Assembly (NCBI RefSeq): GCF_009930875.1
Contig: NZ_CP025249.1
Coordinates: 1,550,001-1,614,000, forward strand
DNA from: Actinomyces sp. 432
GTDB lineage: Bacteria > Actinomycetota > Actinomycetes > Actinomycetales > Actinomycetaceae
DNA length: 64,000 nt
Reading direction: 5' to 3'
Part shown: one piece after another, positions 1-64,000 of the stretch
Layout: each line of letters starts with the position of its first letter
Numbering within the stretch: position 1 is the first letter of the stretch
Notes under the pieces: model-generated
Seen by the model: the letters and a program-made list of their open reading frames with translations, nothing else
Database searches by the model: none
What the model was told of the DNA's origin: nothing
Position numbers and translations under genes: made by a program

Positions 1-208
1 CTAAGGGGGCGCGCAGGCGTGTCCGCGGGCGCGGGCGCCTGCCCTGGCGCCGGTCGGGCGACCGACGCAGTAGAGACTATCAGTCAGCGTGGTGGCGAAA
101 TTCCCATCCCACACCCTGTGCGTCGCTCGGCAGGCGGACCTAACCTTACTACCCTGATGCATTCGTCTCGCGCAGCCGCTCGGTGCGCACGTCTTCCGGA
201 AGGGAATC

Positions 209-1381
209 ATGAAGCTCGCGCAGCGCGCCGTCACAGCTCCGCCGTTCCACGCAATGAGCATCGGAGCACGCGCCCGCGAGATCGAGGCCCGCGGGTACTC
301 GGTCGCAAAGCTCAGTCTGGGCGAGCCCGACTTCGGCGCCCCGCCGGCGGTGTGCGACGCCCTGGCCCGCGTGGCCCACCAGGAACTGCCCTACACGGCA
401 GCAGCGGGGCTGCCACAGCTACGAGAGGCGATCTCCCGCTTCTACCGCGAGCACCATGACGTGCAGGTCGATCCGGAGCGAGTCCTGGTGACCTCGGGGG
501 CCTCCGCGGCGCTGCTGCTGGCCGCCGCCCTGACCACCGAGCCGGGCGACGACGTGGTGATCGCCGACCCCTGCTACCCGTGCAACCGTGAGCTCGTGGC
601 CTCCTTCGGGGGACGCATCGTACTGGCCCCCACGCTTGCCGAGTCCCGGTACCAGCTGGAGCTGGACGCCATGGAGACGGCGTGGACCCCATACACCAAC
701 GCCGTCATGATGGCCACGCCGTCGAACCCCACGGGCACCTCCATTCCCTATGCCGAGCTGGACCGGATCTGCCGCGCGGCGCGTGCAGCGGGCGCGTGGC
801 GGATCGTGGATGAGATCTACCTGGGTCTGGCGGATCCGGATGCGCAGGGACGTCCGGCGCGCACGGTGCTGGCACTGGACCCGGAGGCGATCGTGATCTC
901 CAGCTTCTCGAAGTTCTTCGGGATGACGGGATGGCGGCTGGGCTGGGTGGTGCTGCCCGAGTCGCTGGTCGAGCCGGCGCGCAACCTGGCGGTCAACTAC
1001 TTCCTGTGCGCCTCGACGCCGGCCCAGATCGCCGCCCTGGAGGCGTTCACGCCCCAGTCGCTGGCAGTGTGCGAGCAACGTCGGCGCGAGCTGGTGGAGC
1101 GGCGTCACCTGGCGCTCGGACAGCTGCGCCGACTGGGCCTGAACATTCCGGTGGAGCCCGACGGTGCTTTCTACATTTACTTCGACGTCTCCGATACGGG
1201 GCTGTCCTCGTGGGACTTCTGCATGCGGGCGCTCGATGAGGCGCATGTGGCGCTGACGCCGGGGCGCGACTTCGGGGTGCGCACCGCCGAGTCGCACGTG
1301 CGCTTGTCGTACGCGGCCTCCCGGGAGGAGATCACCGAGGGCTTGAAGCGCCTGGGCCGCTTCATGAGCACCCTGGCTTGA
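209..1381 (+). CDS. Class I/II pyridoxal-phosphate aminotransferase
   Basis: A 390-residue fold-type I aminotransferase that should transfer an amino group between an amino acid and a 2-oxo acid in the cytoplasm. Family hallmarks are visible: the SNPTG loop near residue 173, a DEIY segment near 200, and the PLP-binding lysine in SSFSKFFG near residue 233 followed by GWRLGW. Length is normal for AspC-like enzymes. The ATG is preceded by AAGGGA at a proper distance. The substrate cannot be read from sequence; aspartate, alanine or aromatic amino acids are all possible. It stands alone, with a converging pseudogene downstream. Confidence 0.9.
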   Translation: MKLAQRAVTAPPFHAMSIGARAREIEARGYSVAKLSLGEPDFGAPPAVCDALARVAHQELPYTAAAGLPQLREAISRFYREHHDVQVDPERVLVTSGASAALLLAAALTTEPGDDVVIADPCYPCNRELVASFGGRIVLAPTLAESRYQLELDAMETAWTPYTNAVMMATPSNPTGTSIPYAELDRICRAARAAGAWRIVDEIYLGLADPDAQGRPARTVLALDPEAIVISSFSKFFGMTGWRLGWVVLPESLVEPARNLAVNYFLCASTPAQIAALEAFTPQSLAVCEQRRRELVERRHLALGQLRRLGLNIPVEPDGAFYIYFDVSDTGLSSWDFCMRALDEAHVALTPGRDFGVRTAESHVRLSYAASREEITEGLKRLGRFMSTLA

Positions 1382-1839
1382 CCGCACGCCAGCACACGCC
1401 GCAGCCCCGCCATGCCGGTGGCTGAGTCACGCGCCCAACCCGGCCCCCATACCGACAGACCCAGGTCAATCATTCCCGCCAGGGCGGTTCCGGGCTTGTG
1501 CAGCAGGCGCTCGCCCGGCCGGTAATCATCCGCTCGGGCCAGCCGGGCAGCCAGATCGGGGCGCTGCTGGTGCAGGAAGAGCCTGGCCTTGAGTGCATGC
1601 ACGGAGTCGGAGACGATGACGATGCGGGAGCAGTGCTCGATCAGGGGGATGACTGCGGCGACATTCTCCCAGGTGGAGCGGCTCGCCGCCTCAAGCACGA
1701 GCGGACCGGTGTAGCCGCGGCCGCCCACTGCGTAGCGGGCCATGAGCTCCGCCTCCGGCACGCGGCCCAAACCGCGCCCCTCCCCCGCAGCCAGAATCCC
1801 GGCGACGGCGCCCGCTGCCAGCGGCGCCTGCGTCGGGTA
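1382..1839 (-). pseudogene. Decayed YdcF/DUF218-family protein
   Basis: The reading frame matches the middle and C-terminal part of DUF218 (YdcF/SanA) membrane-associated proteins: PEAELMARYA, then a GYTGPLVLE strand, STWEN, and IVSDSVHALKAR followed by an ADDYRPGE stretch. The N-terminal strand and the glycine-rich SGG loop are missing: the frame is closed by a TAG at 1840-1842, and the segment next to PEAEL looks like two family blocks joined by a deletion. The only starts are TTG-type and have no ribosome site. The normal stop is also lost, so the frame runs on antisense into the aminotransferase gene. I read it as a broken gene; a very short functional derivative is less likely. Confidence 0.5.
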
Positions 1840-1913
1840 CTAGCCACGGCACTCCTCTCGGTGCTGCGCATGAGACTGGCCGCCTGGGGTCAGCGGCGCC
1901 CGAGGGCGATGGG

Positions 1914-1986
1914 TGGACCCGGCCGGGCTCGAACCGACGACCTACGCGGTGTAAACGCGTTGCTCTACCAACTGAGCTACAGGTCC
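1914..1986 (-). tRNA. tRNA-Val (anticodon TAC)
   Basis: The reverse strand folds into a full cloverleaf: acceptor stem GGACCTG/CGGGTCC with one G-U pair, D arm GCTCAGTTGGTAGAGC, anticodon stem ACGCG/CGCGT with loop TTTACAC (anticodon TAC, reading GUA), and T arm with GGTTCGAGCC. The discriminator base is A and no CCA is encoded. It lies between the YdcF remnant and the DUF3052 gene. Confidence 0.95.
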
Positions 1987-2165
1987 GTGCCCGCCACTGG
2001 TGAAAGCGGCGGCGCGGGACATTCTAGCGCCGTCGACGGCCGTCCACGGCAACGGGGACCGGCGGGTCGCCCTACGGGGAGCAGCGAGGCACAGTGCCCC
2101 AGCCGACGTCGTCTCCCGGCACGCCGTCCCGCTCAGCGCCCGCCCAGTGCCTGCTCAATGCCCGC

Positions 2166-2570
2166 TCAGTGCCTGCGGCTGGAGACGCGGATACCGCTCC
2201 AGCGCTCCCCCATTGAGGCCGCGGAGGTCGCGTGCATGCCGGCTGTTCGCGCCGCCTCCTCGATCTCGGTGGCGTCAACCGCCCCGGTGGTGCGCGCCTT
2301 GGGGGTCAGAACCCACACCAGGCCGTCACCGTCGAGGTTGGCCTGGGCGTCAACCAGCAGGTCGGTCAGGTCGTCGATGTCACCGTCGTCGTCGCGCCAC
2401 CAGATGATTGCGGAGTCCGCAACGTCCTCGAAGTCCTCGTCCACGAGCTCGGTGCCGGTCTGGGCCTCGGCGGCCTGTCGTAGGGCCTCGTCGACGTCGT
2501 CGTCGTATCCGAATTCCTGGATGATCAGACCGGGGGCGAAGCCGAAGGCTCCGGCCGCTGTACTCGCCAC
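2166..2570 (-). CDS. DUF3052 family protein
   Basis: A 134-residue acidic protein resembling the actinobacterial DUF3052 family, including the DSAIIWWRDDDGD segment and the DGLVWVLTPK strand. The function is unknown. In this phylum the family is often found beside aceE, as here, where it is divergent from aceE. The GTG start is supported by GGAGAGA eight bases upstream. The link to pyruvate dehydrogenase is contextual only. Confidence 0.8.
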   Translation of the reverse strand: MASTAAGAFGFAPGLIIQEFGYDDDVDEALRQAAEAQTGTELVDEDFEDVADSAIIWWRDDDGDIDDLTDLLVDAQANLDGDGLVWVLTPKARTTGAVDATEIEEAARTAGMHATSAASMGERWSGIRVSSRRH

Positions 2571-2934
2571 TGCTGTTCTCTCCGTTTCATGCCGGGGCCG
2601 CTTGGCCCGTGCGTCGGCCGCCTTCGCGGCACTCGGTTCTAGCTACTGCACTAGCCCACCGCACCAGACCCGCCGGACGCAAGCGAACACGCCCGAGAGC
2701 ACGACGCCCGCCCGCGGGATCCTTCAGAGCCGCCGCCTGTAATACACGCCACAACGTGCTCGAGGCCACATCTGCTCTGGGACTTTATTCCCGATTTTGG
2801 GTGCGTCGGAGCGCCTCCGCCTCCTAGATTAGGAGTGCTAGTAGCGCACGCGACCGGCGCGGCGGGCGATGCCCTCGGCACACCGCCTGCCGCGCCCCGT
2901 CTAAGCCGCCCGGACACGAAGAAAGAGGATCTCC
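2571..2934. promoter_or_regulatory. Intergenic region between DUF3052 and aceE
   Basis: A 364-base divergent intergenic region with no convincing gene. It should hold the promoters of both flanking genes. The clearest sign of regulation is a short inverted repeat, CTCCTA-gat-TAGGAG, at 2821-2835, about 100 bases before aceE. I could not assign confident -35/-10 boxes. The aceE ribosome site (GAAAGAGGA) ends five bases before its GTG. Confidence 0.35.
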
Positions 2935-5687
<2,753 letters not shown>

Positions 5688-5706
5688 GCGCTCCCATCGC
5701 CAGGAC

Positions 5707-5750
5707 GCAGGGGCGGCGTCGGCGGGCCAACCCGCCGACGCCGCCCCTGC
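5707..5750. terminator. Bidirectional terminator between aceE and aspA
   Basis: A perfect 20-bp inverted repeat with loop CCAA sits exactly between the converging stops of aceE and aspA; the aspA TGA begins two bases after it. The symmetry and location fit a shared terminator. There is no long T tract, as is common in high-GC actinobacteria. Confidence 0.8.
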
Positions 5751-5751
5751 C

Positions 5752-7215
5752 TCAACCCTCAACCACGGCACGCGCATCCTCGCCCGAGCCTGAGTGGTGG
5801 CCGGCGTCCCGGTAGCGCGGGCGCATCAGGTTCTCCGGGCTGAGCAGCTCATCCAGCGTAGCCTCGTCCAGCAGCCCCATCTCCAGCACCACCTCGCGGA
5901 CGTTGCGCCCGCTCCGGGCGCACTCACGTCCCACCAGGTCACCGTTGCGGTGACCAATCACCTCGTTCAAGTAGGTGACTATGCCGATGGAGTTCATGAC
6001 GTTACGGCGGCACACCTCCGCATTGGCCTCAATACCTACCACGCACAGCTCCCTGAGCGTCACCAGGGCGTGACGCAGCAGCCGGATCGACTCGAAGCAC
6101 GCCTGGGCGATCACGGGCTCCATGACGTTAAGCTGCAGCTGCCCGGCCTCGGCCGCCATCGTCACCGTCAGGTCGTTGCCGATCACCTTGAAGCAAACCT
6201 GGTTAACCACCTCGGGGATAACCGGGTTGACCTTCGCGGGCATGATCGAGGAGCCGGCCTGCCGCTCCGGGAGCCGGATCTCGGCCAGGCCCGCACGCGG
6301 CCCGGAGGACAGCAGCCGCAGGTCATTGCAGATCTTGGACAGCTTCACGGCCAGGCGCTTGATGGCGGCGTGCATGGAGACGTAGGCGCCGGTGTCACCG
6401 GTGGCCTCCAGCAGGTTGTGGGCACCGGTAACCCTCAGCCCGGTCACCTCACGCAGGTGGCGTACCACCGCCTGGCGGTATCCGGGTGGAGTGTTCAGGC
6501 CGGTGCCGATCGCCGTCGCCCCCAGGTTGACCTCCAGCAGCAGCGCCGAGTTGTTCATCAGCCGGGGGATCTCCTCGTCCAGTAGCTCCGCGAAGGCGCG
6601 GAACTCCGATCCCAGGCTCATGGGTACCGCGTCCTGCAACTGGGTGCGGCCCATCTTGAGCACGTCGGCGAACTCCTTGCCCTTGGCCAGCAGGGCGTCG
6701 ATCAGGTCGCACAGGTCCATCTCCAGTCCGTTGACGGCACGGTAGACCCCCAGGCGGAACCCCGTGGGGTAGGCGTCATTGGTGGACTGGGACTTGTTGA
6801 CGTGGTCATTGGGGTTGACGATGTCGTAGCGGCCCTTGGCGTAGCCCAGGTGCTCCAGGGCCAGGTTGGCGATCACCTCGTTGGTATTCATGTTGACGCT
6901 GGTACCCGCACCGCCCTGGAATACATCAATGGGGAACTGGTCCAGGCAGCGCCCCTCCACCAGCACCTGGTCACACGCCCAGGTGATCGCATCGGCGATC
7001 TGCGGACTTATGGTGCCCAGCTCCTTGTTGGTCAGGGCGGAGGCCTTCTTTACCTCCACCATGCCCCGCACGAACTCCTCCTGGTCGCCAACGGTCTCCT
7101 TGGAGATGCGGAAGTTCTCGGTGGCGCGCAGGGTGTGAATCCCCCAGTACACGTCCAGGGGAACCTGGCGGGTACCGAGCAGGTCCTCCTCGGTGCGGGT
7201 TGCTGGTGAAGCCAT
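5752..7215 (-). CDS. aspA: Aspartate ammonia-lyase
   Basis: A cytoplasmic tetramer that reversibly converts aspartate to fumarate and ammonia. The 487-residue length and the sequence fit the aspartase/fumarase superfamily. Visible marks are [11 protein letters not shown] near residue 104, [12 protein letters not shown] near 140, [10 protein letters not shown] near 191, and the catalytic flexible loop [12 protein letters not shown] near 321. The NMNTNEV form and overall sequence favour aspartase over class II fumarase. The ATG lies directly before TCACCAGCAA and its stop abuts the strong hairpin shared with aceE. Confidence 0.93.
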
Positions 7216-7403
7216 GGGTTTCCCTAACTCCGTGCCGCGATGCGCGGGCCGTCGTCGAGCCGGGCCGGTAGTGGAGTCGACGGCGCCTCCCCCGGCCCGA
7301 CCCTACCGAGGGTCATGGAATAACCACGCGATTGACACCCGTTAGAGGCTGCCGTCGAGGTACGGCGGTTCGCTTCCCGGCGTCGGCTCGCTAGCATCAG
7401 CAC

Positions 7404-8609
7404 ATGGACCAGCTCAGCGCCCCGTCGGTCACCGCTCTGCGGCAGGCGCAGAATACCCTCATCGAGCACTCCCTGGACCGCATCAGTGCGGCGCACCCGT
7501 GGTACAACACGCTGCCGGCCACATCCCGGGCGCAGATCCAGACGGTCGCCCGGCTGGGGGTGAGCATGTTCGTCGACTCGGTGGGCGAGCAGTCGGACGC
7601 AGCCGCCCCCTCGGAGATCTTCAACGTCGCCCCCGTGGCCCTGACCGGCACGGTCACGCTGGAGCAGACCCTGGAGCTGGTGCGCACCGTCGTAGACGTC
7701 GTGGAGGAGCAGGCCCCGGACGCGGTGCCGGCTGCCGATCATGATGCGGTCCGCTTCCATGTCCTGACCTTCGGCCGTGACGTCGGCTTCGCCGCGGCAA
7801 AGGTGTATGCCCGCGTGGCGGAGGCACGCGGCGCCTGGGACGCCCGCCTGGAGTCGGTCGCGGTGGACGCCATGCTGCACGACTCCTCCGAGGACGCGGC
7901 CACGCGCGCGAGCGCGGCCGGCTGGAGGGGCACCGGCCCCGTGATTGTAATCGTCGCCCGCACGACGCTCGATGCCCTGGCCGCATCGCGCCTGCGCCAT
8001 GAATGCCGACAACACGTCAGCGACTGCCTGGTGTCCGTGCACGGCGACTCGGTGGTCGTGGTGCTCGGCGGCCAGGCGGAAAAGGAGACTGGGGACAGGG
8101 CCGCGCCCTCCCCGGAGGGCCTGGCCACCGCGGCCGACCGCATCGCCTCCAGCCTCGGCGGGGCCGTGGTCATCGGACCGGTGGTTTCAGGCGTGGCTCA
8201 GGCCGGCCGCTCGCTGCGCTCCGCGCTGGCGGGCCTGCGTGCCCTGCCCGGCTGGGCGGAGGCGCCCAACCCGGTACGCGCAGACGACCTGCTGCCCGAG
8301 CGGATGCTTGCGGGGGACCCCCTGGCCGCCGAGCAGATTCAGGTTCTGGTGACCGAGCCGCTGCGAGCCATGGGCGACCTATACGAGGAGACCGTCGCCA
8401 CGTACCTGGCCCTTGGCCGGAGCCTGGAGATGACCGCACGTACCCTGTTCGTCCATGCCAACACCGTGCGCTACAGGCTGGGGCGAGTCAGCAAGCAGAT
8501 CGGCTGGGACGCCACCGACGCCCGCGACGGCCTGGTCCTGCACCTGGCAGTCATTGTGGGCCGCCTGGCCACCGGAGAGGACGAACAGCCACCCTATGTG
8601 GGACAATAG
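7404..8609 (+). CDS. fasR: PucR-family transcriptional regulator of fatty-acid synthesis genes (FasR-like)
   Basis: A 401-residue regulator with the C-terminal PucR helix-turn-helix (TARTLFVHANTVRYRLGRV near residue 350) and a GGDEF-like/CdaR-type middle region. It lies directly before acpP and fabF. In Streptomyces a PucR-type FasR activates the fabD-fabH-acpP-fabF cluster, so both the family and the location support the name. fabD and fabH are absent here. Its stop codon lies inside a 20-base inverted repeat that may be an operator for the following genes. Confidence 0.78.
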   Translation: MDQLSAPSVTALRQAQNTLIEHSLDRISAAHPWYNTLPATSRAQIQTVARLGVSMFVDSVGEQSDAAAPSEIFNVAPVALTGTVTLEQTLELVRTVVDVVEEQAPDAVPAADHDAVRFHVLTFGRDVGFAAAKVYARVAEARGAWDARLESVAVDAMLHDSSEDAATRASAAGWRGTGPVIVIVARTTLDALAASRLRHECRQHVSDCLVSVHGDSVVVVLGGQAEKETGDRAAPSPEGLATAADRIASSLGGAVVIGPVVSGVAQAGRSLRSALAGLRALPGWAEAPNPVRADDLLPERMLAGDPLAAEQIQVLVTEPLRAMGDLYEETVATYLALGRSLEMTARTLFVHANTVRYRLGRVSKQIGWDATDARDGLVLHLAVIVGRLATGEDEQPPYVGQ

Positions 8610-8623
8610 TCCCACAATATAAC
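8597..8623 (+). promoter_or_regulatory. Inverted-repeat operator and promoter before acpP
   Basis: A perfect 7-bp inverted repeat, TGTGGGA-caatag-TCCCACA (8597-8616), overlaps the last codons and stop of fasR. It is followed at once by TATAAC (8618-8623), a good -10 box, about 100 bases before acpP. The location suggests control of acpP-fabF by FasR or another dimeric regulator. The binding protein is an inference. Confidence 0.5.
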
Positions 8624-8725
8624 GGGACTTCCCGCGCATGCAGGGCACCGCTACGTGCCCGTAGCGCCTACCTCCCGCTCTACTCAACCGCAGTTCAAAC
8701 CCACATCACTGGTTTAGGAGTTCTC

Positions 8726-8974
8726 ATGGCTGACGCGCCCGCCGACGTCCTCGCCGTCGTTACCGAGATTGTCGCCGAGGAGGCCGGCGTCGATACCTCT
8801 CTGGTCACCCCGGCATCCCGCTTCGCCGACGACCTGGACATCGATTCCCTGGGCTTGCTGACGATCGCCACCCAGGTGGAGGAGCGCTTCGGGATCGCCC
8901 TGGACGACTCCCTCATCCCCACCCTCCCGACCGTAGAGGCCCTGGTGGAACTGGTCAGCAAGCGGCGGGCCTGA
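8726..8974 (+). CDS. acpP: Acyl carrier protein
   Basis: An 82-residue acidic four-helix carrier that holds growing acyl chains on 4'-phosphopantetheine. The attachment serine is Ser41 in the classic DIDSLG motif. The start ATG follows TTTAGGAG. It is separated from the ketosynthase gene by only five bases, so the two are co-transcribed and probably translationally coupled. Confidence 0.95.
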   Translation: MADAPADVLAVVTEIVAEEAGVDTSLVTPASRFADDLDIDSLGLLTIATQVEERFGIALDDSLIPTLPTVEALVELVSKRRA

Positions 8975-8979
8975 GCGGG

Positions 8980-10292
8980 ATGCCACTGCCACCACCCGCA
9001 TCCGGGCCCGGGGCACTGACCTCCCGCAGCATCGTCGTCACGGGCCTGGGAAGCACTAACCCGCTGGCCGGCGATGTACCCGGCACCTGGCGGGCGCTGC
9101 GTGCCGGCCACCCGGCAGTACGCGCACTGGCTACCGATTGGGCGGGCGAGCTGCCGGTGCAGATCGGTGCGCCGCTCGCCGTTGAGCCCGGCGAGACGCT
9201 CACCGCCAGGCAGCGGCGACGCCTGGACCGCTCCAGCCAGTGCGCGCTGGTGGCAGCCCAGGAGGCGTGGGCGCAAGCGGGCTCTCCGCAGGTGGACGCC
9301 CAGCGGCTGGCAGTCTCCCTCTCCCCCGGGATAGGGCCGGTGCTTTCGGTAATGCAGGCCTGGGATGCCTTGCGCGAGCACGGCCCCAGGCGGGTGGCGC
9401 CGACGGCGATTCCCGCACTTATGCCCAATGCGCCAGCCGCAGCGGTGGGCCTGGAGCTGGGTGCGCGGGCCGGTGTGCACGCACCCGTGTCGGCATGCGC
9501 CTCCGGGGCGGAGGCGATTGCCTACGGTGCCGACCTGATCGCCCTGGGCAGGGCCGATGTGGTCCTAGCAGGTGGCACGGACGCAGCCCTGCACCCGATG
9601 GTGGTGGCGGCCTTCGCCGCCATGCGGGCACTGTCCGTCCGCAACCACGATCCCGCCACCGCATCCAGGCCCTTCGCGCCGGACCGCGACGGATTCGTGC
9701 TCGGGGAGGGTGCCGGCGTGCTGGTTCTGGAGGCCGCCGAGCATGCCGCGGCCCGCGGCGCCCAGCCCCTGGCCCGCCTTGCGGGCGCCGCCGTGACTGC
9801 CGACGGTTACGATCCGGTGCGCCCACAGCCCTCCGGCGAGCAGCAGGAGCGGGCGCTGCGGGAGGCACTGCGCCGCGGCGGCCTGCGGGCCGAGCAGGTC
9901 GGGCACGTCAACGCCCACGCCACTTCCACCCCCGCCGGTGACGCAGTGGAGGCTGCGGTGCTCGCGCGCAGCGTGCCGGCCGCAGGCGTGTCTGCCACGA
10001 AGTCTCTGACTGGGCATCTGCTCGGGGAGCCGGCGGCCTGGAGGCCGTGCTGACGATTATGGCGCTACAGGAGCGGTGGCTGCCGCCGACGCTGCTGCCC
10101 GGCGGCGTCGACCCGGCCATTGCCGAACTCGGCCTGGACGTGGTGGGGCCGACCGGGCGAGACGCCCCCGGGCTGGAAGCGGCTGTGAGCACGTCGTTCG
10201 GCTTCGGCGGACACAACGTGGCGCTTGCCTTCACCCGCATCCCCGCCGCCCCTTCACCGAGTTCGGCTGAACTTACGTGTCGAGGCCGGTAG
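8980..10292 (+). CDS. fabF: Beta-ketoacyl-ACP synthase II (FabF-type), frameshifted in this sequence
   Basis: A condensing enzyme that extends acyl-ACP with malonyl-ACP. The Cys-His-His triad is present: Cys173 in SACASGAE, His313 in NAHATSTPAGD and His346 in KSLTGHLLG. Just after the last histidine the frame breaks in the G run 10024-10027. Reading one extra base restores the expected SGGLEAV continuation and the C-terminal FGFGGHNV block in the second frame. As written, the protein would lose about 80 residues of the thiolase core and be inactive. A homopolymer sequencing error is likely. The frame carries a short extension past the usual end. Confidence 0.88.
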
Positions 10293-10337
10293 ATACGGCT
10301 GTGGGCACCTGCGGCGAGGCGCCGGGCGGGCGATGAG

Positions 10338-10838
10338 TCAGCCGACTCGGTGCAGCCAGCGCACGGGCGCCCCGGCGCCGGCGTAGCGGAAGGGTTCGAG
10401 CTCGTCGTCCCAGGCCTGTCCGAGGGCCAGATCCAGCTGGCGACGCATGACCGCGGGCTGGTCGGAATGGGCCAGCGCTGCCCGCACCCGGTCCTCGGGG
10501 ATTACCACGTTGCCGTGCACATCGGTCTGGGCGTGGAAGATACCCAGGTCGGGGGTGTGCGACCAGCGCCCGCCGTCGTAGCCGGGCGACGCCTCCTCAG
10601 TGACCTCGTAGCGGAGATTCGCCCACCCCCGCAGGGCGCTGGTGAGCTGGGCGCCGGTACCGACACGTCCCACCCAGCTGGTCTCGGCGCGCATCATCCC
10701 GGGTGCGGCAGGCTGGTCGGTCCACTCGAAGTGGACACGACTACCTAGCACCTCGGCCACCGCCCATTCAATGTGCGGGCACAGGGCGCGGGGCGCGGAG
10801 TGCACGAAAAGTACACCGCGGGTGTATGCACCGTTCAC
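10338..10838 (-). CDS. DUF3145 family protein
   Basis: A 166-residue protein of the actinobacterial DUF3145 family, recognisable by the opening TRGVLFVHSAPRALCPHIEWAV-type block (residues 6-27) and the central GWANLRYEVTEE segment. The function is unknown and the protein is predicted to be soluble. The GTG start is preceded by CCAGGAGGCGATCCCC. It converges on fabF with 45 bases between. Confidence 0.85.
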   Translation of the reverse strand: MNGAYTRGVLFVHSAPRALCPHIEWAVAEVLGSRVHFEWTDQPAAPGMMRAETSWVGRVGTGAQLTSALRGWANLRYEVTEEASPGYDGGRWSHTPDLGIFHAQTDVHGNVVIPEDRVRAALAHSDQPAVMRRQLDLALGQAWDDELEPFRYAGAGAPVRWLHRVG

Positions 10839-11003
10839 GGGGATCGCCTCCTGGTTGTTCCGAGATTCGTCTTCCCCAACGTTCTCGAATCATCCGGGCG
10901 CTCGACGTGACGCACGCGGCGTGCAGTCTCATGCTGCCAGAGCCGACGGCGCAATGCCAGCCGCCGGGCCGACCTCACCGGTTACTGAGACGTCTTGTCC
11001 GTC

Positions 11004-11327
11004 TCAGGTCGTGCCGACGGCGCGGCGGGCGCGGATCACGGCGATGTGGCCGACGATCTGCGCGTAGTAGTGGCGGGCGGTCTCCCAGGGGTCGTCCGCG
11101 AACAGGATGGTGTCCTCCTCGACGGGCACCAGCGCTTCCTCGGTGACGTCGATGCCGCGCTCGACGCACATCCTCAGCACGTCCGCGGCGCCGATGAACT
11201 GCTCACCGCCACGGAACTCGTCCAGCCTATTGCTACTGAGAGGAAGCCCGAGCTTGGGCAGCGCTTCCTCGAGGAGGAGTACGTACTCCTCCTCAATGCC
11301 GTCCTCACGGGTGATCTTCATGCCCAC
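11004..11327 (-). CDS. Small conserved-looking protein of unknown function
   Basis: A 107-residue, acidic, soluble protein that I do not recognise. It is rich in charged residues (EDGIEEEYVLLLEE) and has no membrane segment or clear motif. The GTG two codons before an ATG gives the start shown; the ATG at 11321 is equally possible, and neither has a strong ribosome site. The codon use is typical of the neighbours, which supports it being real. Confidence 0.55.
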   Translation of the reverse strand: MGMKITREDGIEEEYVLLLEEALPKLGLPLSSNRLDEFRGGEQFIGAADVLRMCVERGIDVTEEALVPVEEDTILFADDPWETARHYYAQIVGHIAVIRARRAVGTT

Positions 11328-11572
11328 ACAGGGATGCTAGCTTCGAGGCAAACCGCCCGCAGGCTTTCCAGCTTGCCTGCCCTCCCATCCTCACGCAGCA
11401 GGCGGCCATTTCACGGATCCCAGCCCGCGAACGACTTAGTGCGCTGCGTGGGCAGATCATGGCATACACGGCAGGAAGCGTGGCGCTACTGTCCTTCGTA
11501 GGCTCCCTGGCGGTGCTGGACGCCGAACGCGGAGCGCCGGGCCCCCAAACGACCCCCTGCGCCCGGCCGAGC

Positions 11573-11635
11573 ACGACCTCATCAGCCCGAGAACGTCCCC
11601 CACGCGGCGAATACGACCTCATCCGCCCGAGAACG
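11573..11635. repeat. Two copies of a 23-bp direct repeat
   Basis: ACGACCTCAT-M-AGCCCGAGAACG-type units occur at 11573-11595 and 11613-11635 with a single mismatch. They lie in a stretch with no recognisable gene. A third partial copy may precede them. The role is unknown; they could be remnants of a dispersed intergenic repeat. Confidence 0.5.
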
Positions 11636-11699
11636 ACCCTCGAGCACGATCGCCACACCACACTCCCCGCCCGCCGCGCCGCCGGGACACGCGCCATCA

Positions 11700-11987
11700 A
11701 CCACTCACCGAACCGCTGCCGAGCCACCGCGGTACTCCTCATGATTGGCGGCGTAGCGCTGATCGGTGTGGTGACCGCCACCCTCGCCTCCTGGATCATC
11801 TCCCTAGTCACAGAGGAGAACGCCGAGCAGGAGGCGGCTACACGTGCTCAGGTCGCAGACCTACGCGACCAGATCACTGCGCTATCCGAACGGGTCCAGC
11901 GCCTCACAGAGCCAACCGCCGCAGTCGCGGGCGCCGCTGTGGACGAAGACAAAAAGAGCCCCGCCCTCAAGGGCGAGGCTTACGCTC
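11700..11987 (+). pseudogene. C-terminal remnant of an ion-channel protein, cut by the prophage junction
   Basis: The frame encodes one hydrophobic helix (VLLMIGGVALIGVVTATLASW) followed by a charged coiled coil (ATRAQVADLRDQITALSERV). This is the usual end of a bacterial voltage-gated-type potassium channel: the last pore helix plus a tetramerising coil. The selectivity filter and voltage sensor are absent and the upstream frame is low-quality sequence, so this is a remnant. The frame runs through attL and, only because of integration, into the phage tail sequence, ending at 12085. Confidence 0.5.
11951..11980 (-). terminator. Original tRNA-Asn terminator, displaced by the prophage
   Basis: On the minus strand AGCC-t-CGCCC-ttga-GGGCG-g-GGCT followed by CTTTTT makes a rho-independent terminator ten bases beyond the att core. 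It would have ended tRNA-Asn transcription in the uninfected host. It is now about 39 kb from the tRNA gene, stranded on the attL side. Confidence 0.75.
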
Positions 11988-12023
11988 GGCTCCCGCGGTT
12001 GGACTCGAACCAACAACCCTCCG
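11988..12023. repeat. attL core of the prophage
   Basis: Thirty-six bases identical to 51274-51309. They correspond to the 3' part of tRNA-Asn (acceptor strand, T arm, variable loop and start of the anticodon stem), read on the minus strand. Sequence to the left is host and to the right is phage. The tRNA is incomplete at this end. Confidence 0.95.
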
Positions 12024-12085
12024 GTTCACAGCGCGTGATCACACTGCCCGTGGTTGAGCGACGGGCACTCACCATCGCCGCCTAG
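12024..12085 (+). other. Severed C-terminal tail of the viral-form repressor gene
   Basis: In the circular phage genome the repressor frame (from 50985) passes through the att core and continues here for 20 codons, ending VVERRALTIAA then TAG. The frame agrees on both sides: CTC CCG CGG TTG is read identically at attL and attR. The last residues resemble the ssrA/ClpXP tag ending in a non-polar residue followed by Ala-Ala. In the prophage these codons are detached from the repressor. Confidence 0.8.
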
Positions 12086-12279
12086 CGCAGCGATTGCGAG
12101 CACGCATCATGACAGCCACGATCCAGCAGCTCCGGTCACGGCTCGTCCCCCGCAGAGACACGGTGGGCTCACGCGCCGGCCCCGCCTCACCCGCAGCCGC
12201 CGGGTGCCAGATCATCCCCATCTCCCGGGCCACCAGCACGGCAACGACGCCCGCCGCGGGAGACAGGGGAACCGCCGCA

Positions 12280-13077
12280 ATGCTCACCTGGGAGGACACC
12301 ACCGCCCGCTGGACCACCGCACTCGCCGCCGCCGGACGCAGCAAGGGCACCATCCGCCTCTACCGCCACCACGTCATGCGCGCAGCCCGGCTCGTGCCAT
12401 CCTCGCCCGAGGACGTCACCACCGACGACCTACGACAGATCCTCGCCGGAGACTGGGCACCAGACACCCGCAAAAGCATCCGGACCGCACTCACCGGGTT
12501 TTTCCGATGGCTGCACGCCGAGGAACTCATCGCCGAGGACCCGGCCGCACGCCTCGCCCCCGTCAGCGTGCCACCCGGAGTCGCCCGCCCCGCACCCGAG
12601 GATGTCATCGCCCGAGCGCTGGCCGAGGCGGAGCCGAGGACACGCGCGATGATCATGCTCGGCGCCTACGCCGGGCTGCGAGCCGCCGAGATCTCCGCCG
12701 TCGACGTCACCCGCTACGACGGCGCCGGCCTCTACGTCACCGGCAAGGGCGGCAAAACCAGGTACGTGCCCATCATCCGCGACGACCTGCACGCCATCCT
12801 CCGGGACGCGCAACGCCGCGGCGAGAGGTGGCTGTTCCCCGGAGGCACCGGCGGGCACCTCTCCCCCGGACACGTGACAAAACTCGTCTCCGCCGCCCTG
12901 CCCGACGGGTGGACCGCCCACACTCTCCGCCACAGGTGCGCCACCGCTATGTTCGCCGGCACACGCGACCTGCTCGCTGTCGGCGCCGTCCTCGGCCACA
13001 GCAGGCCCGAGACCACCCAGCGCTACGTGCGCATGCCCACCGACGCACTCACCCGAGCCGTCCAGGCAGCCGCCTGA
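12280..13077 (+). CDS. int: Tyrosine-family integrase
   Basis: A 265-residue site-specific recombinase with a SAM-like core-binding domain (residues 1-90) and a complete catalytic domain: Arg134 (AGLRAAE), Lys157/159 (TGKGGKTR), His214-x-x-Arg217 (HTLRHR), His240 (LGHS) and the nucleophile Tyr249. The start chosen is the ATG with GGGAGACAGGGGA upstream; an ATG at 12109 would add 57 low-complexity residues. It lies next to attL and, in the circular genome, directly downstream of the repressor. The C-terminus AVQAAA resembles an ssrA-like degron, as in phages that control integrase by proteolysis. Confidence 0.93.
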   Translation: MLTWEDTTARWTTALAAAGRSKGTIRLYRHHVMRAARLVPSSPEDVTTDDLRQILAGDWAPDTRKSIRTALTGFFRWLHAEELIAEDPAARLAPVSVPPGVARPAPEDVIARALAEAEPRTRAMIMLGAYAGLRAAEISAVDVTRYDGAGLYVTGKGGKTRYVPIIRDDLHAILRDAQRRGERWLFPGGTGGHLSPGHVTKLVSAALPDGWTAHTLRHRCATAMFAGTRDLLAVGAVLGHSRPETTQRYVRMPTDALTRAVQAAA

Positions 13078-13191
13078 CCGCTAACATTGCAATTGCACGC
13101 AATGCGGTAACAACCGTCTCATAACCGCAACGCCAGCGTGCAAGACGGGGCAGACTCCGATCACTCACCCATCCCCACCAAGGAGGCACCC

Positions 13192-13692
13192 ATGACCGCA
13201 CCCGCTCCCGGCCCGCAGAAGAAGCCGATCTGGAAGCGCTGGTGGTTCATCGCCGCCGCCGTCGTCATCGCCGTCGTCGTCATCGCCCAGCTAAGCGGCG
13301 GCAGCGACACCTCCAGCGACACGGAGACCACAGCAGCCACGTCCGAGACCCAGTCCGAGCAGGCCAGCGGAGACGACACCAGCACCGACGAGGAAGAGGC
13401 CGAGGAGACCCCGAGCAAGACCATCACGCTCAAGGCGGAGGCCTCCGGCTCCGGCACCGTCCTGTGGATGCACGACGGGTCCTCCCACTCCGAGGACTTC
13501 ACCGGCGAGTGGAGCCAGGAGCTCCCCTACGAGTCCGGTGACTGGTCCGTCTCCGTCACCGGCGACATCTTCAACGAAGACGACTCACAGACCATGAGCT
13601 GCGAAATCCTCGTCGACGGCGAGCAGGAGGACAGCTCCTCAGGGTCCGGCAGCGCAGGCTCCGCCTACTGCAGCCACTACAGCCTGTGGTGA
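13192..13692 (+). CDS. Membrane-anchored extracytoplasmic protein (MmpS-like fold), possible exclusion protein
   Basis: A 166-residue protein with a positively charged start (KKPIWKRWW), one transmembrane helix (residues 18-34), an acidic Ser/Thr-rich linker and a C-terminal beta domain with two cysteines (CEILVDG and AYCSHY). The pattern recalls MmpS-type domains. AAGGAGG sits six bases before the ATG. It follows integrase in the segment likely expressed in lysogens, where superinfection-exclusion proteins are often found; that role is an inference. Confidence 0.65.
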   Translation: MTAPAPGPQKKPIWKRWWFIAAAVVIAVVVIAQLSGGSDTSSDTETTAATSETQSEQASGDDTSTDEEEAEETPSKTITLKAEASGSGTVLWMHDGSSHSEDFTGEWSQELPYESGDWSVSVTGDIFNEDDSQTMSCEILVDGEQEDSSSGSGSAGSAYCSHYSLW

Positions 13693-13716
13693 CACCGTAA
13701 GACACACGACAATACC

Positions 13717-13750
13717 GCCGCCCCCACACCCAACCGGGTGTGGGGGCGGC
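13717..13750. terminator. Hairpin terminator after the membrane protein gene
   Basis: A perfect 15-bp stem (GCCGCCCCCACACCC with loop AACC) lies 25 bases after the stop codon. There is no T tract. It probably ends the repressor-integrase-membrane protein transcript. Confidence 0.7.
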
Positions 13751-13838
13751 CTTCGCGCCACGGCCAGGCGGGCGCTTTGCCTGGGCTGCGGCAGATCGAG
13801 GCGTGACGATGTTGTGACCCGGTTCACTCCCCCACGTG

Positions 13839-13868
13839 TTGCCCTACGGGATATCCCGTAGGTATAGT
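13839..13868 (+). promoter_or_regulatory. Promoter with a palindromic operator in its spacer (copy 1)
   Basis: TTGCCC (-35) and TATAGT (-10) are separated by 18 bases that form most of the perfect palindrome CCTACGGGATATCCCGTAGG (13843-13862). A dimeric regulator bound there would block polymerase. Nearly the same arrangement recurs at 14767, including about 35 bases of related upstream sequence. Confidence 0.65.
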
Positions 13869-13923
13869 TGGGGGTGTCGGGAGGCCACAGGGGCCAACCA
13901 CCTAGCCACAAGGGAGCAAGACA

Positions 13924-14220
13924 ATGACCACCACCGAGATCACCGCCAACTTCTTCCACCGCTTCGGCCTGGGCGACGACCTGGACGCCATCACCGCCGC
14001 CATGGTCGGCGACTTCGCCGCCGACTTCGACACCGAGCGCCTGGCCGGCCTGATCCTCGACGAGATCCGCGCCGCCGTGGAGGACCTGGGCGTGACCGTC
14101 ACCGCCTCCGGCATCGCCTACCGGGACGCCGCCCGCGAGGTCACCGACCAGGAGATCCGCGAGGCCCTGGACGGCGTGCTCGACGACCAGGCCGCCCTGC
14201 TGGACGCCGCCGCCCGCTGA
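13924..14220 (+). CDS. Small acidic phage protein, unknown function
   Basis: A 98-residue acidic protein, predicted largely helical, with no recognised domain. An ATG with AAGGGAGCAAGACA upstream and a promoter about 55 bases earlier support translation. It is bounded downstream by a strong hairpin, so it is probably a single-gene transcript. It could be an accessory (moron) gene expressed in the lysogen. Confidence 0.65.
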   Translation: MTTTEITANFFHRFGLGDDLDAITAAMVGDFAADFDTERLAGLILDEIRAAVEDLGVTVTASGIAYRDAAREVTDQEIREALDGVLDDQAALLDAAAR

Positions 14221-14228
14221 GCACGATA

Positions 14229-14267
14229 GCGGCCCCGCCGGAGGGATGCAGTCTCCGGCGGGGCCGC
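14229..14267. terminator. Hairpin terminator
   Basis: A 15-bp stem (GCGGCCCCGCCGGAG) with a 9-base loop begins nine bases after the preceding stop. It isolates the small gene at 13924 from the next one. Confidence 0.7.
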
Positions 14268-14329
14268 GCCCTAGCCACAGGGCAGCACAGACCCTACCCG
14301 ACGCCTCTGACACGACAGGAGACCGCACC

Positions 14330-14734
14330 ATGACCCGCCCCTATGATCACGCCGCCGAGACAGATGCGATCCGCGGCTGGCTCGGCCCACTCGCCCACGG
14401 CACCGACACCGACGCCGCGGAGGAGCGCGTGGAGCGCGTGCGCACCGCCTGGCACGCCGTCAACCAGGCCGCCGCCTGGGACGCCGACGACACCACCGGG
14501 CGGCAGGCCGCCGCCGACGCCGCCGCACAGTACATGCTCGGAGACCTCACCGTCGCCCAGGCCGCCGACGCCGTACTACGCGCCCGCGCGGTACTAGCCG
14601 ACGCCGAGGACCGGCTGCGCGGTACCTGCCTGGCCGCACTGGCCGACGGGCGCGGCGTCACAAAAATCGCCCGCGAGGCAGGAGTGGCCACCAACACCGT
14701 GTACCGGTGGCGCGACGGCAGGACCGACCAGTGA
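14330..14734 (+). CDS. Small protein with a C-terminal helix-turn-helix
   Basis: A 134-residue protein. The first 100 residues are alanine-rich helices. The end (GVTKIAREAGVATNTVYRWRDG) is a compact resolvase-type helix-turn-helix, so the protein should bind DNA. The ATG follows ACAGGAGACCGCACC. The second copy of the palindromic promoter lies just after its stop, so it might act on these promoters, but nothing shows this directly. Confidence 0.65.
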   Translation: MTRPYDHAAETDAIRGWLGPLAHGTDTDAAEERVERVRTAWHAVNQAAAWDADDTTGRQAAADAAAQYMLGDLTVAQAADAVLRARAVLADAEDRLRGTCLAALADGRGVTKIAREAGVATNTVYRWRDGRTDQ

Positions 14735-14766
14735 CGGTATTGTGACCGGCAACACCTCCCCCAATA

Positions 14767-14796
14767 TTGCCCTACGGGATATCCCTAGGGTATAGT
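14767..14796 (+). promoter_or_regulatory. Promoter with a palindromic operator in its spacer (copy 2)
   Basis: TTGCCC and TATAGT again flank an 18-base spacer carrying CCTACGGGATATCCCTAGGG, an imperfect version of the palindrome at 13843. Upstream, TTGTGACC and CTCCCCCA blocks are also shared with copy 1, so the whole control region is duplicated. It drives the small membrane-protein genes that follow. Confidence 0.65.
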
Positions 14797-14849
14797 TATA
14801 CCCGTCAGCAAGAGCTGGCATTGACAACTACATCAGGGGAGGTGATGCG

Positions 14850-14966
14850 ATGAGCATCGACCGGGCAATCGCCCTAGCGAGCCTCGTGATCTCGGTCATC
14901 GGGATCGGGCTCACGCTGTGGCCCATGGTCCGCAAGGGCCACGGACGCCACCGCAAGGACGACTAA
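14850..14966 (+). CDS. 38-residue single-pass membrane peptide
   Basis: A short frame with GGGGAGGTGATGCG before the ATG encodes one hydrophobic helix (ALASLVISVIGIGLTLWPM) followed by a basic tail (RKGHGRHRKDD), giving N-out/C-in topology by the positive-inside rule. The strong ribosome site, upstream promoter and downstream hairpin argue that it is real. The function is unknown; exclusion or toxin-like roles are possible. Confidence 0.6.
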   Translation: MSIDRAIALASLVISVIGIGLTLWPMVRKGHGRHRKDD

Positions 14967-14969
14967 GCC

Positions 14970-15010
14970 GGCGGGGGTTGAAAGCAGACATAGTGCCTTC
15001 AACCCCCGCC
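14970..15010. terminator. Hairpin terminator
   Basis: A 13-bp stem (GGCGGGGGTTGAA with its complement TTCAACCCCCGCC) begins four bases after the stop of the 38-residue gene. The loop is 15 bases. Confidence 0.65.
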
Positions 15011-15057
15011 CTAGCCCGGATCATAGCCGCCACCACCTCCCCCGGGAAGGAGCACAC

Positions 15058-15216
15058 ATGACCCGCAGCCAGAACATCGCCGTCGTCGTCGCCCTCGGCG
15101 TCGTGATCGGCATCCTCACCGCCATCCCGGCCCACCCGTGGCTGCCCGTCGTCTGCGCGGCATGGGCGATCTGGGGCGCCAGCCTCGGCATCGCCGCCAC
15201 CCGCACCGACCGGTAG
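15058..15216 (+). CDS. 52-residue two-helix membrane protein
   Basis: A short frame with GGGAAGGAGCACAC before the ATG. Two hydrophobic segments (IAVVVALGVVIGILTAI and LPVVCAAWAIWGASLGIAA) are joined by a short PAHPW turn, typical of a small hairpin membrane protein. A hairpin terminator follows after 11 bases. It is not part of the lysis cassette, so a holin role is unlikely. Confidence 0.6.
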   Translation: MTRSQNIAVVVALGVVIGILTAIPAHPWLPVVCAAWAIWGASLGIAATRTDR

Positions 15217-15227
15217 ACACAGCAACA

Positions 15228-15257
15228 GCCCCGCCCGGCACACTCGCCGGGCGGGGC
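15228..15257. terminator. Hairpin terminator
   Basis: An 11-bp GC-rich stem (GCCCCGCCCGG) with an 8-base loop, between the two-helix membrane gene and the next frame. Confidence 0.65.
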
Positions 15258-15276
15258 AAGAGAAAGGAAAAGACCA

Positions 15277-15873
15277 ATGACCAACGAATCCACCCTAAAG
15301 CGCGACCTGATCACCTGGGCCGACGGGGTACCCCCCGTGGAATTGGCTACGGGCATCGACCTCCAGACCATCGCCCGGCGCGGGCTCCTCTACCGCCTCC
15401 CACTACCGCGCGTGTCATACAACACAACAGCGCGGCGCGCCCACGAGGCGCAAATCATCACCTGCTGGCAGCGCGCCGTCGACAGCCGGTACGCCGACAC
15501 CTACGGCGACGACGGCTCCCCCAGGCGCACGCTCTCCGTGCTCTCGGTCGCCTGGCTCGCCAACCAGGCCCTGGAGCCCATGGGCCTATGCGCCTCTAAC
15601 GGTCGCCTCGGCTACGTGCTGGGGCGCGAATCCCGCGGCGACAACATCGCGCTCGACGACCTCGGCCAGCTGCGCCCGCAAGCCGCCGAACTGCTCGCCG
15701 AGGCGAGGCAGCGCATCATGGATGCGATCACTCCGGCCGTCGTCGACGAGCTGATCGACTGGTGGGTAGCCAGCAGGCGCGCCCGCCACGAGTGGGAGCT
15801 GACCCCCGTCACGGAGCGGGCCAAATTCCGCTGGCCCACCCCGCCTAAATCGGCCGTGTGGGAGTGGGCGTAG
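15277..15873 (+). CDS. Phage protein of unknown function
   Basis: A 198-residue soluble protein without a recognised domain. It starts at an ATG with AGAAAGGAAAAGACCA upstream. It is the last plus-strand gene before the converging late operon. Tryptophan-rich stretches near the end (ELIDWWVASRRARHEWEL) suggest a folded helical domain. Confidence 0.65.
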   Translation: MTNESTLKRDLITWADGVPPVELATGIDLQTIARRGLLYRLPLPRVSYNTTARRAHEAQIITCWQRAVDSRYADTYGDDGSPRRTLSVLSVAWLANQALEPMGLCASNGRLGYVLGRESRGDNIALDDLGQLRPQAAELLAEARQRIMDAITPAVVDELIDWWVASRRARHEWELTPVTERAKFRWPTPPKSAVWEWA

Positions 15874-15888
15874 ACGTACGCACAAATG

Positions 15889-15922
15889 GCCGCCCCACAC
15901 CCGCAATTGGGTGTGGGGCGGC
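15889..15922. terminator. Bidirectional terminator between converging phage transcripts
   Basis: A 14-bp perfect stem (GCCGCCCCACACCC) with loop GCAATT lies between the plus-strand cassette and the end of the minus-strand late operon. It suits both directions. Confidence 0.75.
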
Positions 15923-15935
15923 ATCTCTTGTGGGA

Positions 15936-17387
15936 TCAGAAGTCGGGGGTCCAGTCGCCGACGCCGGAGACCATCGCACCGACCGCGCCACCCTCCACAG
16001 CGGCCGCGTACTCGGTGCGGCTGGTCAGGATGTGCGCGGTCAGAGGCTTCCCGGCCGCCAGAGCCTCCCGCCAGGCGGCCGACGCGTACGGCCCATCCAG
16101 CGACAGGATGTCCTTATTGGCGTCAGCCAGGAAATTACCCCAGGCGGCGGTGTTGCCGGTGCGCCAGGCCTGGTAGCCGTACGCCCACGTCACGTACCCG
16201 CGAGACTTCCAGGCGCTGAAGGCGGCGAGGCCGTCCCCGCTGTACTTGAGGACCACGCGGTCCCGGTATGGGGCGAGCATCGCCAAGTACTCGCTCTGGA
16301 AAGTCGTGATCGAGTACTTGGGGTCAAAAAGAATTACGTGGGAGTCGCCGTAGCGCTCGATGAGCCAGTCCAGGCGGGCGGGCATGGTGTCACGGCCGCT
16401 CATGGCCGCCTCCACCTGCGCCCAGGTCAGCTCGGAGACCGGCGTGTCCGGGCCGCCCAGCCGCGCCAGGGTGCGGTCATGGCAGCCCAGCCACACACCA
16501 TCGCTCGTGCGGCCGGCCGAGAACTCCAGCACATGGGCGCCGGCCCACACCGCCTGCGTGTAGGCGCGCTGGGTGTGCTCGGGCCAGGACGCGGACCCTC
16601 CCCGGTGGGCGACCAGCCACGGCACCCCCATGCCCAGCAGGCCGGTGACGGTGGTGGCGCCGTGGGGCATGAGCCGGGCGGGCGCCAGGCCACGCGCGGT
16701 CTGGTAGCCCACGATCTCCACCGCCTGGCCGTCGACCTCCAGGGACCGGTCAACCGGGTCCGGCTCCGGGTCAGGCTGGGGAGGCTGGTGGGCGGGGTCC
16801 GCAGCCAGCGGCACCACGCACCATGCCCTCAGCGCCGTATCCCCGGACAGGGTGGGCACTAGGGCCTCACCCTGGCAGTCGTCCACAATCGCCAGGGTGA
16901 CCGCGCTCCAGGACGCGGCAGTGGTGTGCCCGGCATCGTCAGCGGACACGACCTGCCTGCCCGCGGGGTCGTGCCCGACCACCTGCCCGGAGGCGACCTG
17001 GTGCTGCTGGGTGGTCACCAGGGCCGCGCCGGACGCGGGGAGCACCGGTGCGGGCTCCTGCCACGCCACCGGCGCGGGGGTGGACAGCAGGCCGCGCAGG
17101 ACTACCAGGGCGGCGGAGATGCGGCCGCCGCCGACCGGGGAACCGACAGGCACGCTGCGCGTGTCAGCGGGCGCGGTCACCGCGCGGGTGGCGATGGTGC
17201 CCGACCGGCCCCCGTCCCCGATCTTCGCCACGTATGACCCCTGCCACCCGGCGGGGGTCATGTCCCCGGAGTGCCCGTACTGGGCGCCGACCACGAGGAC
17301 GGCGGCGTCACCGGCCTGGGCGCCCTCCACCGTCAGCACGGCCCCGGCGGACGTGGTGGCGGCCGTGCCCACGACCTCCACGGTCAT
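15936..17387 (-). CDS. Tail protein with a glycerophosphodiester phosphodiesterase-like domain
   Basis: A 483-residue late protein. Residues 1-200 look like beta-rich tail or carbohydrate-binding structure, then a proline/aspartate linker (PPQPDPEPDP) leads to a GDPD domain: HRGG at 261-264, PEHT at 269-272, Glu288 and the HD pair at 303-304. The usual metal-binding Glu-x-Asp is Glu-Phe-Ser here, so activity may be altered or lost. Such domains on virions could cut or bind glycerophosphate polymers of the Gram-positive wall. It is the last gene of the late operon, beyond the lysis genes. Confidence 0.75.
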   Translation of the reverse strand: MTVEVVGTAATTSAGAVLTVEGAQAGDAAVLVVGAQYGHSGDMTPAGWQGSYVAKIGDGGRSGTIATRAVTAPADTRSVPVGSPVGGGRISAALVVLRGLLSTPAPVAWQEPAPVLPASGAALVTTQQHQVASGQVVGHDPAGRQVVSADDAGHTTAASWSAVTLAIVDDCQGEALVPTLSGDTALRAWCVVPLAADPAHQPPQPDPEPDPVDRSLEVDGQAVEIVGYQTARGLAPARLMPHGATTVTGLLGMGVPWLVAHRGGSASWPEHTQRAYTQAVWAGAHVLEFSAGRTSDGVWLGCHDRTLARLGGPDTPVSELTWAQVEAAMSGRDTMPARLDWLIERYGDSHVILFDPKYSITTFQSEYLAMLAPYRDRVVLKYSGDGLAAFSAWKSRGYVTWAYGYQAWRTGNTAAWGNFLADANKDILSLDGPYASAAWREALAAGKPLTAHILTSRTEYAAAVEGGAVGAMVSGVGDWTPDF

Positions 17388-17569
17388 GCGATCACCCGCA
17401 CCACGAGCGTGCCCGCCTTGGTGCCAGCAGGCACGGACGCACCGGCCGGCAGCACCAGCACCTGCACGCCGTCACCGCCGCCCTGCGAGGGCGCGGGCAC
17501 CTGCACCGCCTGCACGGCGGCGGCGATAGCCGCGTCCGCCCCGGCCTTCGTGTACACAGTCACAGCCAT
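17384..17569 (-). CDS. Small phage structural protein
   Basis: A 61-residue protein with alanine-rich and Pro/Gly-rich halves. Its stop overlaps the start of the GDPD tail gene in an ATGA junction, so the two are translationally coupled and probably form one tail-tip module. No domain is recognised. Confidence 0.6.
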   Translation of the reverse strand: MAVTVYTKAGADAAIAAAVQAVQVPAPSQGGGDGVQVLVLPAGASVPAGTKAGTLVVRVIA

Positions 17570-17581
17570 GATTCGCCTCCT

Positions 17582-17866
17582 CTACGAGTCGCTGTCCTCT
17601 TGGGTGGTGGGCCATGCGACGGCCGATCCCTCACCTGGGCCACGGGGCAGCCGCTCGACCGGCACGCCGGCCTGCACAGCCATAGACCGCGTCGCCCAGC
17701 AGGCGGTCTCCCAGGCGGCCGCCTGCCGCCGCCACCGCTGCACCTCAGTCTCAATATCACGGCGCTGCATCCAGGAGCGGCGCGCCGCCCTGGCCACAGA
17801 CAGCAGCAGTGGCGACCCCAGGGCCGCCACCACCACCGACACGATCAGGTCAATCCTCACATCCAT
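17582..17866 (-). CDS. Small membrane protein of the lysis region
   Basis: A 94-residue protein with one N-terminal transmembrane helix (LIVSVVVAALGSPLLLSV) and a basic, tryptophan-rich coiled region. It overlaps the end of the preceding membrane gene by 17 bases. Location and topology suggest a spanin-like or holin-accessory role, which is not shown by the sequence. Confidence 0.6.
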   Translation of the reverse strand: MDVRIDLIVSVVVAALGSPLLLSVARAARRSWMQRRDIETEVQRWRRQAAAWETACWATRSMAVQAGVPVERLPRGPGEGSAVAWPTTQEDSDS

Positions 17867-18388
17867 CTACAGCCTCCCCACTCCCGGGCGGCTGCTCGTA
17901 GGCAGCCAGGATGTCCGCGCCGAGCACCCGGGCGGCCATCAGGCGCGTCTCCTCCCGCCGCAGCCGCGTGGGAGGCTCCCGGCCCGGCTCCCACCAGCGC
18001 CCCCAGATCCGCAGGACCCGCTGGGCCACCAGCAGCGCCACCGCCAGCGCTATCCACAGGTGCCACGACGGCCACCGCTCGGCCAGCAGCGCCCGCATCA
18101 CGCCCAGGGCGGTCACGTCCCCCATCCCGAGGACCACCAGGCCCGCGGCGGGCGCCTCCACGCCCCACCAGCCGCGCCACGCGGCCGGCGCGGCAGCCAC
18201 CGCCCCACGATCATGCACCCGGCCCCCAGGGCGAGGTCCAGCGGCACCGGCCGCCCGGGGTGCAGCAGCACCGCGCCCCCGGCAGCGCCCAGGCACACGT
18301 AGGTGATGGCGGCCAGCAGGGAGATCACCCGCGGCGGCGTGAGCGACCCCCACACCGCCCGCGGCACCAGCAGCGGCGACCACGCCAT
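17850..18388 (-). CDS. Multi-pass phage membrane protein, frameshifted in this sequence
   Basis: The ATG at 18388 opens a frame with two hydrophobic helices (VISLLAAITYVCLGAAGG and LDLALGAGCMIVG). The frame then shifts in the run at 18203-18206: one extra G on the coding strand joins it to a second frame with GWWGVEAPAAGLVVLGMG and a further helix (WIALAVALLVAQRV). Together they make about 180 residues with four helices and a charged C-terminus, a layout common in actinophages next to the holin. The break sits in a homopolymer and is probably a sequence error. Confidence 0.6.
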
Positions 18389-18394
18389 GACAGG

Positions 18395-18678
18395 TCACTC
18401 CCCCACGCCGCCGGTGGTGGCGTCGCCGTCATCCACGGGGCCGATGACAGGGCCTCATACACGCCGCCGGTGTGCACGGCAGCCAGGACGAGCGCGGCGA
18501 CGGCGAGGGCCTGCTCAGCCACCTGCCCCCACGCGGTGGCCTGCTCGCCGGTGATGACGCCGACGGCCGCGAGCGCAGCCAGGACAGCAGCGACGGCGGA
18601 GTAGATGGCTCGGCGTCGCTCTGGCGTCAGCCAGGACAGGATGGTGCGGTCGGTCGTGAGTGCGACATGCTTCCCCAT
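18395..18678 (-). CDS. Holin-like protein, frameshifted in this sequence
   Basis: A short protein with two hydrophobic helices (RAIYSAVAAVLAALAAVGV and AEQALAVAALVLAAV) separated by a turn, directly downstream of the endolysin gene on the same transcript. That pattern fits an actinophage holin, which forms the membrane hole that frees the endolysin. After SSAP the frame changes in the run 18437-18440. One extra base gives the natural end VDDGDATTGGVGE and a stop just before the next gene's ATG. Without it the frame runs on into arginine-rich nonsense. Total about 94 residues. Confidence 0.7.
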
Positions 18679-18691
18679 TGGTGGCCTCCGT

Positions 18692-19684
18692 TCATTTGGC
18701 GAGGAGCTTGCCGGAGCTGGCGTAGCTGGCGTTGAGGCAGTGCTGGAGGGTCTTGATGGTCTTCACGCCGGCCACGCCGTCGACCCACTGGCCGAAGTTC
18801 GCCGCGGTGAGCTTGGCCGGGCCGCCGGACTGCTGTATCCAGGCCGGGCGCACGTTTGCGACCCAGAACTGGAAGACCTTCCACGACTTGGGGCCAAGAA
18901 CTCCGTCGACATCGAGCCGGGCGGCGCCGGTCAGGACCTTCACCTGGCTGTCAGTCACCGCAGAGTTGAGCCACGTCTGGAACGCCTTAACCATGGCGGA
19001 TGGCTTGGAGATCACGCCGTCAATCGGCGTGCCCATGACCTGCTGCCACCGGCTGATCGTCGCCGAGCCGAGCACGCCGTCAACGTCGAGCATCGCCTGC
19101 CCGTCCGTGCCAGTCTGGGCCTTGCCCGTCGCCGTCGACGCCACCTTCTGCACACTGGCGGCGGTGGTGCCTGGTACCCACTTGCCCTGGTCGATCATCC
19201 ACGCCAGGACCACGCGCATGTCCACCCAGCCGCGGATGACGCCGCGAGCGCGGTAGCGGGTCCAGACGCCGTTGCCGTTGCCCTGCGAGCCCGAGCTGCC
19301 GGGGGATGTGTTGCCCTCTACCGACCGGTAGGTGGAGGCGTTGGGGTCGGGGTTGGATGCGCCCACGTGGTCGGCGATCGCGTCGCCGCCCCAGTCGAAG
19401 ATCGCCTGCCGGCCGTATCCTGGCTCGCTCGTCCAGGCACCGATCCGGCGGGCGAAAGTCTCGATGTAGGGGACGTAGAACCACCAGCAGGCTTTCATGA
19501 GGTCCACGCCGGCGGCCCGGTAGCCCCAGACCTGGAATGCACCGCACCACGCCTGCCCTACGAAGGACGGGTAGACGGCGCGCCATACCCAATCCCCGCC
19601 ACGGGTGCCGACTTTGGAGAGCATCGCCTTCATGGCGGTGTCGATCGCCTGCGTGATCCGGGGGTCGTTGACGGACGTGCTCAT
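18692..19684 (-). CDS. Endolysin with a CHAP domain and repeated C-terminal binding units
   Basis: A 330-residue lysin. The N-terminal CHAP-type amidase/endopeptidase domain shows Cys47 (QAWCGAF), His106 (IADHVGAS) and an acidic/amide residue near 123-125 (EGN). The second half carries repeated units with LDVDGVLG, TPIDGVIS and WVDGVAGVKT motifs, which resemble peptidoglycan-binding repeats and would anchor the enzyme to the wall. There is no signal peptide, so release would depend on the holin encoded next. It should cleave host peptidoglycan at the end of infection. Confidence 0.85.
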   Translation of the reverse strand: MSTSVNDPRITQAIDTAMKAMLSKVGTRGGDWVWRAVYPSFVGQAWCGAFQVWGYRAAGVDLMKACWWFYVPYIETFARRIGAWTSEPGYGRQAIFDWGGDAIADHVGASNPDPNASTYRSVEGNTSPGSSGSQGNGNGVWTRYRARGVIRGWVDMRVVLAWMIDQGKWVPGTTAASVQKVASTATGKAQTGTDGQAMLDVDGVLGSATISRWQQVMGTPIDGVISKPSAMVKAFQTWLNSAVTDSQVKVLTGAARLDVDGVLGPKSWKVFQFWVANVRPAWIQQSGGPAKLTAANFGQWVDGVAGVKTIKTLQHCLNASYASSGKLLAK

Positions 19685-19821
19685 GCCGCGTCACCCCCGC
19701 CCGTGGTGGTGTCGTTGGCGGGGTCGTACGCGGCCCGCTCGGTCAGCCGAGCCATCAGCTCCGCCGCTTCCTCATCACTCAGGGGACGCTCACGCCCCAC
19801 AGACACGTCAGACTCAGACAT
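19681..19821 (-). CDS. 46-residue acidic phage peptide
   Basis: A short acidic protein (SDEEAAELMARLTERAAYDP) whose ATG has GAGAGAGAGGATCAC upstream. Its stop overlaps the endolysin start in an ATGA junction, so it is coupled to the lysin. XkdX-like small tail proteins hold the same location in other phages, but the similarity here is too weak to name it. Confidence 0.6.
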   Translation of the reverse strand: MSESDVSVGRERPLSDEEAAELMARLTERAAYDPANDTTTGGGDAA

Positions 19822-19864
19822 GTGATCCTCTCTCTCCTCTGTTGAGTTGTGGTTTGATGCGGGT

Positions 19865-20107
19865 CTATTGCCTGGTGCCGAGGACGACGGCGCGGCGGCC
19901 GTGCAGCAGCACCAGCACCCGGGCACCCGCCGCCGGGGCCGCCACCAGCGACACCGGGGCCGCCCCCAGCGGCTCACTGTCACCATCCAGGCGCACCCGC
20001 AGCGGGGAGCGGCTGGTGACGGTGCCCCACCGGTAGGACGGCGCCCGGTCCACGCGCCGGCGCAGGTCCGCGAGCGCGGTCACGAGGGCGTCCAGGGTGG
20101 TGGTCAT
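19865..20107 (-). CDS. Small baseplate/tail protein with an OB-like segment
   Basis: An 80-residue protein: a short helix, then beta strands (RWGTVTSRSPLRVRL, ARVLVLLHGRRAVVLG) like the OB-fold of gpV-type or baseplate proteins. Its start overlaps the end of the large minor tail gene upstream (ATGA). Assignment rests on location and strand pattern. Confidence 0.6.
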   Translation of the reverse strand: MTTTLDALVTALADLRRRVDRAPSYRWGTVTSRSPLRVRLDGDSEPLGAAPVSLVAAPAAGARVLVLLHGRRAVVLGTRQ

Positions 20108-21219
20108 GGGATCTCCTCCAGCTCCAGGCCCATCAGGGCGGTGGGGGCGGCCTGGTAGGCCACCTGGCGGACGGTGGTGTCGGTGCGGTGGCCGGCGGTG
20201 TCCCAGGTGACGCGCTCCCTGGGCCAGATGGGCAGTGGGAGGCAGGAGGCTGTGATGGTGGCGGTCGAGGTCGTGAGCTCGGCCAGGCGGCGGGCCGCGA
20301 TGGCGGTGAGGGTGGCCTGGCTGGTGGCCTCCACGCCGGTCTCCACGTGCGTGATCCACCTGCCCCTGGCCTGGTAGCTGTAGGGGCTGGTGGGGGTGGT
20401 GTTGGTGGCGGTGGCGGTCATCTCCGGCTCGTCCTCGCCGCCGCCCTGGGCGACGGCCACCACGCGGTTGGGTGTGCCGGCGGTGTCGAGGTCGCGGGTC
20501 CAGGTGGCGGAGTGGACGGCCCGGTCGCCCTCTGCCAGCTCGCGGGCCAGGGGGCGGTCGGCGGGCAGCCGGTAGGGGGTGGAGCCGATGGTGCCGTCCG
20601 GGGAGGGGTGCAGTGCCCAGTAGTTGGCGGCCGCCAGCACCTCATTCAATGCGGTGAGGAGGGTGGTGCCTGCCTCGAAGGTGAGGGCGGAGGTTAGCTT
20701 GGCGGTGGAGGGGTCGATTGCGGGCCGCTCGCCGGCCGAGGCCACCCGGGAGGCCACCCAGTCCGTCACCACGGTACCCGCCGGGACGGTGAGCGTCTCG
20801 GGCAGGGCGTCCTCCGACAGCACCAGCAGCGGTGAGGACAGCTCCACCTCCCACGAGGACCCGGAGGACCTGTAGGCCCTGGTGGGGGCGGACAGGAGGT
20901 ACTCGCCCAGCGGCCAGGAGACCTCGCGGCCGTGGCGGTCGCGGATGTGCTGGAGGATGTGCACGCGGTCGGACAGCCAGTCGACGCCCTGGCCACGGTC
21001 GGCCAGGGACAGGGTGCCCGAGGCGCGCAGCGTCGTGGTCGCCGACAGCTCCACGCTCCCGCCGGTCACGCCGTCCAGCGGCCGCAGCTCCGCCCCTCGC
21101 CGGTCCGCCAGCACCACCTCCCACCAGGACTGCCTGTGCCCGGTCAGCACGCGCTCCACCACGTCGCCGTCCAGGCCCGCGGGCGTAGTGGTTACCCAGG
21201 CGGGCACCGCGTCAGTCAT
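20104..21219 (-). CDS. Minor tail protein (hub/baseplate-like)
   Basis: A 371-residue beta-rich protein. The first part (GHRQSWWEVVLADRRGAELRP, then GGSVELSATTTLRASGTLSL) resembles tail proteins of actinophages grouped as DUF5047. The rest is a mixed alpha/beta domain of baseplate-hub type. It starts inside the end of the preceding fibronectin-containing gene, overlapping by eight bases. It probably forms part of the tail tip. Confidence 0.65.
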   Translation of the reverse strand: MTDAVPAWVTTTPAGLDGDVVERVLTGHRQSWWEVVLADRRGAELRPLDGVTGGSVELSATTTLRASGTLSLADRGQGVDWLSDRVHILQHIRDRHGREVSWPLGEYLLSAPTRAYRSSGSSWEVELSSPLLVLSEDALPETLTVPAGTVVTDWVASRVASAGERPAIDPSTAKLTSALTFEAGTTLLTALNEVLAAANYWALHPSPDGTIGSTPYRLPADRPLARELAEGDRAVHSATWTRDLDTAGTPNRVVAVAQGGGEDEPEMTATATNTTPTSPYSYQARGRWITHVETGVEATSQATLTAIAARRLAELTTSTATITASCLPLPIWPRERVTWDTAGHRTDTTVRQVAYQAAPTALMGLELEEIP

Positions 21220-24200
21220 CGGGATCCACCTCCACCAGGTCCAGCGACACGCCCCAGATCCCGCCCCGGTAGTCCCGCGGCAGGCGCAGCCCCGACATCG
21301 AGCACCACATGCGCCGCCCCACCGGGTCCCGGTACACCACGGGCCCGGGGAGGACCGCGAGCGCGGCCAGGGTGTCCAGGATCGCCATATCGTCGTCGTC
21401 CAGGGTCGCGGAGACGGACAGGGAGCGGGCCTCCTGGGTGCCGGCCAGCTCCACCGGCAGGCGCCGGCCTGCGAAATAGGCGGTGTCCCGCTCGGCGAGG
21501 TCCACGTCCAGGGCGTGCGCGGGGTCCCCGTACAGGGGTGCGGTGGTGGTGTAGGCGGGGCCGCCGCCGATCCACATCGCCTGCGAGTCCGCCACGGCCG
21601 CCACGACGGTGGCGGCGGAGGCGCCGTCAGCGGAGACCGCCTCCGCCCGGTACATGGTCTCCCCATAGCTGAGGGCGAGGGGGTCGCTGGTGGCGTAGTC
21701 CAGTGGCACCTCCGCGTCCAGCGGCTCCCAGGTGGTGCCGCCGTCCACCGACCGCGACACCCGGTTGCGGGCCGCCGGCGGGGAGTTGGGCACGACACTG
21801 GTGGTGCCGTCAGCGGACACGGACACGGCGTAGGACTGGCCTCCCAGCTGGGCGTACGGGCCTGCCGGGTCCCACCACTCGGTCACCAGGCCCGCCGGGC
21901 TGGTGGCGGTAGTCAGGAGCGGGCGGCGCACCCACAGGGTCGCGCCCTGGCACACCACGGCGGGACGGGCCGCCACCGCACCGGCCGGGACCGTGGCCGC
22001 CACGACCGCGCGCACGCCGCCAGCGGGGGCGGCACCGGGGGCGGCGGGCTCGCTGGTGACGGCCAGCACGGTGCCGTCCGGGCCGAGCCAGGCCACCTCC
22101 ACCGACACCACCGCGTGGTCCGCGACGTCCACCCCCGGCACCGCCACGGGGGCCGCGGTAGTGTCCACGATGGCGGTAGCGCCGTCAGCGGAGGTGGCCG
22201 CGCCGTCCACCACGACGGTGGCGCCGTCAGCGGACACGGACACGGCCGCGCCGTCCAGCACAGCGGTGGACCCGTCGGCGGACGCGGACACGGCCAGTGA
22301 CGGGGCCGCGGGCTCCGCCGGCGCCCCGGTGTCCTGGCCGGTGACGTCCAGCACCACCGCGTCGTGCACCACCAGGCGGCGGCCGCCCGCACGCAGGTAG
22401 GCGATGCACTGCAGGCGGTCCTCCCCCGCCCGGTAGGTGATGGGCAGGTCCACCCAGATCAGCTGGCGGTCCGTGCCGGCCGACAGCTGCTTGCGATTAT
22501 TGGCGGGCCACAGGGACCTGGAGTACGCGCCCGCGGTGGTCATGTAGTAGGCGCCCATGTCCACGTAGCAGTCGGCCTCGCAGGACACGAGCATTGCCAG
22601 CCGGTAGGTGCGGCCACCCGGCAGGGGCCGCGTGCTGGTGCCGATGCGGCCGTTGTTGCCCGACACCGCCGCCGTCGACGTCGAGACCTCCGAGGCGGTC
22701 TTGGTGACCTCGGCGTTGACCCACCAGTCCGAGGTCCACAAAAGGAGGGTGTCCTCGGCCTCGGGCGGGGCCGCGGCAGCCACGTCCACGCTCCACGCCG
22801 CCTGCTGCCCGGCCACCACGGGCACCGGGTCAGCCAGGGACAGCCGGCATCCCCAGGAGGGCACCACAGGCACCGCCTGCGCCCACCCGTCACCACTGCC
22901 ACCAGACACAGACAGCGCCCCACCGGGGGTGTCCCACGCCTGCGGGCGCGCCAGGAGCGGGTCCGGCACCAGGCTCACCACACGCTCCGACACCGGCAGC
23001 GGCGCCGGATTAGCCAGCGCCAGGCTCATAGCCCCACGCGACTCGTCCCACACCGCCTCCACCACCGGGGCGGGAGGCGACGGGTACACCACCGAGACGA
23101 CCACGCGGGCGGTAGCGGTCTGGCGGACCGCCGAGGTCACCGTCACAGTCACCTGCCACGCGGAGCCGTGCGGCAGCCGCGACGACATGGCCACGCTCGC
23201 GCCCGCACCCGACACGCTCACCGACTCCACCGGCCCGGACGGCACCCCGTCCACCAGCTCCACCAGCTCCACCACGGCAGACGACTGGGCGTGCCCCTCA
23301 GCCTGGGAGTACGACCACGCCACCTGCGTGGACGCGGTACCCACCACAGGGCCAGGCACCGTGATACCCACCACCGGCGGCGTAGCGACCCGGAACTGCC
23401 CCGGCGAGCCCAGGCCCCCACCGGCGGGGGACCACGCCGCCGAGTCCCCGGCCGCGCCGCCGTCGTACATGCCCCGGGTACGCACCGTCCACATGTACTG
23501 GCCCACAGGCAGGGTGAGCGCCGCAGTCTGCGCAGCCCCCGTGACCTCGATGACCTGCACCAGCTCGGTGGACAGCGCCGACACCACGCGCCGCACCTCG
23601 ACCCGGGCCGCGGTCTGCGCCGTGGAGTCCACAGGATTGTGCCGCCACGACAGCACCACGCGCCCCGGCGATACCGTCCCGGTCGGGCCCAGCACCGTCG
23701 GCGCGGACGGCGCGCCCAGCACCTGCACCGCAGGCGACGCCGCCGACATCGCCGACCGCAAACCATTAGGCGTCCTAGTGACGACCGTGTACGTGTGCGC
23801 AGCCGCCGGGTCCGGGCTACGGTGCACAAACGACGTCACATTCTCGGCGGTACTGCCGATAAGGACCCCGTTGTCATAAATATCGTAGGAGCCCTCATTA
23901 TGCAGGACAGTCTTAACCCAGGAGACGGTAATATTCCCCGCCGCGTCCTTAACCGCCCGCACATTAGTAGCAGCTGTCGGCGTGGTCCATACGGTAGCCG
24001 ACTGCGCACGCGCAGACTCCCGCCCATTCCACGCCCACACCCGGTAATAGGTGGCGCGGCCCGCCGGCAGTGACGTATCGGACCAGGCCGTACCAGTGCC
24101 CTGCACGGTACCGACCCGCACCCACGTCTTGGACTGGTTGTCGTAGCGCTCAATACCCGATGCGCTGACCGGGTGGGCCGCATCCCGCTTCTGCGCCCAC

Positions 24201-24628
24201 GAGACGCGAGTAGTCTTCCCGTCCGTCGTGGAGGCGGTCACCGACGTAGGCGCGTACGGCACCTCATAGGCGCGGGCCGCGACCGTGTGCGTCCGCGAAA
24301 CCGACGGCGCCCCACCATTCCAGATCGGCCCCAAGCTCGCGGAGAAAGTGCGCGAGACCGTAGAGCCGTACGCCGTCGAGACCGTAATAACCTGCCGGGC
24401 TACCTCCTTGGTGACGGTCGCACCAAAACCACTAGAGAAGCTAACCGGCACGTCGCCGGTAATCGCACCCGACCGGTGGAGCGTGGACGTGTAATTGTGC
24501 CCGTAAGCGACTGACTGAATGTAGTAGACGACGGTCAGCCTCACGCTGCCGGAATCGACACTCCCAGACTGGGAGACATCAATCCCGACACGCATATACC
24601 CGGACGCGGCACCCCACTGGACAGCCAC
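21212..24628 (-). CDS. Large tail-tip protein with fibronectin type III domains
   Basis: A 1138-residue protein. Several FnIII-like modules lie in the first 500 residues (for example APTSVTAST-TRVSWAQ, ATNVRAVKDAAGNITVSW, SAPTVLGPTG-RVVLSW). A central low-complexity stretch repeats SVSADG units with changing tails, and a C-terminal domain (LPVELAGTQEARSLSVSATL) looks tail-like. It comes directly after the tape measure, where distal tail and receptor-binding proteins are encoded. FnIII modules on virions often bind carbohydrate. Four bases separate it from the tape-measure gene. Confidence 0.75.
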   Translation of the reverse strand: MAVQWGAASGYMRVGIDVSQSGSVDSGSVRLTVVYYIQSVAYGHNYTSTLHRSGAITGDVPVSFSSGFGATVTKEVARQVITVSTAYGSTVSRTFSASLGPIWNGGAPSVSRTHTVAARAYEVPYAPTSVTASTTDGKTTRVSWAQKRDAAHPVSASGIERYDNQSKTWVRVGTVQGTGTAWSDTSLPAGRATYYRVWAWNGRESARAQSATVWTTPTAATNVRAVKDAAGNITVSWVKTVLHNEGSYDIYDNGVLIGSTAENVTSFVHRSPDPAAAHTYTVVTRTPNGLRSAMSAASPAVQVLGAPSAPTVLGPTGTVSPGRVVLSWRHNPVDSTAQTAARVEVRRVVSALSTELVQVIEVTGAAQTAALTLPVGQYMWTVRTRGMYDGGAAGDSAAWSPAGGGLGSPGQFRVATPPVVGITVPGPVVGTASTQVAWSYSQAEGHAQSSAVVELVELVDGVPSGPVESVSVSGAGASVAMSSRLPHGSAWQVTVTVTSAVRQTATARVVVSVVYPSPPAPVVEAVWDESRGAMSLALANPAPLPVSERVVSLVPDPLLARPQAWDTPGGALSVSGGSGDGWAQAVPVVPSWGCRLSLADPVPVVAGQQAAWSVDVAAAAPPEAEDTLLLWTSDWWVNAEVTKTASEVSTSTAAVSGNNGRIGTSTRPLPGGRTYRLAMLVSCEADCYVDMGAYYMTTAGAYSRSLWPANNRKQLSAGTDRQLIWVDLPITYRAGEDRLQCIAYLRAGGRRLVVHDAVVLDVTGQDTGAPAEPAAPSLAVSASADGSTAVLDGAAVSVSADGATVVVDGAATSADGATAIVDTTAAPVAVPGVDVADHAVVSVEVAWLGPDGTVLAVTSEPAAPGAAPAGGVRAVVAATVPAGAVAARPAVVCQGATLWVRRPLLTTATSPAGLVTEWWDPAGPYAQLGGQSYAVSVSADGTTSVVPNSPPAARNRVSRSVDGGTTWEPLDAEVPLDYATSDPLALSYGETMYRAEAVSADGASAATVVAAVADSQAMWIGGGPAYTTTAPLYGDPAHALDVDLAERDTAYFAGRRLPVELAGTQEARSLSVSATLDDDDMAILDTLAALAVLPGPVVYRDPVGRRMWCSMSGLRLPRDYRGGIWGVSLDLVEVDPDD

Positions 24629-24631
24629 CGA

Positions 24632-27600
24632 CTACACCCCCAGAGCCTCACGCAGGCGACCACGCGACGCCGGCCCAACCGCACGCTCAATACGCACGTC
24701 CAGCTCGCTGATAATCGAGTTGCTCGAATCCACGAGCGTGACCTTCTCCGGCCACTGACGGTCCGCTATCAGCTGCGCGATGCGGTCCCACTGGCCGCCG
24801 GTGAACACCGGCTCGGGCTTGCCGGTGGCGTTCTCCACCAGGGAGAGGCCCGGCTGCAGCAGGCCTCCCCGGTCGTACTTCAGGCGCCCGTAGGTGACGG
24901 ACCCGTACACCGAGGTCTGGCGGGCGGAGCCGCCCGGGTGCGGCTCCTCCACGATCTGGCCCCTGCCCGCATACCACGCGACGTGGTAGGCGGGGCGGCC
25001 CCAGAACACCACGTCGCCCGGGACCGGGCTGGTGACAGGAGACGCGACGGACTGGTATCCCGCCGCCGTCAGGCGCGGCGCCGGGTGCCCGGTGCGGTTC
25101 AGCGCGTAGTAGATCAGGCCCGAGCAGTCCAGGCCCGGCGGGATAGAGGAGCCACCCCACACATACGGGGTACCCAAAAGGGTCTTCGCGAAGTCGACCG
25201 GTGCGGACCCGGTGCCGAGCGCCTCAGTCTTCTTCTTCAGCCAGCTGCCGATTGAGGTGATTGTCTGGCCGGGAATCTGCTTTACGGCGTCACCGATCAT
25301 GCCTGCCGCCGGAAAAGCCCCCATCAGGGCGTCCACCGGCTTGCGCACTAGCTCAGTGACAGCACCGATCGGGTCGGAGATGATCTCTGCCGCCGCCTCC
25401 ACGGTATTGGCCAGCCAGTCCGTGACGCCCTTAATGCCGCCGCCGATTGCATTCTTGGCTGCATTCCAGATGCCGCCGAGGAAGAAGTGCTGGTAGCCGC
25501 GGTCCCCGATAGCGGACAGACCACTACGGCCTGGCCCGGTGGCCGCCCGGTTCATCGCGTCGACCGCCGCGGGGCCGCCTACGGCGCGCACCCACTCCGG
25601 CCGCATGATCGCCTCGCCGCCCGACAGGGCCAGGGCGCCACCACCGTCAGGAGAGACAAAGTGGTAGACGTCCTTGCCCGGCGTGTAACCGGGCAGGACG
25701 CCGCCGGACGCGTAGCCGGGGATCTTTGCCACGGCTGGCAGGGTGATATTCAGGCCGACCGCTTTCGTGAGCTTGTCGACCAGCTTCTTGATGCCGTCGG
25801 TGTAGATCGTTCCGATGAGGAAGTTTACCGGCTTCGCAGCCAGCGACTTGATGCCGTCCCAGGCCTTCCCGATGGAATCCTTCATGGTGTTGAAGCCGGA
25901 CTTGATCTTGCCGATCACCTTGTTAATGCTGGGCCAGAGGGTGTCGGAGAACCAGGTGGAGACCTTGTTGATTGCGGTCTTGATGCCGTCCCAGGCGGTT
26001 GATATCGCCTTCTTCAGCCCGTCGAACCCGGACTTCAGCCTGTCGATAACCTTCTGAACGAGCGGGCGAAGCGTATTATTGAACCAGTCCGCAACCCTAC
26101 TAATCGCAGTCTTAATACCGTCCCAGACGGTAGACACGGCGGACTTGAAGCCGTCAAACCCGGACTTCAGCCTGTCGATAACCTTCTGAACGAGCGGGCG
26201 AAGCGTATTATTGAACCAGTCCGCAACCCTACTAATCGCAGCCTTAATACCGTCCCAGACGGTAGACACGGCGGACTTGAAGCCGTCAAACCCGGACTTC
26301 AGCCTGTCGATAACCTTCTGAACGAGCGGGCGAAGCGTATTATTGAACCAGTCCGCAACCCTACTAATCGCAGCCTTAATACCGCCCCAGACGGTAGACA
26401 CGGCGGACTTGAAGCCGTCAAACCCGGACTTCAGCCTGTCGATAACCTTCTGAACGAGCGGGCGAAGCGTATTATTGAACCAGTCCGCAACCTTACTAAT
26501 CGCAGCCTTAATACCGTCCCAGACGATTTTGACGGCGACGGCCAGCAGAGCGAAACCGGCCATCACGTTGCCGACGAAGACCATGACTACGGGTTTCACC
26601 CAGGTGTCGAACCAGGACACGACTCCGCGGACCGCGCCCTTGATCCCGTCCCAGACGCCGGAGACCTTCTCGCCGACGGTGCTCACGCCGTCCTTGATCC
26701 CGTCCCAGACTCCCTGGAGCACGGGCACTACGTTGTCGGAGAACCAGCCGACTACGCTGCTTACTGCGCCCTTGATCCCGTCCCAGACGCCGGAGACCTT
26801 CTCCCCGACGGTGCTCACGCCGCTCTTGATCCCGTCCCAAACTCCCTGGAGCACGGGCACTACGTTGTCGGAGAACCAGCCGACTACGCTGCTTACTGCA
26901 TTCTTGATCCCGTCCCAGATGTCGGAGACCTTCTCCCCGACGGTGCTCACGCCGCTCTTGATCCCGTCCCAGACTCCCTGGAGCACGGGGAGCGCGGTGT
27001 CGGAGAACCAGGACACGACTCCGCCGACCACGTTCTTGATCGCGGTCCAGACCTTGGCCATGATCTTCCGGCCGGTCTCGGTCTTCGTGAAGAAGAACCA
27101 CAGGCCGGCCACCAGGGCGGCGATAGCCATTACCACCAGCATGATGGGGTTGGCGTTGGCTACCAGGTTGAACGCAGCCTGCGCCGCCTTGGCCGCGTCC
27201 TGAGCGGCCTTGTAGATGTTCAGGGCCGTGGTCCAGGCCTTGTACGCGGTCACGGCAGCACCAATAGCAACCGCAATCGACAGAACGTAGTCCTTGTTGT
27301 CGCTCAACCACTGCGCTACCGAGGAGATGCCGTCCACGATAGACGGGATTAGCTGCACCACGCGGGTCAGCACCTCGCCGATCTTAGGAGCGGCCTCCGC
27401 GACAAATCCCTGCACCCCAGCCCAGATGGACTCGAGAGTAGGCTTCGCCGCCTCGAAACCGTCCTTCACGGAGATGACGGCCTCACGCACGGACATGAGG
27501 AAGCCAACGAGGCCGGAGTCCTCCTGCTGGCCGAAGATCGGCCCGGTGAAGTCACCGTCAAGAAGAATGGACTTCATGCCCTCGAAGGCAGGCACAATCG

Positions 27601-29014
27601 TGTCGGAGATCCACTCCTTGACTACCCGCGCCTTCTCAGCAACCGTGTCTCCCCAGGTCGAGAAGTTCGCCGTGAACCCGTTAATAGCCTCCGAGATGGA
27701 GTCCACGCCAAAAACGTTAATCACCTTGGTGATCGCCGCAGCAATACGGTTGCGCGCATTCTCAAAGGCGGTCGAAATGCCCGCAGTGGCGGTGAGCGCC
27801 TGGTCGTGGAAGGACGCGAGCCCGTCAATCCCCTCAGAGTCGAGCCTCACCAGGGTGTCGTTGAAGTCCTCGAAGGAGACCGTGCCCGCCTTCATGGCGT
27901 CGTACAGGTCCGAGGAATTCGCCGTAGCCCCCAGGAGAGCGCGGGCCATCTGGTCCAGCTGGCCGGGCATGGCCGCCTGCATAGAGCGCCAGGCAGACAT
28001 GTCCACGGTGCCCACGGCCAGCATCTGCCGGTACTGCTCCATGGCGTTCTCGACGATGACCGCCGAGCCGCCGCCCGCGAGCAGAGCATCGTTCAGGGCC
28101 AGGCTGACATCGGTAGCCTTCTCCAGGCTGCCGGTCAGCGGAGCCAGCCCCTGCACGGTCCGGGCGACCGCGTTCGTCGACGTCGGCAGCCCGTCCAGGG
28201 ACTTGGCGATACGGTCGATCTGCACGCGCGCGTCATCGGCTGAGTAGCCGATATTGGCCATGACCTGCGGGAAGTTCGCCAGAGTGTCCGCGCGGGACAC
28301 CGCGCGGGACAGGTTAGTCGCGATAGCCGTGCCGAGCGCGGCCACCGCGATGCCAGCAGCCTTAACGCCGGCCGAGATCGTGGAAGACAGGGCACTACCG
28401 ACAGCAGAGCCAACCTTGGAGGCGACAGAAGCCACCCCCGCGCCCGCCGCAGCCAGGACACCACCGAGCCCGGCGACAGCCTTGCCGAAGCCCGCACCGA
28501 TGACCTGGCCGACAGGCTGCCACGCCTTGACGACCTTGCCCACCGCGCTCTCGCCCAGGGTCTTGGTGATCCCCGAGACCCTAGAGGTCACCGCCTGCGC
28601 GACCCCCGACACCCCGCTCTTGATGCTGCCCCACGCCTTGGACGCGCCGGCAGAGACCGTGCCCCACGACTTCGCCAGCGGCCCCGTAACCGTCTTCGCC
28701 AGGTTGCTGATGGCAGTACCGACCGGACCGAGCTGAGCCAGGGTCACCCTGGCCGCATCCTTGGCATACATGCCCAGCAGCCGCAGCGTCTCCACCCCGG
28801 ACTTCACCGACGCCGCGAGCGCCCGCGCGACGGCGGGGGTCTTGGCGATGGCGTTGCCGATGGAGCGGGCGATGCGCTGGCCGAGGGAGTTGCCGAGCTT
28901 GCTCGTGGTGGGGCCGTTGACGGCCTGGTCGAGCTGGGCCTGGATGCCCTTGGCGGAGATGGCGACCTGTAGCCAGGCTGTGCCGAGCTGGATTCCGGAG
29001 GTGGTGTCTGCCAT
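24632..29014 (-). CDS. Tape measure protein with C-terminal NlpC/P60 peptidase
   Basis: A 1460-residue protein that should set tail length. The N-terminal 450 residues are Ala/Ser-rich helices. Two hydrophobic segments follow (IMLVVMAIAALVAGLWFFF; VMAGFALLAVAVKIV). Between roughly residues 660 and 1030 a 44-residue unit repeats about eight times. Near residues 1330-1430 is an NlpC/P60 domain with Cys in LDCSGLIYYAL, His in AYHVAWYAG and a third His in EEPHPGG, able to cut wall peptides during DNA entry. The ATG is chosen over the GTG three codons earlier because AGAGGGGG lies eight bases before it. Confidence 0.92.
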   Translation of the reverse strand: MADTTSGIQLGTAWLQVAISAKGIQAQLDQAVNGPTTSKLGNSLGQRIARSIGNAIAKTPAVARALAASVKSGVETLRLLGMYAKDAARVTLAQLGPVGTAISNLAKTVTGPLAKSWGTVSAGASKAWGSIKSGVSGVAQAVTSRVSGITKTLGESAVGKVVKAWQPVGQVIGAGFGKAVAGLGGVLAAAGAGVASVASKVGSAVGSALSSTISAGVKAAGIAVAALGTAIATNLSRAVSRADTLANFPQVMANIGYSADDARVQIDRIAKSLDGLPTSTNAVARTVQGLAPLTGSLEKATDVSLALNDALLAGGGSAVIVENAMEQYRQMLAVGTVDMSAWRSMQAAMPGQLDQMARALLGATANSSDLYDAMKAGTVSFEDFNDTLVRLDSEGIDGLASFHDQALTATAGISTAFENARNRIAAAITKVINVFGVDSISEAINGFTANFSTWGDTVAEKARVVKEWISDTIVPAFEGMKSILLDGDFTGPIFGQQEDSGLVGFLMSVREAVISVKDGFEAAKPTLESIWAGVQGFVAEAAPKIGEVLTRVVQLIPSIVDGISSVAQWLSDNKDYVLSIAVAIGAAVTAYKAWTTALNIYKAAQDAAKAAQAAFNLVANANPIMLVVMAIAALVAGLWFFFTKTETGRKIMAKVWTAIKNVVGGVVSWFSDTALPVLQGVWDGIKSGVSTVGEKVSDIWDGIKNAVSSVVGWFSDNVVPVLQGVWDGIKSGVSTVGEKVSGVWDGIKGAVSSVVGWFSDNVVPVLQGVWDGIKDGVSTVGEKVSGVWDGIKGAVRGVVSWFDTWVKPVVMVFVGNVMAGFALLAVAVKIVWDGIKAAISKVADWFNNTLRPLVQKVIDRLKSGFDGFKSAVSTVWGGIKAAISRVADWFNNTLRPLVQKVIDRLKSGFDGFKSAVSTVWDGIKAAISRVADWFNNTLRPLVQKVIDRLKSGFDGFKSAVSTVWDGIKTAISRVADWFNNTLRPLVQKVIDRLKSGFDGLKKAISTAWDGIKTAINKVSTWFSDTLWPSINKVIGKIKSGFNTMKDSIGKAWDGIKSLAAKPVNFLIGTIYTDGIKKLVDKLTKAVGLNITLPAVAKIPGYASGGVLPGYTPGKDVYHFVSPDGGGALALSGGEAIMRPEWVRAVGGPAAVDAMNRAATGPGRSGLSAIGDRGYQHFFLGGIWNAAKNAIGGGIKGVTDWLANTVEAAAEIISDPIGAVTELVRKPVDALMGAFPAAGMIGDAVKQIPGQTITSIGSWLKKKTEALGTGSAPVDFAKTLLGTPYVWGGSSIPPGLDCSGLIYYALNRTGHPAPRLTAAGYQSVASPVTSPVPGDVVFWGRPAYHVAWYAGRGQIVEEPHPGGSARQTSVYGSVTYGRLKYDRGGLLQPGLSLVENATGKPEPVFTGGQWDRIAQLIADRQWPEKVTLVDSSNSIISELDVRIERAVGPASRGRLREALGV
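26030..26520 (-). repeat. 132-bp tandem repeats inside the tape measure gene
   Basis: Four copies of a 132-bp unit are nearly identical at DNA level (unit anchors at about 26051, 26183, 26315 and 26447), each encoding 44 residues built around ADWFNNTLRPLVQKVIDRLK. An older, more diverged set of the same 44-residue length (WFSDNVVPVLQGVWDG with STVGEKVSGVWDG) covers 26640-27010. Recent unit duplication would lengthen the tail in fixed steps. Confidence 0.85.
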
Positions 29015-29051
29015 GGGCGGCACCCCCTCTTTTTGGTGTTCGGCTGTGGAG

Positions 29052-29863
29052 TTATTGGCTGGTGGTGAGCTCGGGGTGGCGGGCGAGCCAGCGGGTCATT
29101 TTTGTAGTTGCGTGCTGCTGGCGGGCCCGGGCCTTGTCCTGCCAGCCCGGCTCGGGCGGCTTGGGCGGTTTGGGCAGCTGGCTCTTCTTGGCGCCGGCGG
29201 CGGCCGCGATGGTGGTGATGATCTGCCAGGCGCCGTGCTGGATGGCGGTCACCTCGTCTGACCAGGCGATGTCCCCGCCCATTGCCCGGCCGAGTGCGCT
29301 CCCCGGGGGCAGGCCCCGCAGGAGTACTAGGAGGCGGCGTGGGGTCAGGGAGCCGCGCCACAGGTCGAGCAGGTCTACCTGGTAGACGCGTAGGAGGTCT
29401 GCCTCGATCTCTGCGGCGTGGTCCCTCAGGAGGGCGGGGAGCTGGGTCAGTTTCCCAGGTTTGCGGCCTCCAGCAGCTCGGTCATTACGGCGCCTACGGC
29501 GTCTAGTGGGACGCGGCCGGTGTCCGGGTCGCGCAGGGTGTCTAGGACCTTGTCTCGTGAGTCGCCGAGCAGGGAGGTTACGACGCTGTAGAAGGCGGTC
29601 ATGTCGCCGGACTGGCTGAGCGTGACGGCCTCGAGGAATTCCCAGGAGGACAGTGCCTCGGGGTCGAGGGCCACGTCGATGCCGCGTACGGTGACTGTGA
29701 GGGGCTTGCCGGTGGCCTCTGCCCTCTGCTGGTCGGCGTCGGTCACCTGGGGCTCGGGCTCGAGGAGGGCCGGGCGGGGCTCGGTGACGTCGGTGGCGGT
29801 GGGCCGGGCGGGGCTGGTGTGGGGGTGAGGGCGGCTCTGGCCGCGGTTCTTCTTGGACGACAT
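29052..29863 (-). CDS. Tail assembly chaperone, long frameshift product (gpGT type)
   Basis: The product of a -1 ribosomal frameshift near the end of the upstream chaperone frame. The slippery heptamer GGGAAAC (coding strand; plus positions 29450-29456) sits in phase in CTG GGA AAC just before the TGA. After slipping, translation continues LTQLPALLRDHAAEIEADL and ends NSQ-like at 29052 (ARHPELTTSQ). Two-frame chaperones of this kind occur in most long-tailed phages between the major tail protein and the tape measure; the two products load the tape measure for tube assembly. The second frame alone has no good start. Confidence 0.85.
29447..29863 (-). CDS. Tail assembly chaperone, short form (gpG type)
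   Basis: A 138-residue protein made without frameshifting: a basic, proline-rich start, then a folded domain (ALSSWEFLEAVTLSQSGDMTAFYSVV) and a helical end AANLGN. Location, size and the slippery sequence at its end identify it as the G-type chaperone. The ATG follows GGGATCCGGAA. Confidence 0.85.
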   Translation of the reverse strand: MSSKKNRGQSRPHPHTSPARPTATDVTEPRPALLEPEPQVTDADQQRAEATGKPLTVTVRGIDVALDPEALSSWEFLEAVTLSQSGDMTAFYSVVTSLLGDSRDKVLDTLRDPDTGRVPLDAVGAVMTELLEAANLGN

Positions 29864-29964
29864 TTCCGGATCCCTTTCAACGATTGTGAGCGCCGGATCC
29901 TCTGGCGGTGGGGTGGGGCCCTCGCCCGGCCGGGGATCCGGGGCCGGCCGGGCGAGGGAGCGTG

Positions 29965-30567
29965 TCAGGCGGACGGGACCAGGGCGGGCGCGTCGGTCAG
30001 GATCAACCAGTCGTCGAGTACGGACAGCGTGTGCTCGTAGGCAGTGATCTCCCCGGCACGGAACGCCAGCTCCCCGCGCTCTCCCAGCTCCAGGTGTGGG
30101 AAGACCATCCGGTACTTCACGCCCTGCCCGGACACGTCGAACAGGTCAAGAATCCCGGACAATGTGATCACCTTGCGGGAGGAGGGGACGACCAGCTTCG
30201 CGACCGCCTTCGTCTCCGACCCGACCTTCTCCGACTCGCGGGACGCGGACCGTACGTCCAGGTAGCGGCGAAGACTGTCCAGCTTCGACTCCAGCAGCGT
30301 CGCCGACAGAGCGGACTCGGAGGAGTCCATGAAGGTCTTCACCACGGCGTGCCCCTGGTGACCCTTGATCTTCGTCACAGAGTCGTCAAAGGTCAGGCCC
30401 ACGCCGTCCTCGCTGATCCACCCGCAGTCCACAAACCCGCTGGGCACTGCCGCGTACAGGCCAGTGACCTTACCTGCCAGGTCCGGGTCATACGCTCCCA
30501 GATACAGGGAGTCGTCATCAGAGCCGAAAATGTGGGCATTCGCGGCATCAATACGGTTATTTGCCAT
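29965..30567 (-). CDS. Major tail (tube) protein
   Basis: A 200-residue protein located just before the chaperones, the conserved site of the tail tube gene. It has the beta-rich pattern of the lambda gpV/HK97 tail-tube fold (GYxAAVPSGFVDCGWISEDGVG-like start, then DLFDVSGQGVKYRMVFP). Many copies stack to form the tube. The ATG has GAGGAAAGAAACT upstream, which suits high expression. Confidence 0.8.
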   Translation of the reverse strand: MANNRIDAANAHIFGSDDDSLYLGAYDPDLAGKVTGLYAAVPSGFVDCGWISEDGVGLTFDDSVTKIKGHQGHAVVKTFMDSSESALSATLLESKLDSLRRYLDVRSASRESEKVGSETKAVAKLVVPSSRKVITLSGILDLFDVSGQGVKYRMVFPHLELGERGELAFRAGEITAYEHTLSVLDDWLILTDAPALVPSA

Positions 30568-30579
30568 AGTTTCTTTCCT

Positions 30580-30963
30580 CTACGTGAGTAGTCGTGTCGT
30601 GATCTGGTATGTGGCGGTCGCCCGCGCACTCGTGGTGTCCGGGTCCGGAGACTCCGACGGAGACGTCCCAGACACCCGCACCACCGGCGACAGCCCCGCC
30701 ACAGCCCCATGCACCGCAGCGTCGACCGCGAGCGCGAGTTCGACGGCGGCGGCTGTGGTGGGGGCGTAGGAGTCGATGGTGAGCTGGGTGGTGTGCAGGG
30801 CGCGGTCGTGGCGGCCGGTGCCGCCGGTGAGGAGCAGCCGCACGAATGTGGCGGGTGCGTCCTTGTTGTCGGGGCGGGTGGAGACGACGGGGACGCTGAC
30901 CTGGTCGGTGAGCCAGGTCAGCAGGATCTCCTTGGCGTCCACCGCGCGCGGGGTTGCTGTCAT
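30580..30963 (-). CDS. Tail terminator / tail completion protein
   Basis: A 127-residue protein in the place of the tail terminator (between connector and tube genes). It shows the mixed alpha/beta pattern of that fold: an N-terminal helix (AKEILLTWLTDQVSVPV), a strand with FVRLLLTGGT, and a helix AAAVELALAVDAAVHG. Its start overlaps the previous stop (ATGA). The call depends mostly on gene order. Confidence 0.7.
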   Translation of the reverse strand: MTATPRAVDAKEILLTWLTDQVSVPVVSTRPDNKDAPATFVRLLLTGGTGRHDRALHTTQLTIDSYAPTTAAAVELALAVDAAVHGAVAGLSPVVRVSGTSPSESPDPDTTSARATATYQITTRLLT

Positions 30964-31205
30964 CGGACACCACCCCCAGCTGCCTGTTCCAGGATGTGGT
31001 CGCGGGCCTGACGGCGGTGGGCGTCGTAGGTCTCGGCCCGCACATAGGCGCGGGCTCGGTTGCCGGTGCCGGTGACGGTGCCGAAGCCTTCGCCGGCGCG
31101 GGCACGGACCTGCCCGGCGGCAGCGTCGACGGCGGCGCGTGCATCCGGTGATCGCAGCAGCTGTGCTATGCCCTTGCGGTTGAGGGTGATCTTGGCTCTT
31201 GCCAC
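30960..31205 (-). CDS. Head-tail connector (HK97 gp10-like)
   Basis: An 81-residue protein opening with MARAKITLNRKGIAQLLRSP and containing the ARAGEGFGTVTGTGNRARAYV block, similar in outline to small gp10-type neck proteins of actinophages. It is coupled to the next gene by a 4-base overlap. It should join head and tail. Confidence 0.65.
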   Translation of the reverse strand: MARAKITLNRKGIAQLLRSPDARAAVDAAAGQVRARAGEGFGTVTGTGNRARAYVRAETYDAHRRQARDHILEQAAGGGVR

Positions 31206-31206
31206 G

Positions 31207-31572
31207 TTATCCTCCTGGTCCTGTGCTGGTCTCGTGGGGGTCGGTGGCGGCGGCGAGCGTGACTACCAGGCCGGAGGGCCAGCGGGCCGGCGCGCCCTCC
31301 ACCCGATACGTGGTGCCATGCACCCGTAGCCGGTCGGAGGCGAGTACGTCAGGCCATGCCCTGCGCCAGTACAGCGTCGGGGCTGACAGCACGGTGGTCA
31401 CCCCGGCGGCCACGGGCTCGGACGTGGCCCCGGACACTGACGCCCCGGCGGGGGCGAGCAGTGCCGGCGGCAGGTCGGTCTCGGTGTCGGGGCCCGGCAC
31501 ACGCTCGCCGTACCGGTCGGTGGTGCCGGGGCCGGCACGTACCCGCACTACGGGGGTCAGGACGCGGCTCAT
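31207..31572 (-). CDS. Head closure / head-tail stopper protein
   Basis: A 121-residue beta-rich protein (VLTPVVRVRAGPGTTDRYGER; DRLRVHGTTYRVEGAP) in the stopper position. The strand order and the DRYGER/GTTYRVEG pattern fit small stopper proteins that close the portal after packaging. It overlaps the adaptor gene by four bases. Confidence 0.65.
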   Translation of the reverse strand: MSRVLTPVVRVRAGPGTTDRYGERVPGPDTETDLPPALLAPAGASVSGATSEPVAAGVTTVLSAPTLYWRRAWPDVLASDRLRVHGTTYRVEGAPARWPSGLVVTLAAATDPHETSTGPGG

Positions 31573-31991
31573 CGGGGCACCGCCGAGTAGAGGAGGTCCG
31601 CCTCGAAGGCCCGGCCGGTGCGGCCGCCGAGGAGCTGGGCCTCAGCCTTGCGCAGGAAGAGGCCGCCCTCGGGGTTGGAGTAGGTGAACCCGTCGCTGAA
31701 TGGTCCGTCGGTGTGGGTCTCGGAGGCCACCAGGCCCCGTGGCTCGACCCCGTAGCCGCCAGCGGTGACGTCGGCGGTCTGGTCGGAGGCCATGGCCCGC
31801 TTGACCATGGCGCACACGATCCGCCGTCGGGTCGCCCCGGTGGCGGACGCCCAGCGGGGGCAGGAGGCCTTGATCAGGTCGGTTGCGTCCTCCAGGAGGA
31901 CCTGCGCGCGGGCCTGCTCGGTGCCGGACAGTGCCCGCCACCGGGCCTCCAGATCCTCTACGGCCGCGAACGTCTCCTGGTCGTCTGCCAT
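31569..31991 (-). CDS. Head-tail adaptor protein
   Basis: A 140-residue helical protein (VEDLEARWRALSGTEQARA, then ATDLIKASCPRW and RRIVCAMVKRAMAS) matching the pattern of adaptor proteins that sit beneath the portal (gp6/gp15-like), common in actinophages. The ATG is preceded by GGGAAGGGAGGCCCGACC. The gene order capsid-small gene-adaptor-stopper supports it. Confidence 0.75.
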   Translation of the reverse strand: MADDQETFAAVEDLEARWRALSGTEQARAQVLLEDATDLIKASCPRWASATGATRRRIVCAMVKRAMASDQTADVTAGGYGVEPRGLVASETHTDGPFSDGFTYSNPEGGLFLRKAEAQLLGGRTGRAFEADLLYSAVPR

Positions 31992-32020
31992 GGTCGGGCC
32001 TCCCTTCCCCTCGCTGGTGG

Positions 32021-32242
32021 CTAGTCCTCGCCGCCGTCGACGGCGTGCTTGGCCCGACGAGAGGCCGTCTTGCGGGCGGCCGCCGGGACGACGCCGGCCG
32101 AGGGCGGCAGGGAGTCCAGGAGGGCTGCCTGCGTGTCGTTGACGGAGGCCCGCCCATCGTGGAAGTCCACGACGACCCGGGCGCCGTCGATGACACCGAC
32201 CACCCTCTGCTCGGGCCACTTCTCAGACCGGTAGGTGCGCAT
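32021..32242 (-). CDS. Small protein after the capsid gene, unknown function
   Basis: A 73-residue protein: a short beta part (RVVGVIDGARVVVDFHDGRAS) then a basic alanine-rich tail. Its start codon shares its last base with the capsid stop region. Small proteins in this slot may be capsid decoration or head fibre proteins; that is a guess from location. Confidence 0.6.
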   Translation of the reverse strand: MRTYRSEKWPEQRVVGVIDGARVVVDFHDGRASVNDTQAALLDSLPPSAGVVPAAARKTASRRAKHAVDGGED

Positions 32243-33201
32243 CAGGCCGTGACCTTCACCATGGCGTGGTGCAGCTCGTTGCCGTAGCGCAGACCGATCT
32301 CGCCGTACAGCTGCACCTTGTCGGTGGCGCCGGTCTTAGCCAGCGGCTCGGCGAAGAAGTGCCCCTTGCCGGGGATCTCCAAGAACGCGGGGGCGCAGTC
32401 CTCCAGGGAGACCACCAGGAGGGTGTCTGCGGGCACGTACCGGTCGAGCATGATGTTTGCCCGGCCGAAGTCGGTCTCGATGGTCTGCAGGTTGACGCCG
32501 CCGACGTTGCGGGTCTCCTCGCGGTAGTTGTTGTCCTTGACGAAGATCTTGGACAGCTGCCGCTTGAGGGGCGCACCGACGATGATCGTGCGGGTCTCGG
32601 ACTCCTGCAGGCCGCCGTTCTCCCACGCCTTCTGGAACGCGTCCAGCACGGCGTCCTCGGTCAGGGCGCCACCGGCCGCGGTGACCACATTCGTGGTGAT
32701 CGCGTTGATCAGGCCCTGGGTCTTGCGCGGCTGGGTGTTGTCGGCAGGGTCCTGCATCACGCCGGTCAGGAAGGACTTCTCCACGTCCCGGGCGATCTGC
32801 TTGAGCTGCTGCTCAATCTGCCAGGACAGCTCGTCGGCCGGCAGGGTCGTGGAGCCGATGGTCACCATGGCCTTGCCGTCAGTGGACCGCTGCGCGCGGG
32901 CCGCGGACTTGGTGTAGGTGATCTCCACAGCCTCCTGGTGGATCTCCAGGACGTTGCGGACCGTCCGGCGCACGCGCTCCTCACCCTCGGGAGCGGCCGC
33001 ACCCTCAAGACGCTGACGGTTCTCGTCAGCGTCCCGCAGGTCGTAGGCCTGCCACTCAAAGAACGTGGCGCCAGCGGACACACCGCCAGTCAGGCCACCA
33101 ATCGCGGACAGGAACGGGGTGTCCTCCGTAGAGGTGCCGAACAGCTCCCCCACATAGTTGGGCAGGTTGTAGGTGGTGCCAGCACCAGTGATTCCGGGCA
33201 T
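32242..33201 (-). CDS. Major capsid protein (HK97 fold, SU10/DUF5309-like)
   Basis: A 319-residue capsid protein, recognisable by NLPNYVGELFGTSTEDTPFL at the start, the AVEITYTKSAARAQRSTDG segment, an E-loop/A-domain region and the end LYGEIGLRYGNELHHAMVKV, typical of the SU10/DUF5309 group. The ATG with GAAAGGGG six bases upstream is preferred over the adjacent GTG. It lies directly after the scaffold gene. Confidence 0.88.
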   Translation of the reverse strand: MPGITGAGTTYNLPNYVGELFGTSTEDTPFLSAIGGLTGGVSAGATFFEWQAYDLRDADENRQRLEGAAAPEGEERVRRTVRNVLEIHQEAVEITYTKSAARAQRSTDGKAMVTIGSTTLPADELSWQIEQQLKQIARDVEKSFLTGVMQDPADNTQPRKTQGLINAITTNVVTAAGGALTEDAVLDAFQKAWENGGLQESETRTIIVGAPLKRQLSKIFVKDNNYREETRNVGGVNLQTIETDFGRANIMLDRYVPADTLLVVSLEDCAPAFLEIPGKGHFFAEPLAKTGATDKVQLYGEIGLRYGNELHHAMVKVTA

Positions 33202-33235
33202 CACAAGCCCCTTTCAACATTCGGTTTGGCGTTTG

Positions 33236-33847
33236 TCAGCCGCCGAGCTTCATCGCCTTCAGCGACGCCAGGAGCGTCTTGTCTCCCGCCGCCTCGGCAG
33301 CCTTGATCTGGTCATCCAGAGAAGCCCCGGCGTCACCATCCGGGTTACCCATGTGCCGCAGCACGAACAGCGGCGACTTCGACCCGCCCGCAGGGGCAGG
33401 GGCAGGCGTGGGAGCCTGCGAGGCCGCCCACTCCTTGAGCGCGGACGCATACGCCTCCGCATCGTCGCCCGGGCCCGCCAGCAGCTCAGCCGGCACGCCC
33501 GTCTTCGCCGCCGCTGCCGCCCGATCACGCTCCACCTCAAGCGCCCGAACCTTCGCCTCAAGCGCCGCGAGCGCCGCAGCGGCCTTATCAGCCTGGGAGC
33601 GCTCGGCGTCCTGGGCTGCTGCCTGGGCGGCCTGTAGCTCCTTGAGCTGCTTCTCTGCTGCCTTGCGGGCGGCGCGCTCGGCGTCGAGGGCGCGCTTGCC
33701 GACGTCGCCGAGGGCGGCCTCGCCGCCGGCCTGGGCCGGTGCGGGTGCGGGCGCGGGGGTCGCAGCGGCGGGGGTGGTGGGGTTGTCCGTCGCGGACTCG
33801 CCCTGCCGGTTCGTGTCGCCGGTGCTGGGGGTGTTGTCGTTTGGCAT
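33236..33847 (-). CDS. Capsid scaffolding protein
   Basis: A 203-residue, highly helical protein. The middle is a long Ala/Glu/Lys/Arg coiled coil (ALDAERAARKAAEKQLKEL and ALEAKVRALEVERDRAAA) after a Pro/Ala-rich linker. Composition and location just before the capsid gene are those of scaffolds. The end (AGDKTLLASLKAMKLGG) is the likely capsid-binding helix. The start has AAAGGGAAGCACCC upstream. Confidence 0.82.
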   Translation of the reverse strand: MPNDNTPSTGDTNRQGESATDNPTTPAAATPAPAPAPAQAGGEAALGDVGKRALDAERAARKAAEKQLKELQAAQAAAQDAERSQADKAAAALAALEAKVRALEVERDRAAAAAKTGVPAELLAGPGDDAEAYASALKEWAASQAPTPAPAPAGGSKSPLFVLRHMGNPDGDAGASLDDQIKAAEAAGDKTLLASLKAMKLGG

Positions 33848-33973
33848 GGGTGCTTCCCTTTCTGGGGTTGGTGCCGTCGCGGCACATGAAAGCCCCCGCA
33901 TGTCGCATACGGGGGCATGAGAAAACCCCGCGCCGTATGGTGCGGGGTAGTCAGTGGTGGGCGGGAGTGCGGG

Positions 33974-34264
33974 CTAGGCGGCCGGGGCCGCTGCGTGGGC
34001 CTTGCGGGCCTCCTCCTGGGCCTCCATCAGCTCGTCGTACTCCGTGAAGTCGAGAGCGTCTGCGCACAGCTCACGGGTCATTTCGATGATCCGGTCGGGG
34101 ACGATGATGTCATACCAGCCGACGGCTGCGATCGCGCATTCGCAGGCAGACCAAGGATCGCCGTCACGGATTACCCGCAAGTCGCGGACTTCCTTGGAGT
34201 CCGTGCCGAAGCGGTCAGACATGATGGCGATGAACTCTGCTGCCAGGTCATCCCAAGTGGGCAT
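33974..34264 (-). CDS. Putative immunity protein for the MuF-EndoU toxin
   Basis: A 96-residue acidic helical protein, nine bases after the toxin gene on the same strand, with GGAG just before its ATG. It has no structural-protein features. It carries an aromatic core (CAIAAVGWYDIIVPDRIIEM) and many acidic residues, as expected of a protein that neutralises a basic RNase. Polymorphic toxins are normally followed by their immunity gene, and phage MuF toxins follow this rule. No known immunity family is recognised, so the role is inferred from position. Confidence 0.55.
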   Translation of the reverse strand: MPTWDDLAAEFIAIMSDRFGTDSKEVRDLRVIRDGDPWSACECAIAAVGWYDIIVPDRIIEMTRELCADALDFTEYDELMEAQEEARKAHAAAPAA

Positions 34265-34273
34265 GCTCCAATT

Positions 34274-35524
34274 CTACGCACCATTTGCCGTGTCACGCAC
34301 GGGGATGATGCTTGAGATCCGTGTGGTGCCCTTCTTGTTCGTTCGTACCGCCACCCGGACACGTTCACCGTCAATGATGGCCTCGGACCAGCCGTAGGGT
34401 TTTGATGAGTCCCAACCCTCTTGTCGCAGTACTTGCTCAGCAGCCCTGAGAATATCGTTCGGAGTCCAGTCAGAGCGGAACTCGCTCGCGCCGTGTACCC
34501 ACCCATACCCGACACCGTGGCCTCCGCCGTTACGATCACCGTAGAGCGTGTGCGCCCAGGCCTTGGCCGTCAAGGCAGGCAGGTCGTCGGGCCAGGACTG
34601 AGGGGCCGTAGGCAGGGCCTCGGGCGGCAGGCGGCGGTACGCGGACTGGGCCACACCGGAGGCAGCCAGCCGGTCCGCGACCCACGCGCGGTGCTTGTCC
34701 CAGGCCTCCCGCTGCAGTGTGTTGTCCAGGCTTGCGCTCCGCCGTGCGGTCGCTGCCCCTGCTTTGCCAGCCGAGGTCTTGGGCGAGTCGGAGAACTCGC
34801 CCGGGTAGCGCTTGCGCATGGCGGCAGCGATGTTCTCCGCCGTCGGGGACTGCCCGGAGGAGACCACGATACGGCGCGCCTCGTCATACTTCGCCTTCAA
34901 CCCGTCCGGGTCGTACCCGGCGATGCTCGGGGCCTTCGCCTTCCACGACGGCACGATCTGGCAGTCGCAGTGGTCGTGGTACCGGTTGCCGTCCCCGCCC
35001 GCGGACTCAGCGGAGGCGTACACCCAGCCGCGGGACGCCAGCATCGCGCACCACGCGCACGTGGACGGCCCGGACGGGACCCGCGCCCACTTGTAGCAGG
35101 CCTTGTCCCGTGCGGCGTTGCGGGTAATCGTGCCCCGCCCCTGGTCCATGACGTAGCGCTGCAGACTGCCCTGAAGCATTGTGCGCGCTAGGTCCAGGTC
35201 GCCGGCGTACACGTAATGGGCTGCTGCCCGCGCGGACCCCTCCAAGCGGGCCAGGGGTACCGGCTCCGCAAGCACGGCCTCATAGGTTTCGCCTATTTCT
35301 GCTGCGCGGGCCTGCTCGTACCACTCAGCGGCGGCCGTGGCCACCACGTCCCCGTACTGCTGGCACAGGGCCGGGAAAACCTCCAGCAGGGCGTCCCGAA
35401 TCCGTGTCGGCCCCCACCCCGCACGGGCAGCCGCAGCGAAGAACGCGTCCAGCTCCCGGATTGCCTCGGTCACCGCCCGCCGCTGTGCCGCCGACAGAAG
35501 GTTGACGCTTGCCCGGTCCGGCAT
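34274..35524 (-). CDS. MuF-type minor capsid protein fused to an EndoU-like RNase toxin domain
   Basis: A 416-residue protein. Residues 1-200 form a MuF-type domain with the metal-site pattern CAWC (156-159) and HDHCDC (183-188), typical of portal-associated proteins packaged in actinophage heads. After a charged linker, residues 318-410 match bacterial EndoU nucleases: HTLYGD (His325), GGGHGVG (His336), FRSDWTPNDIL, DGERVRVAV and RISSIIPV, where the last motif usually contains Thr/Ser as third catalytic residue. The fusion predicts an RNase carried in the virion or acting between cells. It lies between portal and scaffold genes, where plain MuF genes are found. Confidence 0.8.
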   Translation of the reverse strand: MPDRASVNLLSAAQRRAVTEAIRELDAFFAAAARAGWGPTRIRDALLEVFPALCQQYGDVVATAAAEWYEQARAAEIGETYEAVLAEPVPLARLEGSARAAAHYVYAGDLDLARTMLQGSLQRYVMDQGRGTITRNAARDKACYKWARVPSGPSTCAWCAMLASRGWVYASAESAGGDGNRYHDHCDCQIVPSWKAKAPSIAGYDPDGLKAKYDEARRIVVSSGQSPTAENIAAAMRKRYPGEFSDSPKTSAGKAGAATARRSASLDNTLQREAWDKHRAWVADRLAASGVAQSAYRRLPPEALPTAPQSWPDDLPALTAKAWAHTLYGDRNGGGHGVGYGWVHGASEFRSDWTPNDILRAAEQVLRQEGWDSSKPYGWSEAIIDGERVRVAVRTNKKGTTRISSIIPVRDTANGA

Positions 35525-36984
35525 CAGGCACCCTCAACCGGCGCAGACCCCGCTACTGGGGCGTCGGCTGCCGCCGAGGCACCGGCGGAGAGCTGGTCCA
35601 GCACCGAGCGGGCGCCAGCACGCCGCAGCTGAGACCTAATCCGCGTGATCTGCTCCCCCGTATACCCCAGCTCCTCCAGGGCCACATCCGTGTCCGCGAG
35701 CGCGGGGATGGCCTGGATCTGCTTGACCATGGCGTCGGACTGGGAGACCACGGAGGGCATGGCGGGGTTGCGCCAGCGGGTGGATACGCGGGTGAGGTCG
35801 TCGGGCATCTGGCTGGTGGGGATGCCGTCGCGGATGCACACGATGTCCTGGATGACGCGGTTGAGCGCGTGGCCGTTGACGCGGTTGAGGGCCTGGGCCT
35901 CGATCACGAGGTCCTCCTTGGCGGCGTAGATGGCCTCGGCGGAGGACGGGTTGTCGGAGACGATGCCCAGGGAGGAGATGGGGACGTTGGTGGCGGCGGC
36001 GAACTCGGCGGCGAGCTGGCGCTTGACGTCGAGGAAGGGCTGCATGGACTGCTGGGGGATGACTTCCAGCTTGGGCAGTTCACCGTCCTCGTCCTTCGGC
36101 AGGGACTTTAGGCGGCCCATGTACCAGGTCCACAGGGGTGTGGGCTGGCCGCTCTCGTCCTGGAACATGGCCTCGTCGGCGCCCAGTAGCAGCAGTGCGG
36201 GGGCGGCGTACAGGTCGGAGGAGATCTCTGTGCGGTAGCCGGCGCGGACCGCGCGGTCCACGATGGACATGACCTCGCGGCTGATCCGGGAGTGGCCGAA
36301 GGGGCGGCCCAGGGACGGCCGGTAGGCCAGGGCCTCCATGGGGACGCGCCCGAGGGCGTGGTCCATGCGGGCGAGGGCCGTCCAGCCGCGGTCAGAGCGG
36401 GCCAGGCGTGTCACGTGCGTGCGGGTGAGCAGCAGGGCCCCGATGGGGCGTCCCAGGTCATCGCGGGAGTCCAGCACCAGGCCAGCCTCCAGGTGGCGGC
36501 GGCGGGCGTCCCACAGGCCGGTAGCCCACTGGGCGTCCGCGCCGGTGACCACCACGGGTGGGTCATCGGTGCCCTCCTGGCCAGGCATGACCACGGCGAA
36601 GGAGCAGGAGTAGGTCAGCTCGGCGTCAATCAGCTCGGGCACCAGCACGTCAAACCGGTTCTGCCCCAGGATCGCGGCGAGATCAAAGGGGTCATCCTGC
36701 CCGGACGGGGAGGTGACACCATCCCACATGCACCGGGAGGACAGGGCCGTGACGGCCTTGTCCGGCCAGCCGCACACGACGTCAAGCTGGTGGCGCATGT
36801 ACTCCGGGACGGACGCACCCAGCCAGGCCAGCTCCTGGTGCATGAGCCGGTAGCGGGCACGCAGCACGTTACGGCCGACCTTCCGGGACCACTGGGTCAG
36901 CAGGCGGCCCATCAGCTCGGCGTCGTCGTCGGACAGGCCCACCACGCTGGTGGGTACATTCACGGTCAGCGGCGCAGCCGTCAT
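35524..36984 (-). CDS. Portal protein
   Basis: A 486-residue portal (SPP1 gp6-like family). The characteristic sequence includes WSRKVGRNVLRARYRLMHQE-like opening helices, GRPFGHSRISREVMSIVDRA, and the late SSAEAIYAAKEDLVIEAQALN block. Twelve copies form the DNA channel at the capsid vertex. It abuts the terminase: start and upstream stop share a base. It is followed by the MuF fusion, normal head-gene order. Confidence 0.9.
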   Translation of the reverse strand: MTAAPLTVNVPTSVVGLSDDDAELMGRLLTQWSRKVGRNVLRARYRLMHQELAWLGASVPEYMRHQLDVVCGWPDKAVTALSSRCMWDGVTSPSGQDDPFDLAAILGQNRFDVLVPELIDAELTYSCSFAVVMPGQEGTDDPPVVVTGADAQWATGLWDARRRHLEAGLVLDSRDDLGRPIGALLLTRTHVTRLARSDRGWTALARMDHALGRVPMEALAYRPSLGRPFGHSRISREVMSIVDRAVRAGYRTEISSDLYAAPALLLLGADEAMFQDESGQPTPLWTWYMGRLKSLPKDEDGELPKLEVIPQQSMQPFLDVKRQLAAEFAAATNVPISSLGIVSDNPSSAEAIYAAKEDLVIEAQALNRVNGHALNRVIQDIVCIRDGIPTSQMPDDLTRVSTRWRNPAMPSVVSQSDAMVKQIQAIPALADTDVALEELGYTGEQITRIRSQLRRAGARSVLDQLSAGASAAADAPVAGSAPVEGA

Positions 36985-38528
36985 CAGGTCATCACCACGC
37001 CTCTCCTGATCGCAGTTGCCCTCGGCCGGCGCTTGGTTGTTTTCACTGCCCAGGCCGCCAGCGTGGCGGCGTCCAGGCCCGCAGAGGTCATCCCCTCGGG
37101 GGCCTGCCAGCCGAACCCGCCCCCGTTGCCGATCCGGCGGCGGGAGACCACGGCGGCCTCCTCCTCCAGCTCCGGGTCCTGCAAGTGAGTCAAGGTCTGC
37201 TCACGGATCGCGGCGTCAAACATGGCGTGCGCGGTGATCACGTCCGCCGCCGTCGGAGTCCACAAGACCTTCGCGGGGATTCCCTCGGCGCGCAGACGCT
37301 CGATCAGGTCACCCGCGCCGGACTTGCCGTCCACCACGATCTGCGCCCACCGGTCACGGTGAGCCACCAGGTAGTCCACCACCCACTGCACCCCGTGACC
37401 CATCTGGCGCACGCCCTGCTCGGTGCACAGCTCCACATGCACCCGCCGGGTGCGCTCCCTGGGCGCCTTGCGCCACTGCGCGCGAGTCATGATCTCCCGC
37501 CCGGCGCGAGCCACGGCCACCGTCGACCCATCCGCAGCGAAACGCACGGCGGCGCACCACCTGGCACCGACCGGAGCGTCCTCGACCTCCAGGGCCTTCC
37601 ACACGGACCGGCCGATAGCCTGATCCGATAGCGCCGGGTCCCAGATCCCCAGGCCCTCACGGCGGAAGGACTCGGGGCCGAGCTGCCGCTTCATCCGCAG
37701 GATCGACGACTCCGGGGTGCGGTGCGGGTAGGACGGGTTGGCCTTGCGCCACTGGGCGCGGGCGTTCGGATCAGCCGTGTCATCCGCCCCCAGCTCGACG
37801 TACAGGCCATCGCGCAGATCCCCCTCCAGGGCCTGCCTGCGGAAGGTGGCGAAGGCCTCGGACGGGTCCGTGGGCTTCGGGGGCGTGCCCATCCGGATGA
37901 TCAGCGGGTTAGGGCTGGTGTTCGTGGACGGCACCATGTCATCCAGGGCGCGCTGCCCCAGGATCTGGGCCTCGTCGAAGATCAGCACGTCCACGCCCGC
38001 GAAGCCACGCCCGAAGCCGCCTTCGCGGGCGCCGAACAGGATTCGGGAGCCATTGTGGAACCGGATCTGCTGCTCGCCGTTCGCGCGCCTGACTCCGCCG
38101 GCGGGCACGTAGCGTGCGGCCGCTGGCCGGCGGACGACGCCCTGCATGTACTCGAAGGTCTCGTCGGCCGTCCGTGTGCGGTGGGCGGTCCACAGCACCA
38201 GCAGGCCCGGCTGCAGCGTGCACAGGGCGAACATTGCCGAGCCGACCGTGTAGGTCTTGCCGACCTGCCGCGGCATGGACATTTGCACGCCGTCGATTCC
38301 GGCCGCGTACAGGCCATCCGCCCGCTTGGCGAAGATGCACCGGCCCAGGCCGTCCTGCCACTCGTCGAAGGTCGAGCCTATGCGGGCGCACCGGTCACGA
38401 ATCGCCGGCCACCCCGTCGAGGCGACGCCCTCCGGGAGGATCAGGTGCTTAGCGACGTCCGAGAGCCGGTCCCGCCGCGGGCTAGACCGCCTCCCAGTCC
38501 TCGTCCTCGGTGGCGTCGCCCGACTCAT
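36984..38528 (-). CDS. Terminase large subunit
   Basis: A 514-residue packaging motor. The ATPase domain has a Walker A-like MSMPRQVGKT near residue 83, Walker B VLIFDEAQ near 180, and a coupling MGTPPKPTDPSE segment. The C-terminal nuclease domain has acidic sites, for example AAVRFAADGST and IVVDGKSGAGD. The start shown overlaps the small subunit by 47 bases; later starts are possible. It pumps DNA into the prohead through the portal encoded next. Confidence 0.9.
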   Translation of the reverse strand: MSRATPPRTRTGRRSSPRRDRLSDVAKHLILPEGVASTGWPAIRDRCARIGSTFDEWQDGLGRCIFAKRADGLYAAGIDGVQMSMPRQVGKTYTVGSAMFALCTLQPGLLVLWTAHRTRTADETFEYMQGVVRRPAAARYVPAGGVRRANGEQQIRFHNGSRILFGAREGGFGRGFAGVDVLIFDEAQILGQRALDDMVPSTNTSPNPLIIRMGTPPKPTDPSEAFATFRRQALEGDLRDGLYVELGADDTADPNARAQWRKANPSYPHRTPESSILRMKRQLGPESFRREGLGIWDPALSDQAIGRSVWKALEVEDAPVGARWCAAVRFAADGSTVAVARAGREIMTRAQWRKAPRERTRRVHVELCTEQGVRQMGHGVQWVVDYLVAHRDRWAQIVVDGKSGAGDLIERLRAEGIPAKVLWTPTAADVITAHAMFDAAIREQTLTHLQDPELEEEAAVVSRRRIGNGGGFGWQAPEGMTSAGLDAATLAAWAVKTTKRRPRATAIRRGVVMT

Positions 38529-38814
38529 CCAGGGCCTCCTTCTCGCCCTCCTCGATCACACGCACCTGCGCGTCAATCTCCAGCAGCCGCCGAGAGATCG
38601 ACGCCAGGTCCCGCGGAGAGGTCTTGTCCGAGTCCAGAGCCCTCGCCAAGCGCTTACGCATCGTCGTGAGCACGTCCTTGCGGGAGCCGCGCTCCGCAGC
38701 CTCCAGCACCGACGACGGCGCCGCCGGCGCCTCGGGCTCCGCCTCCGCCACGGGCGGGGTGTCGGGGACTGCCCGCAGCTGAGGCTTGCGCGCCTTCCGG
38801 GGCCGACCAGCCAT
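38482..38814 (-). CDS. Terminase small subunit
   Basis: A 110-residue protein with a basic start (GRPRKARKPQLRAV), a Pro/Ala linker, helices (DVLTTMRKRLARALDSD, DLASISRRLLEIDAQVRVIEE) and a very acidic end. This is the usual actinophage TerS. It recognises the packaging site and regulates the large subunit, which it overlaps. Confidence 0.82.
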   Translation of the reverse strand: MAGRPRKARKPQLRAVPDTPPVAEAEPEAPAAPSSVLEAAERGSRKDVLTTMRKRLARALDSDKTSPRDLASISRRLLEIDAQVRVIEEGEKEALDESGDATEDEDWEAV

Positions 38815-38962
38815 CCCGAATCACCCCCAGCCGCGAGCGCCCGATGTGGGAAAACGTTGGAATCGTGGGAAAAACAGCGGGGAGAGAACCCGCTATGCCT
38901 TTGGGGGGCCGAGCCCGGAGGGGGGAGGGGGTACTCCCCCGTCCCAGCCCGCGGCGGGCCGG
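38815..38962. other. Candidate cos/packaging region between HNH and TerS
   Basis: The only non-coding gap of size in the packaging region. It contains two GTGGGAAAA units 19 bases apart (38846-38854, 38865-38873) that could be terminase-binding sites, and a G-run/C-run inverted repeat near 38920-38945. HNH-cos-TerS order is standard in cos phages that encode a packaging HNH nuclease. No cohesive end can be read directly. Confidence 0.4.
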
Positions 38963-39286
38963 TCACCAGTCGCCGGACTCGGCAGTGTCCCGGACCCTCA
39001 CCGGCGAGGGCAGCCGACGACGGCGCTTACGGGCACGGACCCTACCATCGCCCTTGCGCAGATTGCACGAGCGGCACAGGATCTGCAGATTCTCCAGCTC
39101 ATCCGTGCCGCCCTGAGCCCAGGGAATGATGTGGTCCACCTCAGCGGACCTCGGAGTCCGCCCCACGGCCCAGTCCAGCTCCACGCCGCAGCGCGGGCAG
39201 CGCGTCAGCCCAGCAGCGCGAGCCCGACGCTTCACCGTCGCTGCCAAGTGCAGCCACTTCGTGGTCCCGGTGCGAGAGGTTGCCAT
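38963..39286 (-). CDS. HNH endonuclease, packaging-associated
   Basis: A 107-residue HNH nuclease: CPRCG (first zinc pair), AEVDHIIPWAQGGTD (catalytic DH), ENLQILCRSCN (second zinc pair and Asn), then a basic tail. Single-domain HNH proteins next to terminase genes are needed for cos cleavage in HK97-like phages. GGGAGGTG lies six bases before the ATG. Confidence 0.88.
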   Translation of the reverse strand: MATSRTGTTKWLHLAATVKRRARAAGLTRCPRCGVELDWAVGRTPRSAEVDHIIPWAQGGTDELENLQILCRSCNLRKGDGRVRARKRRRRLPSPVRVRDTAESGDW

Positions 39287-39305
39287 GCGGCACACCTCCC
39301 GGCTG

Positions 39306-39944
39306 TTAGTCGCGGCCTTCTGCCCTTCGCCGCTGGCGTTGTTCACGGAAGCGGGTCAGCTTGGCGGGCTGCTGGTAGACCGCATCGAGCAACACGCTCA
39401 TGAAGTTCAGAACGTCGTCGCACTCTTCCTCGGTGACTTCCTGGATGAAGTCCCCGTGGGCCATCTCGTTGCCCATGTGCCGGATCTCGTGCGCCGTCTC
39501 TGTCACCAGCGGTGAGATGAGCTGCCGCTCCTGCAACGTGTTGATCTTCGACATCAGGGAGCCGTCGGTAATGCCCTGGTCCTTCGCTACCGCTTCCACC
39601 ACCGACCGTGCCAGCAGGATCGCGGCCCGGTAGGAGCGGATGGAGTAGCAGGCGTAAGCCTCGGACGCAGCATCACTGATCGGGGAAGGCACGTCGGGGA
39701 ACTCCTTCCCAAGCACATTCTCAGGAACCCATGCGATCCGGGGATCTGAATCCATATTGACCCTGGCGTTTAGCCCGTCGTTCGCGCCGACTTTCGCCAG
39801 AGCCACAGATGGAGCATGACAGTTGTCGCACGTGCACGGGATCCCCCAGACCGTTTCCTTGTCCCGGGGTATGAACCGCTTACCGTCCGCCGTGGGCGTC
39901 ATATGTGCAGCTTGCTTGCAGTTCCAGCAGACACGAGATGCCAT
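39306..39944 (-). CDS. DUF4145-domain protein with N-terminal zinc finger
   Basis: A 212-residue protein. Residues 1-45 hold a zinc finger (CWNCK and CTCDNC). Residues 85-200 match DUF4145: RSYRAAILLARSVVEAVAK, then LVTETAHEIRHMGNEMAHG and a closing helix. DUF4145 is related to HEPN domains and is often linked to restriction or RNA-targeting systems; the RHMGNEMAH segment resembles the HEPN R-H motif. It lies at the junction of early and packaging genes. It could be a defence or host-takeover factor. Confidence 0.7.
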   Translation of the reverse strand: MASRVCWNCKQAAHMTPTADGKRFIPRDKETVWGIPCTCDNCHAPSVALAKVGANDGLNARVNMDSDPRIAWVPENVLGKEFPDVPSPISDAASEAYACYSIRSYRAAILLARSVVEAVAKDQGITDGSLMSKINTLQERQLISPLVTETAHEIRHMGNEMAHGDFIQEVTEEECDDVLNFMSVLLDAVYQQPAKLTRFREQRQRRRAEGRD

Positions 39945-40056
39945 GCACAAATGCTAGCTGCATGAATGCGAAAACCCCGGCCGCATCGGCTCGGGGCACG
40001 GGTGGCGGGCGCACTGGTCCCGCTGGCACCAATGATGCAATGACGGCGGATCTTGG

Positions 40057-40296
40057 TCAAGCATCGGCGCGCTGACGCCGAAAGCCACCCCGACGCCAGC
40101 CGGCGAGGTGGGCGGCAGCCTCCACCTCCAGCACGTCCGGCCAGGCCACCCACACCTGCCGGCCTACTCGCTGAGACCGGACGCTACCGCGTTGCCACCA
40201 TGACTGGAGCGTCCGATACGACAGCCCAGGCACCCGGTCCAGCGCGGTGACGGCGGGGATCCACTCGGTGCCGTCCGGGCCGACCACGCCGGTCAC
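40057..40296 (-). CDS. Small helix-turn-helix protein (excisionase/MerR-like)
   Basis: A 79-residue DNA-binding protein of the HTH_17 type: ALDRVPGLSYRTLQSWWQRG followed by RVGRQVWVAWPDVL, the wing. The GTG start overlaps the upstream stop (GTGA). It ends the early operon, so it could be a late-gene regulator or an excisionase. The Cro-like gene at 50377 is the other excisionase candidate. Confidence 0.65.
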   Translation of the reverse strand: MTGVVGPDGTEWIPAVTALDRVPGLSYRTLQSWWQRGSVRSQRVGRQVWVAWPDVLEVEAAAHLAGWRRGGFRRQRADA

Positions 40297-41081
40297 GATG
40301 CCGCCCCCACGGCCTGGGCTCGGGCAAGGGCGGTGGCCCTGGTGTGCTGCCAGTCCTCCTCGCCCAGCGCCCGCCCGCAGGCAGGCAGCGTGCACCGCAC
40401 GGTCACGGACGCGCCCGCCGTCGAGGGCGGGATCACCACCAGCGACAGACAGCCACAGTGCGGGCAGCGCACGTCCGTGACCCGCCGCTCGGGCTCGGCC
40501 ATGGGCCACCTGGCCAGCGCACGAGCAGTGGCGGTCGCCAGGTCGGAGAGCATGTCGCCTGCCCAGGGCTGGGCGGTGACCCACTCCAGGTGCGGGGCCA
40601 GCCACTCCACCAGCAATGCCGTGGCGCCGGGCGTGGTGGGGCCGATGGGCTCGGCCTCGCCGTCGGCGTCCGGCGCGGTCCACCGCGTCAGCCCAGCCGG
40701 TGGCGCGGGCACGCCCCGCTCGGAGGCCACCTCACCACACCACGTGGTGAGCATGGCGTGCAGGTCATCCACGGCGACCAGCGGAGCCGGGTAGAGCATG
40801 CCCTCACCCGGACGCGCCGAGCTGCCGGTGTCGGTGTGGCCGGACGGGGAGGACACCGACGGCTCAGCCATCAGCAGCAGGTGATCCACCAGAGCGGGCA
40901 GGCCCGCCACCGTCGAGGTCAGCCGGCCCACGCACCACGAGCACAGGCAGGCGCCGTCCTCCGCCGGCCTGGGCAGGCAACCCCGGCACTCCACCACCTG
41001 GCCCGCCCGGTCCGTGCTGGTGCCGTCACAGTCCGGAGCGTGCATGCCACGGATCGTGCAGCCAGAGACACAAGCACTCAT
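40293..41081 (-). CDS. Early phage protein with zinc-binding motifs
   Basis: A 262-residue protein with a cysteine-rich start (CVSGCTIRG, VECRGCLPRP, CLCSWCVGR) and a late CPHCGC motif, so it probably binds zinc at two sites. The middle is helical with an APHLEWVTAQPW segment often seen in actinophage early proteins. Its ATG follows AGGAGGATCTCTC and overlaps the upstream stop. The function is not recognised. Confidence 0.7.
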   Translation of the reverse strand: MSACVSGCTIRGMHAPDCDGTSTDRAGQVVECRGCLPRPAEDGACLCSWCVGRLTSTVAGLPALVDHLLLMAEPSVSSPSGHTDTGSSARPGEGMLYPAPLVAVDDLHAMLTTWCGEVASERGVPAPPAGLTRWTAPDADGEAEPIGPTTPGATALLVEWLAPHLEWVTAQPWAGDMLSDLATATARALARWPMAEPERRVTDVRCPHCGCLSLVVIPPSTAGASVTVRCTLPACGRALGEEDWQHTRATALARAQAVGAAS

Positions 41082-42403
41082 GAGAGATCCTCCTCCTGAC
41101 ACAAACGGCAGGGAAGCCGGTCGCCATGGGTTGGGCAGGTGGGCTGAGACTTGCGCTTGCGCCTGCCCCGTCGCCGACGGCCGGGCCGCGCCCTGTCCTG
41201 ATCTGCCGTGCCCTGCCCTGCCTTGTCTTGCCGTGCCGTGCCTTGCCCTTCCTCTCCTGGCCCTGCCTTGCCCTGCCCTGCCCTGACGGGCGGGAGAGCG
41301 TCGGGCGCGCGAACGTCGGCCGCACGCGCGGCCGCACGCGCGTCTGCGCGCGGGCCCGTACGCGTACGCGCGCGCGAGGAGCCCACGGGATCCCCGGTGT
41401 CTTCGGGCGCGCAAGCGCTGGCCGCGTCGACCACGGGAGCGTCCTCCTGGGCGCCCTGGGCGGCGTCAGCGGGCGCACCGGTACCGGCGTGCACTCCGGC
41501 ACCGGTAGCCCGCCCACGCGGCTCCTGCGCGCCCTCCTGCCCGGAATTGGGCACACTGCTCCCGTCATCCTCCGGCTGGGATGGCTCCCACCACCCGGCG
41601 TCGACCGGCTCTTCTAACGCTTGCGCGTGAGAGTTCCGGACGCCGACGTCGGGGACGGTCTCGCCGGGCGCCGGCGGCGTTGCCCACGCCTGCTCCAGGA
41701 GATCCGCGAACCCCTCACCGGGGTGCGATCGATCCTTGGCGCGGCGGGCCAGCGCAGCAGCGTGCGGCGGCGTCGGGTGGAAGTTCATCCCCGCCTTCGA
41801 GGCGGAGCGGTTGCCCTTGGAGCGGTTGCACTCCTGGCAGGCGATAGCCACACCGTCAAGCCCAAAAGGCCTGGCGAACACGTGGTCCATCTCCGGACGC
41901 AGCGGACCCTTACGAGTGTCCCTGCGCAGCAGGCGACGGCAGTAGACGCACAAGGCGGTCTCAACGTCCCCAGCACGGGCCCGTGGGAGCCGATCACGCT
42001 CCCACATGGCATCGTGCAGGTCGGAGTCCTTCCTCTCGGTCTGCAAGGCCCGCCGCAGGCGGTCCTGGTCGCCAGTGCGCTGGGACCACTGCGCCCAGTC
42101 GTGGTACACCCACTCCCCCGGTTTGGGGCGCTTGCACCTCTCGCAGCAAGTGTCGTGGTCATGCCACAACCCCACCTCCACAAGATAGGCAGGCAGCTCC
42201 TCAACCAACGGGCCAGGCATCACACGGTACAAGTCCCGCTTGGTGACCGCACCATCGGTGAACGCGCCACGAAGATGCGCACCCATCAAAGTCCACAAGT
42301 AGCCCGCCGCAAGCGCCTTCAAATCGCCATCGAGGCCTCGATCTATTAGCGCCCTGTGCTTTGGGTGATTGGGCGCGTCATCGTCGATATTGAAGTAGCT
42401 CAC
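41078..42403 (-). CDS. Replication-type protein with internal HNH motif
   Basis: A 441-residue protein. The N-terminal 120 residues (YFNIDDDAPNHPKHRALIDR, DGAVTKRDLYRVMPG, YHDWAQWSQ) resemble the first domain of actinophage replication initiators. Residues 150-205 carry an HNH-type unit (CVYCRRLLR, EMDHVFARPFG, ACQECNRSKGN). The last 180 residues are low-complexity, ending in a basic stretch RRRRGRRKRK and two CxxC-like pairs. It may be a replisome organiser with nuclease activity. The low-complexity end includes a pentanucleotide repeat in the DNA. Confidence 0.65.
   Translation of the reverse strand: MSYFNIDDDAPNHPKHRALIDRGLDGDLKALAAGYLWTLMGAHLRGAFTDGAVTKRDLYRVMPGPLVEELPAYLVEVGLWHDHDTCCERCKRPKPGEWVYHDWAQWSQRTGDQDRLRRALQTERKDSDLHDAMWERDRLPRARAGDVETALCVYCRRLLRRDTRKGPLRPEMDHVFARPFGLDGVAIACQECNRSKGNRSASKAGMNFHPTPPHAAALARRAKDRSHPGEGFADLLEQAWATPPAPGETVPDVGVRNSHAQALEEPVDAGWWEPSQPEDDGSSVPNSGQEGAQEPRGRATGAGVHAGTGAPADAAQGAQEDAPVVDAASACAPEDTGDPVGSSRARTRTGPRADARAAARAADVRAPDALPPVRAGQGKAGPGEEGQGTARQDKAGQGTADQDRARPGRRRRGRRKRKSQPTCPTHGDRLPCRLCQEEDLS
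41205..41288. repeat. Degenerate pentanucleotide repeat
   Basis: About sixteen units of CCTTG/CCCTG/CCGTG-type pentamers in succession (plus strand). In the coding frame of the overlapping gene this gives the repetitive GQGKAGPGEEGQGTARQDKAG region. It looks like slippage expansion within a linker. Confidence 0.6.
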
Positions 42404-42491
42404 AGCACCTCCTGCGGACAGACGAAGGGGACAGCAGCCAGCCGCACTCAGGCGGGCGGGCCGCGGGTAGGAGACGAAGGCGAATCAGGCA

Positions 42492-42953
42492 TTAGAGCCT
42501 CCTGACAGTGCGTGCGTGGGTGTGGCGGAGGCGGGTGCGCCAGCATGGGCTGCCGGGCGGCGGCTGGCTGGCGTGGCGGGTGCCGCACGAGGGGCAGCGT
42601 GTCGCCGCCGGCGCGGGTGGGGCGAGCAGGCGGGCAACGGCATCGACCTTGCGGGCCGTGCGCTCCCCGTCGTCCGCCGTCGTCGTTGTGGGCGGGTGGT
42701 TGAGGCCGCCCGCCTGGATGGCGAGGGCCGCGAGGGCCGCCTCGGTGTCGGTGATCTCGGCTCCTGCCTGGAGCTTGACGAGCGCGAGCCGGATAGGCGC
42801 GGCGTGCCGCTCAGGCTCGTTGAGGACAGTCACGTGGTGGTCCCAGTGGTTAGAGGCGGCGGAATCGCGCGTGTAGACGCCGTTTCGGTCGGGGACGCCG
42901 TAGTTGAGCTCGCGGCAGTCGTGGCAGTAGGCGAAGACCTGTGCAGCGCTCAC
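42492..42953 (-). CDS. Early phage protein, possible zinc finger at both ends
   Basis: A 153-residue protein with FAYCHDCRELNYG at the start and TRCPSCGTRH near the end. The middle includes WDHHVTVLNEPE and an alanine-rich helix. The function is unknown. Start and upstream stop overlap (ATGA). Confidence 0.65.
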   Translation of the reverse strand: MSAAQVFAYCHDCRELNYGVPDRNGVYTRDSAASNHWDHHVTVLNEPERHAAPIRLALVKLQAGAEITDTEAALAALAIQAGGLNHPPTTTTADDGERTARKVDAVARLLAPPAPAATRCPSCGTRHASQPPPGSPCWRTRLRHTHARTVRRL

Positions 42954-43201
42954 GAGAGGGACCTCCGCTGCTCCTCCACGCGGGTGTCCTCAGCCACCAG
43001 GCACTGGGAGAGCAGCTCCCGGATGTCGGCGAGGCGCCGTTCTGGGCTGGTTGTGGCGTGGTCGAGCACACAGAGCGCGTCCTCGACCCGGGCCAGGAGC
43101 AGCTCGATGTCCGAGGCGATGCCGCGGGCGCGGTCGACGTGCTTGCCGGGCAGGATGGCTGCGATGCGGTGCAGGTAGGCGGCGTCGGTGGCGGTCAGCA
43201 T
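42950..43201 (-). CDS. Small helical early protein
   Basis: An 83-residue, mostly helical protein (AAYLHRIAAILPGKHVDRA, SDIELLLARVEDALCVLDHA) with no recognised domain. It is coupled on both sides by 1- to 4-base overlaps (TGATG upstream, ATGA downstream), which supports it as a real operon member. Confidence 0.6.
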   Translation of the reverse strand: MLTATDAAYLHRIAAILPGKHVDRARGIASDIELLLARVEDALCVLDHATTSPERRLADIRELLSQCLVAEDTRVEEQRRSLS

Positions 43202-43467
43202 CACAGCACCGCCCGCCAGATGACGATGACCAGGGCCGCGAGCGCGGACAGGAGGACGGCGCTTAGGCCGGTGAGGATGAGAGCGCCGAGGATCTTGCCG
43301 ACCGTGTAGGCGGGGCCTGTGTTGGTGGGCTCGGGCGGGTGACGGTCTGTCATTTGGGGTTTCCTTTCGTCGCGGCGGAGTAGGGACAGGACGACGTAGT
43401 AGGTGGTGAAGGCAAAGCCGAGGTAGACGGCGAGGTGCAGGAGCTCGCGTAGGACGATGTCGGCCAT
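43201..43467 (-). CDS. Two-helix membrane protein with possible internal start
   Basis: An 88-residue protein with helices at 8-29 (HLAVYLGFAFTTYYVVLSLL) and 57-86 (ILGALILTGLSAVLLSALAA). Between them an in-frame ATG (43353) is preceded by GAAAGGAAACCCCAA, a better ribosome site than that of the first start. Two products, two-helix and one-helix, are therefore possible, as in some holin/antiholin or exclusion systems. Confidence 0.6.
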   Translation of the reverse strand: MADIVLRELLHLAVYLGFAFTTYYVVLSLLRRDERKPQMTDRHPPEPTNTGPAYTVGKILGALILTGLSAVLLSALAALVIVIWRAVL

Positions 43468-43482
43468 GGGGTCTCCTGTGGG

Positions 43483-43986
43483 TTAGAACGGGGGCTCGTC
43501 GCCGAAGTTGGTGCTGGCGGCCTGGCCGACGCCCCAGGGGTCGTCCCCGGCGGGCGGGTTGGTGGGTTGCTGGGCCGGCTGCTGCTGGGACTGGCCGGGG
43601 TGGCCGCCCTGCTGTTGGCCGCGCGGATTGCGGGCTACTTGGGCGGTCGCGTACCGGAGTGACGGGCCGATCTCGTCCACCTGCAGCTCCACCACGGTTC
43701 GGTTCTCGCCCTCGCGGGTGGTGTAGGAGCGCTGGACCAGGCGGCCCTGCGCGATCACGCGGGTGCCCTTGGTCAGCGACTCGGCCACGTTCTCCGCGGC
43801 GTCGCGCCAGCAGGAGGAGCGCATGAACAGGGTCTCCCCGTCGCGCCACTCCTGGGCCTGCCGGTCGAAGCTGCGCGGGGTGGAGGCGATGGTGAAGGAG
43901 GCGACCGCCGCACCCGACGGCGTGAACCGCAACTCCGGATCGCCCGTGAGGTTGCCGATCAGCGTGATGATCGTGTCTCCAGCCAT
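43483..43986 (-). CDS. ssb: Single-stranded DNA-binding protein
   Basis: A 167-residue SSB with an OB-fold ([65 protein letters not shown]), a Gln/Gly/Pro linker and the conserved acidic tip ending DEPPF, which recruits replication proteins. It coats phage ssDNA during replication. Its ATG overlaps the previous stop. Confidence 0.93.
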
Positions 43987-44563
43987 CAGGCCTCGGCCTC
44001 CTGCTGAGCGGCGGCTTCAATCGTGAGGACGCGGGCGACGTCGACGATGTGCCGGGTCCATTCCTGGAGGTCTTCGGAGGAGACGCCGCGATGGAAGGCC
44101 TCGTCATGCGCCTGTATGTGGTCGCCCAGGCGGGTCAGGGTGCGGGCGGGGAGGCAGGTCATGTCCTCCCACCTGACGATGCCGTCACCCACACGGCCCC
44201 GGATGACGTCTCCGACGCCGGGGACGGTGTAGGTGTCGTCCCCGGTGCGGAAGGCCAGGAGGCCGTCAATGGAGACGGTGTATTCGAGCCACCCGAGAGT
44301 GACTCGGATGACCGGCGCCTCCGGCCACGGTGGGGACGTCTTACCGGCGGGCTCAGGTGCGGGCTCGGGCCCGGGCGGTACGACGACGTCGACCATGGCG
44401 TCGGCCCAGCGAACGTCGGACCCGTCGTGGAAATACATGACGATGCGGTCCTCGTCGTATTCGCACGCCCTCACGATCAGCCGGGTCTCGCCCCGGTGGC
44501 GAACGAGGTCCCCCGCTCCACCTCGGCGGCGAACGTGGGTCGGATGGTGATTGTGTCGGTCAT
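43986..44563 (-). CDS. Early phage protein, frameshifted in this sequence
   Basis: The ATG at 44563 opens [18 protein letters not shown] and then the frame breaks in the run 44510-44514. One extra G on the coding strand gives [22 protein letters not shown] and joins the long downstream frame. The joined product has about 191 residues: a small beta-rich N-terminal domain ([18 protein letters not shown]) and helical C-terminal part. The function is unknown. The start is two bases from the upstream stop. Confidence 0.6.
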
Positions 44564-44566
44564 TAG

Positions 44567-44818
44567 TCAGTCCTCTTCGGGGTCAGTGGTGGGTGGGTTG
44601 GGTGCCAGCTGGCGGGTGGCCCACTCGACTTCGGCCGGGGTCGGCCACTCGGGCTCGCGGGCCAGCTCATCGGTGAGATCCATAGCGGCGGCCTCGCAAA
44701 TCGGCGTGTAGTGCTCCCACACCTGGCCGCAGTAGCGGACACGCAGCTCGCGCGTGTAGTCCGCGGCGAGGATGCGCACGGCGGTACGCCACTCGACCGA
44801 GCCAACGGCGGCGGTCAT
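44567..44818 (-). CDS. Small early protein
   Basis: An 83-residue acidic protein (VEWRTAVRILAADYTRELR; EVEWATRQLAPNPPTTDPEED) without a known domain. Its ATG overlaps the stop of the antirepressor gene in an ATGA junction. Confidence 0.6.
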   Translation of the reverse strand: MTAAVGSVEWRTAVRILAADYTRELRVRYCGQVWEHYTPICEAAAMDLTDELAREPEWPTPAEVEWATRQLAPNPPTTDPEED

Positions 44819-45660
44819 GATTGGGTTCCTTTCTCGTCTAAGTGGTAGCGGCCGGTGGTGAAGCCCTCTATCAGGTCCTCCTGGCCGGTGCCGGTTAGCT
44901 TCGATGTCCACCGCTGGGCGGTGCCGTGACTGGTTGGGACGGTGCGCTCGACGGCGCGCACGTAGCCCTTTTCCAGTGCCCACTTGGTGGGCCGGTTCCA
45001 CATGTCGCCCTTGGCTTTGCACAGCCAGCCGTGGGCTCGCAGCCAGCCGAACAGGTCGGCCTGGTTGCAGGCGATGCCCTCCTGGGTGAGCACGTCCGCC
45101 ACTGCCTTGACCAGTGCCAGGCCCTCGGAGTCGGCCACCGCGCGGCCTAGGGTCGTGTGCGGCCGGTCGGCCTCCACGCGGGCCTCCAGCTCGGCGTGCT
45201 CGGCCTCCAGCTGGGTGCGCGCTGCCTGCTCCTCCTTCAGCCGCGTGGCCAGCCGGATGATGAAGTCCGGGTCAGTCAGGGCGGCCTCGGCGGCGGCGGG
45301 GGTGAGGTAGCCGCCGTGACGGCGGATCGCAGGCAGCACCTCCCGAGTCACCCAGTGCTGGAAGCGCTTCGCCTCGGGCTTGTCAGAGCGGAGGACGACG
45401 GTGTACATGCCGGCCTCGGTGACGGTCGTGACCCGCTGGACACCTCCGGGGGTGTGAATCAGGCTCACACCCTTGTCCTCAGAGTCGATCCGCTCGGCGA
45501 CCTTCGCGACCGTGGACAGGCTGAGCGCCTTGCACAAGTCAGTCAGGACAAAGCGCGGCTCACTATCCGCCCCGGTAAGGGTGCGGATCTCGTGCAGGCC
45601 GAACCGCCAGGTCTCGACGTCAGCAGGCACGCCGTCGGCGGCGATCGCAGTCGCGGTCAT
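44815..45660 (-). CDS. Phage antirepressor, BRO-N plus KilAC domains
   Basis: A 281-residue protein. Residues 18-120 form a BRO-N domain (FVLTDLCKALSLSTVAKVAERID; TVTEAGMYTVVLRSDKPEAKRFQHWVTREVLPAIRRHG, here in two blocks). A coiled linker follows, then a C-terminal KilAC/ANT domain (VADVLTQEGIACNQADLFGW; GDMWNRPTKWALEKGYV). Such proteins oppose prophage repressors or regulate early genes. It could act on the repressor at 50985. It is encoded in the middle of the early operon with overlaps at both ends. Confidence 0.88.
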   Translation of the reverse strand: MTATAIAADGVPADVETWRFGLHEIRTLTGADSEPRFVLTDLCKALSLSTVAKVAERIDSEDKGVSLIHTPGGVQRVTTVTEAGMYTVVLRSDKPEAKRFQHWVTREVLPAIRRHGGYLTPAAAEAALTDPDFIIRLATRLKEEQAARTQLEAEHAELEARVEADRPHTTLGRAVADSEGLALVKAVADVLTQEGIACNQADLFGWLRAHGWLCKAKGDMWNRPTKWALEKGYVRAVERTVPTSHGTAQRWTSKLTGTGQEDLIEGFTTGRYHLDEKGTQS

Positions 45661-46082
45661 GGTGTGGGCTCCTCTCCCAGGTCGAAGACGGCGATGTTGA
45701 ACGTGAAGGTGCGCTGACCCCACCGCTTAGGGGACAGCTCGGTGGAGGCCTCCAGGTGCGGGCCGGCTAGGTGCCGGGCGTCGTCGTCCGGGAGCAGGCC
45801 CGCGTCCACCAGCCCATCCACAATCGGCTTCGCCGTCGCCATAAGGTTGTGCGTGTCCCGACGGCGCCGGTCCGGGAAGAGAATCTCGATCACGATCCGC
45901 GCCCGCTCCAGGCGCGGGGCCCGCGTGAACCGGGCAGTCTGCTCCGAGACAGACCGGACCGACTTAGCGCGAGGATGCCGGTATCGCCAGTGCTTGTGAT
46001 CGTTCTCCGTGAGCACCTGGTCGGCACCCAGCACAATGGACGCCTCCCACACCGGCACAGCAACAACGGCGGTGGTGGTCAT
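45657..46082 (-). CDS. RusA-family Holliday junction resolvase
   Basis: A 141-residue endonuclease that cuts four-way junctions made during phage recombination and replication. The RusA acidic core is visible in RRRRDTHNLMATAKPIVDGL and GLLPDDDARHL, with the conserved aspartates. The N-terminal strand region precedes it. It overlaps its neighbours by four bases on each side. Confidence 0.85.
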   Translation of the reverse strand: MTTTAVVAVPVWEASIVLGADQVLTENDHKHWRYRHPRAKSVRSVSEQTARFTRAPRLERARIVIEILFPDRRRRDTHNLMATAKPIVDGLVDAGLLPDDDARHLAGPHLEASTELSPKRWGQRTFTFNIAVFDLGEEPTP

Positions 46083-46396
46083 GACGCTGCCTCCTCGGTC
46101 TCGTCCCACACACTTGGCACGTCGGAAAACGCCTCCAGGTGCGCGCGGATCAGGTCCGGGCGGTGGCCGCCCCACACGCCCGCCACCAGCCCCACCGGGC
46201 TCATAGCCACCACCACCGGCGCAGACGACACGTGGTGCTCGGCCGCGAGCGCCTGGGCGTCTGGGTGGTCGGCGAGTGGGCGTGCCCGGTGGCGTGCGCC
46301 GATGTGGTCGATGTGGTGGAGGGTCTGCTCGCACTGTGGGCAGGACGGGAGTGTGTAGACGTCGAGCCATGGGGTGCGGTGGTCGTGGGTGCCCAT
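46079..46396 (-). CDS. Glutaredoxin/NrdH-like redoxin
   Basis: A 105-residue thioredoxin-fold protein: a first strand WLDVYTLP leading into the active-site SCPQC, and a cis-proline loop SSAPVVV near residue 60. Phage NrdH-like redoxins feed electrons to ribonucleotide reductase or other reductases. No reductase is encoded in the prophage, so the host enzyme may be the partner. The ATG overlaps the previous TGA. Confidence 0.78.
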   Translation of the reverse strand: MGTHDHRTPWLDVYTLPSCPQCEQTLHHIDHIGARHRARPLADHPDAQALAAEHHVSSAPVVVAMSPVGLVAGVWGGHRPDLIRAHLEAFSDVPSVWDETEEAAS

Positions 46397-46656
46397 CACG
46401 CGTCGCTCCTGTGGTCGTCGAGGTAGTGCATGCGGTAGGTGACGTCGCCTGGTGCTCCGGCTGGGGTGCGGGGGTGGATGTAGTCGCGGGCGTAGGCGGC
46501 GATCTCGGTCAGGACGGATGCGGCGGTGTCCTGCTCGCGGTGGATAGCGGCCACCGTGTCTGACGCCGACGTCTCCATGTACTGCTCGGCGGGGACGGTC
46601 GCGGTGATCTCCCAGGCGGGGCCGAGGTCAGGGGTGATGGTGGTGGTGATCCTCAT
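46396..46656 (-). CDS. Small early protein
   Basis: An 86-residue protein, beta-rich at the start (RITTTITPDLGPAWEITATV), with a helix SDTVAAIHREQDTAASVLTE (split across residues 32-52). There is no recognised domain. It is coupled to the sliding-clamp-like gene by a 4-base overlap. Confidence 0.6.
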   Translation of the reverse strand: MRITTTITPDLGPAWEITATVPAEQYMETSASDTVAAIHREQDTAASVLTEIAAYARDYIHPRTPAGAPGDVTYRMHYLDDHRSDA

Positions 46657-47573
46657 GCCGCGTCACCACCCACGGGGTCGTCGTCGGGGTCGGTGGAGTC
46701 GCCGTCGTCGGTGTTGGTGTCGTCCTGCTCGTGGAGCCAGGCGGACAGCTCGCTGATCATGGCGTGGGAGGCGTCCTCGGTGGCCTCGCTGCCGACCGGG
46801 GCACCGTCCAGGAGGAGATCCATCAGGATGGCGGTGGCGGGGCCGTCGTAGGCGGCCTCGGAGGCGGGGACGGCGTCCGTGGTGCCGTACACGCGCAGGC
46901 AGCCGAGCACCACCAGGTTGTTGGCGTCAGCCAGGTCCCCGTAGGCGACCAGGCCCATACCGTCGGCGGTGACGCGCAGCGGCAGCACACCGAGGGCCTT
47001 GCCGGTGGGGGCCCAGCGGGCCACGGTCTTGGGCAGCAGGCTGCACGTGGTGCGCAGAGCGAGCGGGGCCGCGCAGGTGTGGGCGATCAGGGCGGCGGCG
47101 TCCACGCGCTGCTCGTCCTCCGTCGGGCCCCACTCGCCCATCGCGGCCACCCGCACCGTCCGGCCCACCAGCATCCCTGAGGTGTCGGTGACCTGGATAC
47201 TCCGCCCGTCGGCGGGCACATCCAGCCGCACCGTCTCACCACCCACGCGGCGGAAGACAGCGTGGATGGTCTTGGCAGCACCAGCCGAGAGGTCCAGCTC
47301 CACCCTCTCCACGCGGCGGCCATCCACCGTGGCGGCGTCGTCAGCGTCCTCCAGCGGCACCACCGCCATGATGGCGGACTCGGAGTCCGTGGCCAGCAGG
47401 CACAGCCGCATACCAGCGACATCCAGGACGACGCGCAGGCGGTCGCAGCCCGGCCCCGACTTATCCGCCCCCACATGGGGGACCACGGCCGCGAGCGCGG
47501 TCAGCAGGTCGGGCATGGGGAGGGTGGCGTGCAGCATCACCCCCAGCGGGGCAGCAGCGGCAGTAGATGTCAT
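46653..47573 (-). CDS. Sliding-clamp-like protein (DNA polymerase III beta-like)
   Basis: A 306-residue protein whose first two-thirds look like beta-clamp modules: LLTALAAVVPHVGADKSG, then LRVVLDVAGMRLCLLATDSESAIMAVV (in two strands), and a second RTVRVAAMGEWG-type module. The third module seems shortened and the end is acidic. DnaN-like proteins occur in actinophage early regions. It may tether the host polymerase or modulate the host clamp. It overlaps the next upstream gene. Confidence 0.65.
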   Translation of the reverse strand: MTSTAAAAPLGVMLHATLPMPDLLTALAAVVPHVGADKSGPGCDRLRVVLDVAGMRLCLLATDSESAIMAVVPLEDADDAATVDGRRVERVELDLSAGAAKTIHAVFRRVGGETVRLDVPADGRSIQVTDTSGMLVGRTVRVAAMGEWGPTEDEQRVDAAALIAHTCAAPLALRTTCSLLPKTVARWAPTGKALGVLPLRVTADGMGLVAYGDLADANNLVVLGCLRVYGTTDAVPASEAAYDGPATAILMDLLLDGAPVGSEATEDASHAMISELSAWLHEQDDTNTDDGDSTDPDDDPVGGDAA

Positions 47574-47911
47574 GATGGGTCCTCCTGGTCGAGTAGCGCG
47601 AGTAGTGAATCGGTGCCCTGCCCGTCCGGCACCAATGCCGTGCGGGTCAGGCGGGCGTGGGCCTGGGCGCAGGCCCGGCACATCCGGGCGTCCTCCAGCG
47701 CCCCCTGGATGCGCTCCGTGCTGGCGGGGCGCACAGCCTCGGCCACGTACGGGATGCGCAGGCCGGGGGTGCACAGGCGGGTCACGTCCCGGTAGGTGCC
47801 CCGCAGGCGGGCCACGGCAGGGCCGGGCTGGCCCAGGTGGATCACCGGCAGGGCCGGGGAGGCCAGCACCAGCAGCTCCAGCGCGGGCTCGGGGGTGGGG
47901 GTGGCGGTCAT
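47570..47911 (-). CDS. Early phage protein of unknown function
   Basis: A 113-residue protein with a beta strand region (ALELLVLASPALPVIHLGQ) and a CRACAQAHARL motif that might bind metal. It overlaps both neighbours by four bases. Confidence 0.6.
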   Translation of the reverse strand: MTATPTPEPALELLVLASPALPVIHLGQPGPAVARLRGTYRDVTRLCTPGLRIPYVAEAVRPASTERIQGALEDARMCRACAQAHARLTRTALVPDGQGTDSLLALLDQEDPS

Positions 47912-48363
47912 AGCGGCACCCCGTCCTCGGGCTCCACGACCGTAGACAGCCCCAGCGACTCAATAGCGCACTGGGGATCACCAGCGGCGACTGCTAGCAG
48001 CACGTCCGCGTGGCAGGGCTCGTCCAGCGGGCACCAGCACGCCAGGTCGCGGCCCGCCAGCTCCCCCACGATGATGGCGGGCAGTGGCGGGACAGGCCCG
48101 GTCTTGGCCGGCAGCAGCACCAGGTCCCAGCACAGCCACGCCAGGTACGCCACTGCCGCTTCCCGCCTGGTCTGTGGCCGGAGCACGGCCTCACCCGGCC
48201 CCGGCACGCCCAGCAGAGCAGCCGCTCCAGGCTCGGAGTCCACTCGGTACTCGCCGCCGACGGCGAACGGGTTACCCCACCGGGAGGGGCGCCCGACATA
48301 GACCGCCCCACCGGGCATCCGCCACCCGCGGGTGCGGCGCCGCTGAATCCGCCGCGGGCTCAT
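47908..48363 (-). CDS. DUF4326 family protein
   Basis: A 151-residue protein of the DUF4326 family, recognisable by RRTRGWRMPGGAVYVGRPS and GNPF near the start and by GRDLACWCPLDEPCHADVLL near residue 110. The family is frequent in actinophages and mobile elements. The conserved cysteines and histidine suggest a metal or nucleotide site, but its function is not established. Confidence 0.82.
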   Translation of the reverse strand: MSPRRIQRRRTRGWRMPGGAVYVGRPSRWGNPFAVGGEYRVDSEPGAAALLGVPGPGEAVLRPQTRREAAVAYLAWLCWDLVLLPAKTGPVPPLPAIIVGELAGRDLACWCPLDEPCHADVLLAVAAGDPQCAIESLGLSTVVEPEDGVPL

Positions 48364-48932
48364 GCCGCCACCCCCGCAGACTCGGCAGCCTCCCCGGCCT
48401 GGGCGGGGTGGGGCTCATGCCCTAGCGCCCGCGCCTCCTCCGGCGTAGCCGGACGCACCACCAGCGTCAGCAGGAGCGCAGCGTCGAGCCCGTGCCGCAC
48501 GCTCCGGCGCGGCCGGGACATAGCCACCAGGCCCTCACTGCGCAGCTGGTCCGCCAGGTCAGCCAGGCACTCCAGCTCCTGCTGCACCATCGACATGCCG
48601 CCCGGCAGCATCCGCCACGGCCACACCACCTCCCGGCCCACCGACGGCGAGGCCACCAGGGAGTCGGTCTCCAGGCCAGCCAGGCGCCGCAGCGACGGCC
48701 GGGCCTGCCGCGCCTGGGCGCCAGCAGACGCAGGAGCGGCGGCGGCCGGCGTGAGGGATGCCCGGCGCTTAGTCCAGCAGGTGCCGCACAGGCCCCGGCT
48801 GGAGTGCTGCACAGTGCCCGGCCAGTCCGGGTCATCCGCCGGGCGGCCCGCAGGCCGCATCGGGCGCCCGCACTCCCCGCACGGCACCGGCCCACGAGAC
48901 CAATCCAGCCGCTTTTTGTCCGTCCTGCTCAT
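48360..48932 (-). CDS. Early phage protein with N-terminal zinc finger
   Basis: A 190-residue protein opening with PCGECGRPMRP and HSSRGLCGTCW, a four-cysteine finger common in actinophage early genes. A variable linker and a helical part (QQELECLADLADQLRSEGL) follow. It may bind DNA. The function is unknown. Confidence 0.65.
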   Translation of the reverse strand: MSRTDKKRLDWSRGPVPCGECGRPMRPAGRPADDPDWPGTVQHSSRGLCGTCWTKRRASLTPAAAAPASAGAQARQARPSLRRLAGLETDSLVASPSVGREVVWPWRMLPGGMSMVQQELECLADLADQLRSEGLVAMSRPRRSVRHGLDAALLLTLVVRPATPEEARALGHEPHPAQAGEAAESAGVAA

Positions 48933-49546
48933 CGCTGCTCACCCCCATCAGAGAGGTAGGCCAGCGCGCGCACTGCGGAGGCGTCACCGTCAGACGCCAG
49001 GTGCTCCAGCAGACCGCGCACACGGTGGGGATCACTCATCAGCGACGCCAGCGCGCCGACAGCCAGGCCCATGGCGTCATCAGGCGCCACCAGCTCGCAC
49101 ACCATCTCCGGCACCTCGCCGTCGGCATCCTCACCGTCAGAGTCGCCGACGTGACCGAGCACCAGCCGCAGGTGCGCGTGCGGCTGGCTGTGGAGCCGCT
49201 CCACCACCGCCTCAGCCTCGTCCGCCACCGCACCGTCCACGATCCGGGCCGCCTGCGCCAGCGCATCCTCGCCCACACCGCCACCACCAGCACCCGGGGC
49301 AGGAGCCGGGGAGGACAGGGCCGCGTCCAGCGCCGCCAGCTCCGCATCCACCACGGGCACCTCCACCACGTCACACGACGTCAGCATCAGGCACGCGCCA
49401 GCACCACCCAGCGCCAGCGCCAGCAGCGACAAGCCAGACACCACAGGCGCACGCCCCGTCACAGCCAGCCACGCCTGCACACAGCCGACCACGATGCCCG
49501 CACTCAGCAGGCACGCACCCCACACAATCCGCTTCTCCGCACTCAT
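48929..49546 (-). CDS. Phage membrane protein with cytoplasmic acidic domain
   Basis: A 205-residue protein. Two transmembrane helices lie within residues 8-56 (IVWGACLLSAGIVVGCVQAW; SGLSLLALALGGAGACLML), followed by an acidic region of about 140 residues rich in Asp/Glu/Ala. It is encoded near the beginning of the early operon. The role is unknown; membrane exclusion or host interference is possible. Confidence 0.65.
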   Translation of the reverse strand: MSAEKRIVWGACLLSAGIVVGCVQAWLAVTGRAPVVSGLSLLALALGGAGACLMLTSCDVVEVPVVDAELAALDAALSSPAPAPGAGGGGVGEDALAQAARIVDGAVADEAEAVVERLHSQPHAHLRLVLGHVGDSDGEDADGEVPEMVCELVAPDDAMGLAVGALASLMSDPHRVRGLLEHLASDGDASAVRALAYLSDGGEQR

Positions 49547-49671
49547 CGCGACACCACCTCCTCAGCGGTCTTGTCCTCGACAGTGGTCAGGCGGAGCGCG
49601 GCGCGCACGACGTCGACCAGACGGCGCCTTTCCACCCGATGCCTGGGCTTGTAAGATGGGGGCCGAGTCAT
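49543..49671 (-). CDS. 42-residue basic peptide at the head of the early operon
   Basis: A short basic frame (MTRPPSYKPRHRVERRR start, then LVDVVRAALRLTTVEDKT) with GAGAAAGGAAAACTCGA before the ATG. Its stop overlaps the next gene (ATGA), so it begins the early translational chain. No domain can be assigned. Confidence 0.6.
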   Translation of the reverse strand: MTRPPSYKPRHRVERRRLVDVVRAALRLTTVEDKTAEEVVSR

Positions 49672-49694
49672 TCGAGTTTTCCTTTCTCGACTCA

Positions 49695-49732
49695 GGCCGC
49701 CAGCGGTTGCAGCGCTGGCGGCCGCTTTTCTT
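49695..49732 (+). terminator. Rho-independent terminator on the plus strand
   Basis: An 11-bp stem, GGCCGCCAGCG with loop GTTGCAG, followed by GCTTTTCTTT, reads as a classical terminator in the plus direction. It faces plus-strand transcription entering from the early region and may insulate the element at 49843 from it. Confidence 0.6.
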
Positions 49733-49751
49733 TGTCTTGGGGACTGGGGTG

Positions 49752-49787
49752 GTGTGGGGGCGGGCAAGCTACCGGCCGCCCCCACAC
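49752..49787. other. GC-rich hairpin between divergent phage genes
   Basis: A 12-bp perfect stem, GTGTGGGGGCGG with a 12-base loop, just after the plus-strand terminator. It has no T tract. Together with the downstream repeat array it fills this 319-base gap between the genes at 49671 and 49991; no protein gene is evident in it. Confidence 0.5.
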
Positions 49788-49842
49788 CCGCGCCCGCAGC
49801 AGCACGACCGGAAGGAGTCAGGCCGGCCAGCGCACGGGCACA

Positions 49843-49990
49843 CCTCCTCGGCGGCCTCATCCCCATCACCACTCGCCGAGGAGGGGATCTTCTGGTCCCG
49901 GCCCGGGGCCGGGGCCTCCTCGGTAGGCTCCAAGGCACCACTACCCGCCGACGCAACAGGCACGTCGGCACCGCCTACCGAGGAGGAGAC
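49843..49990 (+). promoter_or_regulatory. Four-arm leader RNA element that can hide a ribosome site
   Basis: Four related arms occur in order: CCTCCTCGGCG (49843), CGCCGAGGAGG (49874), CCTCCTCGGTAGG (49915) and CCTACCGAGGAGG (49974). Arms 1-2 and 3-4 are perfect complements, but 2-3 and 1-4 can also pair over nine bases, so two folds exclude each other. Arm 4 contains the AGGAGG ribosome site of the gene at 49991, four bases before its ATG. A small hairpin (GCCGACG/CGTCGGC) lies inside the 3-4 loop. This is the form of an RNA switch or attenuator controlling translation; the signal is unknown. Confidence 0.55.
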
Positions 49991-50302
49991 ATGGGAGCGT
50001 CCCGCTTCATCACGCCCACCATCAACGTCGAGATGGACGCCCTCGCCGCGCTGGTCTTCGAAGAAGTCCTCGCGACCGAGGTCAGCGGGCTGCAGGGGGC
50101 CCGCATCCACATGGGCACCGGCGAGAACAGCGCCAACACCTACGTCACCGGGCAGACACCCTGGACCTTCCTGCACGACCTCGGATTCGACGACATCGCC
50201 GCCATCCAGCAGAGCTCGATCTACCGGGACGCGCTTCAACGCTGCCGGGACACCTACGAGCAAAGCGGGATCATCATGTTTGCCGGCATCCCCACGGAGT
50301 GA
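49991..50302 (+). CDS. Phage protein controlled by a structured leader, unknown function
   Basis: A 103-residue soluble protein (FITPTINVEMDALAALVFEE; QTPWTFLHDLGFDDIAAIQQ) with no recognised domain. It is the only plus-strand gene among the minus-strand early genes. Its AGGAGG ribosome site is buried in the leader stem described at 49843, which implies tightly regulated translation. It lies between the switch genes and the early operon, so a role in the lysis-lysogeny decision is possible but unproven. Confidence 0.6.
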   Translation: MGASRFITPTINVEMDALAALVFEEVLATEVSGLQGARIHMGTGENSANTYVTGQTPWTFLHDLGFDDIAAIQQSSIYRDALQRCRDTYEQSGIIMFAGIPTE

Positions 50303-50376
50303 CCGATAGGACCGCAGGGACAAAACCGGCTTGGGCCTAACCCGCTTTGCGATCTCGGCTAGAGACAGCATCCGCA

Positions 50377-50865
50377 TCACGCGACCTCCTTGTCGCCAGC
50401 GAGATGGGCGGCGGCGTCATCCAGGGACCAGCACGACTCGCACGCCTGCTCGTGCTCCAGCAGCGCCTCCGCAGACACGCCCGCGAGCGCGGGCCACGTC
50501 CGCTCGACCGCCGCGATGCCGTGGAAGTCCGCCGCGGGCGGGTCAGGGGTGAAGCCGGCGGCCGACGCCGGGGCGGGGGTGGGCTCGGCTGCCTGCGCAG
50601 GAGCCGACTCGACGACGGCGGCACTTGGCGTCTGGACGTCAGCGTCGACGTCTGCGGGGAGGGAGGCGAGGATCTTCGCGCGGCGCTGGGCCGCGAGTTG
50701 GGCGACAGCGTCAGGATCGATCTGCCAGTGCCCGCGGGGAGAGTCGCCCTTCCCGACGTATGGGAGGGTTCCGTCCTGGCACCATCGGGTCACCGTCTTC
50801 ACTGAGACGTTGAGTCTTCGCGCGGCTTCGGCGGCGCTGATGACGTCTACGGCAACTGTTGTCAT
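50377..50865 (-). CDS. Cro/excisionase-like helix-turn-helix protein divergent from the repressor
   Basis: A 162-residue protein. Residues 5-55 form a MerR/excisionase-type winged HTH (ISAAEAARRLNVSVKTVTRW, then GTLPYVGKGDSPRGHWQID). The rest is an acidic Ala/Pro linker with a short helical end (SAEALLEHEQACESCWSL). The ATG at 50865 is chosen because a well-placed minus-strand promoter ends six bases before it. Location divergent from the repressor, across shared operator-like sequence, is where Cro or Xis genes are found. Confidence 0.75.
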   Translation of the reverse strand: MTTVAVDVISAAEAARRLNVSVKTVTRWCQDGTLPYVGKGDSPRGHWQIDPDAVAQLAAQRRAKILASLPADVDADVQTPSAAVVESAPAQAAEPTPAPASAAGFTPDPPAADFHGIAAVERTWPALAGVSAEALLEHEQACESCWSLDDAAAHLAGDKEVA

Positions 50866-50871
50866 ACGATA

Positions 50872-50901
50872 ACCGTAAGAGGTCAAACTGTCGTGTGACA
50901 A
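50872..50901 (-). promoter_or_regulatory. Leftward promoter of the Cro-like gene
   Basis: On the minus strand TTGTCA (plus 50896-50901), an 18-base spacer and TACGGT (plus 50872-50877) lie so that transcription would start at or very near the ATG at 50865, giving a leaderless mRNA. It mirrors the repressor promoter. Confidence 0.5.
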
Positions 50902-50949
50902 CTCTTGTCGCTAACGATTTGACGTCCAACGTCACCCACTCGGCAACGC

Positions 50950-50984
50950 TTGCATATCGTTGACATCTGTCATACTGTTAGCGC
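50950..50984 (+). promoter_or_regulatory. Repressor promoter, leaderless, with operator-like half-sites
   Basis: TTGCAT (50950-50955), a 17-base spacer and TACTGT (50973-50978) place the transcript start at about 50985, the A of the repressor ATG, so the mRNA would be leaderless. GTTAGCG (50977-50983) overlaps the -10/+1, and its complement CGCTAAC recurs at 50909-50915; these could be operator half-sites. Confidence 0.6.
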
Positions 50985-51314
50985 ATGACCATCAACGCAG
51001 CAGTCGGCTTCATCCCGACATTCACCATCCACGACCGCCTGCGGAAGGCGCGCGAGGCTGCGTGCCTGGAGCAGGCCGAGCTGGCCGAGCAGATCGGCGT
51101 CAGCCGCGCGTCAATCTCCGCCTATGAGAGCGGCCGCGTCGCCAAGCCTCGGCGGATCGTCGTCAACGCCTGGTCACTGGCTACAGGGGTGCCGGTGCAG
51201 TGGCTCATCACCGGCATCGCGCCGACCCCCGAAGACGACGGAGCCCCGGCCGCTGGGGACCGGGGCTCGGCTGGGCTCCCGCGGTTGGACTCGAACCAAC
51301 AACCCTCCGATTAA
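50985..51314 (+). CDS. Prophage immunity repressor, C-terminally changed by integration
   Basis: A 109-residue HTH_3/XRE repressor: HTH at about residues 29-50 (QAELAEQIGVSRASISAYES), then NAWSLATGVPVQWLITG, a segment typical of actinophage immunity repressors. The last 11 codons (LPRLDSNQQPS then D, stop) are the antisense of tRNA-Asn, because the gene runs through attR. In the circular phage the frame continues into 12024-12085 and gives 128 residues ending LTIAA. Integration therefore swaps an ssrA-like tail for a short stable end. Integrase follows on the same strand in the phage genome. Confidence 0.88.
   Translation: MTINAAVGFIPTFTIHDRLRKAREAACLEQAELAEQIGVSRASISAYESGRVAKPRRIVVNAWSLATGVPVQWLITGIAPTPEDDGAPAAGDRGSAGLPRLDSNQQPSD
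51274..51309. repeat. attR core of the prophage
   Basis: The 36-bp repeat identical to 11988-12023. Here it forms the 3' half of the intact tRNA-Asn gene and at the same time codes for residues of the repressor on the opposite strand. Sequence to its right is host. Confidence 0.95.
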
Positions 51315-51347
51315 CAGTCGGATGCTCTGCCATTGAGCTACGCGGGA
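51276..51347 (-). tRNA. tRNA-Asn (anticodon GTT), integration site
   Basis: The reverse strand gives acceptor TCCCGCG/CGCGGGA, D arm GCTCAATGGCAGAGC, anticodon stem CCGA/TCGG with loop CTGTTAA (GTT), and T arm GGTTCGAGTCC; discriminator G, no encoded CCA. The 3' half is supplied by phage DNA, so the gene remains functional after insertion. The phage hairpin at 51241-51268 now lies downstream of it instead of the host terminator stranded at 11951. Confidence 0.95.
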
Positions 51348-51438
51348 TCGCGTTTGACGCGGGTGGAACTCTAGCAAGCCGCGGGCACCGACGTCGAATC
51401 GGGCTCGCCTCGCGAATTGGCTTAATCGCGCCAGAAAA

Positions 51439-52044
51439 TCAGTCTGTGGGAAGGCCCACACCGTCACGTGCCCGGCGTAGGAGTTCCTCCAAGGCGGCAC
51501 GGTCGCCATCGTCGAGGCGCTCAGCCCTGCTCGGCGGCAGGTTCGAGGCCGTATACAGGCGTCCTCCACTGTCCCGGCGTACGCTCACGGTGGCCTGCAG
51601 GCCACTGGGCAACTTCCCGGTGACCGAGTACACCAGAGCGGACTCGACTCTCTGCCGCAGCGCACGAGCGAAGGGCGCCACGTCAACCGACGCCGTCCCC
51701 TCCCCCTGCTTGATCTGCGCGGGCACCACCAGCACAAGGGGCGGCGAGTCATCACACCAGCTCAGTGTGAAGGTCGAGGAGTCCGCGTCCCACCGACCGT
51801 GCTCCACCTCGTGCCAGCCCCGGTGCACCTGCACGCCCTCCGGGCCCAGCAGCGTCAGAAAACGGGGCGTGGCCACCGCCCAGCGGGGACCGTCGTCGGC
51901 CAGTGGCACCGACCCGAGCACTCGCCCGTCTGCAGGTACCAGGCTTGCCAAGGACGGCGGCAGGCAGGCACGCCGACGCCGCAGGCGCCCGACAATGCCG
52001 TGCCCTGCCGCGGGGCGAGCGGCAGCCTTGTTGAAGCGTGTCAC
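51439..52044 (-). CDS. Conserved-type actinobacterial protein of unknown function
   Basis: A 201-residue soluble protein: a basic start, then beta strands ([43 protein letters not shown]) and a helical end with [18 protein letters not shown]. The pattern of a short beta domain with a [10 protein letters not shown] segment recalls PH-like domains, but I cannot name the family. The GTG start is preceded by TGAGGAAC. Confidence 0.6.
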
Positions 52045-52245
52045 GTTCCTCAGGCTAGACGATCAGGCCGAGTAAATCGCGAGTCCCCGGCGGCTTCACC
52101 CCGACAGACCTCCACAAACGACCGCGGCAGACCGTGTAGCCGCGGGGCGGGCGGCCTCAGGCACCGGGCCGACGCCGCGGCAGTGGCAGGCGGAACCCGC
52201 CCCGCTGCGCGCGGGGCAAGGCACAGGACGTGCGAAGATGGGCGC

Positions 52246-52737
52246 ATGGCTTATCGCGACATCCGCATTATCGGCGACCCAGTGCTGCGCACCGTATGCG
52301 ACCCGATCACCGACATTGACGATTCCATCAAGTCACTGGTGGAGGACCTGCTGGAGACCGTCGACGAGGACGGCCGGGCGGGCCTGGCCGCCAACCAGAT
52401 CGGCGTTAGCCTGCGCGCCTTCTCCTGGAATATCGACGGTGAAATCGGCTACATCCTCAATCCGCAGATCGTGGAGCTCTCGGAGGACGAGTTCCAAGAC
52501 GGCGAGGAGGGCTGCCTGTCTGTTCCCGGCCTGTGGTACCCGACCGAGCGTGCCTGGTACGCCCGTGCCGAGGGCATCGACCTGGACGGCAAGAAAGTGG
52601 TGGTCGAGGGCGAGGAGCTCATGGGACGCTGCATCCAGCACGAGTGCGACCACCTCGACGGCCACCTCTACCTGGACCGCCTGTCTCGCAAGAACCGGGC
52701 GAAGGCGATGCGGGAGCTGCGCGAACGCGGTCTGTGA
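52246..52737 (+). CDS. def: Peptide deformylase
   Basis: A 163-residue metalloenzyme that removes the formyl group from nascent protein N-termini. All three motifs are present: GLAANQIG (47-54), EGCLS with metal ligand Cys90, and QHECDHLDG with His132, catalytic Glu133 and His136. Normal length. It stands alone and converges on dnaG. Confidence 0.95.
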
Positions 52738-52835
52738 GCCGGATCGTCCCGGATCACTCGCGGCGTCGGCAGCCGCGGGCGGCGCTGGAGCCCGTCACCC
52801 AGCTGCTGCGCGCAGCACCTTGCGAGCTCCAGCGC

Positions 52836-54854
52836 TCAGCCCTGTCGGGCCATCTGCATACGCCGGTTCTCCAGGCCCACGATCTCCTCAAACAGCTCCC
52901 GGTACCCGGCATCATTCGGATCCATGCGCCGCTGCCGCGAGCGCAGCTGCGTCAGCCGCCGATTGATTCCCGTGCGCGCCAGGGAGGACAGTATGCCCGC
53001 GGCGTAGCGCTCGAGCGCCTCCGAATCCGGCTCGGACTCCCGGTTGCCGCGTGGAGCCGGCAGCGGTAGCGGTGCGACGGCGAGCTCAGTCACCGCTGCG
53101 GCAACCGGCCCGATGGCGCCGGCACGAACCTGCTCAAGCCAGCGGGTGGTGGCTCGCTTGACCGCCTCCGCCGCCGCGAGCCCTGCCGCTTGCGCCTGCT
53201 GCACCAGACCATCGACCTCGGTGGCCCCGCCGGCGGCCTCGATCGCCTCGAATACGGCACGGTGCACCGGTACGGAGAAGGCCACCGCGTTGATGTCGTC
53301 CGCCCCTACGCGCGCCGCGATCTGCGGCATCTGGACGATGACCTCCAAGGCGCGCCGCTCCAGTTTCTCCACCGGGTCGGTCACCGGGGGCAGTCCGGGC
53401 CGCTCGGCGGTAGGCGCGGTGAGGGAGTCGTCTCCCGGACCGTACTCTCCCGCGGCGCCGTCGGCCGGGACACCCGGCCGCATCCCCCGGCGTTCACTGG
53501 CGCGCACCGCGCCCACGGCCTCGGACTCCGGCAGGCCCAGCCAGCCCGCTAATCGGCGCGTGTACTCGCGCTTCAATGCCCGGTCCCGGATTCCGGCCAC
53601 CACGGGCGCGGCAGAGCGCAGGCCCTGCACGCGCCCCTCGGCGGTGTCGAGGTTCAGGTTTGCCAGGGAGGCGCGGATCACGAACTCGAACAGCGGCACG
53701 CGCCGCCCGAGCAGTCGCGGGATGGCGTCCGGCCCCTCCTCCATGCGCAGGTCGCAGGGGTCCAGACCCCGCGGCTCTACGGCCACGAAGGTCTGGGCGG
53801 CAAAGTGCTGGTCCTCCCCGTAGGCGCGCAGGGCCGCCTTCTGGCCGGCGACGTCGCCGTCAAAGGTGAAGATGATCTCACCGCCGCGGGCCCGGTTGCC
53901 GGCGATAACCCCGGCGGAGGGATCGGCAGCATCCCCCAGCAGGCGGCGCACGATGCGCACGTGGTCCGGCCCGAAGGCAGTGCCGCAGGTGGCCACCGCC
54001 GTGGGCACCCCGGACAGGTGCGCGGCCATCACGTCCGTGTATCCCTCGACCACCACGATCTGGTGGGCGCGGGCGATTTCGCTCTTGGCCAGGTCCAGCC
54101 CGTACAGGACCTGCCCCTTGTGGTAGATCGCGGTCTCCGGGGTGTTGAGGTATTTGGGGACGGTTTTGTCCGCATCTGACAGCCGCCGCCCGCCGAAGCC
54201 GACCGGCGCGCCGGTAACGTCGTGAATCGGCCATATCAGCCGGTCCCGGAACCGATCGTAGATGCGCCCGGAATTGCCGCGCCCACACAGCCCGGACTCG
54301 ACCAGCTCACGCTCGGTGAAACCGTGCGAGCGGAGCATATTGGCAAGGTTGTCCCAACCGTCCGGGGCGTAGCCCACCCCGAAGTGGGCGGCGGCATTGC
54401 GGTCGAATCCCCGTCCGGTCAGGAAGTCGCGGCCCACCTGGGCGGCGGGGGTGGCCAGTTGCTCCTGGAACCAGGCCTCGGCCAAGCGGTTGGCCTCCAG
54501 CAGCCGCTGACGGGTGCCGGGCTCGACGCCGCGCTTGACGGTCCCGCCCTCCTCGTAGCGAAGCTGCACCCCCACGCGGCCGGCCAGGTACTCCACCGCC
54601 TCTGTGAAGGACAGGTGGTTGATCTTCTGCACGAAGTCGATCACGTCCCCGCCCTCACCGCAGCCGAAACAGTGCCACAGGCCAAGCTGCGGGCGCACGT
54701 TGAAAGATGGAGTGCGCTCGTCATGGAAGGGACACAGCCCCTTGAGAGAGCCCACTCCCCCGCTCTTGAGCGTGACGTGCTCGCCGACGACGTCCTCGAT
54801 CCTGGCGCGCTCGCGCACCGCATCGATGTCCTCGCGCTTGATCAGACCCGCCAT
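52836..54854 (-). CDS. dnaG: DNA primase
   Basis: A 672-residue primase that makes RNA primers at replication forks. The N-terminal CHC2 zinc domain shows CPFHDERTPSF (about residue 41) and HCFGCGEGGD (about 61). The TOPRIM core has VVEGYTDVMA and ITFTFDGDVAGQK-type acidic motifs near residues 270-330. The C-terminal part binds the DnaB helicase. It is followed downstream by no linked gene; dgt lies upstream on the same strand, an arrangement common in actinobacteria. Confidence 0.95.
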   Translation of the reverse strand: MAGLIKREDIDAVRERARIEDVVGEHVTLKSGGVGSLKGLCPFHDERTPSFNVRPQLGLWHCFGCGEGGDVIDFVQKINHLSFTEAVEYLAGRVGVQLRYEEGGTVKRGVEPGTRQRLLEANRLAEAWFQEQLATPAAQVGRDFLTGRGFDRNAAAHFGVGYAPDGWDNLANMLRSHGFTERELVESGLCGRGNSGRIYDRFRDRLIWPIHDVTGAPVGFGGRRLSDADKTVPKYLNTPETAIYHKGQVLYGLDLAKSEIARAHQIVVVEGYTDVMAAHLSGVPTAVATCGTAFGPDHVRIVRRLLGDAADPSAGVIAGNRARGGEIIFTFDGDVAGQKAALRAYGEDQHFAAQTFVAVEPRGLDPCDLRMEEGPDAIPRLLGRRVPLFEFVIRASLANLNLDTAEGRVQGLRSAAPVVAGIRDRALKREYTRRLAGWLGLPESEAVGAVRASERRGMRPGVPADGAAGEYGPGDDSLTAPTAERPGLPPVTDPVEKLERRALEVIVQMPQIAARVGADDINAVAFSVPVHRAVFEAIEAAGGATEVDGLVQQAQAAGLAAAEAVKRATTRWLEQVRAGAIGPVAAAVTELAVAPLPLPAPRGNRESEPDSEALERYAAGILSSLARTGINRRLTQLRSRQRRMDPNDAGYRELFEEIVGLENRRMQMARQG

Positions 54855-55026
54855 GACCCCATCCTAGGGGAGGGGACTGACGGCTATCGACGCGCTGTAC
54901 CGGGCGGCGCGGGCCGCCCCGAGCCGACCCGCCGCCGGGCCCGTCCCCCAGTGGCGGCCGCGGACTCCGGTGCGGCCGACCCGGTGTGCGGCGTGCCGCA
55001 TCCGGGACGCTGTCCGGGTACCGCTT

Positions 55027-56364
55027 TCATACGGCGGACAGCAGCCCGCAAAGACGGGCGTGCCAGGCCTGTGCCGAGGTGTCGGTCAGGGAGGCGATCT
55101 GGTCCACAACGGCCCGAAGCCGTCCGGCGTCGTCGTCGGCCTCCTTCCAGGCCGCGGCGAATACGGGCTCCAGGTGGGCGCCCTTGCTTTCAAGCAGGGC
55201 GTCGGCGAGATCGAACAGCTCGGTGCGCTGGCGCAGGTAGACGGGTTCGTGCTCGCGGGGCGCCATTACGTAACGCACCGCAGCACCCTTGAGAACCAGG
55301 ATCTCGGCTGCGGTCTCTTCGGGGATCACCAGGTCGGCGTCGTAGCGGGTCAGGGGCCCCTCTCCGAATACCTCCCGGGTAGCGCCGGCCACGGCCGATA
55401 CGAAGCGCCCGATCAGCTCGCTGGTGAGATTCTTCAGCTGCGCCGCATCCGCCAGCGCCCCGGTGTAGGCGCGGATCCAGAACGCCTGCGCGGCCAGCCG
55501 CTCCCAGGCGGCACCCAGGGCGTCGGCGCTTACGCCCCCGCCGTACCAGGAGCGGGTGGCCTCTATCACCGTGGCTACCTCGTCGTCGTCGACGAGCCGG
55601 GCAGGATCCATTTTGAACAGGGCGATGGCGTCCTCCACGTCGTGGACCGAGTAGCCGACGTCGTCGGAGAAGTCCATGATCTGCGCCTCCAGGCAGCGCC
55701 GGTGAGCCGGCGCACCGGCGCGCATCCACGCGAAGATCTCCCGATCCTCCGCGTAGCAGCAGTACTTGACCGCGGACCGGCCGTCTGGGCCACCCGGGCC
55801 CTCGCCCTTCGCCCAGGGATACTTCGCGACGGCGTCCAGGCTGGCGCGAGTGAGGTTCATGCCCACGCCCCGCCCGCCCGCACCCAGGGTCTTGGGCTCC
55901 AGCCGGGTGAGGATGCGGAATGTCTGGGCGTTGCCCTCGAAGCCGCCGATGGACTGCGCCACCACGTTCAGGGCCTGCTCACCGTTGTGCCCGTAGGGTG
56001 GGTGCCCCAGGTCGTGTGACAGGCAGGCCGCGTCCACGACGTCGGGATCGCAGCCCAGCGCCTGGCCGAGTGCCCGTCCCACCTGCGCCACCTCCAGGGA
56101 GTGGGTCAGGCGGGTACGCACGAAGTCGTCCGCTGACGGACCCAGCACCTGGGTCTTTGCTCCCAGCCGCCGCAGCGCGGAGGAGTGCAGCACTCTGGCG
56201 CGGTCACGCTCGAAGGGAGTGCGCTGGGGGTTCTTGGCCGGCTCGGGCACGAACCGCGCCACATCAGCGGCCCCGTAGCCGACCAGGTCGCCGGTTCCCT
56301 CGCCCATAGCGCCGCCCGCCCCGGGTGCGGGAGCGGCAGGAGAATGCTGATGTGAGATGGACAT
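55027..56364 (-). CDS. dgt: Deoxyguanosinetriphosphate triphosphohydrolase-like protein
   Basis: A 445-residue HD-domain enzyme that splits dNTPs into deoxynucleoside and triphosphate. The HD site is clear: RTRLTHSLEVAQ with one metal His, and CLSHDLGHPPYGHNGE with the HD pair. The typical N-terminal RTPFERDRARVLHSSALRRL block confirms the family. The ATG at 56364 is chosen over the upstream GTG as it fits the usual start. It is 172 bases from dnaG. Confidence 0.9.
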   Translation of the reverse strand: MSISHQHSPAAPAPGAGGAMGEGTGDLVGYGAADVARFVPEPAKNPQRTPFERDRARVLHSSALRRLGAKTQVLGPSADDFVRTRLTHSLEVAQVGRALGQALGCDPDVVDAACLSHDLGHPPYGHNGEQALNVVAQSIGGFEGNAQTFRILTRLEPKTLGAGGRGVGMNLTRASLDAVAKYPWAKGEGPGGPDGRSAVKYCCYAEDREIFAWMRAGAPAHRRCLEAQIMDFSDDVGYSVHDVEDAIALFKMDPARLVDDDEVATVIEATRSWYGGGVSADALGAAWERLAAQAFWIRAYTGALADAAQLKNLTSELIGRFVSAVAGATREVFGEGPLTRYDADLVIPEETAAEILVLKGAAVRYVMAPREHEPVYLRQRTELFDLADALLESKGAHLEPVFAAAWKEADDDAGRLRAVVDQIASLTDTSAQAWHARLCGLLSAV

Positions 56365-56541
56365 GAGTCCAACGTATCGCAGCACGTGGCAGCAGCGACC
56401 CTGAGCGCGGGTTACTATGAGTCACGCTCTAGCCCAACGGGTTAGCAGGATTGTCTCGTCACCGGGTCGGGCCCCAGGCCAAGCGCAGGTTCGGTGAGGT
56501 CCGAGGACCGGGTAGATCCCGGCGGAAGGGAGCCGGTTGCC

Positions 56542-57771
56542 GTGACCACCACGACGACGCTCGTCCACCGCGCATACACCGGCCCGGGCCAGTGGTGGCG
56601 CGACAGGCTCGTCTACGAGATCCCGTCTCCCGAGCTGGGGGCGGAAGCCCTGGACGGAGTGTGCGGCATCTTCGAGCACGTCGTCGGCCTGGGCTTCGGC
56701 GTCATCCTGCTGCGCCCCTCACAGCTGGACGTGAGCACTGACCTGGCGGCATTCCAAAACCTCGCCCAGCGCGCGCACGAGCTGGGCCTGCGCGTCATTG
56801 TGCGAATCTCGGGCGCCCTGCGCCCGGTCACTTGCGGTATCGCAGGCCAGGACAATCCGATCGTCATGGGCCAGGAGCGGGACCACGAGGGCCTGGTCGA
56901 GCGCGCGGAGAGCTTCCTCGCTGCCGGCGCGGACGGCGTCGACTTGGGCATTATCATCCCGCCCGATCTGTGGGATCAGTCGGACCTGAAGAGCCTGAGC
57001 CAGTACTTCTCGCAGATGCAGTCCCTGCTGGCCGAGTACGTCCCGGAGGGCATGCTGGGCGCGGACGTGTCGGCCAGCTACCCCGATGCGCTGCGCCATC
57101 ACCTGCAGGACGACTGGCTGCACCACCTGCGCGACGACCGCCTCACGCTCGCAAGCTGGGATCCGGAGTCCCTCACCCGGGCCCTGACCCAGTCGCTTGC
57201 TGAGCACGACCGCTTCGGCGCTCCCCCGGCTTGGCGCTACCTGCCCGGCTACTGGCTGGAGCACGGCGCCACCCCGGGAGGAGGTCGCGCCTGGTTCGAG
57301 ACCGCCTCCGCGCAGGAGGTGTACCGGCGCGCGCTGGCCCTGCAGGCTCTTGTGCTGGCGCTGCCCGGCACCGTGTACCTCCGCCAGGGCGACGAGGTCG
57401 GGCTGCTGGATGCCGATAAGCCCGCGGATCCGCTGGAGCTGGCGAGAATCGTGGGCGAGCGCGCCGCGGCGCAGGGGTCTCAGTTCGGCTCGCCGCTGGC
57501 AACCGTGCGTCACGCCACGTATGTGCGTCACGAGCACCATCTGGCCGGTGCCCCCTTCGCATTCGTAAAGGGCCTGGACTGGTGCCCCCGTGATGTGCTG
57601 GCCGTGCTGGCCCGGGACGTGCTCGTTCTGGTCAACACCTCGCAGCGGCCGATCATCCTTCCGGAGCACGCCGAGGTCCTGCTGTCCTCCGGGCCGCTAG
57701 AGCAGGAGAGCGGCAGTCTGGTGGTTCCACCCACAATCACGGTCTGGGCTGCCGCCGAGACTGTTGCTTAG
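56542..57771 (+). CDS. Degenerate GH13-like (alpha-amylase family) protein
   Basis: A 409-residue protein with the outline of an alpha-amylase (beta/alpha)8 barrel (GPGQWWRDRLVYEIPSPELG start; LAQRAHELGLRVIVRISG; LALPGTVYLRQGDEVGLLD), but the catalytic motifs are lost: no DxxxNH block, GVDLG instead of GxRxD, and WDPES where the late HD motif should be. It is therefore probably not a hydrolase; it may bind glucans or regulate. The GTG has AAGGGAG upstream; an upstream GTG would add 16 residues. It precedes the maltodextrin transporter genes. Confidence 0.7.
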   Translation: MTTTTTLVHRAYTGPGQWWRDRLVYEIPSPELGAEALDGVCGIFEHVVGLGFGVILLRPSQLDVSTDLAAFQNLAQRAHELGLRVIVRISGALRPVTCGIAGQDNPIVMGQERDHEGLVERAESFLAAGADGVDLGIIIPPDLWDQSDLKSLSQYFSQMQSLLAEYVPEGMLGADVSASYPDALRHHLQDDWLHHLRDDRLTLASWDPESLTRALTQSLAEHDRFGAPPAWRYLPGYWLEHGATPGGGRAWFETASAQEVYRRALALQALVLALPGTVYLRQGDEVGLLDADKPADPLELARIVGERAAAQGSQFGSPLATVRHATYVRHEHHLAGAPFAFVKGLDWCPRDVLAVLARDVLVLVNTSQRPIILPEHAEVLLSSGPLEQESGSLVVPPTITVWAAAETVA

Positions 57772-57813
57772 GGCACTTTTTTGCAACAACCTTTCAGGAC
57801 TCCCCCCTCCTTC

Positions 57814-57842
57814 TTGCAAGACTTGCAGTGATGCGTTACATT
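57814..57842 (+). promoter_or_regulatory. malE promoter with LacI-type operator
   Basis: TTGCAA (-35, 57814-57819), 17 bases, TACATT (-10, 57837-57842). The palindrome TGCAAG-a-CTTGCA (57815-57827) covers the -35. CTTGCA-type repeats are the known MalR operators of Streptomyces mal genes, so control by a LacI-family maltose repressor is likely. No such regulator is encoded in this window. Confidence 0.65.
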
Positions 57843-57890
57843 TTTGCGCGTCATCCCATCAACTCCATTCAGGTTCGAAGGAGAATCACG

Positions 57891-59179
57891 GTGTCCCTCA
57901 ATCGCCGGTCGTTCCTCTCTATGACCGCCATCGCCACCACCCTGGCCGCCGCTGCCGCTTGTGGCTCCAACGACGCCTCCACGGCCACGGCCTCGGACGC
58001 CCCGGACGGGGCGACCGCGGAGTCCACCGACGAGCAGGTCGTCCGCGACGCCAACGCCGACCTGGTCATCTGGACCGACGAGGTCAAGGCGGGCGCGCTC
58101 AAGGACATCGCCCAGAAGTGGGGCGACGAACAGGACATCACCGTGGCGGTGCAAACAGTCGCCAACGACGAATTGCAATCCAACTTCATCGCCGCCAACT
58201 CGGCCGGCAACGGCCCGGACATGATCGTGGCAGCACACGACTGGATCGGCAACCTGGTCCAGAATGGCGCCATCTCCCCATTACCCTCGACTCCGCCGCC
58301 GAGTCCAACTACAGCCAGGTCGCGCTGGACGCCGTGACCTACGACGGGCAGTACTACGGCGTGCCGTACTGCGTGGAGACGCTGGGCCTGTTCGTCAATA
58401 AGGACCTCACCGACGTCACCGAGCCCGCCACCATCGAGGAGCTCGTCGAGGCCGGACAGACCTCCGGCGCCGACGTGGTGCTCTCCCTGCCCGTGGGCGA
58501 GGCCGGCGATGCTTATCACATGGAGCCGCTGTACACCTCCGGCGGCGGCTACCTGTTCGGCACCAAGAGCGACGGCTCCCTGGACGCCACCGACGTCGGC
58601 GTCGGCGGCGAGGGCTCCATCGCCGCCGCTGAGAAGATCGGCGGGCTGGGCGAGCAGGGCGTGCTCACCACCTCCGTCACCAGTGACAACGCCATCTCCC
58701 TGTTCACCGAGGGCAAGGCCGCCTACCTGATTTCCGGCCCCTGGGCACTGGGCGACATCAACACCGCCGGCATCAACTTCGAGCTGTCCAAGATCCCCGG
58801 CTTCGAGGGCATGGACGACGCCCGTCCCTTCGCCGGTGTCAATGCCTTCTACGTGGCCGCCGCCGGCGCCAACAAGGCCTTCGCACAGACCTTCGTGGCC
58901 GACGTCGCCAGGGACTCCACCATCGCCGAGGCCATGTACGCGATCAACCCGCTGCCGCCGGTCCAGGAGGACCTGGCCAGCAAGCTGGAGTCGAGCGACG
59001 CCAACATGGTCAAGTTCATGGACTTCGCGGAGAACGCCGATCCGATGCCGGCCATCCCCGAGATGTCCGCCGTCTGGGGCCCGCTGGGCATGGCCGAGGC
59101 CAACATCGTCGATGGTTCGGAGCCCGAGTCCACCATGACCAGCGCCGGAGACGAGATCCGTTCCACGCTCGGACTGTAA
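57891..59179 (+). CDS. malE: Maltose/maltodextrin-binding lipoprotein, frameshifted in this sequence
   Basis: The extracellular solute-binding part of the ABC transporter. It starts with a basic, hydrophobic signal peptide (SLNRRSFLSMTAIATTLAAA) and a lipobox ending AAAC, so it is lipid-anchored. The binding domain follows (ADLVIWTDEVKAGALKDIAQ; NGPDMIVAAHDWIGNLVQNG). At the C run 58276-58279 the frame breaks; one more C restores SPITLDSAAES and the rest (GKAAYLISGPWALGDI; FAGVNAFYVAA). Restored length is about 429 residues, normal for the family. The GTG has GAAGGAG seven bases upstream. Confidence 0.9.
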
Positions 59180-59188
59180 ACCGCGGTC

Positions 59189-59217
59189 GAGGGCCGGCGG
59201 CGAGGCCGCCGGCCCTC
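59189..59217. terminator. Hairpin between malE and malF
   Basis: A perfect 13-bp stem (GAGGGCCGGCGGC) with loop GAG, ten bases after the malE stop. Partial termination or mRNA protection here would keep binding protein levels above permease levels, as in other mal operons. A smaller 7-bp hairpin follows at 59277-59293. Confidence 0.65.
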
Positions 59218-59388
59218 ACCATGACCGGGTATCCCGGCCGTCGCCCGTAAGCGACCGACAGCCCCTGGCCTGCACCGACCGCCCCAGGCGGTCGTCCCCT
59301 CGCCCTGCCCGTTTCGCCCATCTTCATTACTGCTTACGCCTGTCTTATCTTTTCAGCCTCTTTCAGCATTGTGAAAGGTCCTTCGACG

Positions 59389-61023
59389 ATGACGTCCACA
59401 ACCGCCCACAAACGCGGCGCCCACAGCGCCGCTGCAGGCGCGGATGACCCCGAATCCTCCCGTCGCACGACGCGAGAGCGGACCACGACAATCCGCTCCG
59501 TGCTCGGGCGGGTGCTCGTCCTCGGCGCCGCCCTGGCCCTAGCCGCCTACCTGGTACCGCTGCTCATCGCCTCCCAGATGTGGCTATGGCTGTTCATCGT
59601 GGTGGCAGCCACCATCGCCATCTTCATGCTGTACTCCACCCACCGGTTCATCCCGGGCAAGTATTTCTTCCCCGGCACCTTCTTCCTGGCGGTCTTCCTG
59701 ATCGTCCCGATCGTGATGACGATCCAGACCGCCTTCACAAACTTCGGTGACGGATTCCGCGGCACGAAGGAGGACGCCATCACCACCATCACCAACAACT
59801 CCGTCATCCAGGCCGCCGACTCCCCGCTGTACAACCTGTCGGTGGCCACCACCGGTAGTGCCGAGGAGGGCCCCTTCACCCTGTTCCTGGTGGACACCGA
59901 AACCGACGAGGTGCTTTACGGGGCCGACGGCGAGACGGTCCAGCCCGCCAGCGGCGTGGACCTGACGGTCACGGATGGCTTCGTCACCGCCGCCGACGGC
60001 TACACCATCCTGACCGGCAAGCAGATCAACACCGCCTACGACACCATCTCCAACCTGACCCTGTCGGTATCCGACACCAGCGCCATCAAGGTTCAGGGCG
60101 TGCGTTCGGCCTTCGAAGGCACCAAGACGATGGTGTACGACGAAGAGGCCGACTCGATCACGAATGTCCAAACGGGCGACGTCTACACGGTGCAGAAGAT
60201 CGGCAACTCCGACTATTTCGTCAACGCCAACGGCGACAAGCTCGCCCAGTCCTGGAAGCAGAACATCGGCCTGGCCAACTTCCAGCGGCTCTTCGGCAAC
60301 CAGAGCCTGCTCAAGCAGCTGGGCGGCGCCTTCGCCTGGACCCTGATCTTCGCCGGCGGCTCCATGCTGCTGACCTTCCTGCTCGGCTACTTCCTGGCAC
60401 TCACCCTCAATGACGACCGCATCCGCGGCAAGAAGCTGTACCGCTCCTTCCTGCTGCTTCCGTACGCAGTGCCCGGCTTCATCTCACTGCTGATCTGGTC
60501 CAACTTCTACAACCGCGACTTCGGCCTCATCAACGAGATGCTGAACCTGCACATCAACTGGCTGGGAGACCCGAACTGGGCGAAGGTCGCGGTGCTGCTG
60601 ACCAACTTGTGGATGGGCTTCCCCTACATGTTCATCGTCTGCACCGGCGCGCTGCAGTCAATCCCCGATGACCTGAAGGAGGCGGCCCGCATTGACGGGG
60701 CCTCCGGCTGGCAGACGACCACCCGGGTGATTACCCCACTGCTGCTGGTCTCGGTGGCGCCCCTGCTGGTGAGCACCTTCGCCTTCAACTTCAACAACTT
60801 CAACGCCATCCAGCTGCTCACCGAGGGCGGTCCCTTCGCCGCCGGCGAGTACACACGCGGCGGTACGGACATCCTCATCTCGATGGTCTACCGCATAGCC
60901 TTCGGCGGGTCGGGGGCCGACTACGGCTTCGCCTCGGCCGTCTCCGTCATCCTGTTCGTCATCACCGGCGTCCTGGCCGCGGCGCAATTCACTGCAACCC
61001 GCCGCCTCGAGGACATCAACTGA
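59389..61023 (+). CDS. malF: Maltodextrin ABC transporter permease, MalF type
   Basis: A 544-residue inner-membrane permease. Helices lie near residues 50-130, then a large extracytoplasmic loop of about 170 residues (from DAITTITNNSVIQA to SWKQNIGLANFQRLF) equivalent to the P2 loop of MalF, then six more helices. The EAA loop for contact with the ATPase is DLKEAARIDGASGWQTTTRV. The ATG at 59389 with GAAAGG ten bases upstream is preferred over the GTG at 59371. The ATPase subunit is not encoded nearby; a shared MsiK-type ATPase is expected. Confidence 0.9.
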   Translation: MTSTTAHKRGAHSAAAGADDPESSRRTTRERTTTIRSVLGRVLVLGAALALAAYLVPLLIASQMWLWLFIVVAATIAIFMLYSTHRFIPGKYFFPGTFFLAVFLIVPIVMTIQTAFTNFGDGFRGTKEDAITTITNNSVIQAADSPLYNLSVATTGSAEEGPFTLFLVDTETDEVLYGADGETVQPASGVDLTVTDGFVTAADGYTILTGKQINTAYDTISNLTLSVSDTSAIKVQGVRSAFEGTKTMVYDEEADSITNVQTGDVYTVQKIGNSDYFVNANGDKLAQSWKQNIGLANFQRLFGNQSLLKQLGGAFAWTLIFAGGSMLLTFLLGYFLALTLNDDRIRGKKLYRSFLLLPYAVPGFISLLIWSNFYNRDFGLINEMLNLHINWLGDPNWAKVAVLLTNLWMGFPYMFIVCTGALQSIPDDLKEAARIDGASGWQTTTRVITPLLLVSVAPLLVSTFAFNFNNFNAIQLLTEGGPFAAGEYTRGGTDILISMVYRIAFGGSGADYGFASAVSVILFVITGVLAAAQFTATRRLEDIN

Positions 61024-61048
61024 GCGCGCCGGAAGGGACTGATTGAAA

Positions 61049-61984
61049 ATGACTGATGCGAAAACCGCTGCTACTCGCGCGGCCTCCCGTTCCGCCGCTT
61101 CCCCGGAAGCGGAGCCGAAACAGAACCGGATGCCTTTCGGCCGGTGGTTCCGGGAGATCGGCTGGCGTCACGTCGTCGGCGTGCTGGCGCTCGTATTCGC
61201 CGCCTTCCCGATCCTGTACGTCATCTCCGCATCCCTGAACCCCCTGGGGACCGTGGCCTCCACCTCGCTGATTCCCACCCGGGTCAGCCTGATCAACTAC
61301 CAGACGCTGCTCAGCGGCGACAAGGGCCCGTTCACGCGCTGGTACCTGAACACCATGATCGTGTGCGCGGTCGTGGCCGCAGCGCAGATCTTCTTCTCCG
61401 TGCTGGCCGCTTACGCCTTCAGCCGCTTCCGCTTCAAGGGGCGCCGCGGCGGCCTGCTGGCCCTGCTGCTGATCATGATGTTCCCCACCACGCTGTCGAT
61501 GATCGCCATCTACAACATGATCTCCGGCATCGGGGACGTGCTGCCCGCCATCGGCTTGAACACACTGCTGGGCTACTGCCTGGCGCTCATGGGCGGCGCC
61601 CTGGGCCAGGTATGGCTGATCAAGGGCACCTTCGACACGATTCCCAAGGAGCTCGACGAGGCCGCCATCCTCGACGGCTGCACCCACTGGCAGGTCTTCT
61701 ACCGGATTCTGCTGCCCTCCTTGAAGCCGATCCTGGCAACCACCTTCCTGCTGGCCTTCGTCGGCATCATCTCCGAGTTCCTGCTGGGCTCGATCTTCCT
61801 GACCGACAACTCCAAGAAGACCCTCGCCGTCGGCCTGTACGGCATGCTCTCCGGCGACCGCTCTAACAACCTCGGCATCTTCGCCGCCGGCTCGGTCATG
61901 ACCATGGTGCCGGTGATCGCCCTGTTCCAGTACCTGCAGAAGTACATCGTCGGCGGTGCGACCGCCGGAGCTGTCAAGGGCTGA
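61049..61984 (+). CDS. malG: Maltodextrin ABC transporter permease, MalG type
   Basis: A 311-residue permease with six helices and the EAA motif ELDEAAILDGCTHWQVFY. A charged N-terminal tail of about 35 residues precedes the first helix. GGAAGGGA is ten bases before the ATG. It pairs with MalF to form the membrane channel; 25 bases separate the two genes. The end TAGAVKG is typical of MalG. Confidence 0.92.
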   Translation: MTDAKTAATRAASRSAASPEAEPKQNRMPFGRWFREIGWRHVVGVLALVFAAFPILYVISASLNPLGTVASTSLIPTRVSLINYQTLLSGDKGPFTRWYLNTMIVCAVVAAAQIFFSVLAAYAFSRFRFKGRRGGLLALLLIMMFPTTLSMIAIYNMISGIGDVLPAIGLNTLLGYCLALMGGALGQVWLIKGTFDTIPKELDEAAILDGCTHWQVFYRILLPSLKPILATTFLLAFVGIISEFLLGSIFLTDNSKKTLAVGLYGMLSGDRSNNLGIFAAGSVMTMVPVIALFQYLQKYIVGGATAGAVKG

Positions 61985-62022
61985 CCCGCTACGCCCGTGA
62001 GGAACAATCCAAGAACTGATCG

Positions 62023-63981
62023 ATGACCTGTCCGAACACCACGCACTATTTGAGTCAGCCGCACCACGACACCGGGCCGGCCTATCTGCTGGGTACGCTC
62101 CGCCCCGGAGCCCAGCTCACCGCCAGGTTGTGGGTGCCCGCGCCCTGGGACCCCGAGCGCATCATCCTGCGCCAGGTAGTCGACGGTGAGCCCGCCCTGT
62201 CCAACGCCCAGCTAGTGGCCCGCACCGACGCCGGGTCCTGGTGGGAGGCACCCGTCCGGCTCGTCAACCCCACCAACCGCTACCGGTTCCTGCTGCTGAC
62301 GCCGGACTCCGACCACCCCTACGTCTGGTTCCACGCCGCTGGCCTATCCGACCACGACGTTCCCGACGCCACGGACTTCCGGGTCCTGGCCGACGACGAC
62401 GCGCCCGACTGGGTGCTCGATGCCGTGTGCTATCAGATCTTCCCGGACCGCTTCTGCGCCCACACCGCGCCGCATGAGCGCACCGCTCCCGCCTGGGCGC
62501 AGCCCCACGCGTGGCTCGCCGAGCCCCCGCTGGCGGGAGATCCCAGCGCGGCAGCCTGGTACGGAGGAGATCTGGACGGCATCGCCGACCACCTGGACTA
62601 CTTACAAGACCTGGGCGTCAACACTGTCTACCTGACCCCGGTCTTCCCGGCGGGATCCGTGCACCGATACGACTCCACCAGTTTCGACCGCGTGGATGAC
62701 CTCCTGGGCGGCGACGCGGCACTGGCCCGGCTGACTCGGGCGCTGCACGAACGCGGCATGCGCCTGGTGCTCGACCTGACCACCAACCACACGGGTGTCA
62801 CCCATGACTGGTTCCGGCGGGCCGTCACCGATGCCGAATCCCTCGAGGCCGGCTTCTACTCCTTCGACCACTATCCCGACCAGTACTCGACCTGGATGAA
62901 TGTGGAGTCGATGCCCAAGCTCGACCACCGCAGCCAGGCCATGCGCGACCGGCTGGTGCGGGGTCCTGAATCGGTGACGGCACGCTGGCTGCGCCCGCCG
63001 TACAACGCCGACGGTTGGCGCACGGACGTCGCAAATATGACCGGCCGGGCCGGCCTGGTGGACCTGGCCCACCAGGCAGCAACGGACATGCGCGCCACCA
63101 TGCGGCAGGTGCAGGCGGACACCGGGCGCGAGCTGTGGCTGGTGGCCGAGCACGGGTACGACGCCTCCGGTGATCTAACCGGATCCGGCTGGCAAGGCAC
63201 GATGAACTACCACGGCTTCACCCGGCCACTGTGGTCCTGGCTGGCCGCCCCCGATCCTGCCGACGGCCTGAATTGGCTGGGTATCCCCACCGGCATCCCG
63301 CGCCTGAAGGGCGGACCGGTCGCCCGCGGGGTGCGTGAGTACACCGCGCATATGCCGGCCACATCCATAACCCATTCGATGAACTTGCTCGGCTCGCACG
63401 ACACGCCGCGTATCCGCACCGTCGTCGGCTCCCGGGAGGCACAGCTGGTGGCGGCAACCGCCCTGTTCACCGTACCGGGGGTGCCAACCGTGTTCTCGGG
63501 AGACGAGCTCGGAGCCACGGGCCGCACCGGAGAGCACTCCCGCACCACCATGCCGTGGGCCGCTCCGCCTGGTGCCGAGGCCACCGACGAGCTCGGCCCG
63601 GCCGGGGCGTGGGGTCCGGTGGACCGCATCGTCCTGGAACGCTACCGGCACCTGGGACGGCTGCGCCAGGAGCTGCCCGCGCTACGACGCGGGGGTATGC
63701 GTTGGGTGCACGCCGACGACGACCTGCTGGTATGGCTGCGTACTCATCCGGACGGCGACGTGCTGGTGGCAGTTGCGCGGGCGGGCACCGCCGCGGTGGA
63801 CCTGCCGCTGTCCTGCCTACCGGCCGGAGCGGTGGATGAGGTGTATTCGATGGATGGCGTAGGCGTATCCGTGCTCGGCGATGCGGGCGGCCACCTGACC
63901 GTGAGCCCCACCGGGCCCGGATCGGCCGTGGTCGTGCTGAGGCCGGCGCTTCCGCGCACTGAAAAGGTCTGCACCCACTAG
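62023..63981 (+). CDS. GH13 amylase (neopullulanase/cyclomaltodextrinase-like)
   Basis: A 652-residue intracellular enzyme (no signal peptide) that should hydrolyse the imported maltodextrins. An N-terminal beta-sandwich domain (ARLWVPAPWDPERIILRQ) is followed by the barrel starting VLDAVCYQIFPDRFC. Catalytic sites are intact: DLTTNH, GWRTDVAN (nucleophile Asp), LWLVAEHG (acid/base Glu) and LLGSHDTPR. It lies 38 bases after malG and is probably in the same operon. It contrasts with the inactive homologue before malE. Confidence 0.88.
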   Translation: MTCPNTTHYLSQPHHDTGPAYLLGTLRPGAQLTARLWVPAPWDPERIILRQVVDGEPALSNAQLVARTDAGSWWEAPVRLVNPTNRYRFLLLTPDSDHPYVWFHAAGLSDHDVPDATDFRVLADDDAPDWVLDAVCYQIFPDRFCAHTAPHERTAPAWAQPHAWLAEPPLAGDPSAAAWYGGDLDGIADHLDYLQDLGVNTVYLTPVFPAGSVHRYDSTSFDRVDDLLGGDAALARLTRALHERGMRLVLDLTTNHTGVTHDWFRRAVTDAESLEAGFYSFDHYPDQYSTWMNVESMPKLDHRSQAMRDRLVRGPESVTARWLRPPYNADGWRTDVANMTGRAGLVDLAHQAATDMRATMRQVQADTGRELWLVAEHGYDASGDLTGSGWQGTMNYHGFTRPLWSWLAAPDPADGLNWLGIPTGIPRLKGGPVARGVREYTAHMPATSITHSMNLLGSHDTPRIRTVVGSREAQLVAATALFTVPGVPTVFSGDELGATGRTGEHSRTTMPWAAPPGAEATDELGPAGAWGPVDRIVLERYRHLGRLRQELPALRRGGMRWVHADDDLLVWLRTHPDGDVLVAVARAGTAAVDLPLSCLPAGAVDEVYSMDGVGVSVLGDAGGHLTVSPTGPGSAVVVLRPALPRTEKVCTH

Positions 63982-64000
63982 GCGCGATATGCATGGCTCG

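What the first reader, a model, noticed from the sequence alone, without database searches (positions are those of the whole stretch)
50985..51314. Integration-dependent immunity: the att site lies inside the repressor gene and insertion removes a degron-like tail
Seen directly: the repressor frame runs through the 36-bp att core and stops at 51314 in tRNA-Asn sequence. Joining 51309 to 12024, as in the circular phage, keeps the frame (CTC CCG CGG TTG on both sides) and adds 20 codons ending VVERRALTIAA-stop at 12085, so the viral form is 128 aa and the prophage form 109 aa. Integrase follows on the same strand and ends AVQAAA. Established: mycobacteriophages BPs, Giles and Brujita use this layout; there the viral repressor has an ssrA-like tag and is unstable, and integration yields the stable form. 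Inference: the same switch operates here, in a tRNA-Asn-integrating phage of a different host family. I know of no description of it in this group.
Basis: partly seen in the sequence, partly recalled or inferred. Interest (0 to 1): 0.95.

Follow-up and report, generated by a model that had tools for sequence, protein, structure and literature searches.

The report
Prophage repressor trimmed by integration
In this likely Actinomyces prophage the repressor gene runs into the tRNA-Asn gene where the virus sits and stops there, whereas in the circular virus it is predicted to carry a 20-residue tail that would mark the repressor for destruction, so only an integrated virus would be kept silent; the same switch is already known from related viruses of other bacteria.

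Summary
A 36-bp core lies at 11988-12023 (attL) and 51274-51309 (attR). The 109-codon repressor frame runs through attR and takes its stop from tRNA-Asn; across the predicted circular junction it reads 128 codons ending ERRALTIAA. Best reading: integration-dependent immunity of the BPs/Wizard kind, in which integration exchanges a degron-like tail for a host stop. The repressor is homologous to proteins in 223 phage records, including the immunity repressors of Wizard and Angel. Tails of non-integrated-form relatives end in Ala-Ala in 36 of 51 cases (31 of 45 clusters), against 1 of 55 other genes beside the named repressors and 3 of 34 ORFs of this prophage. Five viral contigs carry the uninterrupted form and five other prophages the split form. 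Protein instability and immunity were not tested. The system is already reported in Mycobacterium and Gordonia phages and predicted in Bifidobacterium prophages; my searches found no report for Actinomyces. A side observation: in 4 of 49 genomes of the genus a host K+ channel frame also ends in this tRNA in the same frame, so integration there would move the tail onto the channel. Verdict: real, a new member of a known kind.

The parts
50985..51314 (+). repressor gene, integrated form, 109 aa; XRE-type HTH; last codons and stop lie in tRNA-Asn antisense
51274..51309 (.). attR core, 36 bp
11988..12023 (.). attL core, 36 bp
51274..51347 (-). tRNA-Asn (gtt), intact; integration target; supplies the stop codon of the short repressor
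12024..12085 (+). 3' end of the predicted viral repressor frame: degron-like tail ending ALTIAA, stop at 12085
   Evidence: family pattern
51301..51309 (.). inferred strand-exchange zone (equivalent 12015-12023), by analogy with G052 and Demequina att sites
   Evidence: inference
12280..13077 (+). tyrosine integrase, ends AVQAAA (265 aa from this start; longer frame opens at 12094)
50377..50865 (-). divergent HTH_17 protein, likely Cro/excise-like regulator
   Evidence: position as in Wizard and Angel
50961..50972 (.). candidate operator TGACATCTGTCA between repressor and divergent gene
44815..45723 (-). antirepressor-like gene (Bro-N and KilAC domains)
51241..51268 (-). GC-rich hairpin next to the tRNA 3' end, inside the repressor C-terminal linker; folding not beyond shuffles (z -1.3)
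11459..12085 (+). attL frame: host K+ channel remnant, core, phage tail in one open frame (208 codons)

Best explanation
The prophage repressor gene stops after 109 codons inside tRNA-Asn, while in the circular virus it is predicted to read on to 128 codons with a tail that would act as an ssrA-like degradation tag, so this is likely a new member of the integration-dependent immunity systems of phages BPs and Wizard. Likely course: after infection the long repressor is made but destroyed, so lytic genes stay on; when integrase (itself probably unstable, ending QAAA) accumulates, it recombines attP with tRNA-Asn; the exchange leaves the tail at attL and gives the repressor a host-derived stop; the stable short form then represses the divergent promoter, probably through the operator at 50961-50972. 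Shown: core, frames, gene order, homology, tail pattern in the family. Inferred: the circular junction, instability of the long form, repression and immunity.
For: 36-bp cores and continuous frame; stop supplied by tRNA-Asn. Homology to proteins in 223 phage records, annotated immunity or transcriptional repressor in most rows shown. Same gene order in Wizard and Angel: divergent HTH or directionality gene, repressor, integrase. Tails end AA in 36 of 51 non-integrated-form sequences, 31 of 45 clusters, against 1 of 55 neighbouring genes and 3 of 34 prophage ORFs and 1.7-2.7% of stops or joins. Five viral contigs show the uninterrupted form with integrase downstream; the tails end TAA, PAA, RAA, AAAA and AAL in residues. 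Five other prophages with integrase beside attL give tails ending AAA (G015), AAAA (G052), RRAA (G065), DKAA (Demequina), LAS (G059). P0004 and P0006 read the core in another frame and still end RRAA. Tail motif VITL resembles VIPL of Wizard, Fishburne and Phayonce. Candidate operator of the BPs type.
Against: No stability, repression or immunity data. 15 of 51 tails do not end AA. Three further att or homologue tails were left out of that count and none ends AA: G024 (GLGV, no integrase match), Arcanobacterium (SFY, cores 1.2 kb apart, no integrase match) and G171 (KQVA); with them it is 36 of 54. Two Angel-type ends are AS, so AA is not required. The host's own tag ends VLVA, not LAA. The host clpX reads in two overlapping frames in this assembly, while rpoB is intact. 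Relaxed operator patterns are not enriched in the window.
Confidence: 0.86

Rival explanations
1. Ordinary tRNA integration beside a repressor: overlap and tail are by-products of the phage carrying half a tRNA gene; both forms are equally stable and immunity does not depend on integration.
For: Function untested; two att-flanked remnants (G024, Arcanobacterium) and 15 of 51 tails lack an Ala-Ala end.
Against: Ala-Ala ends are far above every control used; the long form of the homologous BPs repressor is reported as degraded through its tag (PMC4557955, passages).
Confidence: 0.08
2. The immunity repressor is another prophage protein and this HTH protein has a minor role.
For: Other DNA-binding candidates exist: HTH_17 at 50377-50865 and HTH_23/HTH_29 at 14246-14734.
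Against: PHROG 2328 transcriptional repressor and annotated immunity repressors match this protein; ten further prophage ORFs had no HTH match in Pfam. Not every ORF was scanned.
Confidence: 0.04
3. The prophage is a decaying remnant whose repressor and tail no longer work.
For: The adjacent host channel is a remnant; two other Asn-site elements in the genus look decayed (G024, and the left repressor fragment of G015).
Against: Terminase, portal, major head, tape measure, endolysin, integrase, repressor and antirepressor frames are open and match their families.
Confidence: 0.1

Closest known systems
Gordonia phage Wizard (and relatives) integration-dependent immunity
   Same: 50% repressor identity over 99% of the query; same gene order and strands; long form ends EPAAA; tail motif VIPL against VITL; layout reported in PMC5559632 (passages)
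   Different: Gordonia host and tRNA-Arg attB (PMC5559632, passages); tail otherwise different
Mycobacteriophage BPs / Angel type (cluster G; the cluster label of Angel is recalled)
   Same: Angel gene 33, 45% identity over 80%; divergent directionality gene, repressor, integrase in that order; short and long forms shown by experiment for BPs (PMC4557955, passages); GACANNTGTC operator core
   Different: Angel long form is 136 aa and ends DKAS; different tRNA frame; Mycobacterium host
Cluster P mycobacteriophages Fishburne and Phayonce
   Same: repressor, integrase, divergent genes and antirepressor in one cassette (PMC9635641, passages); ends ELAA and ERVA
   Different: 34-37% repressor identity; tRNA-Thr attB reported (PMC9635641, passages)
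Bifidobacterium prophages Bb423phi2 and 689b-1
   Same: repressor at attR, integrase at attL, 18-residue tag-bearing tail in the reconstructed viral form (PMC6109161, passages)
   Different: tRNA-Met site; I did not compare the sequences

Membership tests
Integration-dependent immunity system | attP core inside the repressor coding sequence (PMC9934374) | tested here: met
   junction predicted from attL and attR
Integration-dependent immunity system | shorter prophage form through a stop in host sequence (PMC9934374) | tested here: met
   109 against 128 codons, stop within tRNA-Asn
Integration-dependent immunity system | long form ends in an ssrA-like tag with C-terminal AA (PMC9934374) | tested here: met
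   ends ALTIAA; sequence level only
Integration-dependent immunity system | long form unstable, short form stable and immunity-conferring | not testable with these tools
   needs bench work
Integration-dependent immunity system | tyrosine integrase next to attP on the repressor strand | tested here: met
Integration-dependent immunity system | no arm-type integrase sites flanking the core (PMC9635641) | tested here: inconclusive
   no direct repeats of 10 nt or more within 12024-12290 or within 51120-51273; the two flanks were scanned separately
Integration-dependent immunity system | integrase also carries a C-terminal proteolysis signal (PMC4557955) | tested here: inconclusive
   ends AVQAAA; stability untested; 6 of 9 named-phage integrases end AA
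Integration-dependent immunity system | divergent Cro/excise-like gene with operator between | tested here: met
   HTH_17 gene; operator is a candidate only
Integration-dependent immunity system | repressor homologous to a characterised member | tested here: met
   Angel gene 33, Wizard gene 47

The most novel reading that the evidence does not exclude
One crossover works at both ends: while the repressor gains the host stop, the phage degron is moved onto a host potassium-channel gene that ends in the same tRNA-Asn in the same reading frame. In strains with an uninterrupted channel (A. ruminicola and A. succiniciruminis type) lysogeny would stabilise the repressor and at the same time destabilise the channel. 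In the window the attL frame already reads channel remnant, core, phage tail (11459-12085).
Probability: 0.06. Interest if true: 0.75.

Novelty: new member of a known kind. Interest (0 to 1): 0.42.

Why it matters
It extends a very simple lysogeny switch, proposed to be ancestral, to Actinomyces, with homologues reading into tRNA-Asn also in Nesterenkonia and Demequina records. The design may be under-recognised because many prophage records end at the repressor stop codon, which separates the two halves of the gene. The family gives a comparative set for what the degron needs (small last residues, free sequence before them). It also predicts a testable side effect, transfer of the tail onto a host gene.

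Tried and rejected
Operators: relaxed TGACANNTGTCA (10 matches, 15.8 expected) and GTCANAYNGTTAGCG (21 matches, 18.0 expected; pattern derived from the region itself) are not enriched; only the exact palindrome stands out. A promoter and terminator scan of 50800-51400 found nothing. The hairpins beside the cores fold no better than many shuffles (z -1.3 and -1.7).

Tails from IMG/VR prophage records: several end exactly at the repressor stop (L012, L013, L018, L020, L022, L024), so their tails could not be read from the far contig ends fetched, apart from G059 (L022), which holds a second core. L011 and L033 are identical to the window and L018 carries the same repressor frame as Demequina L035, so these are not independent. 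The integrase search of viral contigs returned only the window's own phage.

An in-core TAA at attL of G052, Demequina and Arcanobacterium first looked like a closed viral frame. For G052 and Demequina I read it as host-derived, because a second difference at the position that would pair with it in the tRNA travels with it and because the frame beyond continues to RRAAAA and DKAA. A crossover left of both positions is not excluded by pairing alone; it would close the viral frame in those two.

Tails shorter than 15 residues were padded with arbitrary letters at the far end for clustering; the last residues counted are untouched.

Full report
1. Observation. Two copies of a 36-bp core, 11988-12023 and 51274-51309, bound a prophage of 39,286 bp. 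At the right copy tRNA-Asn(gtt) is intact on the minus strand, 51274-51347. A 109-codon frame, 50985-51314, enters the core and stops at TAA within the tRNA gene. Reading from the right core into the sequence after the left core, as the excised circle would, keeps the frame and gives 128 codons ending VVERRALTIAA. The integrase frame follows on the same strand and ends AVQAAA. The circular junction is a prediction.

2. Host. The window lies in a 3.14-Mb single-contig genome. Two contigs of genus-mates (G028:C27, 148,860 bases; G041:C41, 92,216 bases) have the lengths of named contigs of Actinomyces ruminicola DSM 27982 and A. succiniciruminis AM4, so the genus is very likely Actinomyces. ARAGORN gives two tmRNA calls; the one at the Rfam match has the tag ADKTRADFVLVA.

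3. Gene set. The repressor has HTH_19, HTH_3, HTH_31 and Phage_CI_repr matches and PHROG 2328, transcriptional repressor, over residues 6-108. The divergent neighbour (50377-50865) is an HTH_17 protein; its PHROG matches are mixed, the best being a terminase small subunit family, then MerR-like regulator and excisionase families. An antirepressor-like gene lies at 44815-45723. Terminase, portal, major head, tape-measure and endolysin genes match their families. The integrase has a catalytic domain and sub-threshold similarity to the core-binding domain; Pfam shows no other domain.

4. Known relatives. tblastn finds the repressor in 223 phage records, each under 60% identity: Mycobacterium 153, Gordonia 58, Arthrobacter 11, Curtobacterium 1. 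The best rows are Wizard and relatives (50%); Angel gene 33 matches at 45% over 80%. Wizard and Angel share the order divergent gene, repressor, integrase. Nine named phages were opened. Their repressors end EPAAA (Wizard), DKAS (Angel), VTAA (GRU3), VAAA (Dmitri), CDAA (Bipper), ERVA (Phayonce), ELAA (Fishburne), VTAA (Nyceirae) and GEP (Popper, whose layout differs).

5. Tail pattern. Of 37 homologous proteins, 6, the window's own among them, end in the tRNA-type stop; 21 of the other 31 end in Ala-Ala. Adding 20 tails (window, five other prophages, five viral contigs, nine named phages) gives 36 of 51, or 31 of 45 clusters. Left out before that count: G024, Arcanobacterium and G171, none ending AA; with them 36 of 54. 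Controls: 1 of 55 other complete annotated genes in the same named-phage stretches and 3 of 34 ORFs chosen from this prophage; 1.7% of 1,280 stops and 2.7% of 74,772 joins in the prophage. The sequences are related, so the binomial value is not a true probability. P0004 and P0006 read the core in another frame and still end RRAA. V[IV]x[LI] occurs in 11 of 51 tails (here with G171 in place of Popper) against 14 of 945 null stretches; the motif was chosen after inspection.

6. Split and uninterrupted forms. Of 16 viral-contig relatives, the window's own prophage included, 10 end ..SNQQP[SFA]D at the tRNA-type stop, one (L020) ends ..PSG at its contig end, and 5 (L016, L017, L019, L021, L023) run past the core into tails ending ATAA, RPAA, VRAA, AAAA and RAAL, each with an integrase match downstream. 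Among other prophages with an integrase beside attL the tails are PAAA (G015), RRAAAA (G052), RRAA (G065, att sites on two contigs), DKAA (Demequina) and LALAS (G059). 6 of 49 genomes of the genus (E 1e-12) and 8 of 394 of the class (E 1e-10) hold a homologue, the window's genome counted in both.

7. Crossover. The window's cores are identical, so its exchange point is not resolved. In G052 and Demequina attL differs from attR at two positions that would pair in the tRNA. If both are host-derived, the exchange lies in the last 9 bp of the core, equivalent to 12015-12023 and 51301-51309. This is inference.

8. Operator. TGACATCTGTCA at 50961-50972 is the only exact match to TGACANNTGTCA in 64 kb; the reported BPs palindrome is CGACATATGTCG (PMC4557955). 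GACANNTGTC occurs in 4 of 21 regions upstream of repressors that I examined: window, L013, Angel, Dmitri. Relaxed patterns are not enriched.

9. Reciprocal exchange. Left of attL the frame entering the core is a remnant of a host K+ channel: the channel search aligns only residues 182-282 there, and the preceding stretch resembles an earlier part while the segment that holds TVGYGD in sister genomes is replaced. Pfam finds no domain in this frame. 29 of 49 genus genomes have a channel match; in 4 (G010, G025, G028, G041) an uninterrupted channel frame runs into tRNA-Asn in this same frame and ends LPRLDSNQQPSD; G029 has a remnant. Integration in such a host would put the tail on the channel. 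I made no literature search on this point.

10. Literature. Seen as passages: PMC4557955, PMC5559632, PMC6109161, PMC5513430 (Arthrobacter phage Galaxy: similar order, no recognisable tag, attP elsewhere), PMC9934374, PMC9635641. Seen in search listings only: the other papers. The founding paper, Broussard et al. 2013, is not held. PMC9934374 defines the system by a core inside the repressor gene, a shorter prophage form through a host stop, and an AA-ending tag; these are met at sequence level. It also describes tandem prophages of this kind.

11. Verdict. A genuine locus of this type, predicted to work as in BPs, in what is likely a new host genus for it. New member of a known kind; the functional steps are untested.

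Noticed in passing
G000:C1:2021617-2022815, outside the window (L180, L181): The host clpX profile matches in two overlapping frames (7-236 and 231-409 of 414), each below the cut-off, while rpoB lies in one open frame: a lesion or an assembly error.
   Followed up: partly
11459-12023: K+ channel remnant left of attL; the segment that holds the selectivity filter in sister genomes is replaced by sequence with a degenerate 20-bp repeat at 11563-11638.
   Followed up: partly
L155 (G015) 2237-2572: An N-terminally damaged second repressor fragment precedes attL in the same frame and so carries the tail ..PLPAAA: possibly the trace of a tandem or successive integration.
   Followed up: partly
L156 (G024) 2465-7455: A 4.9-kb stretch between two Asn cores with a repressor fragment at the left and a repressor at the right, without an integrase match; its tail does not end AA.
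   Followed up: partly
26025-26550: At least four direct repeats with 132-bp spacing inside the tape-measure gene.
   Followed up: no
L160 (G025) 2545-2628: The last 28 residues of a host channel frame match the window repressor's end at 86% identity, so host and phage share sequence left of the core, by capture or an old excision.
   Followed up: no
L165-L170: Class-level homologues in other genera; four (L166, L168, L169, L170) overlap tRNA-Arg instead of tRNA-Asn, so the family uses several tRNA sites.
   Followed up: no
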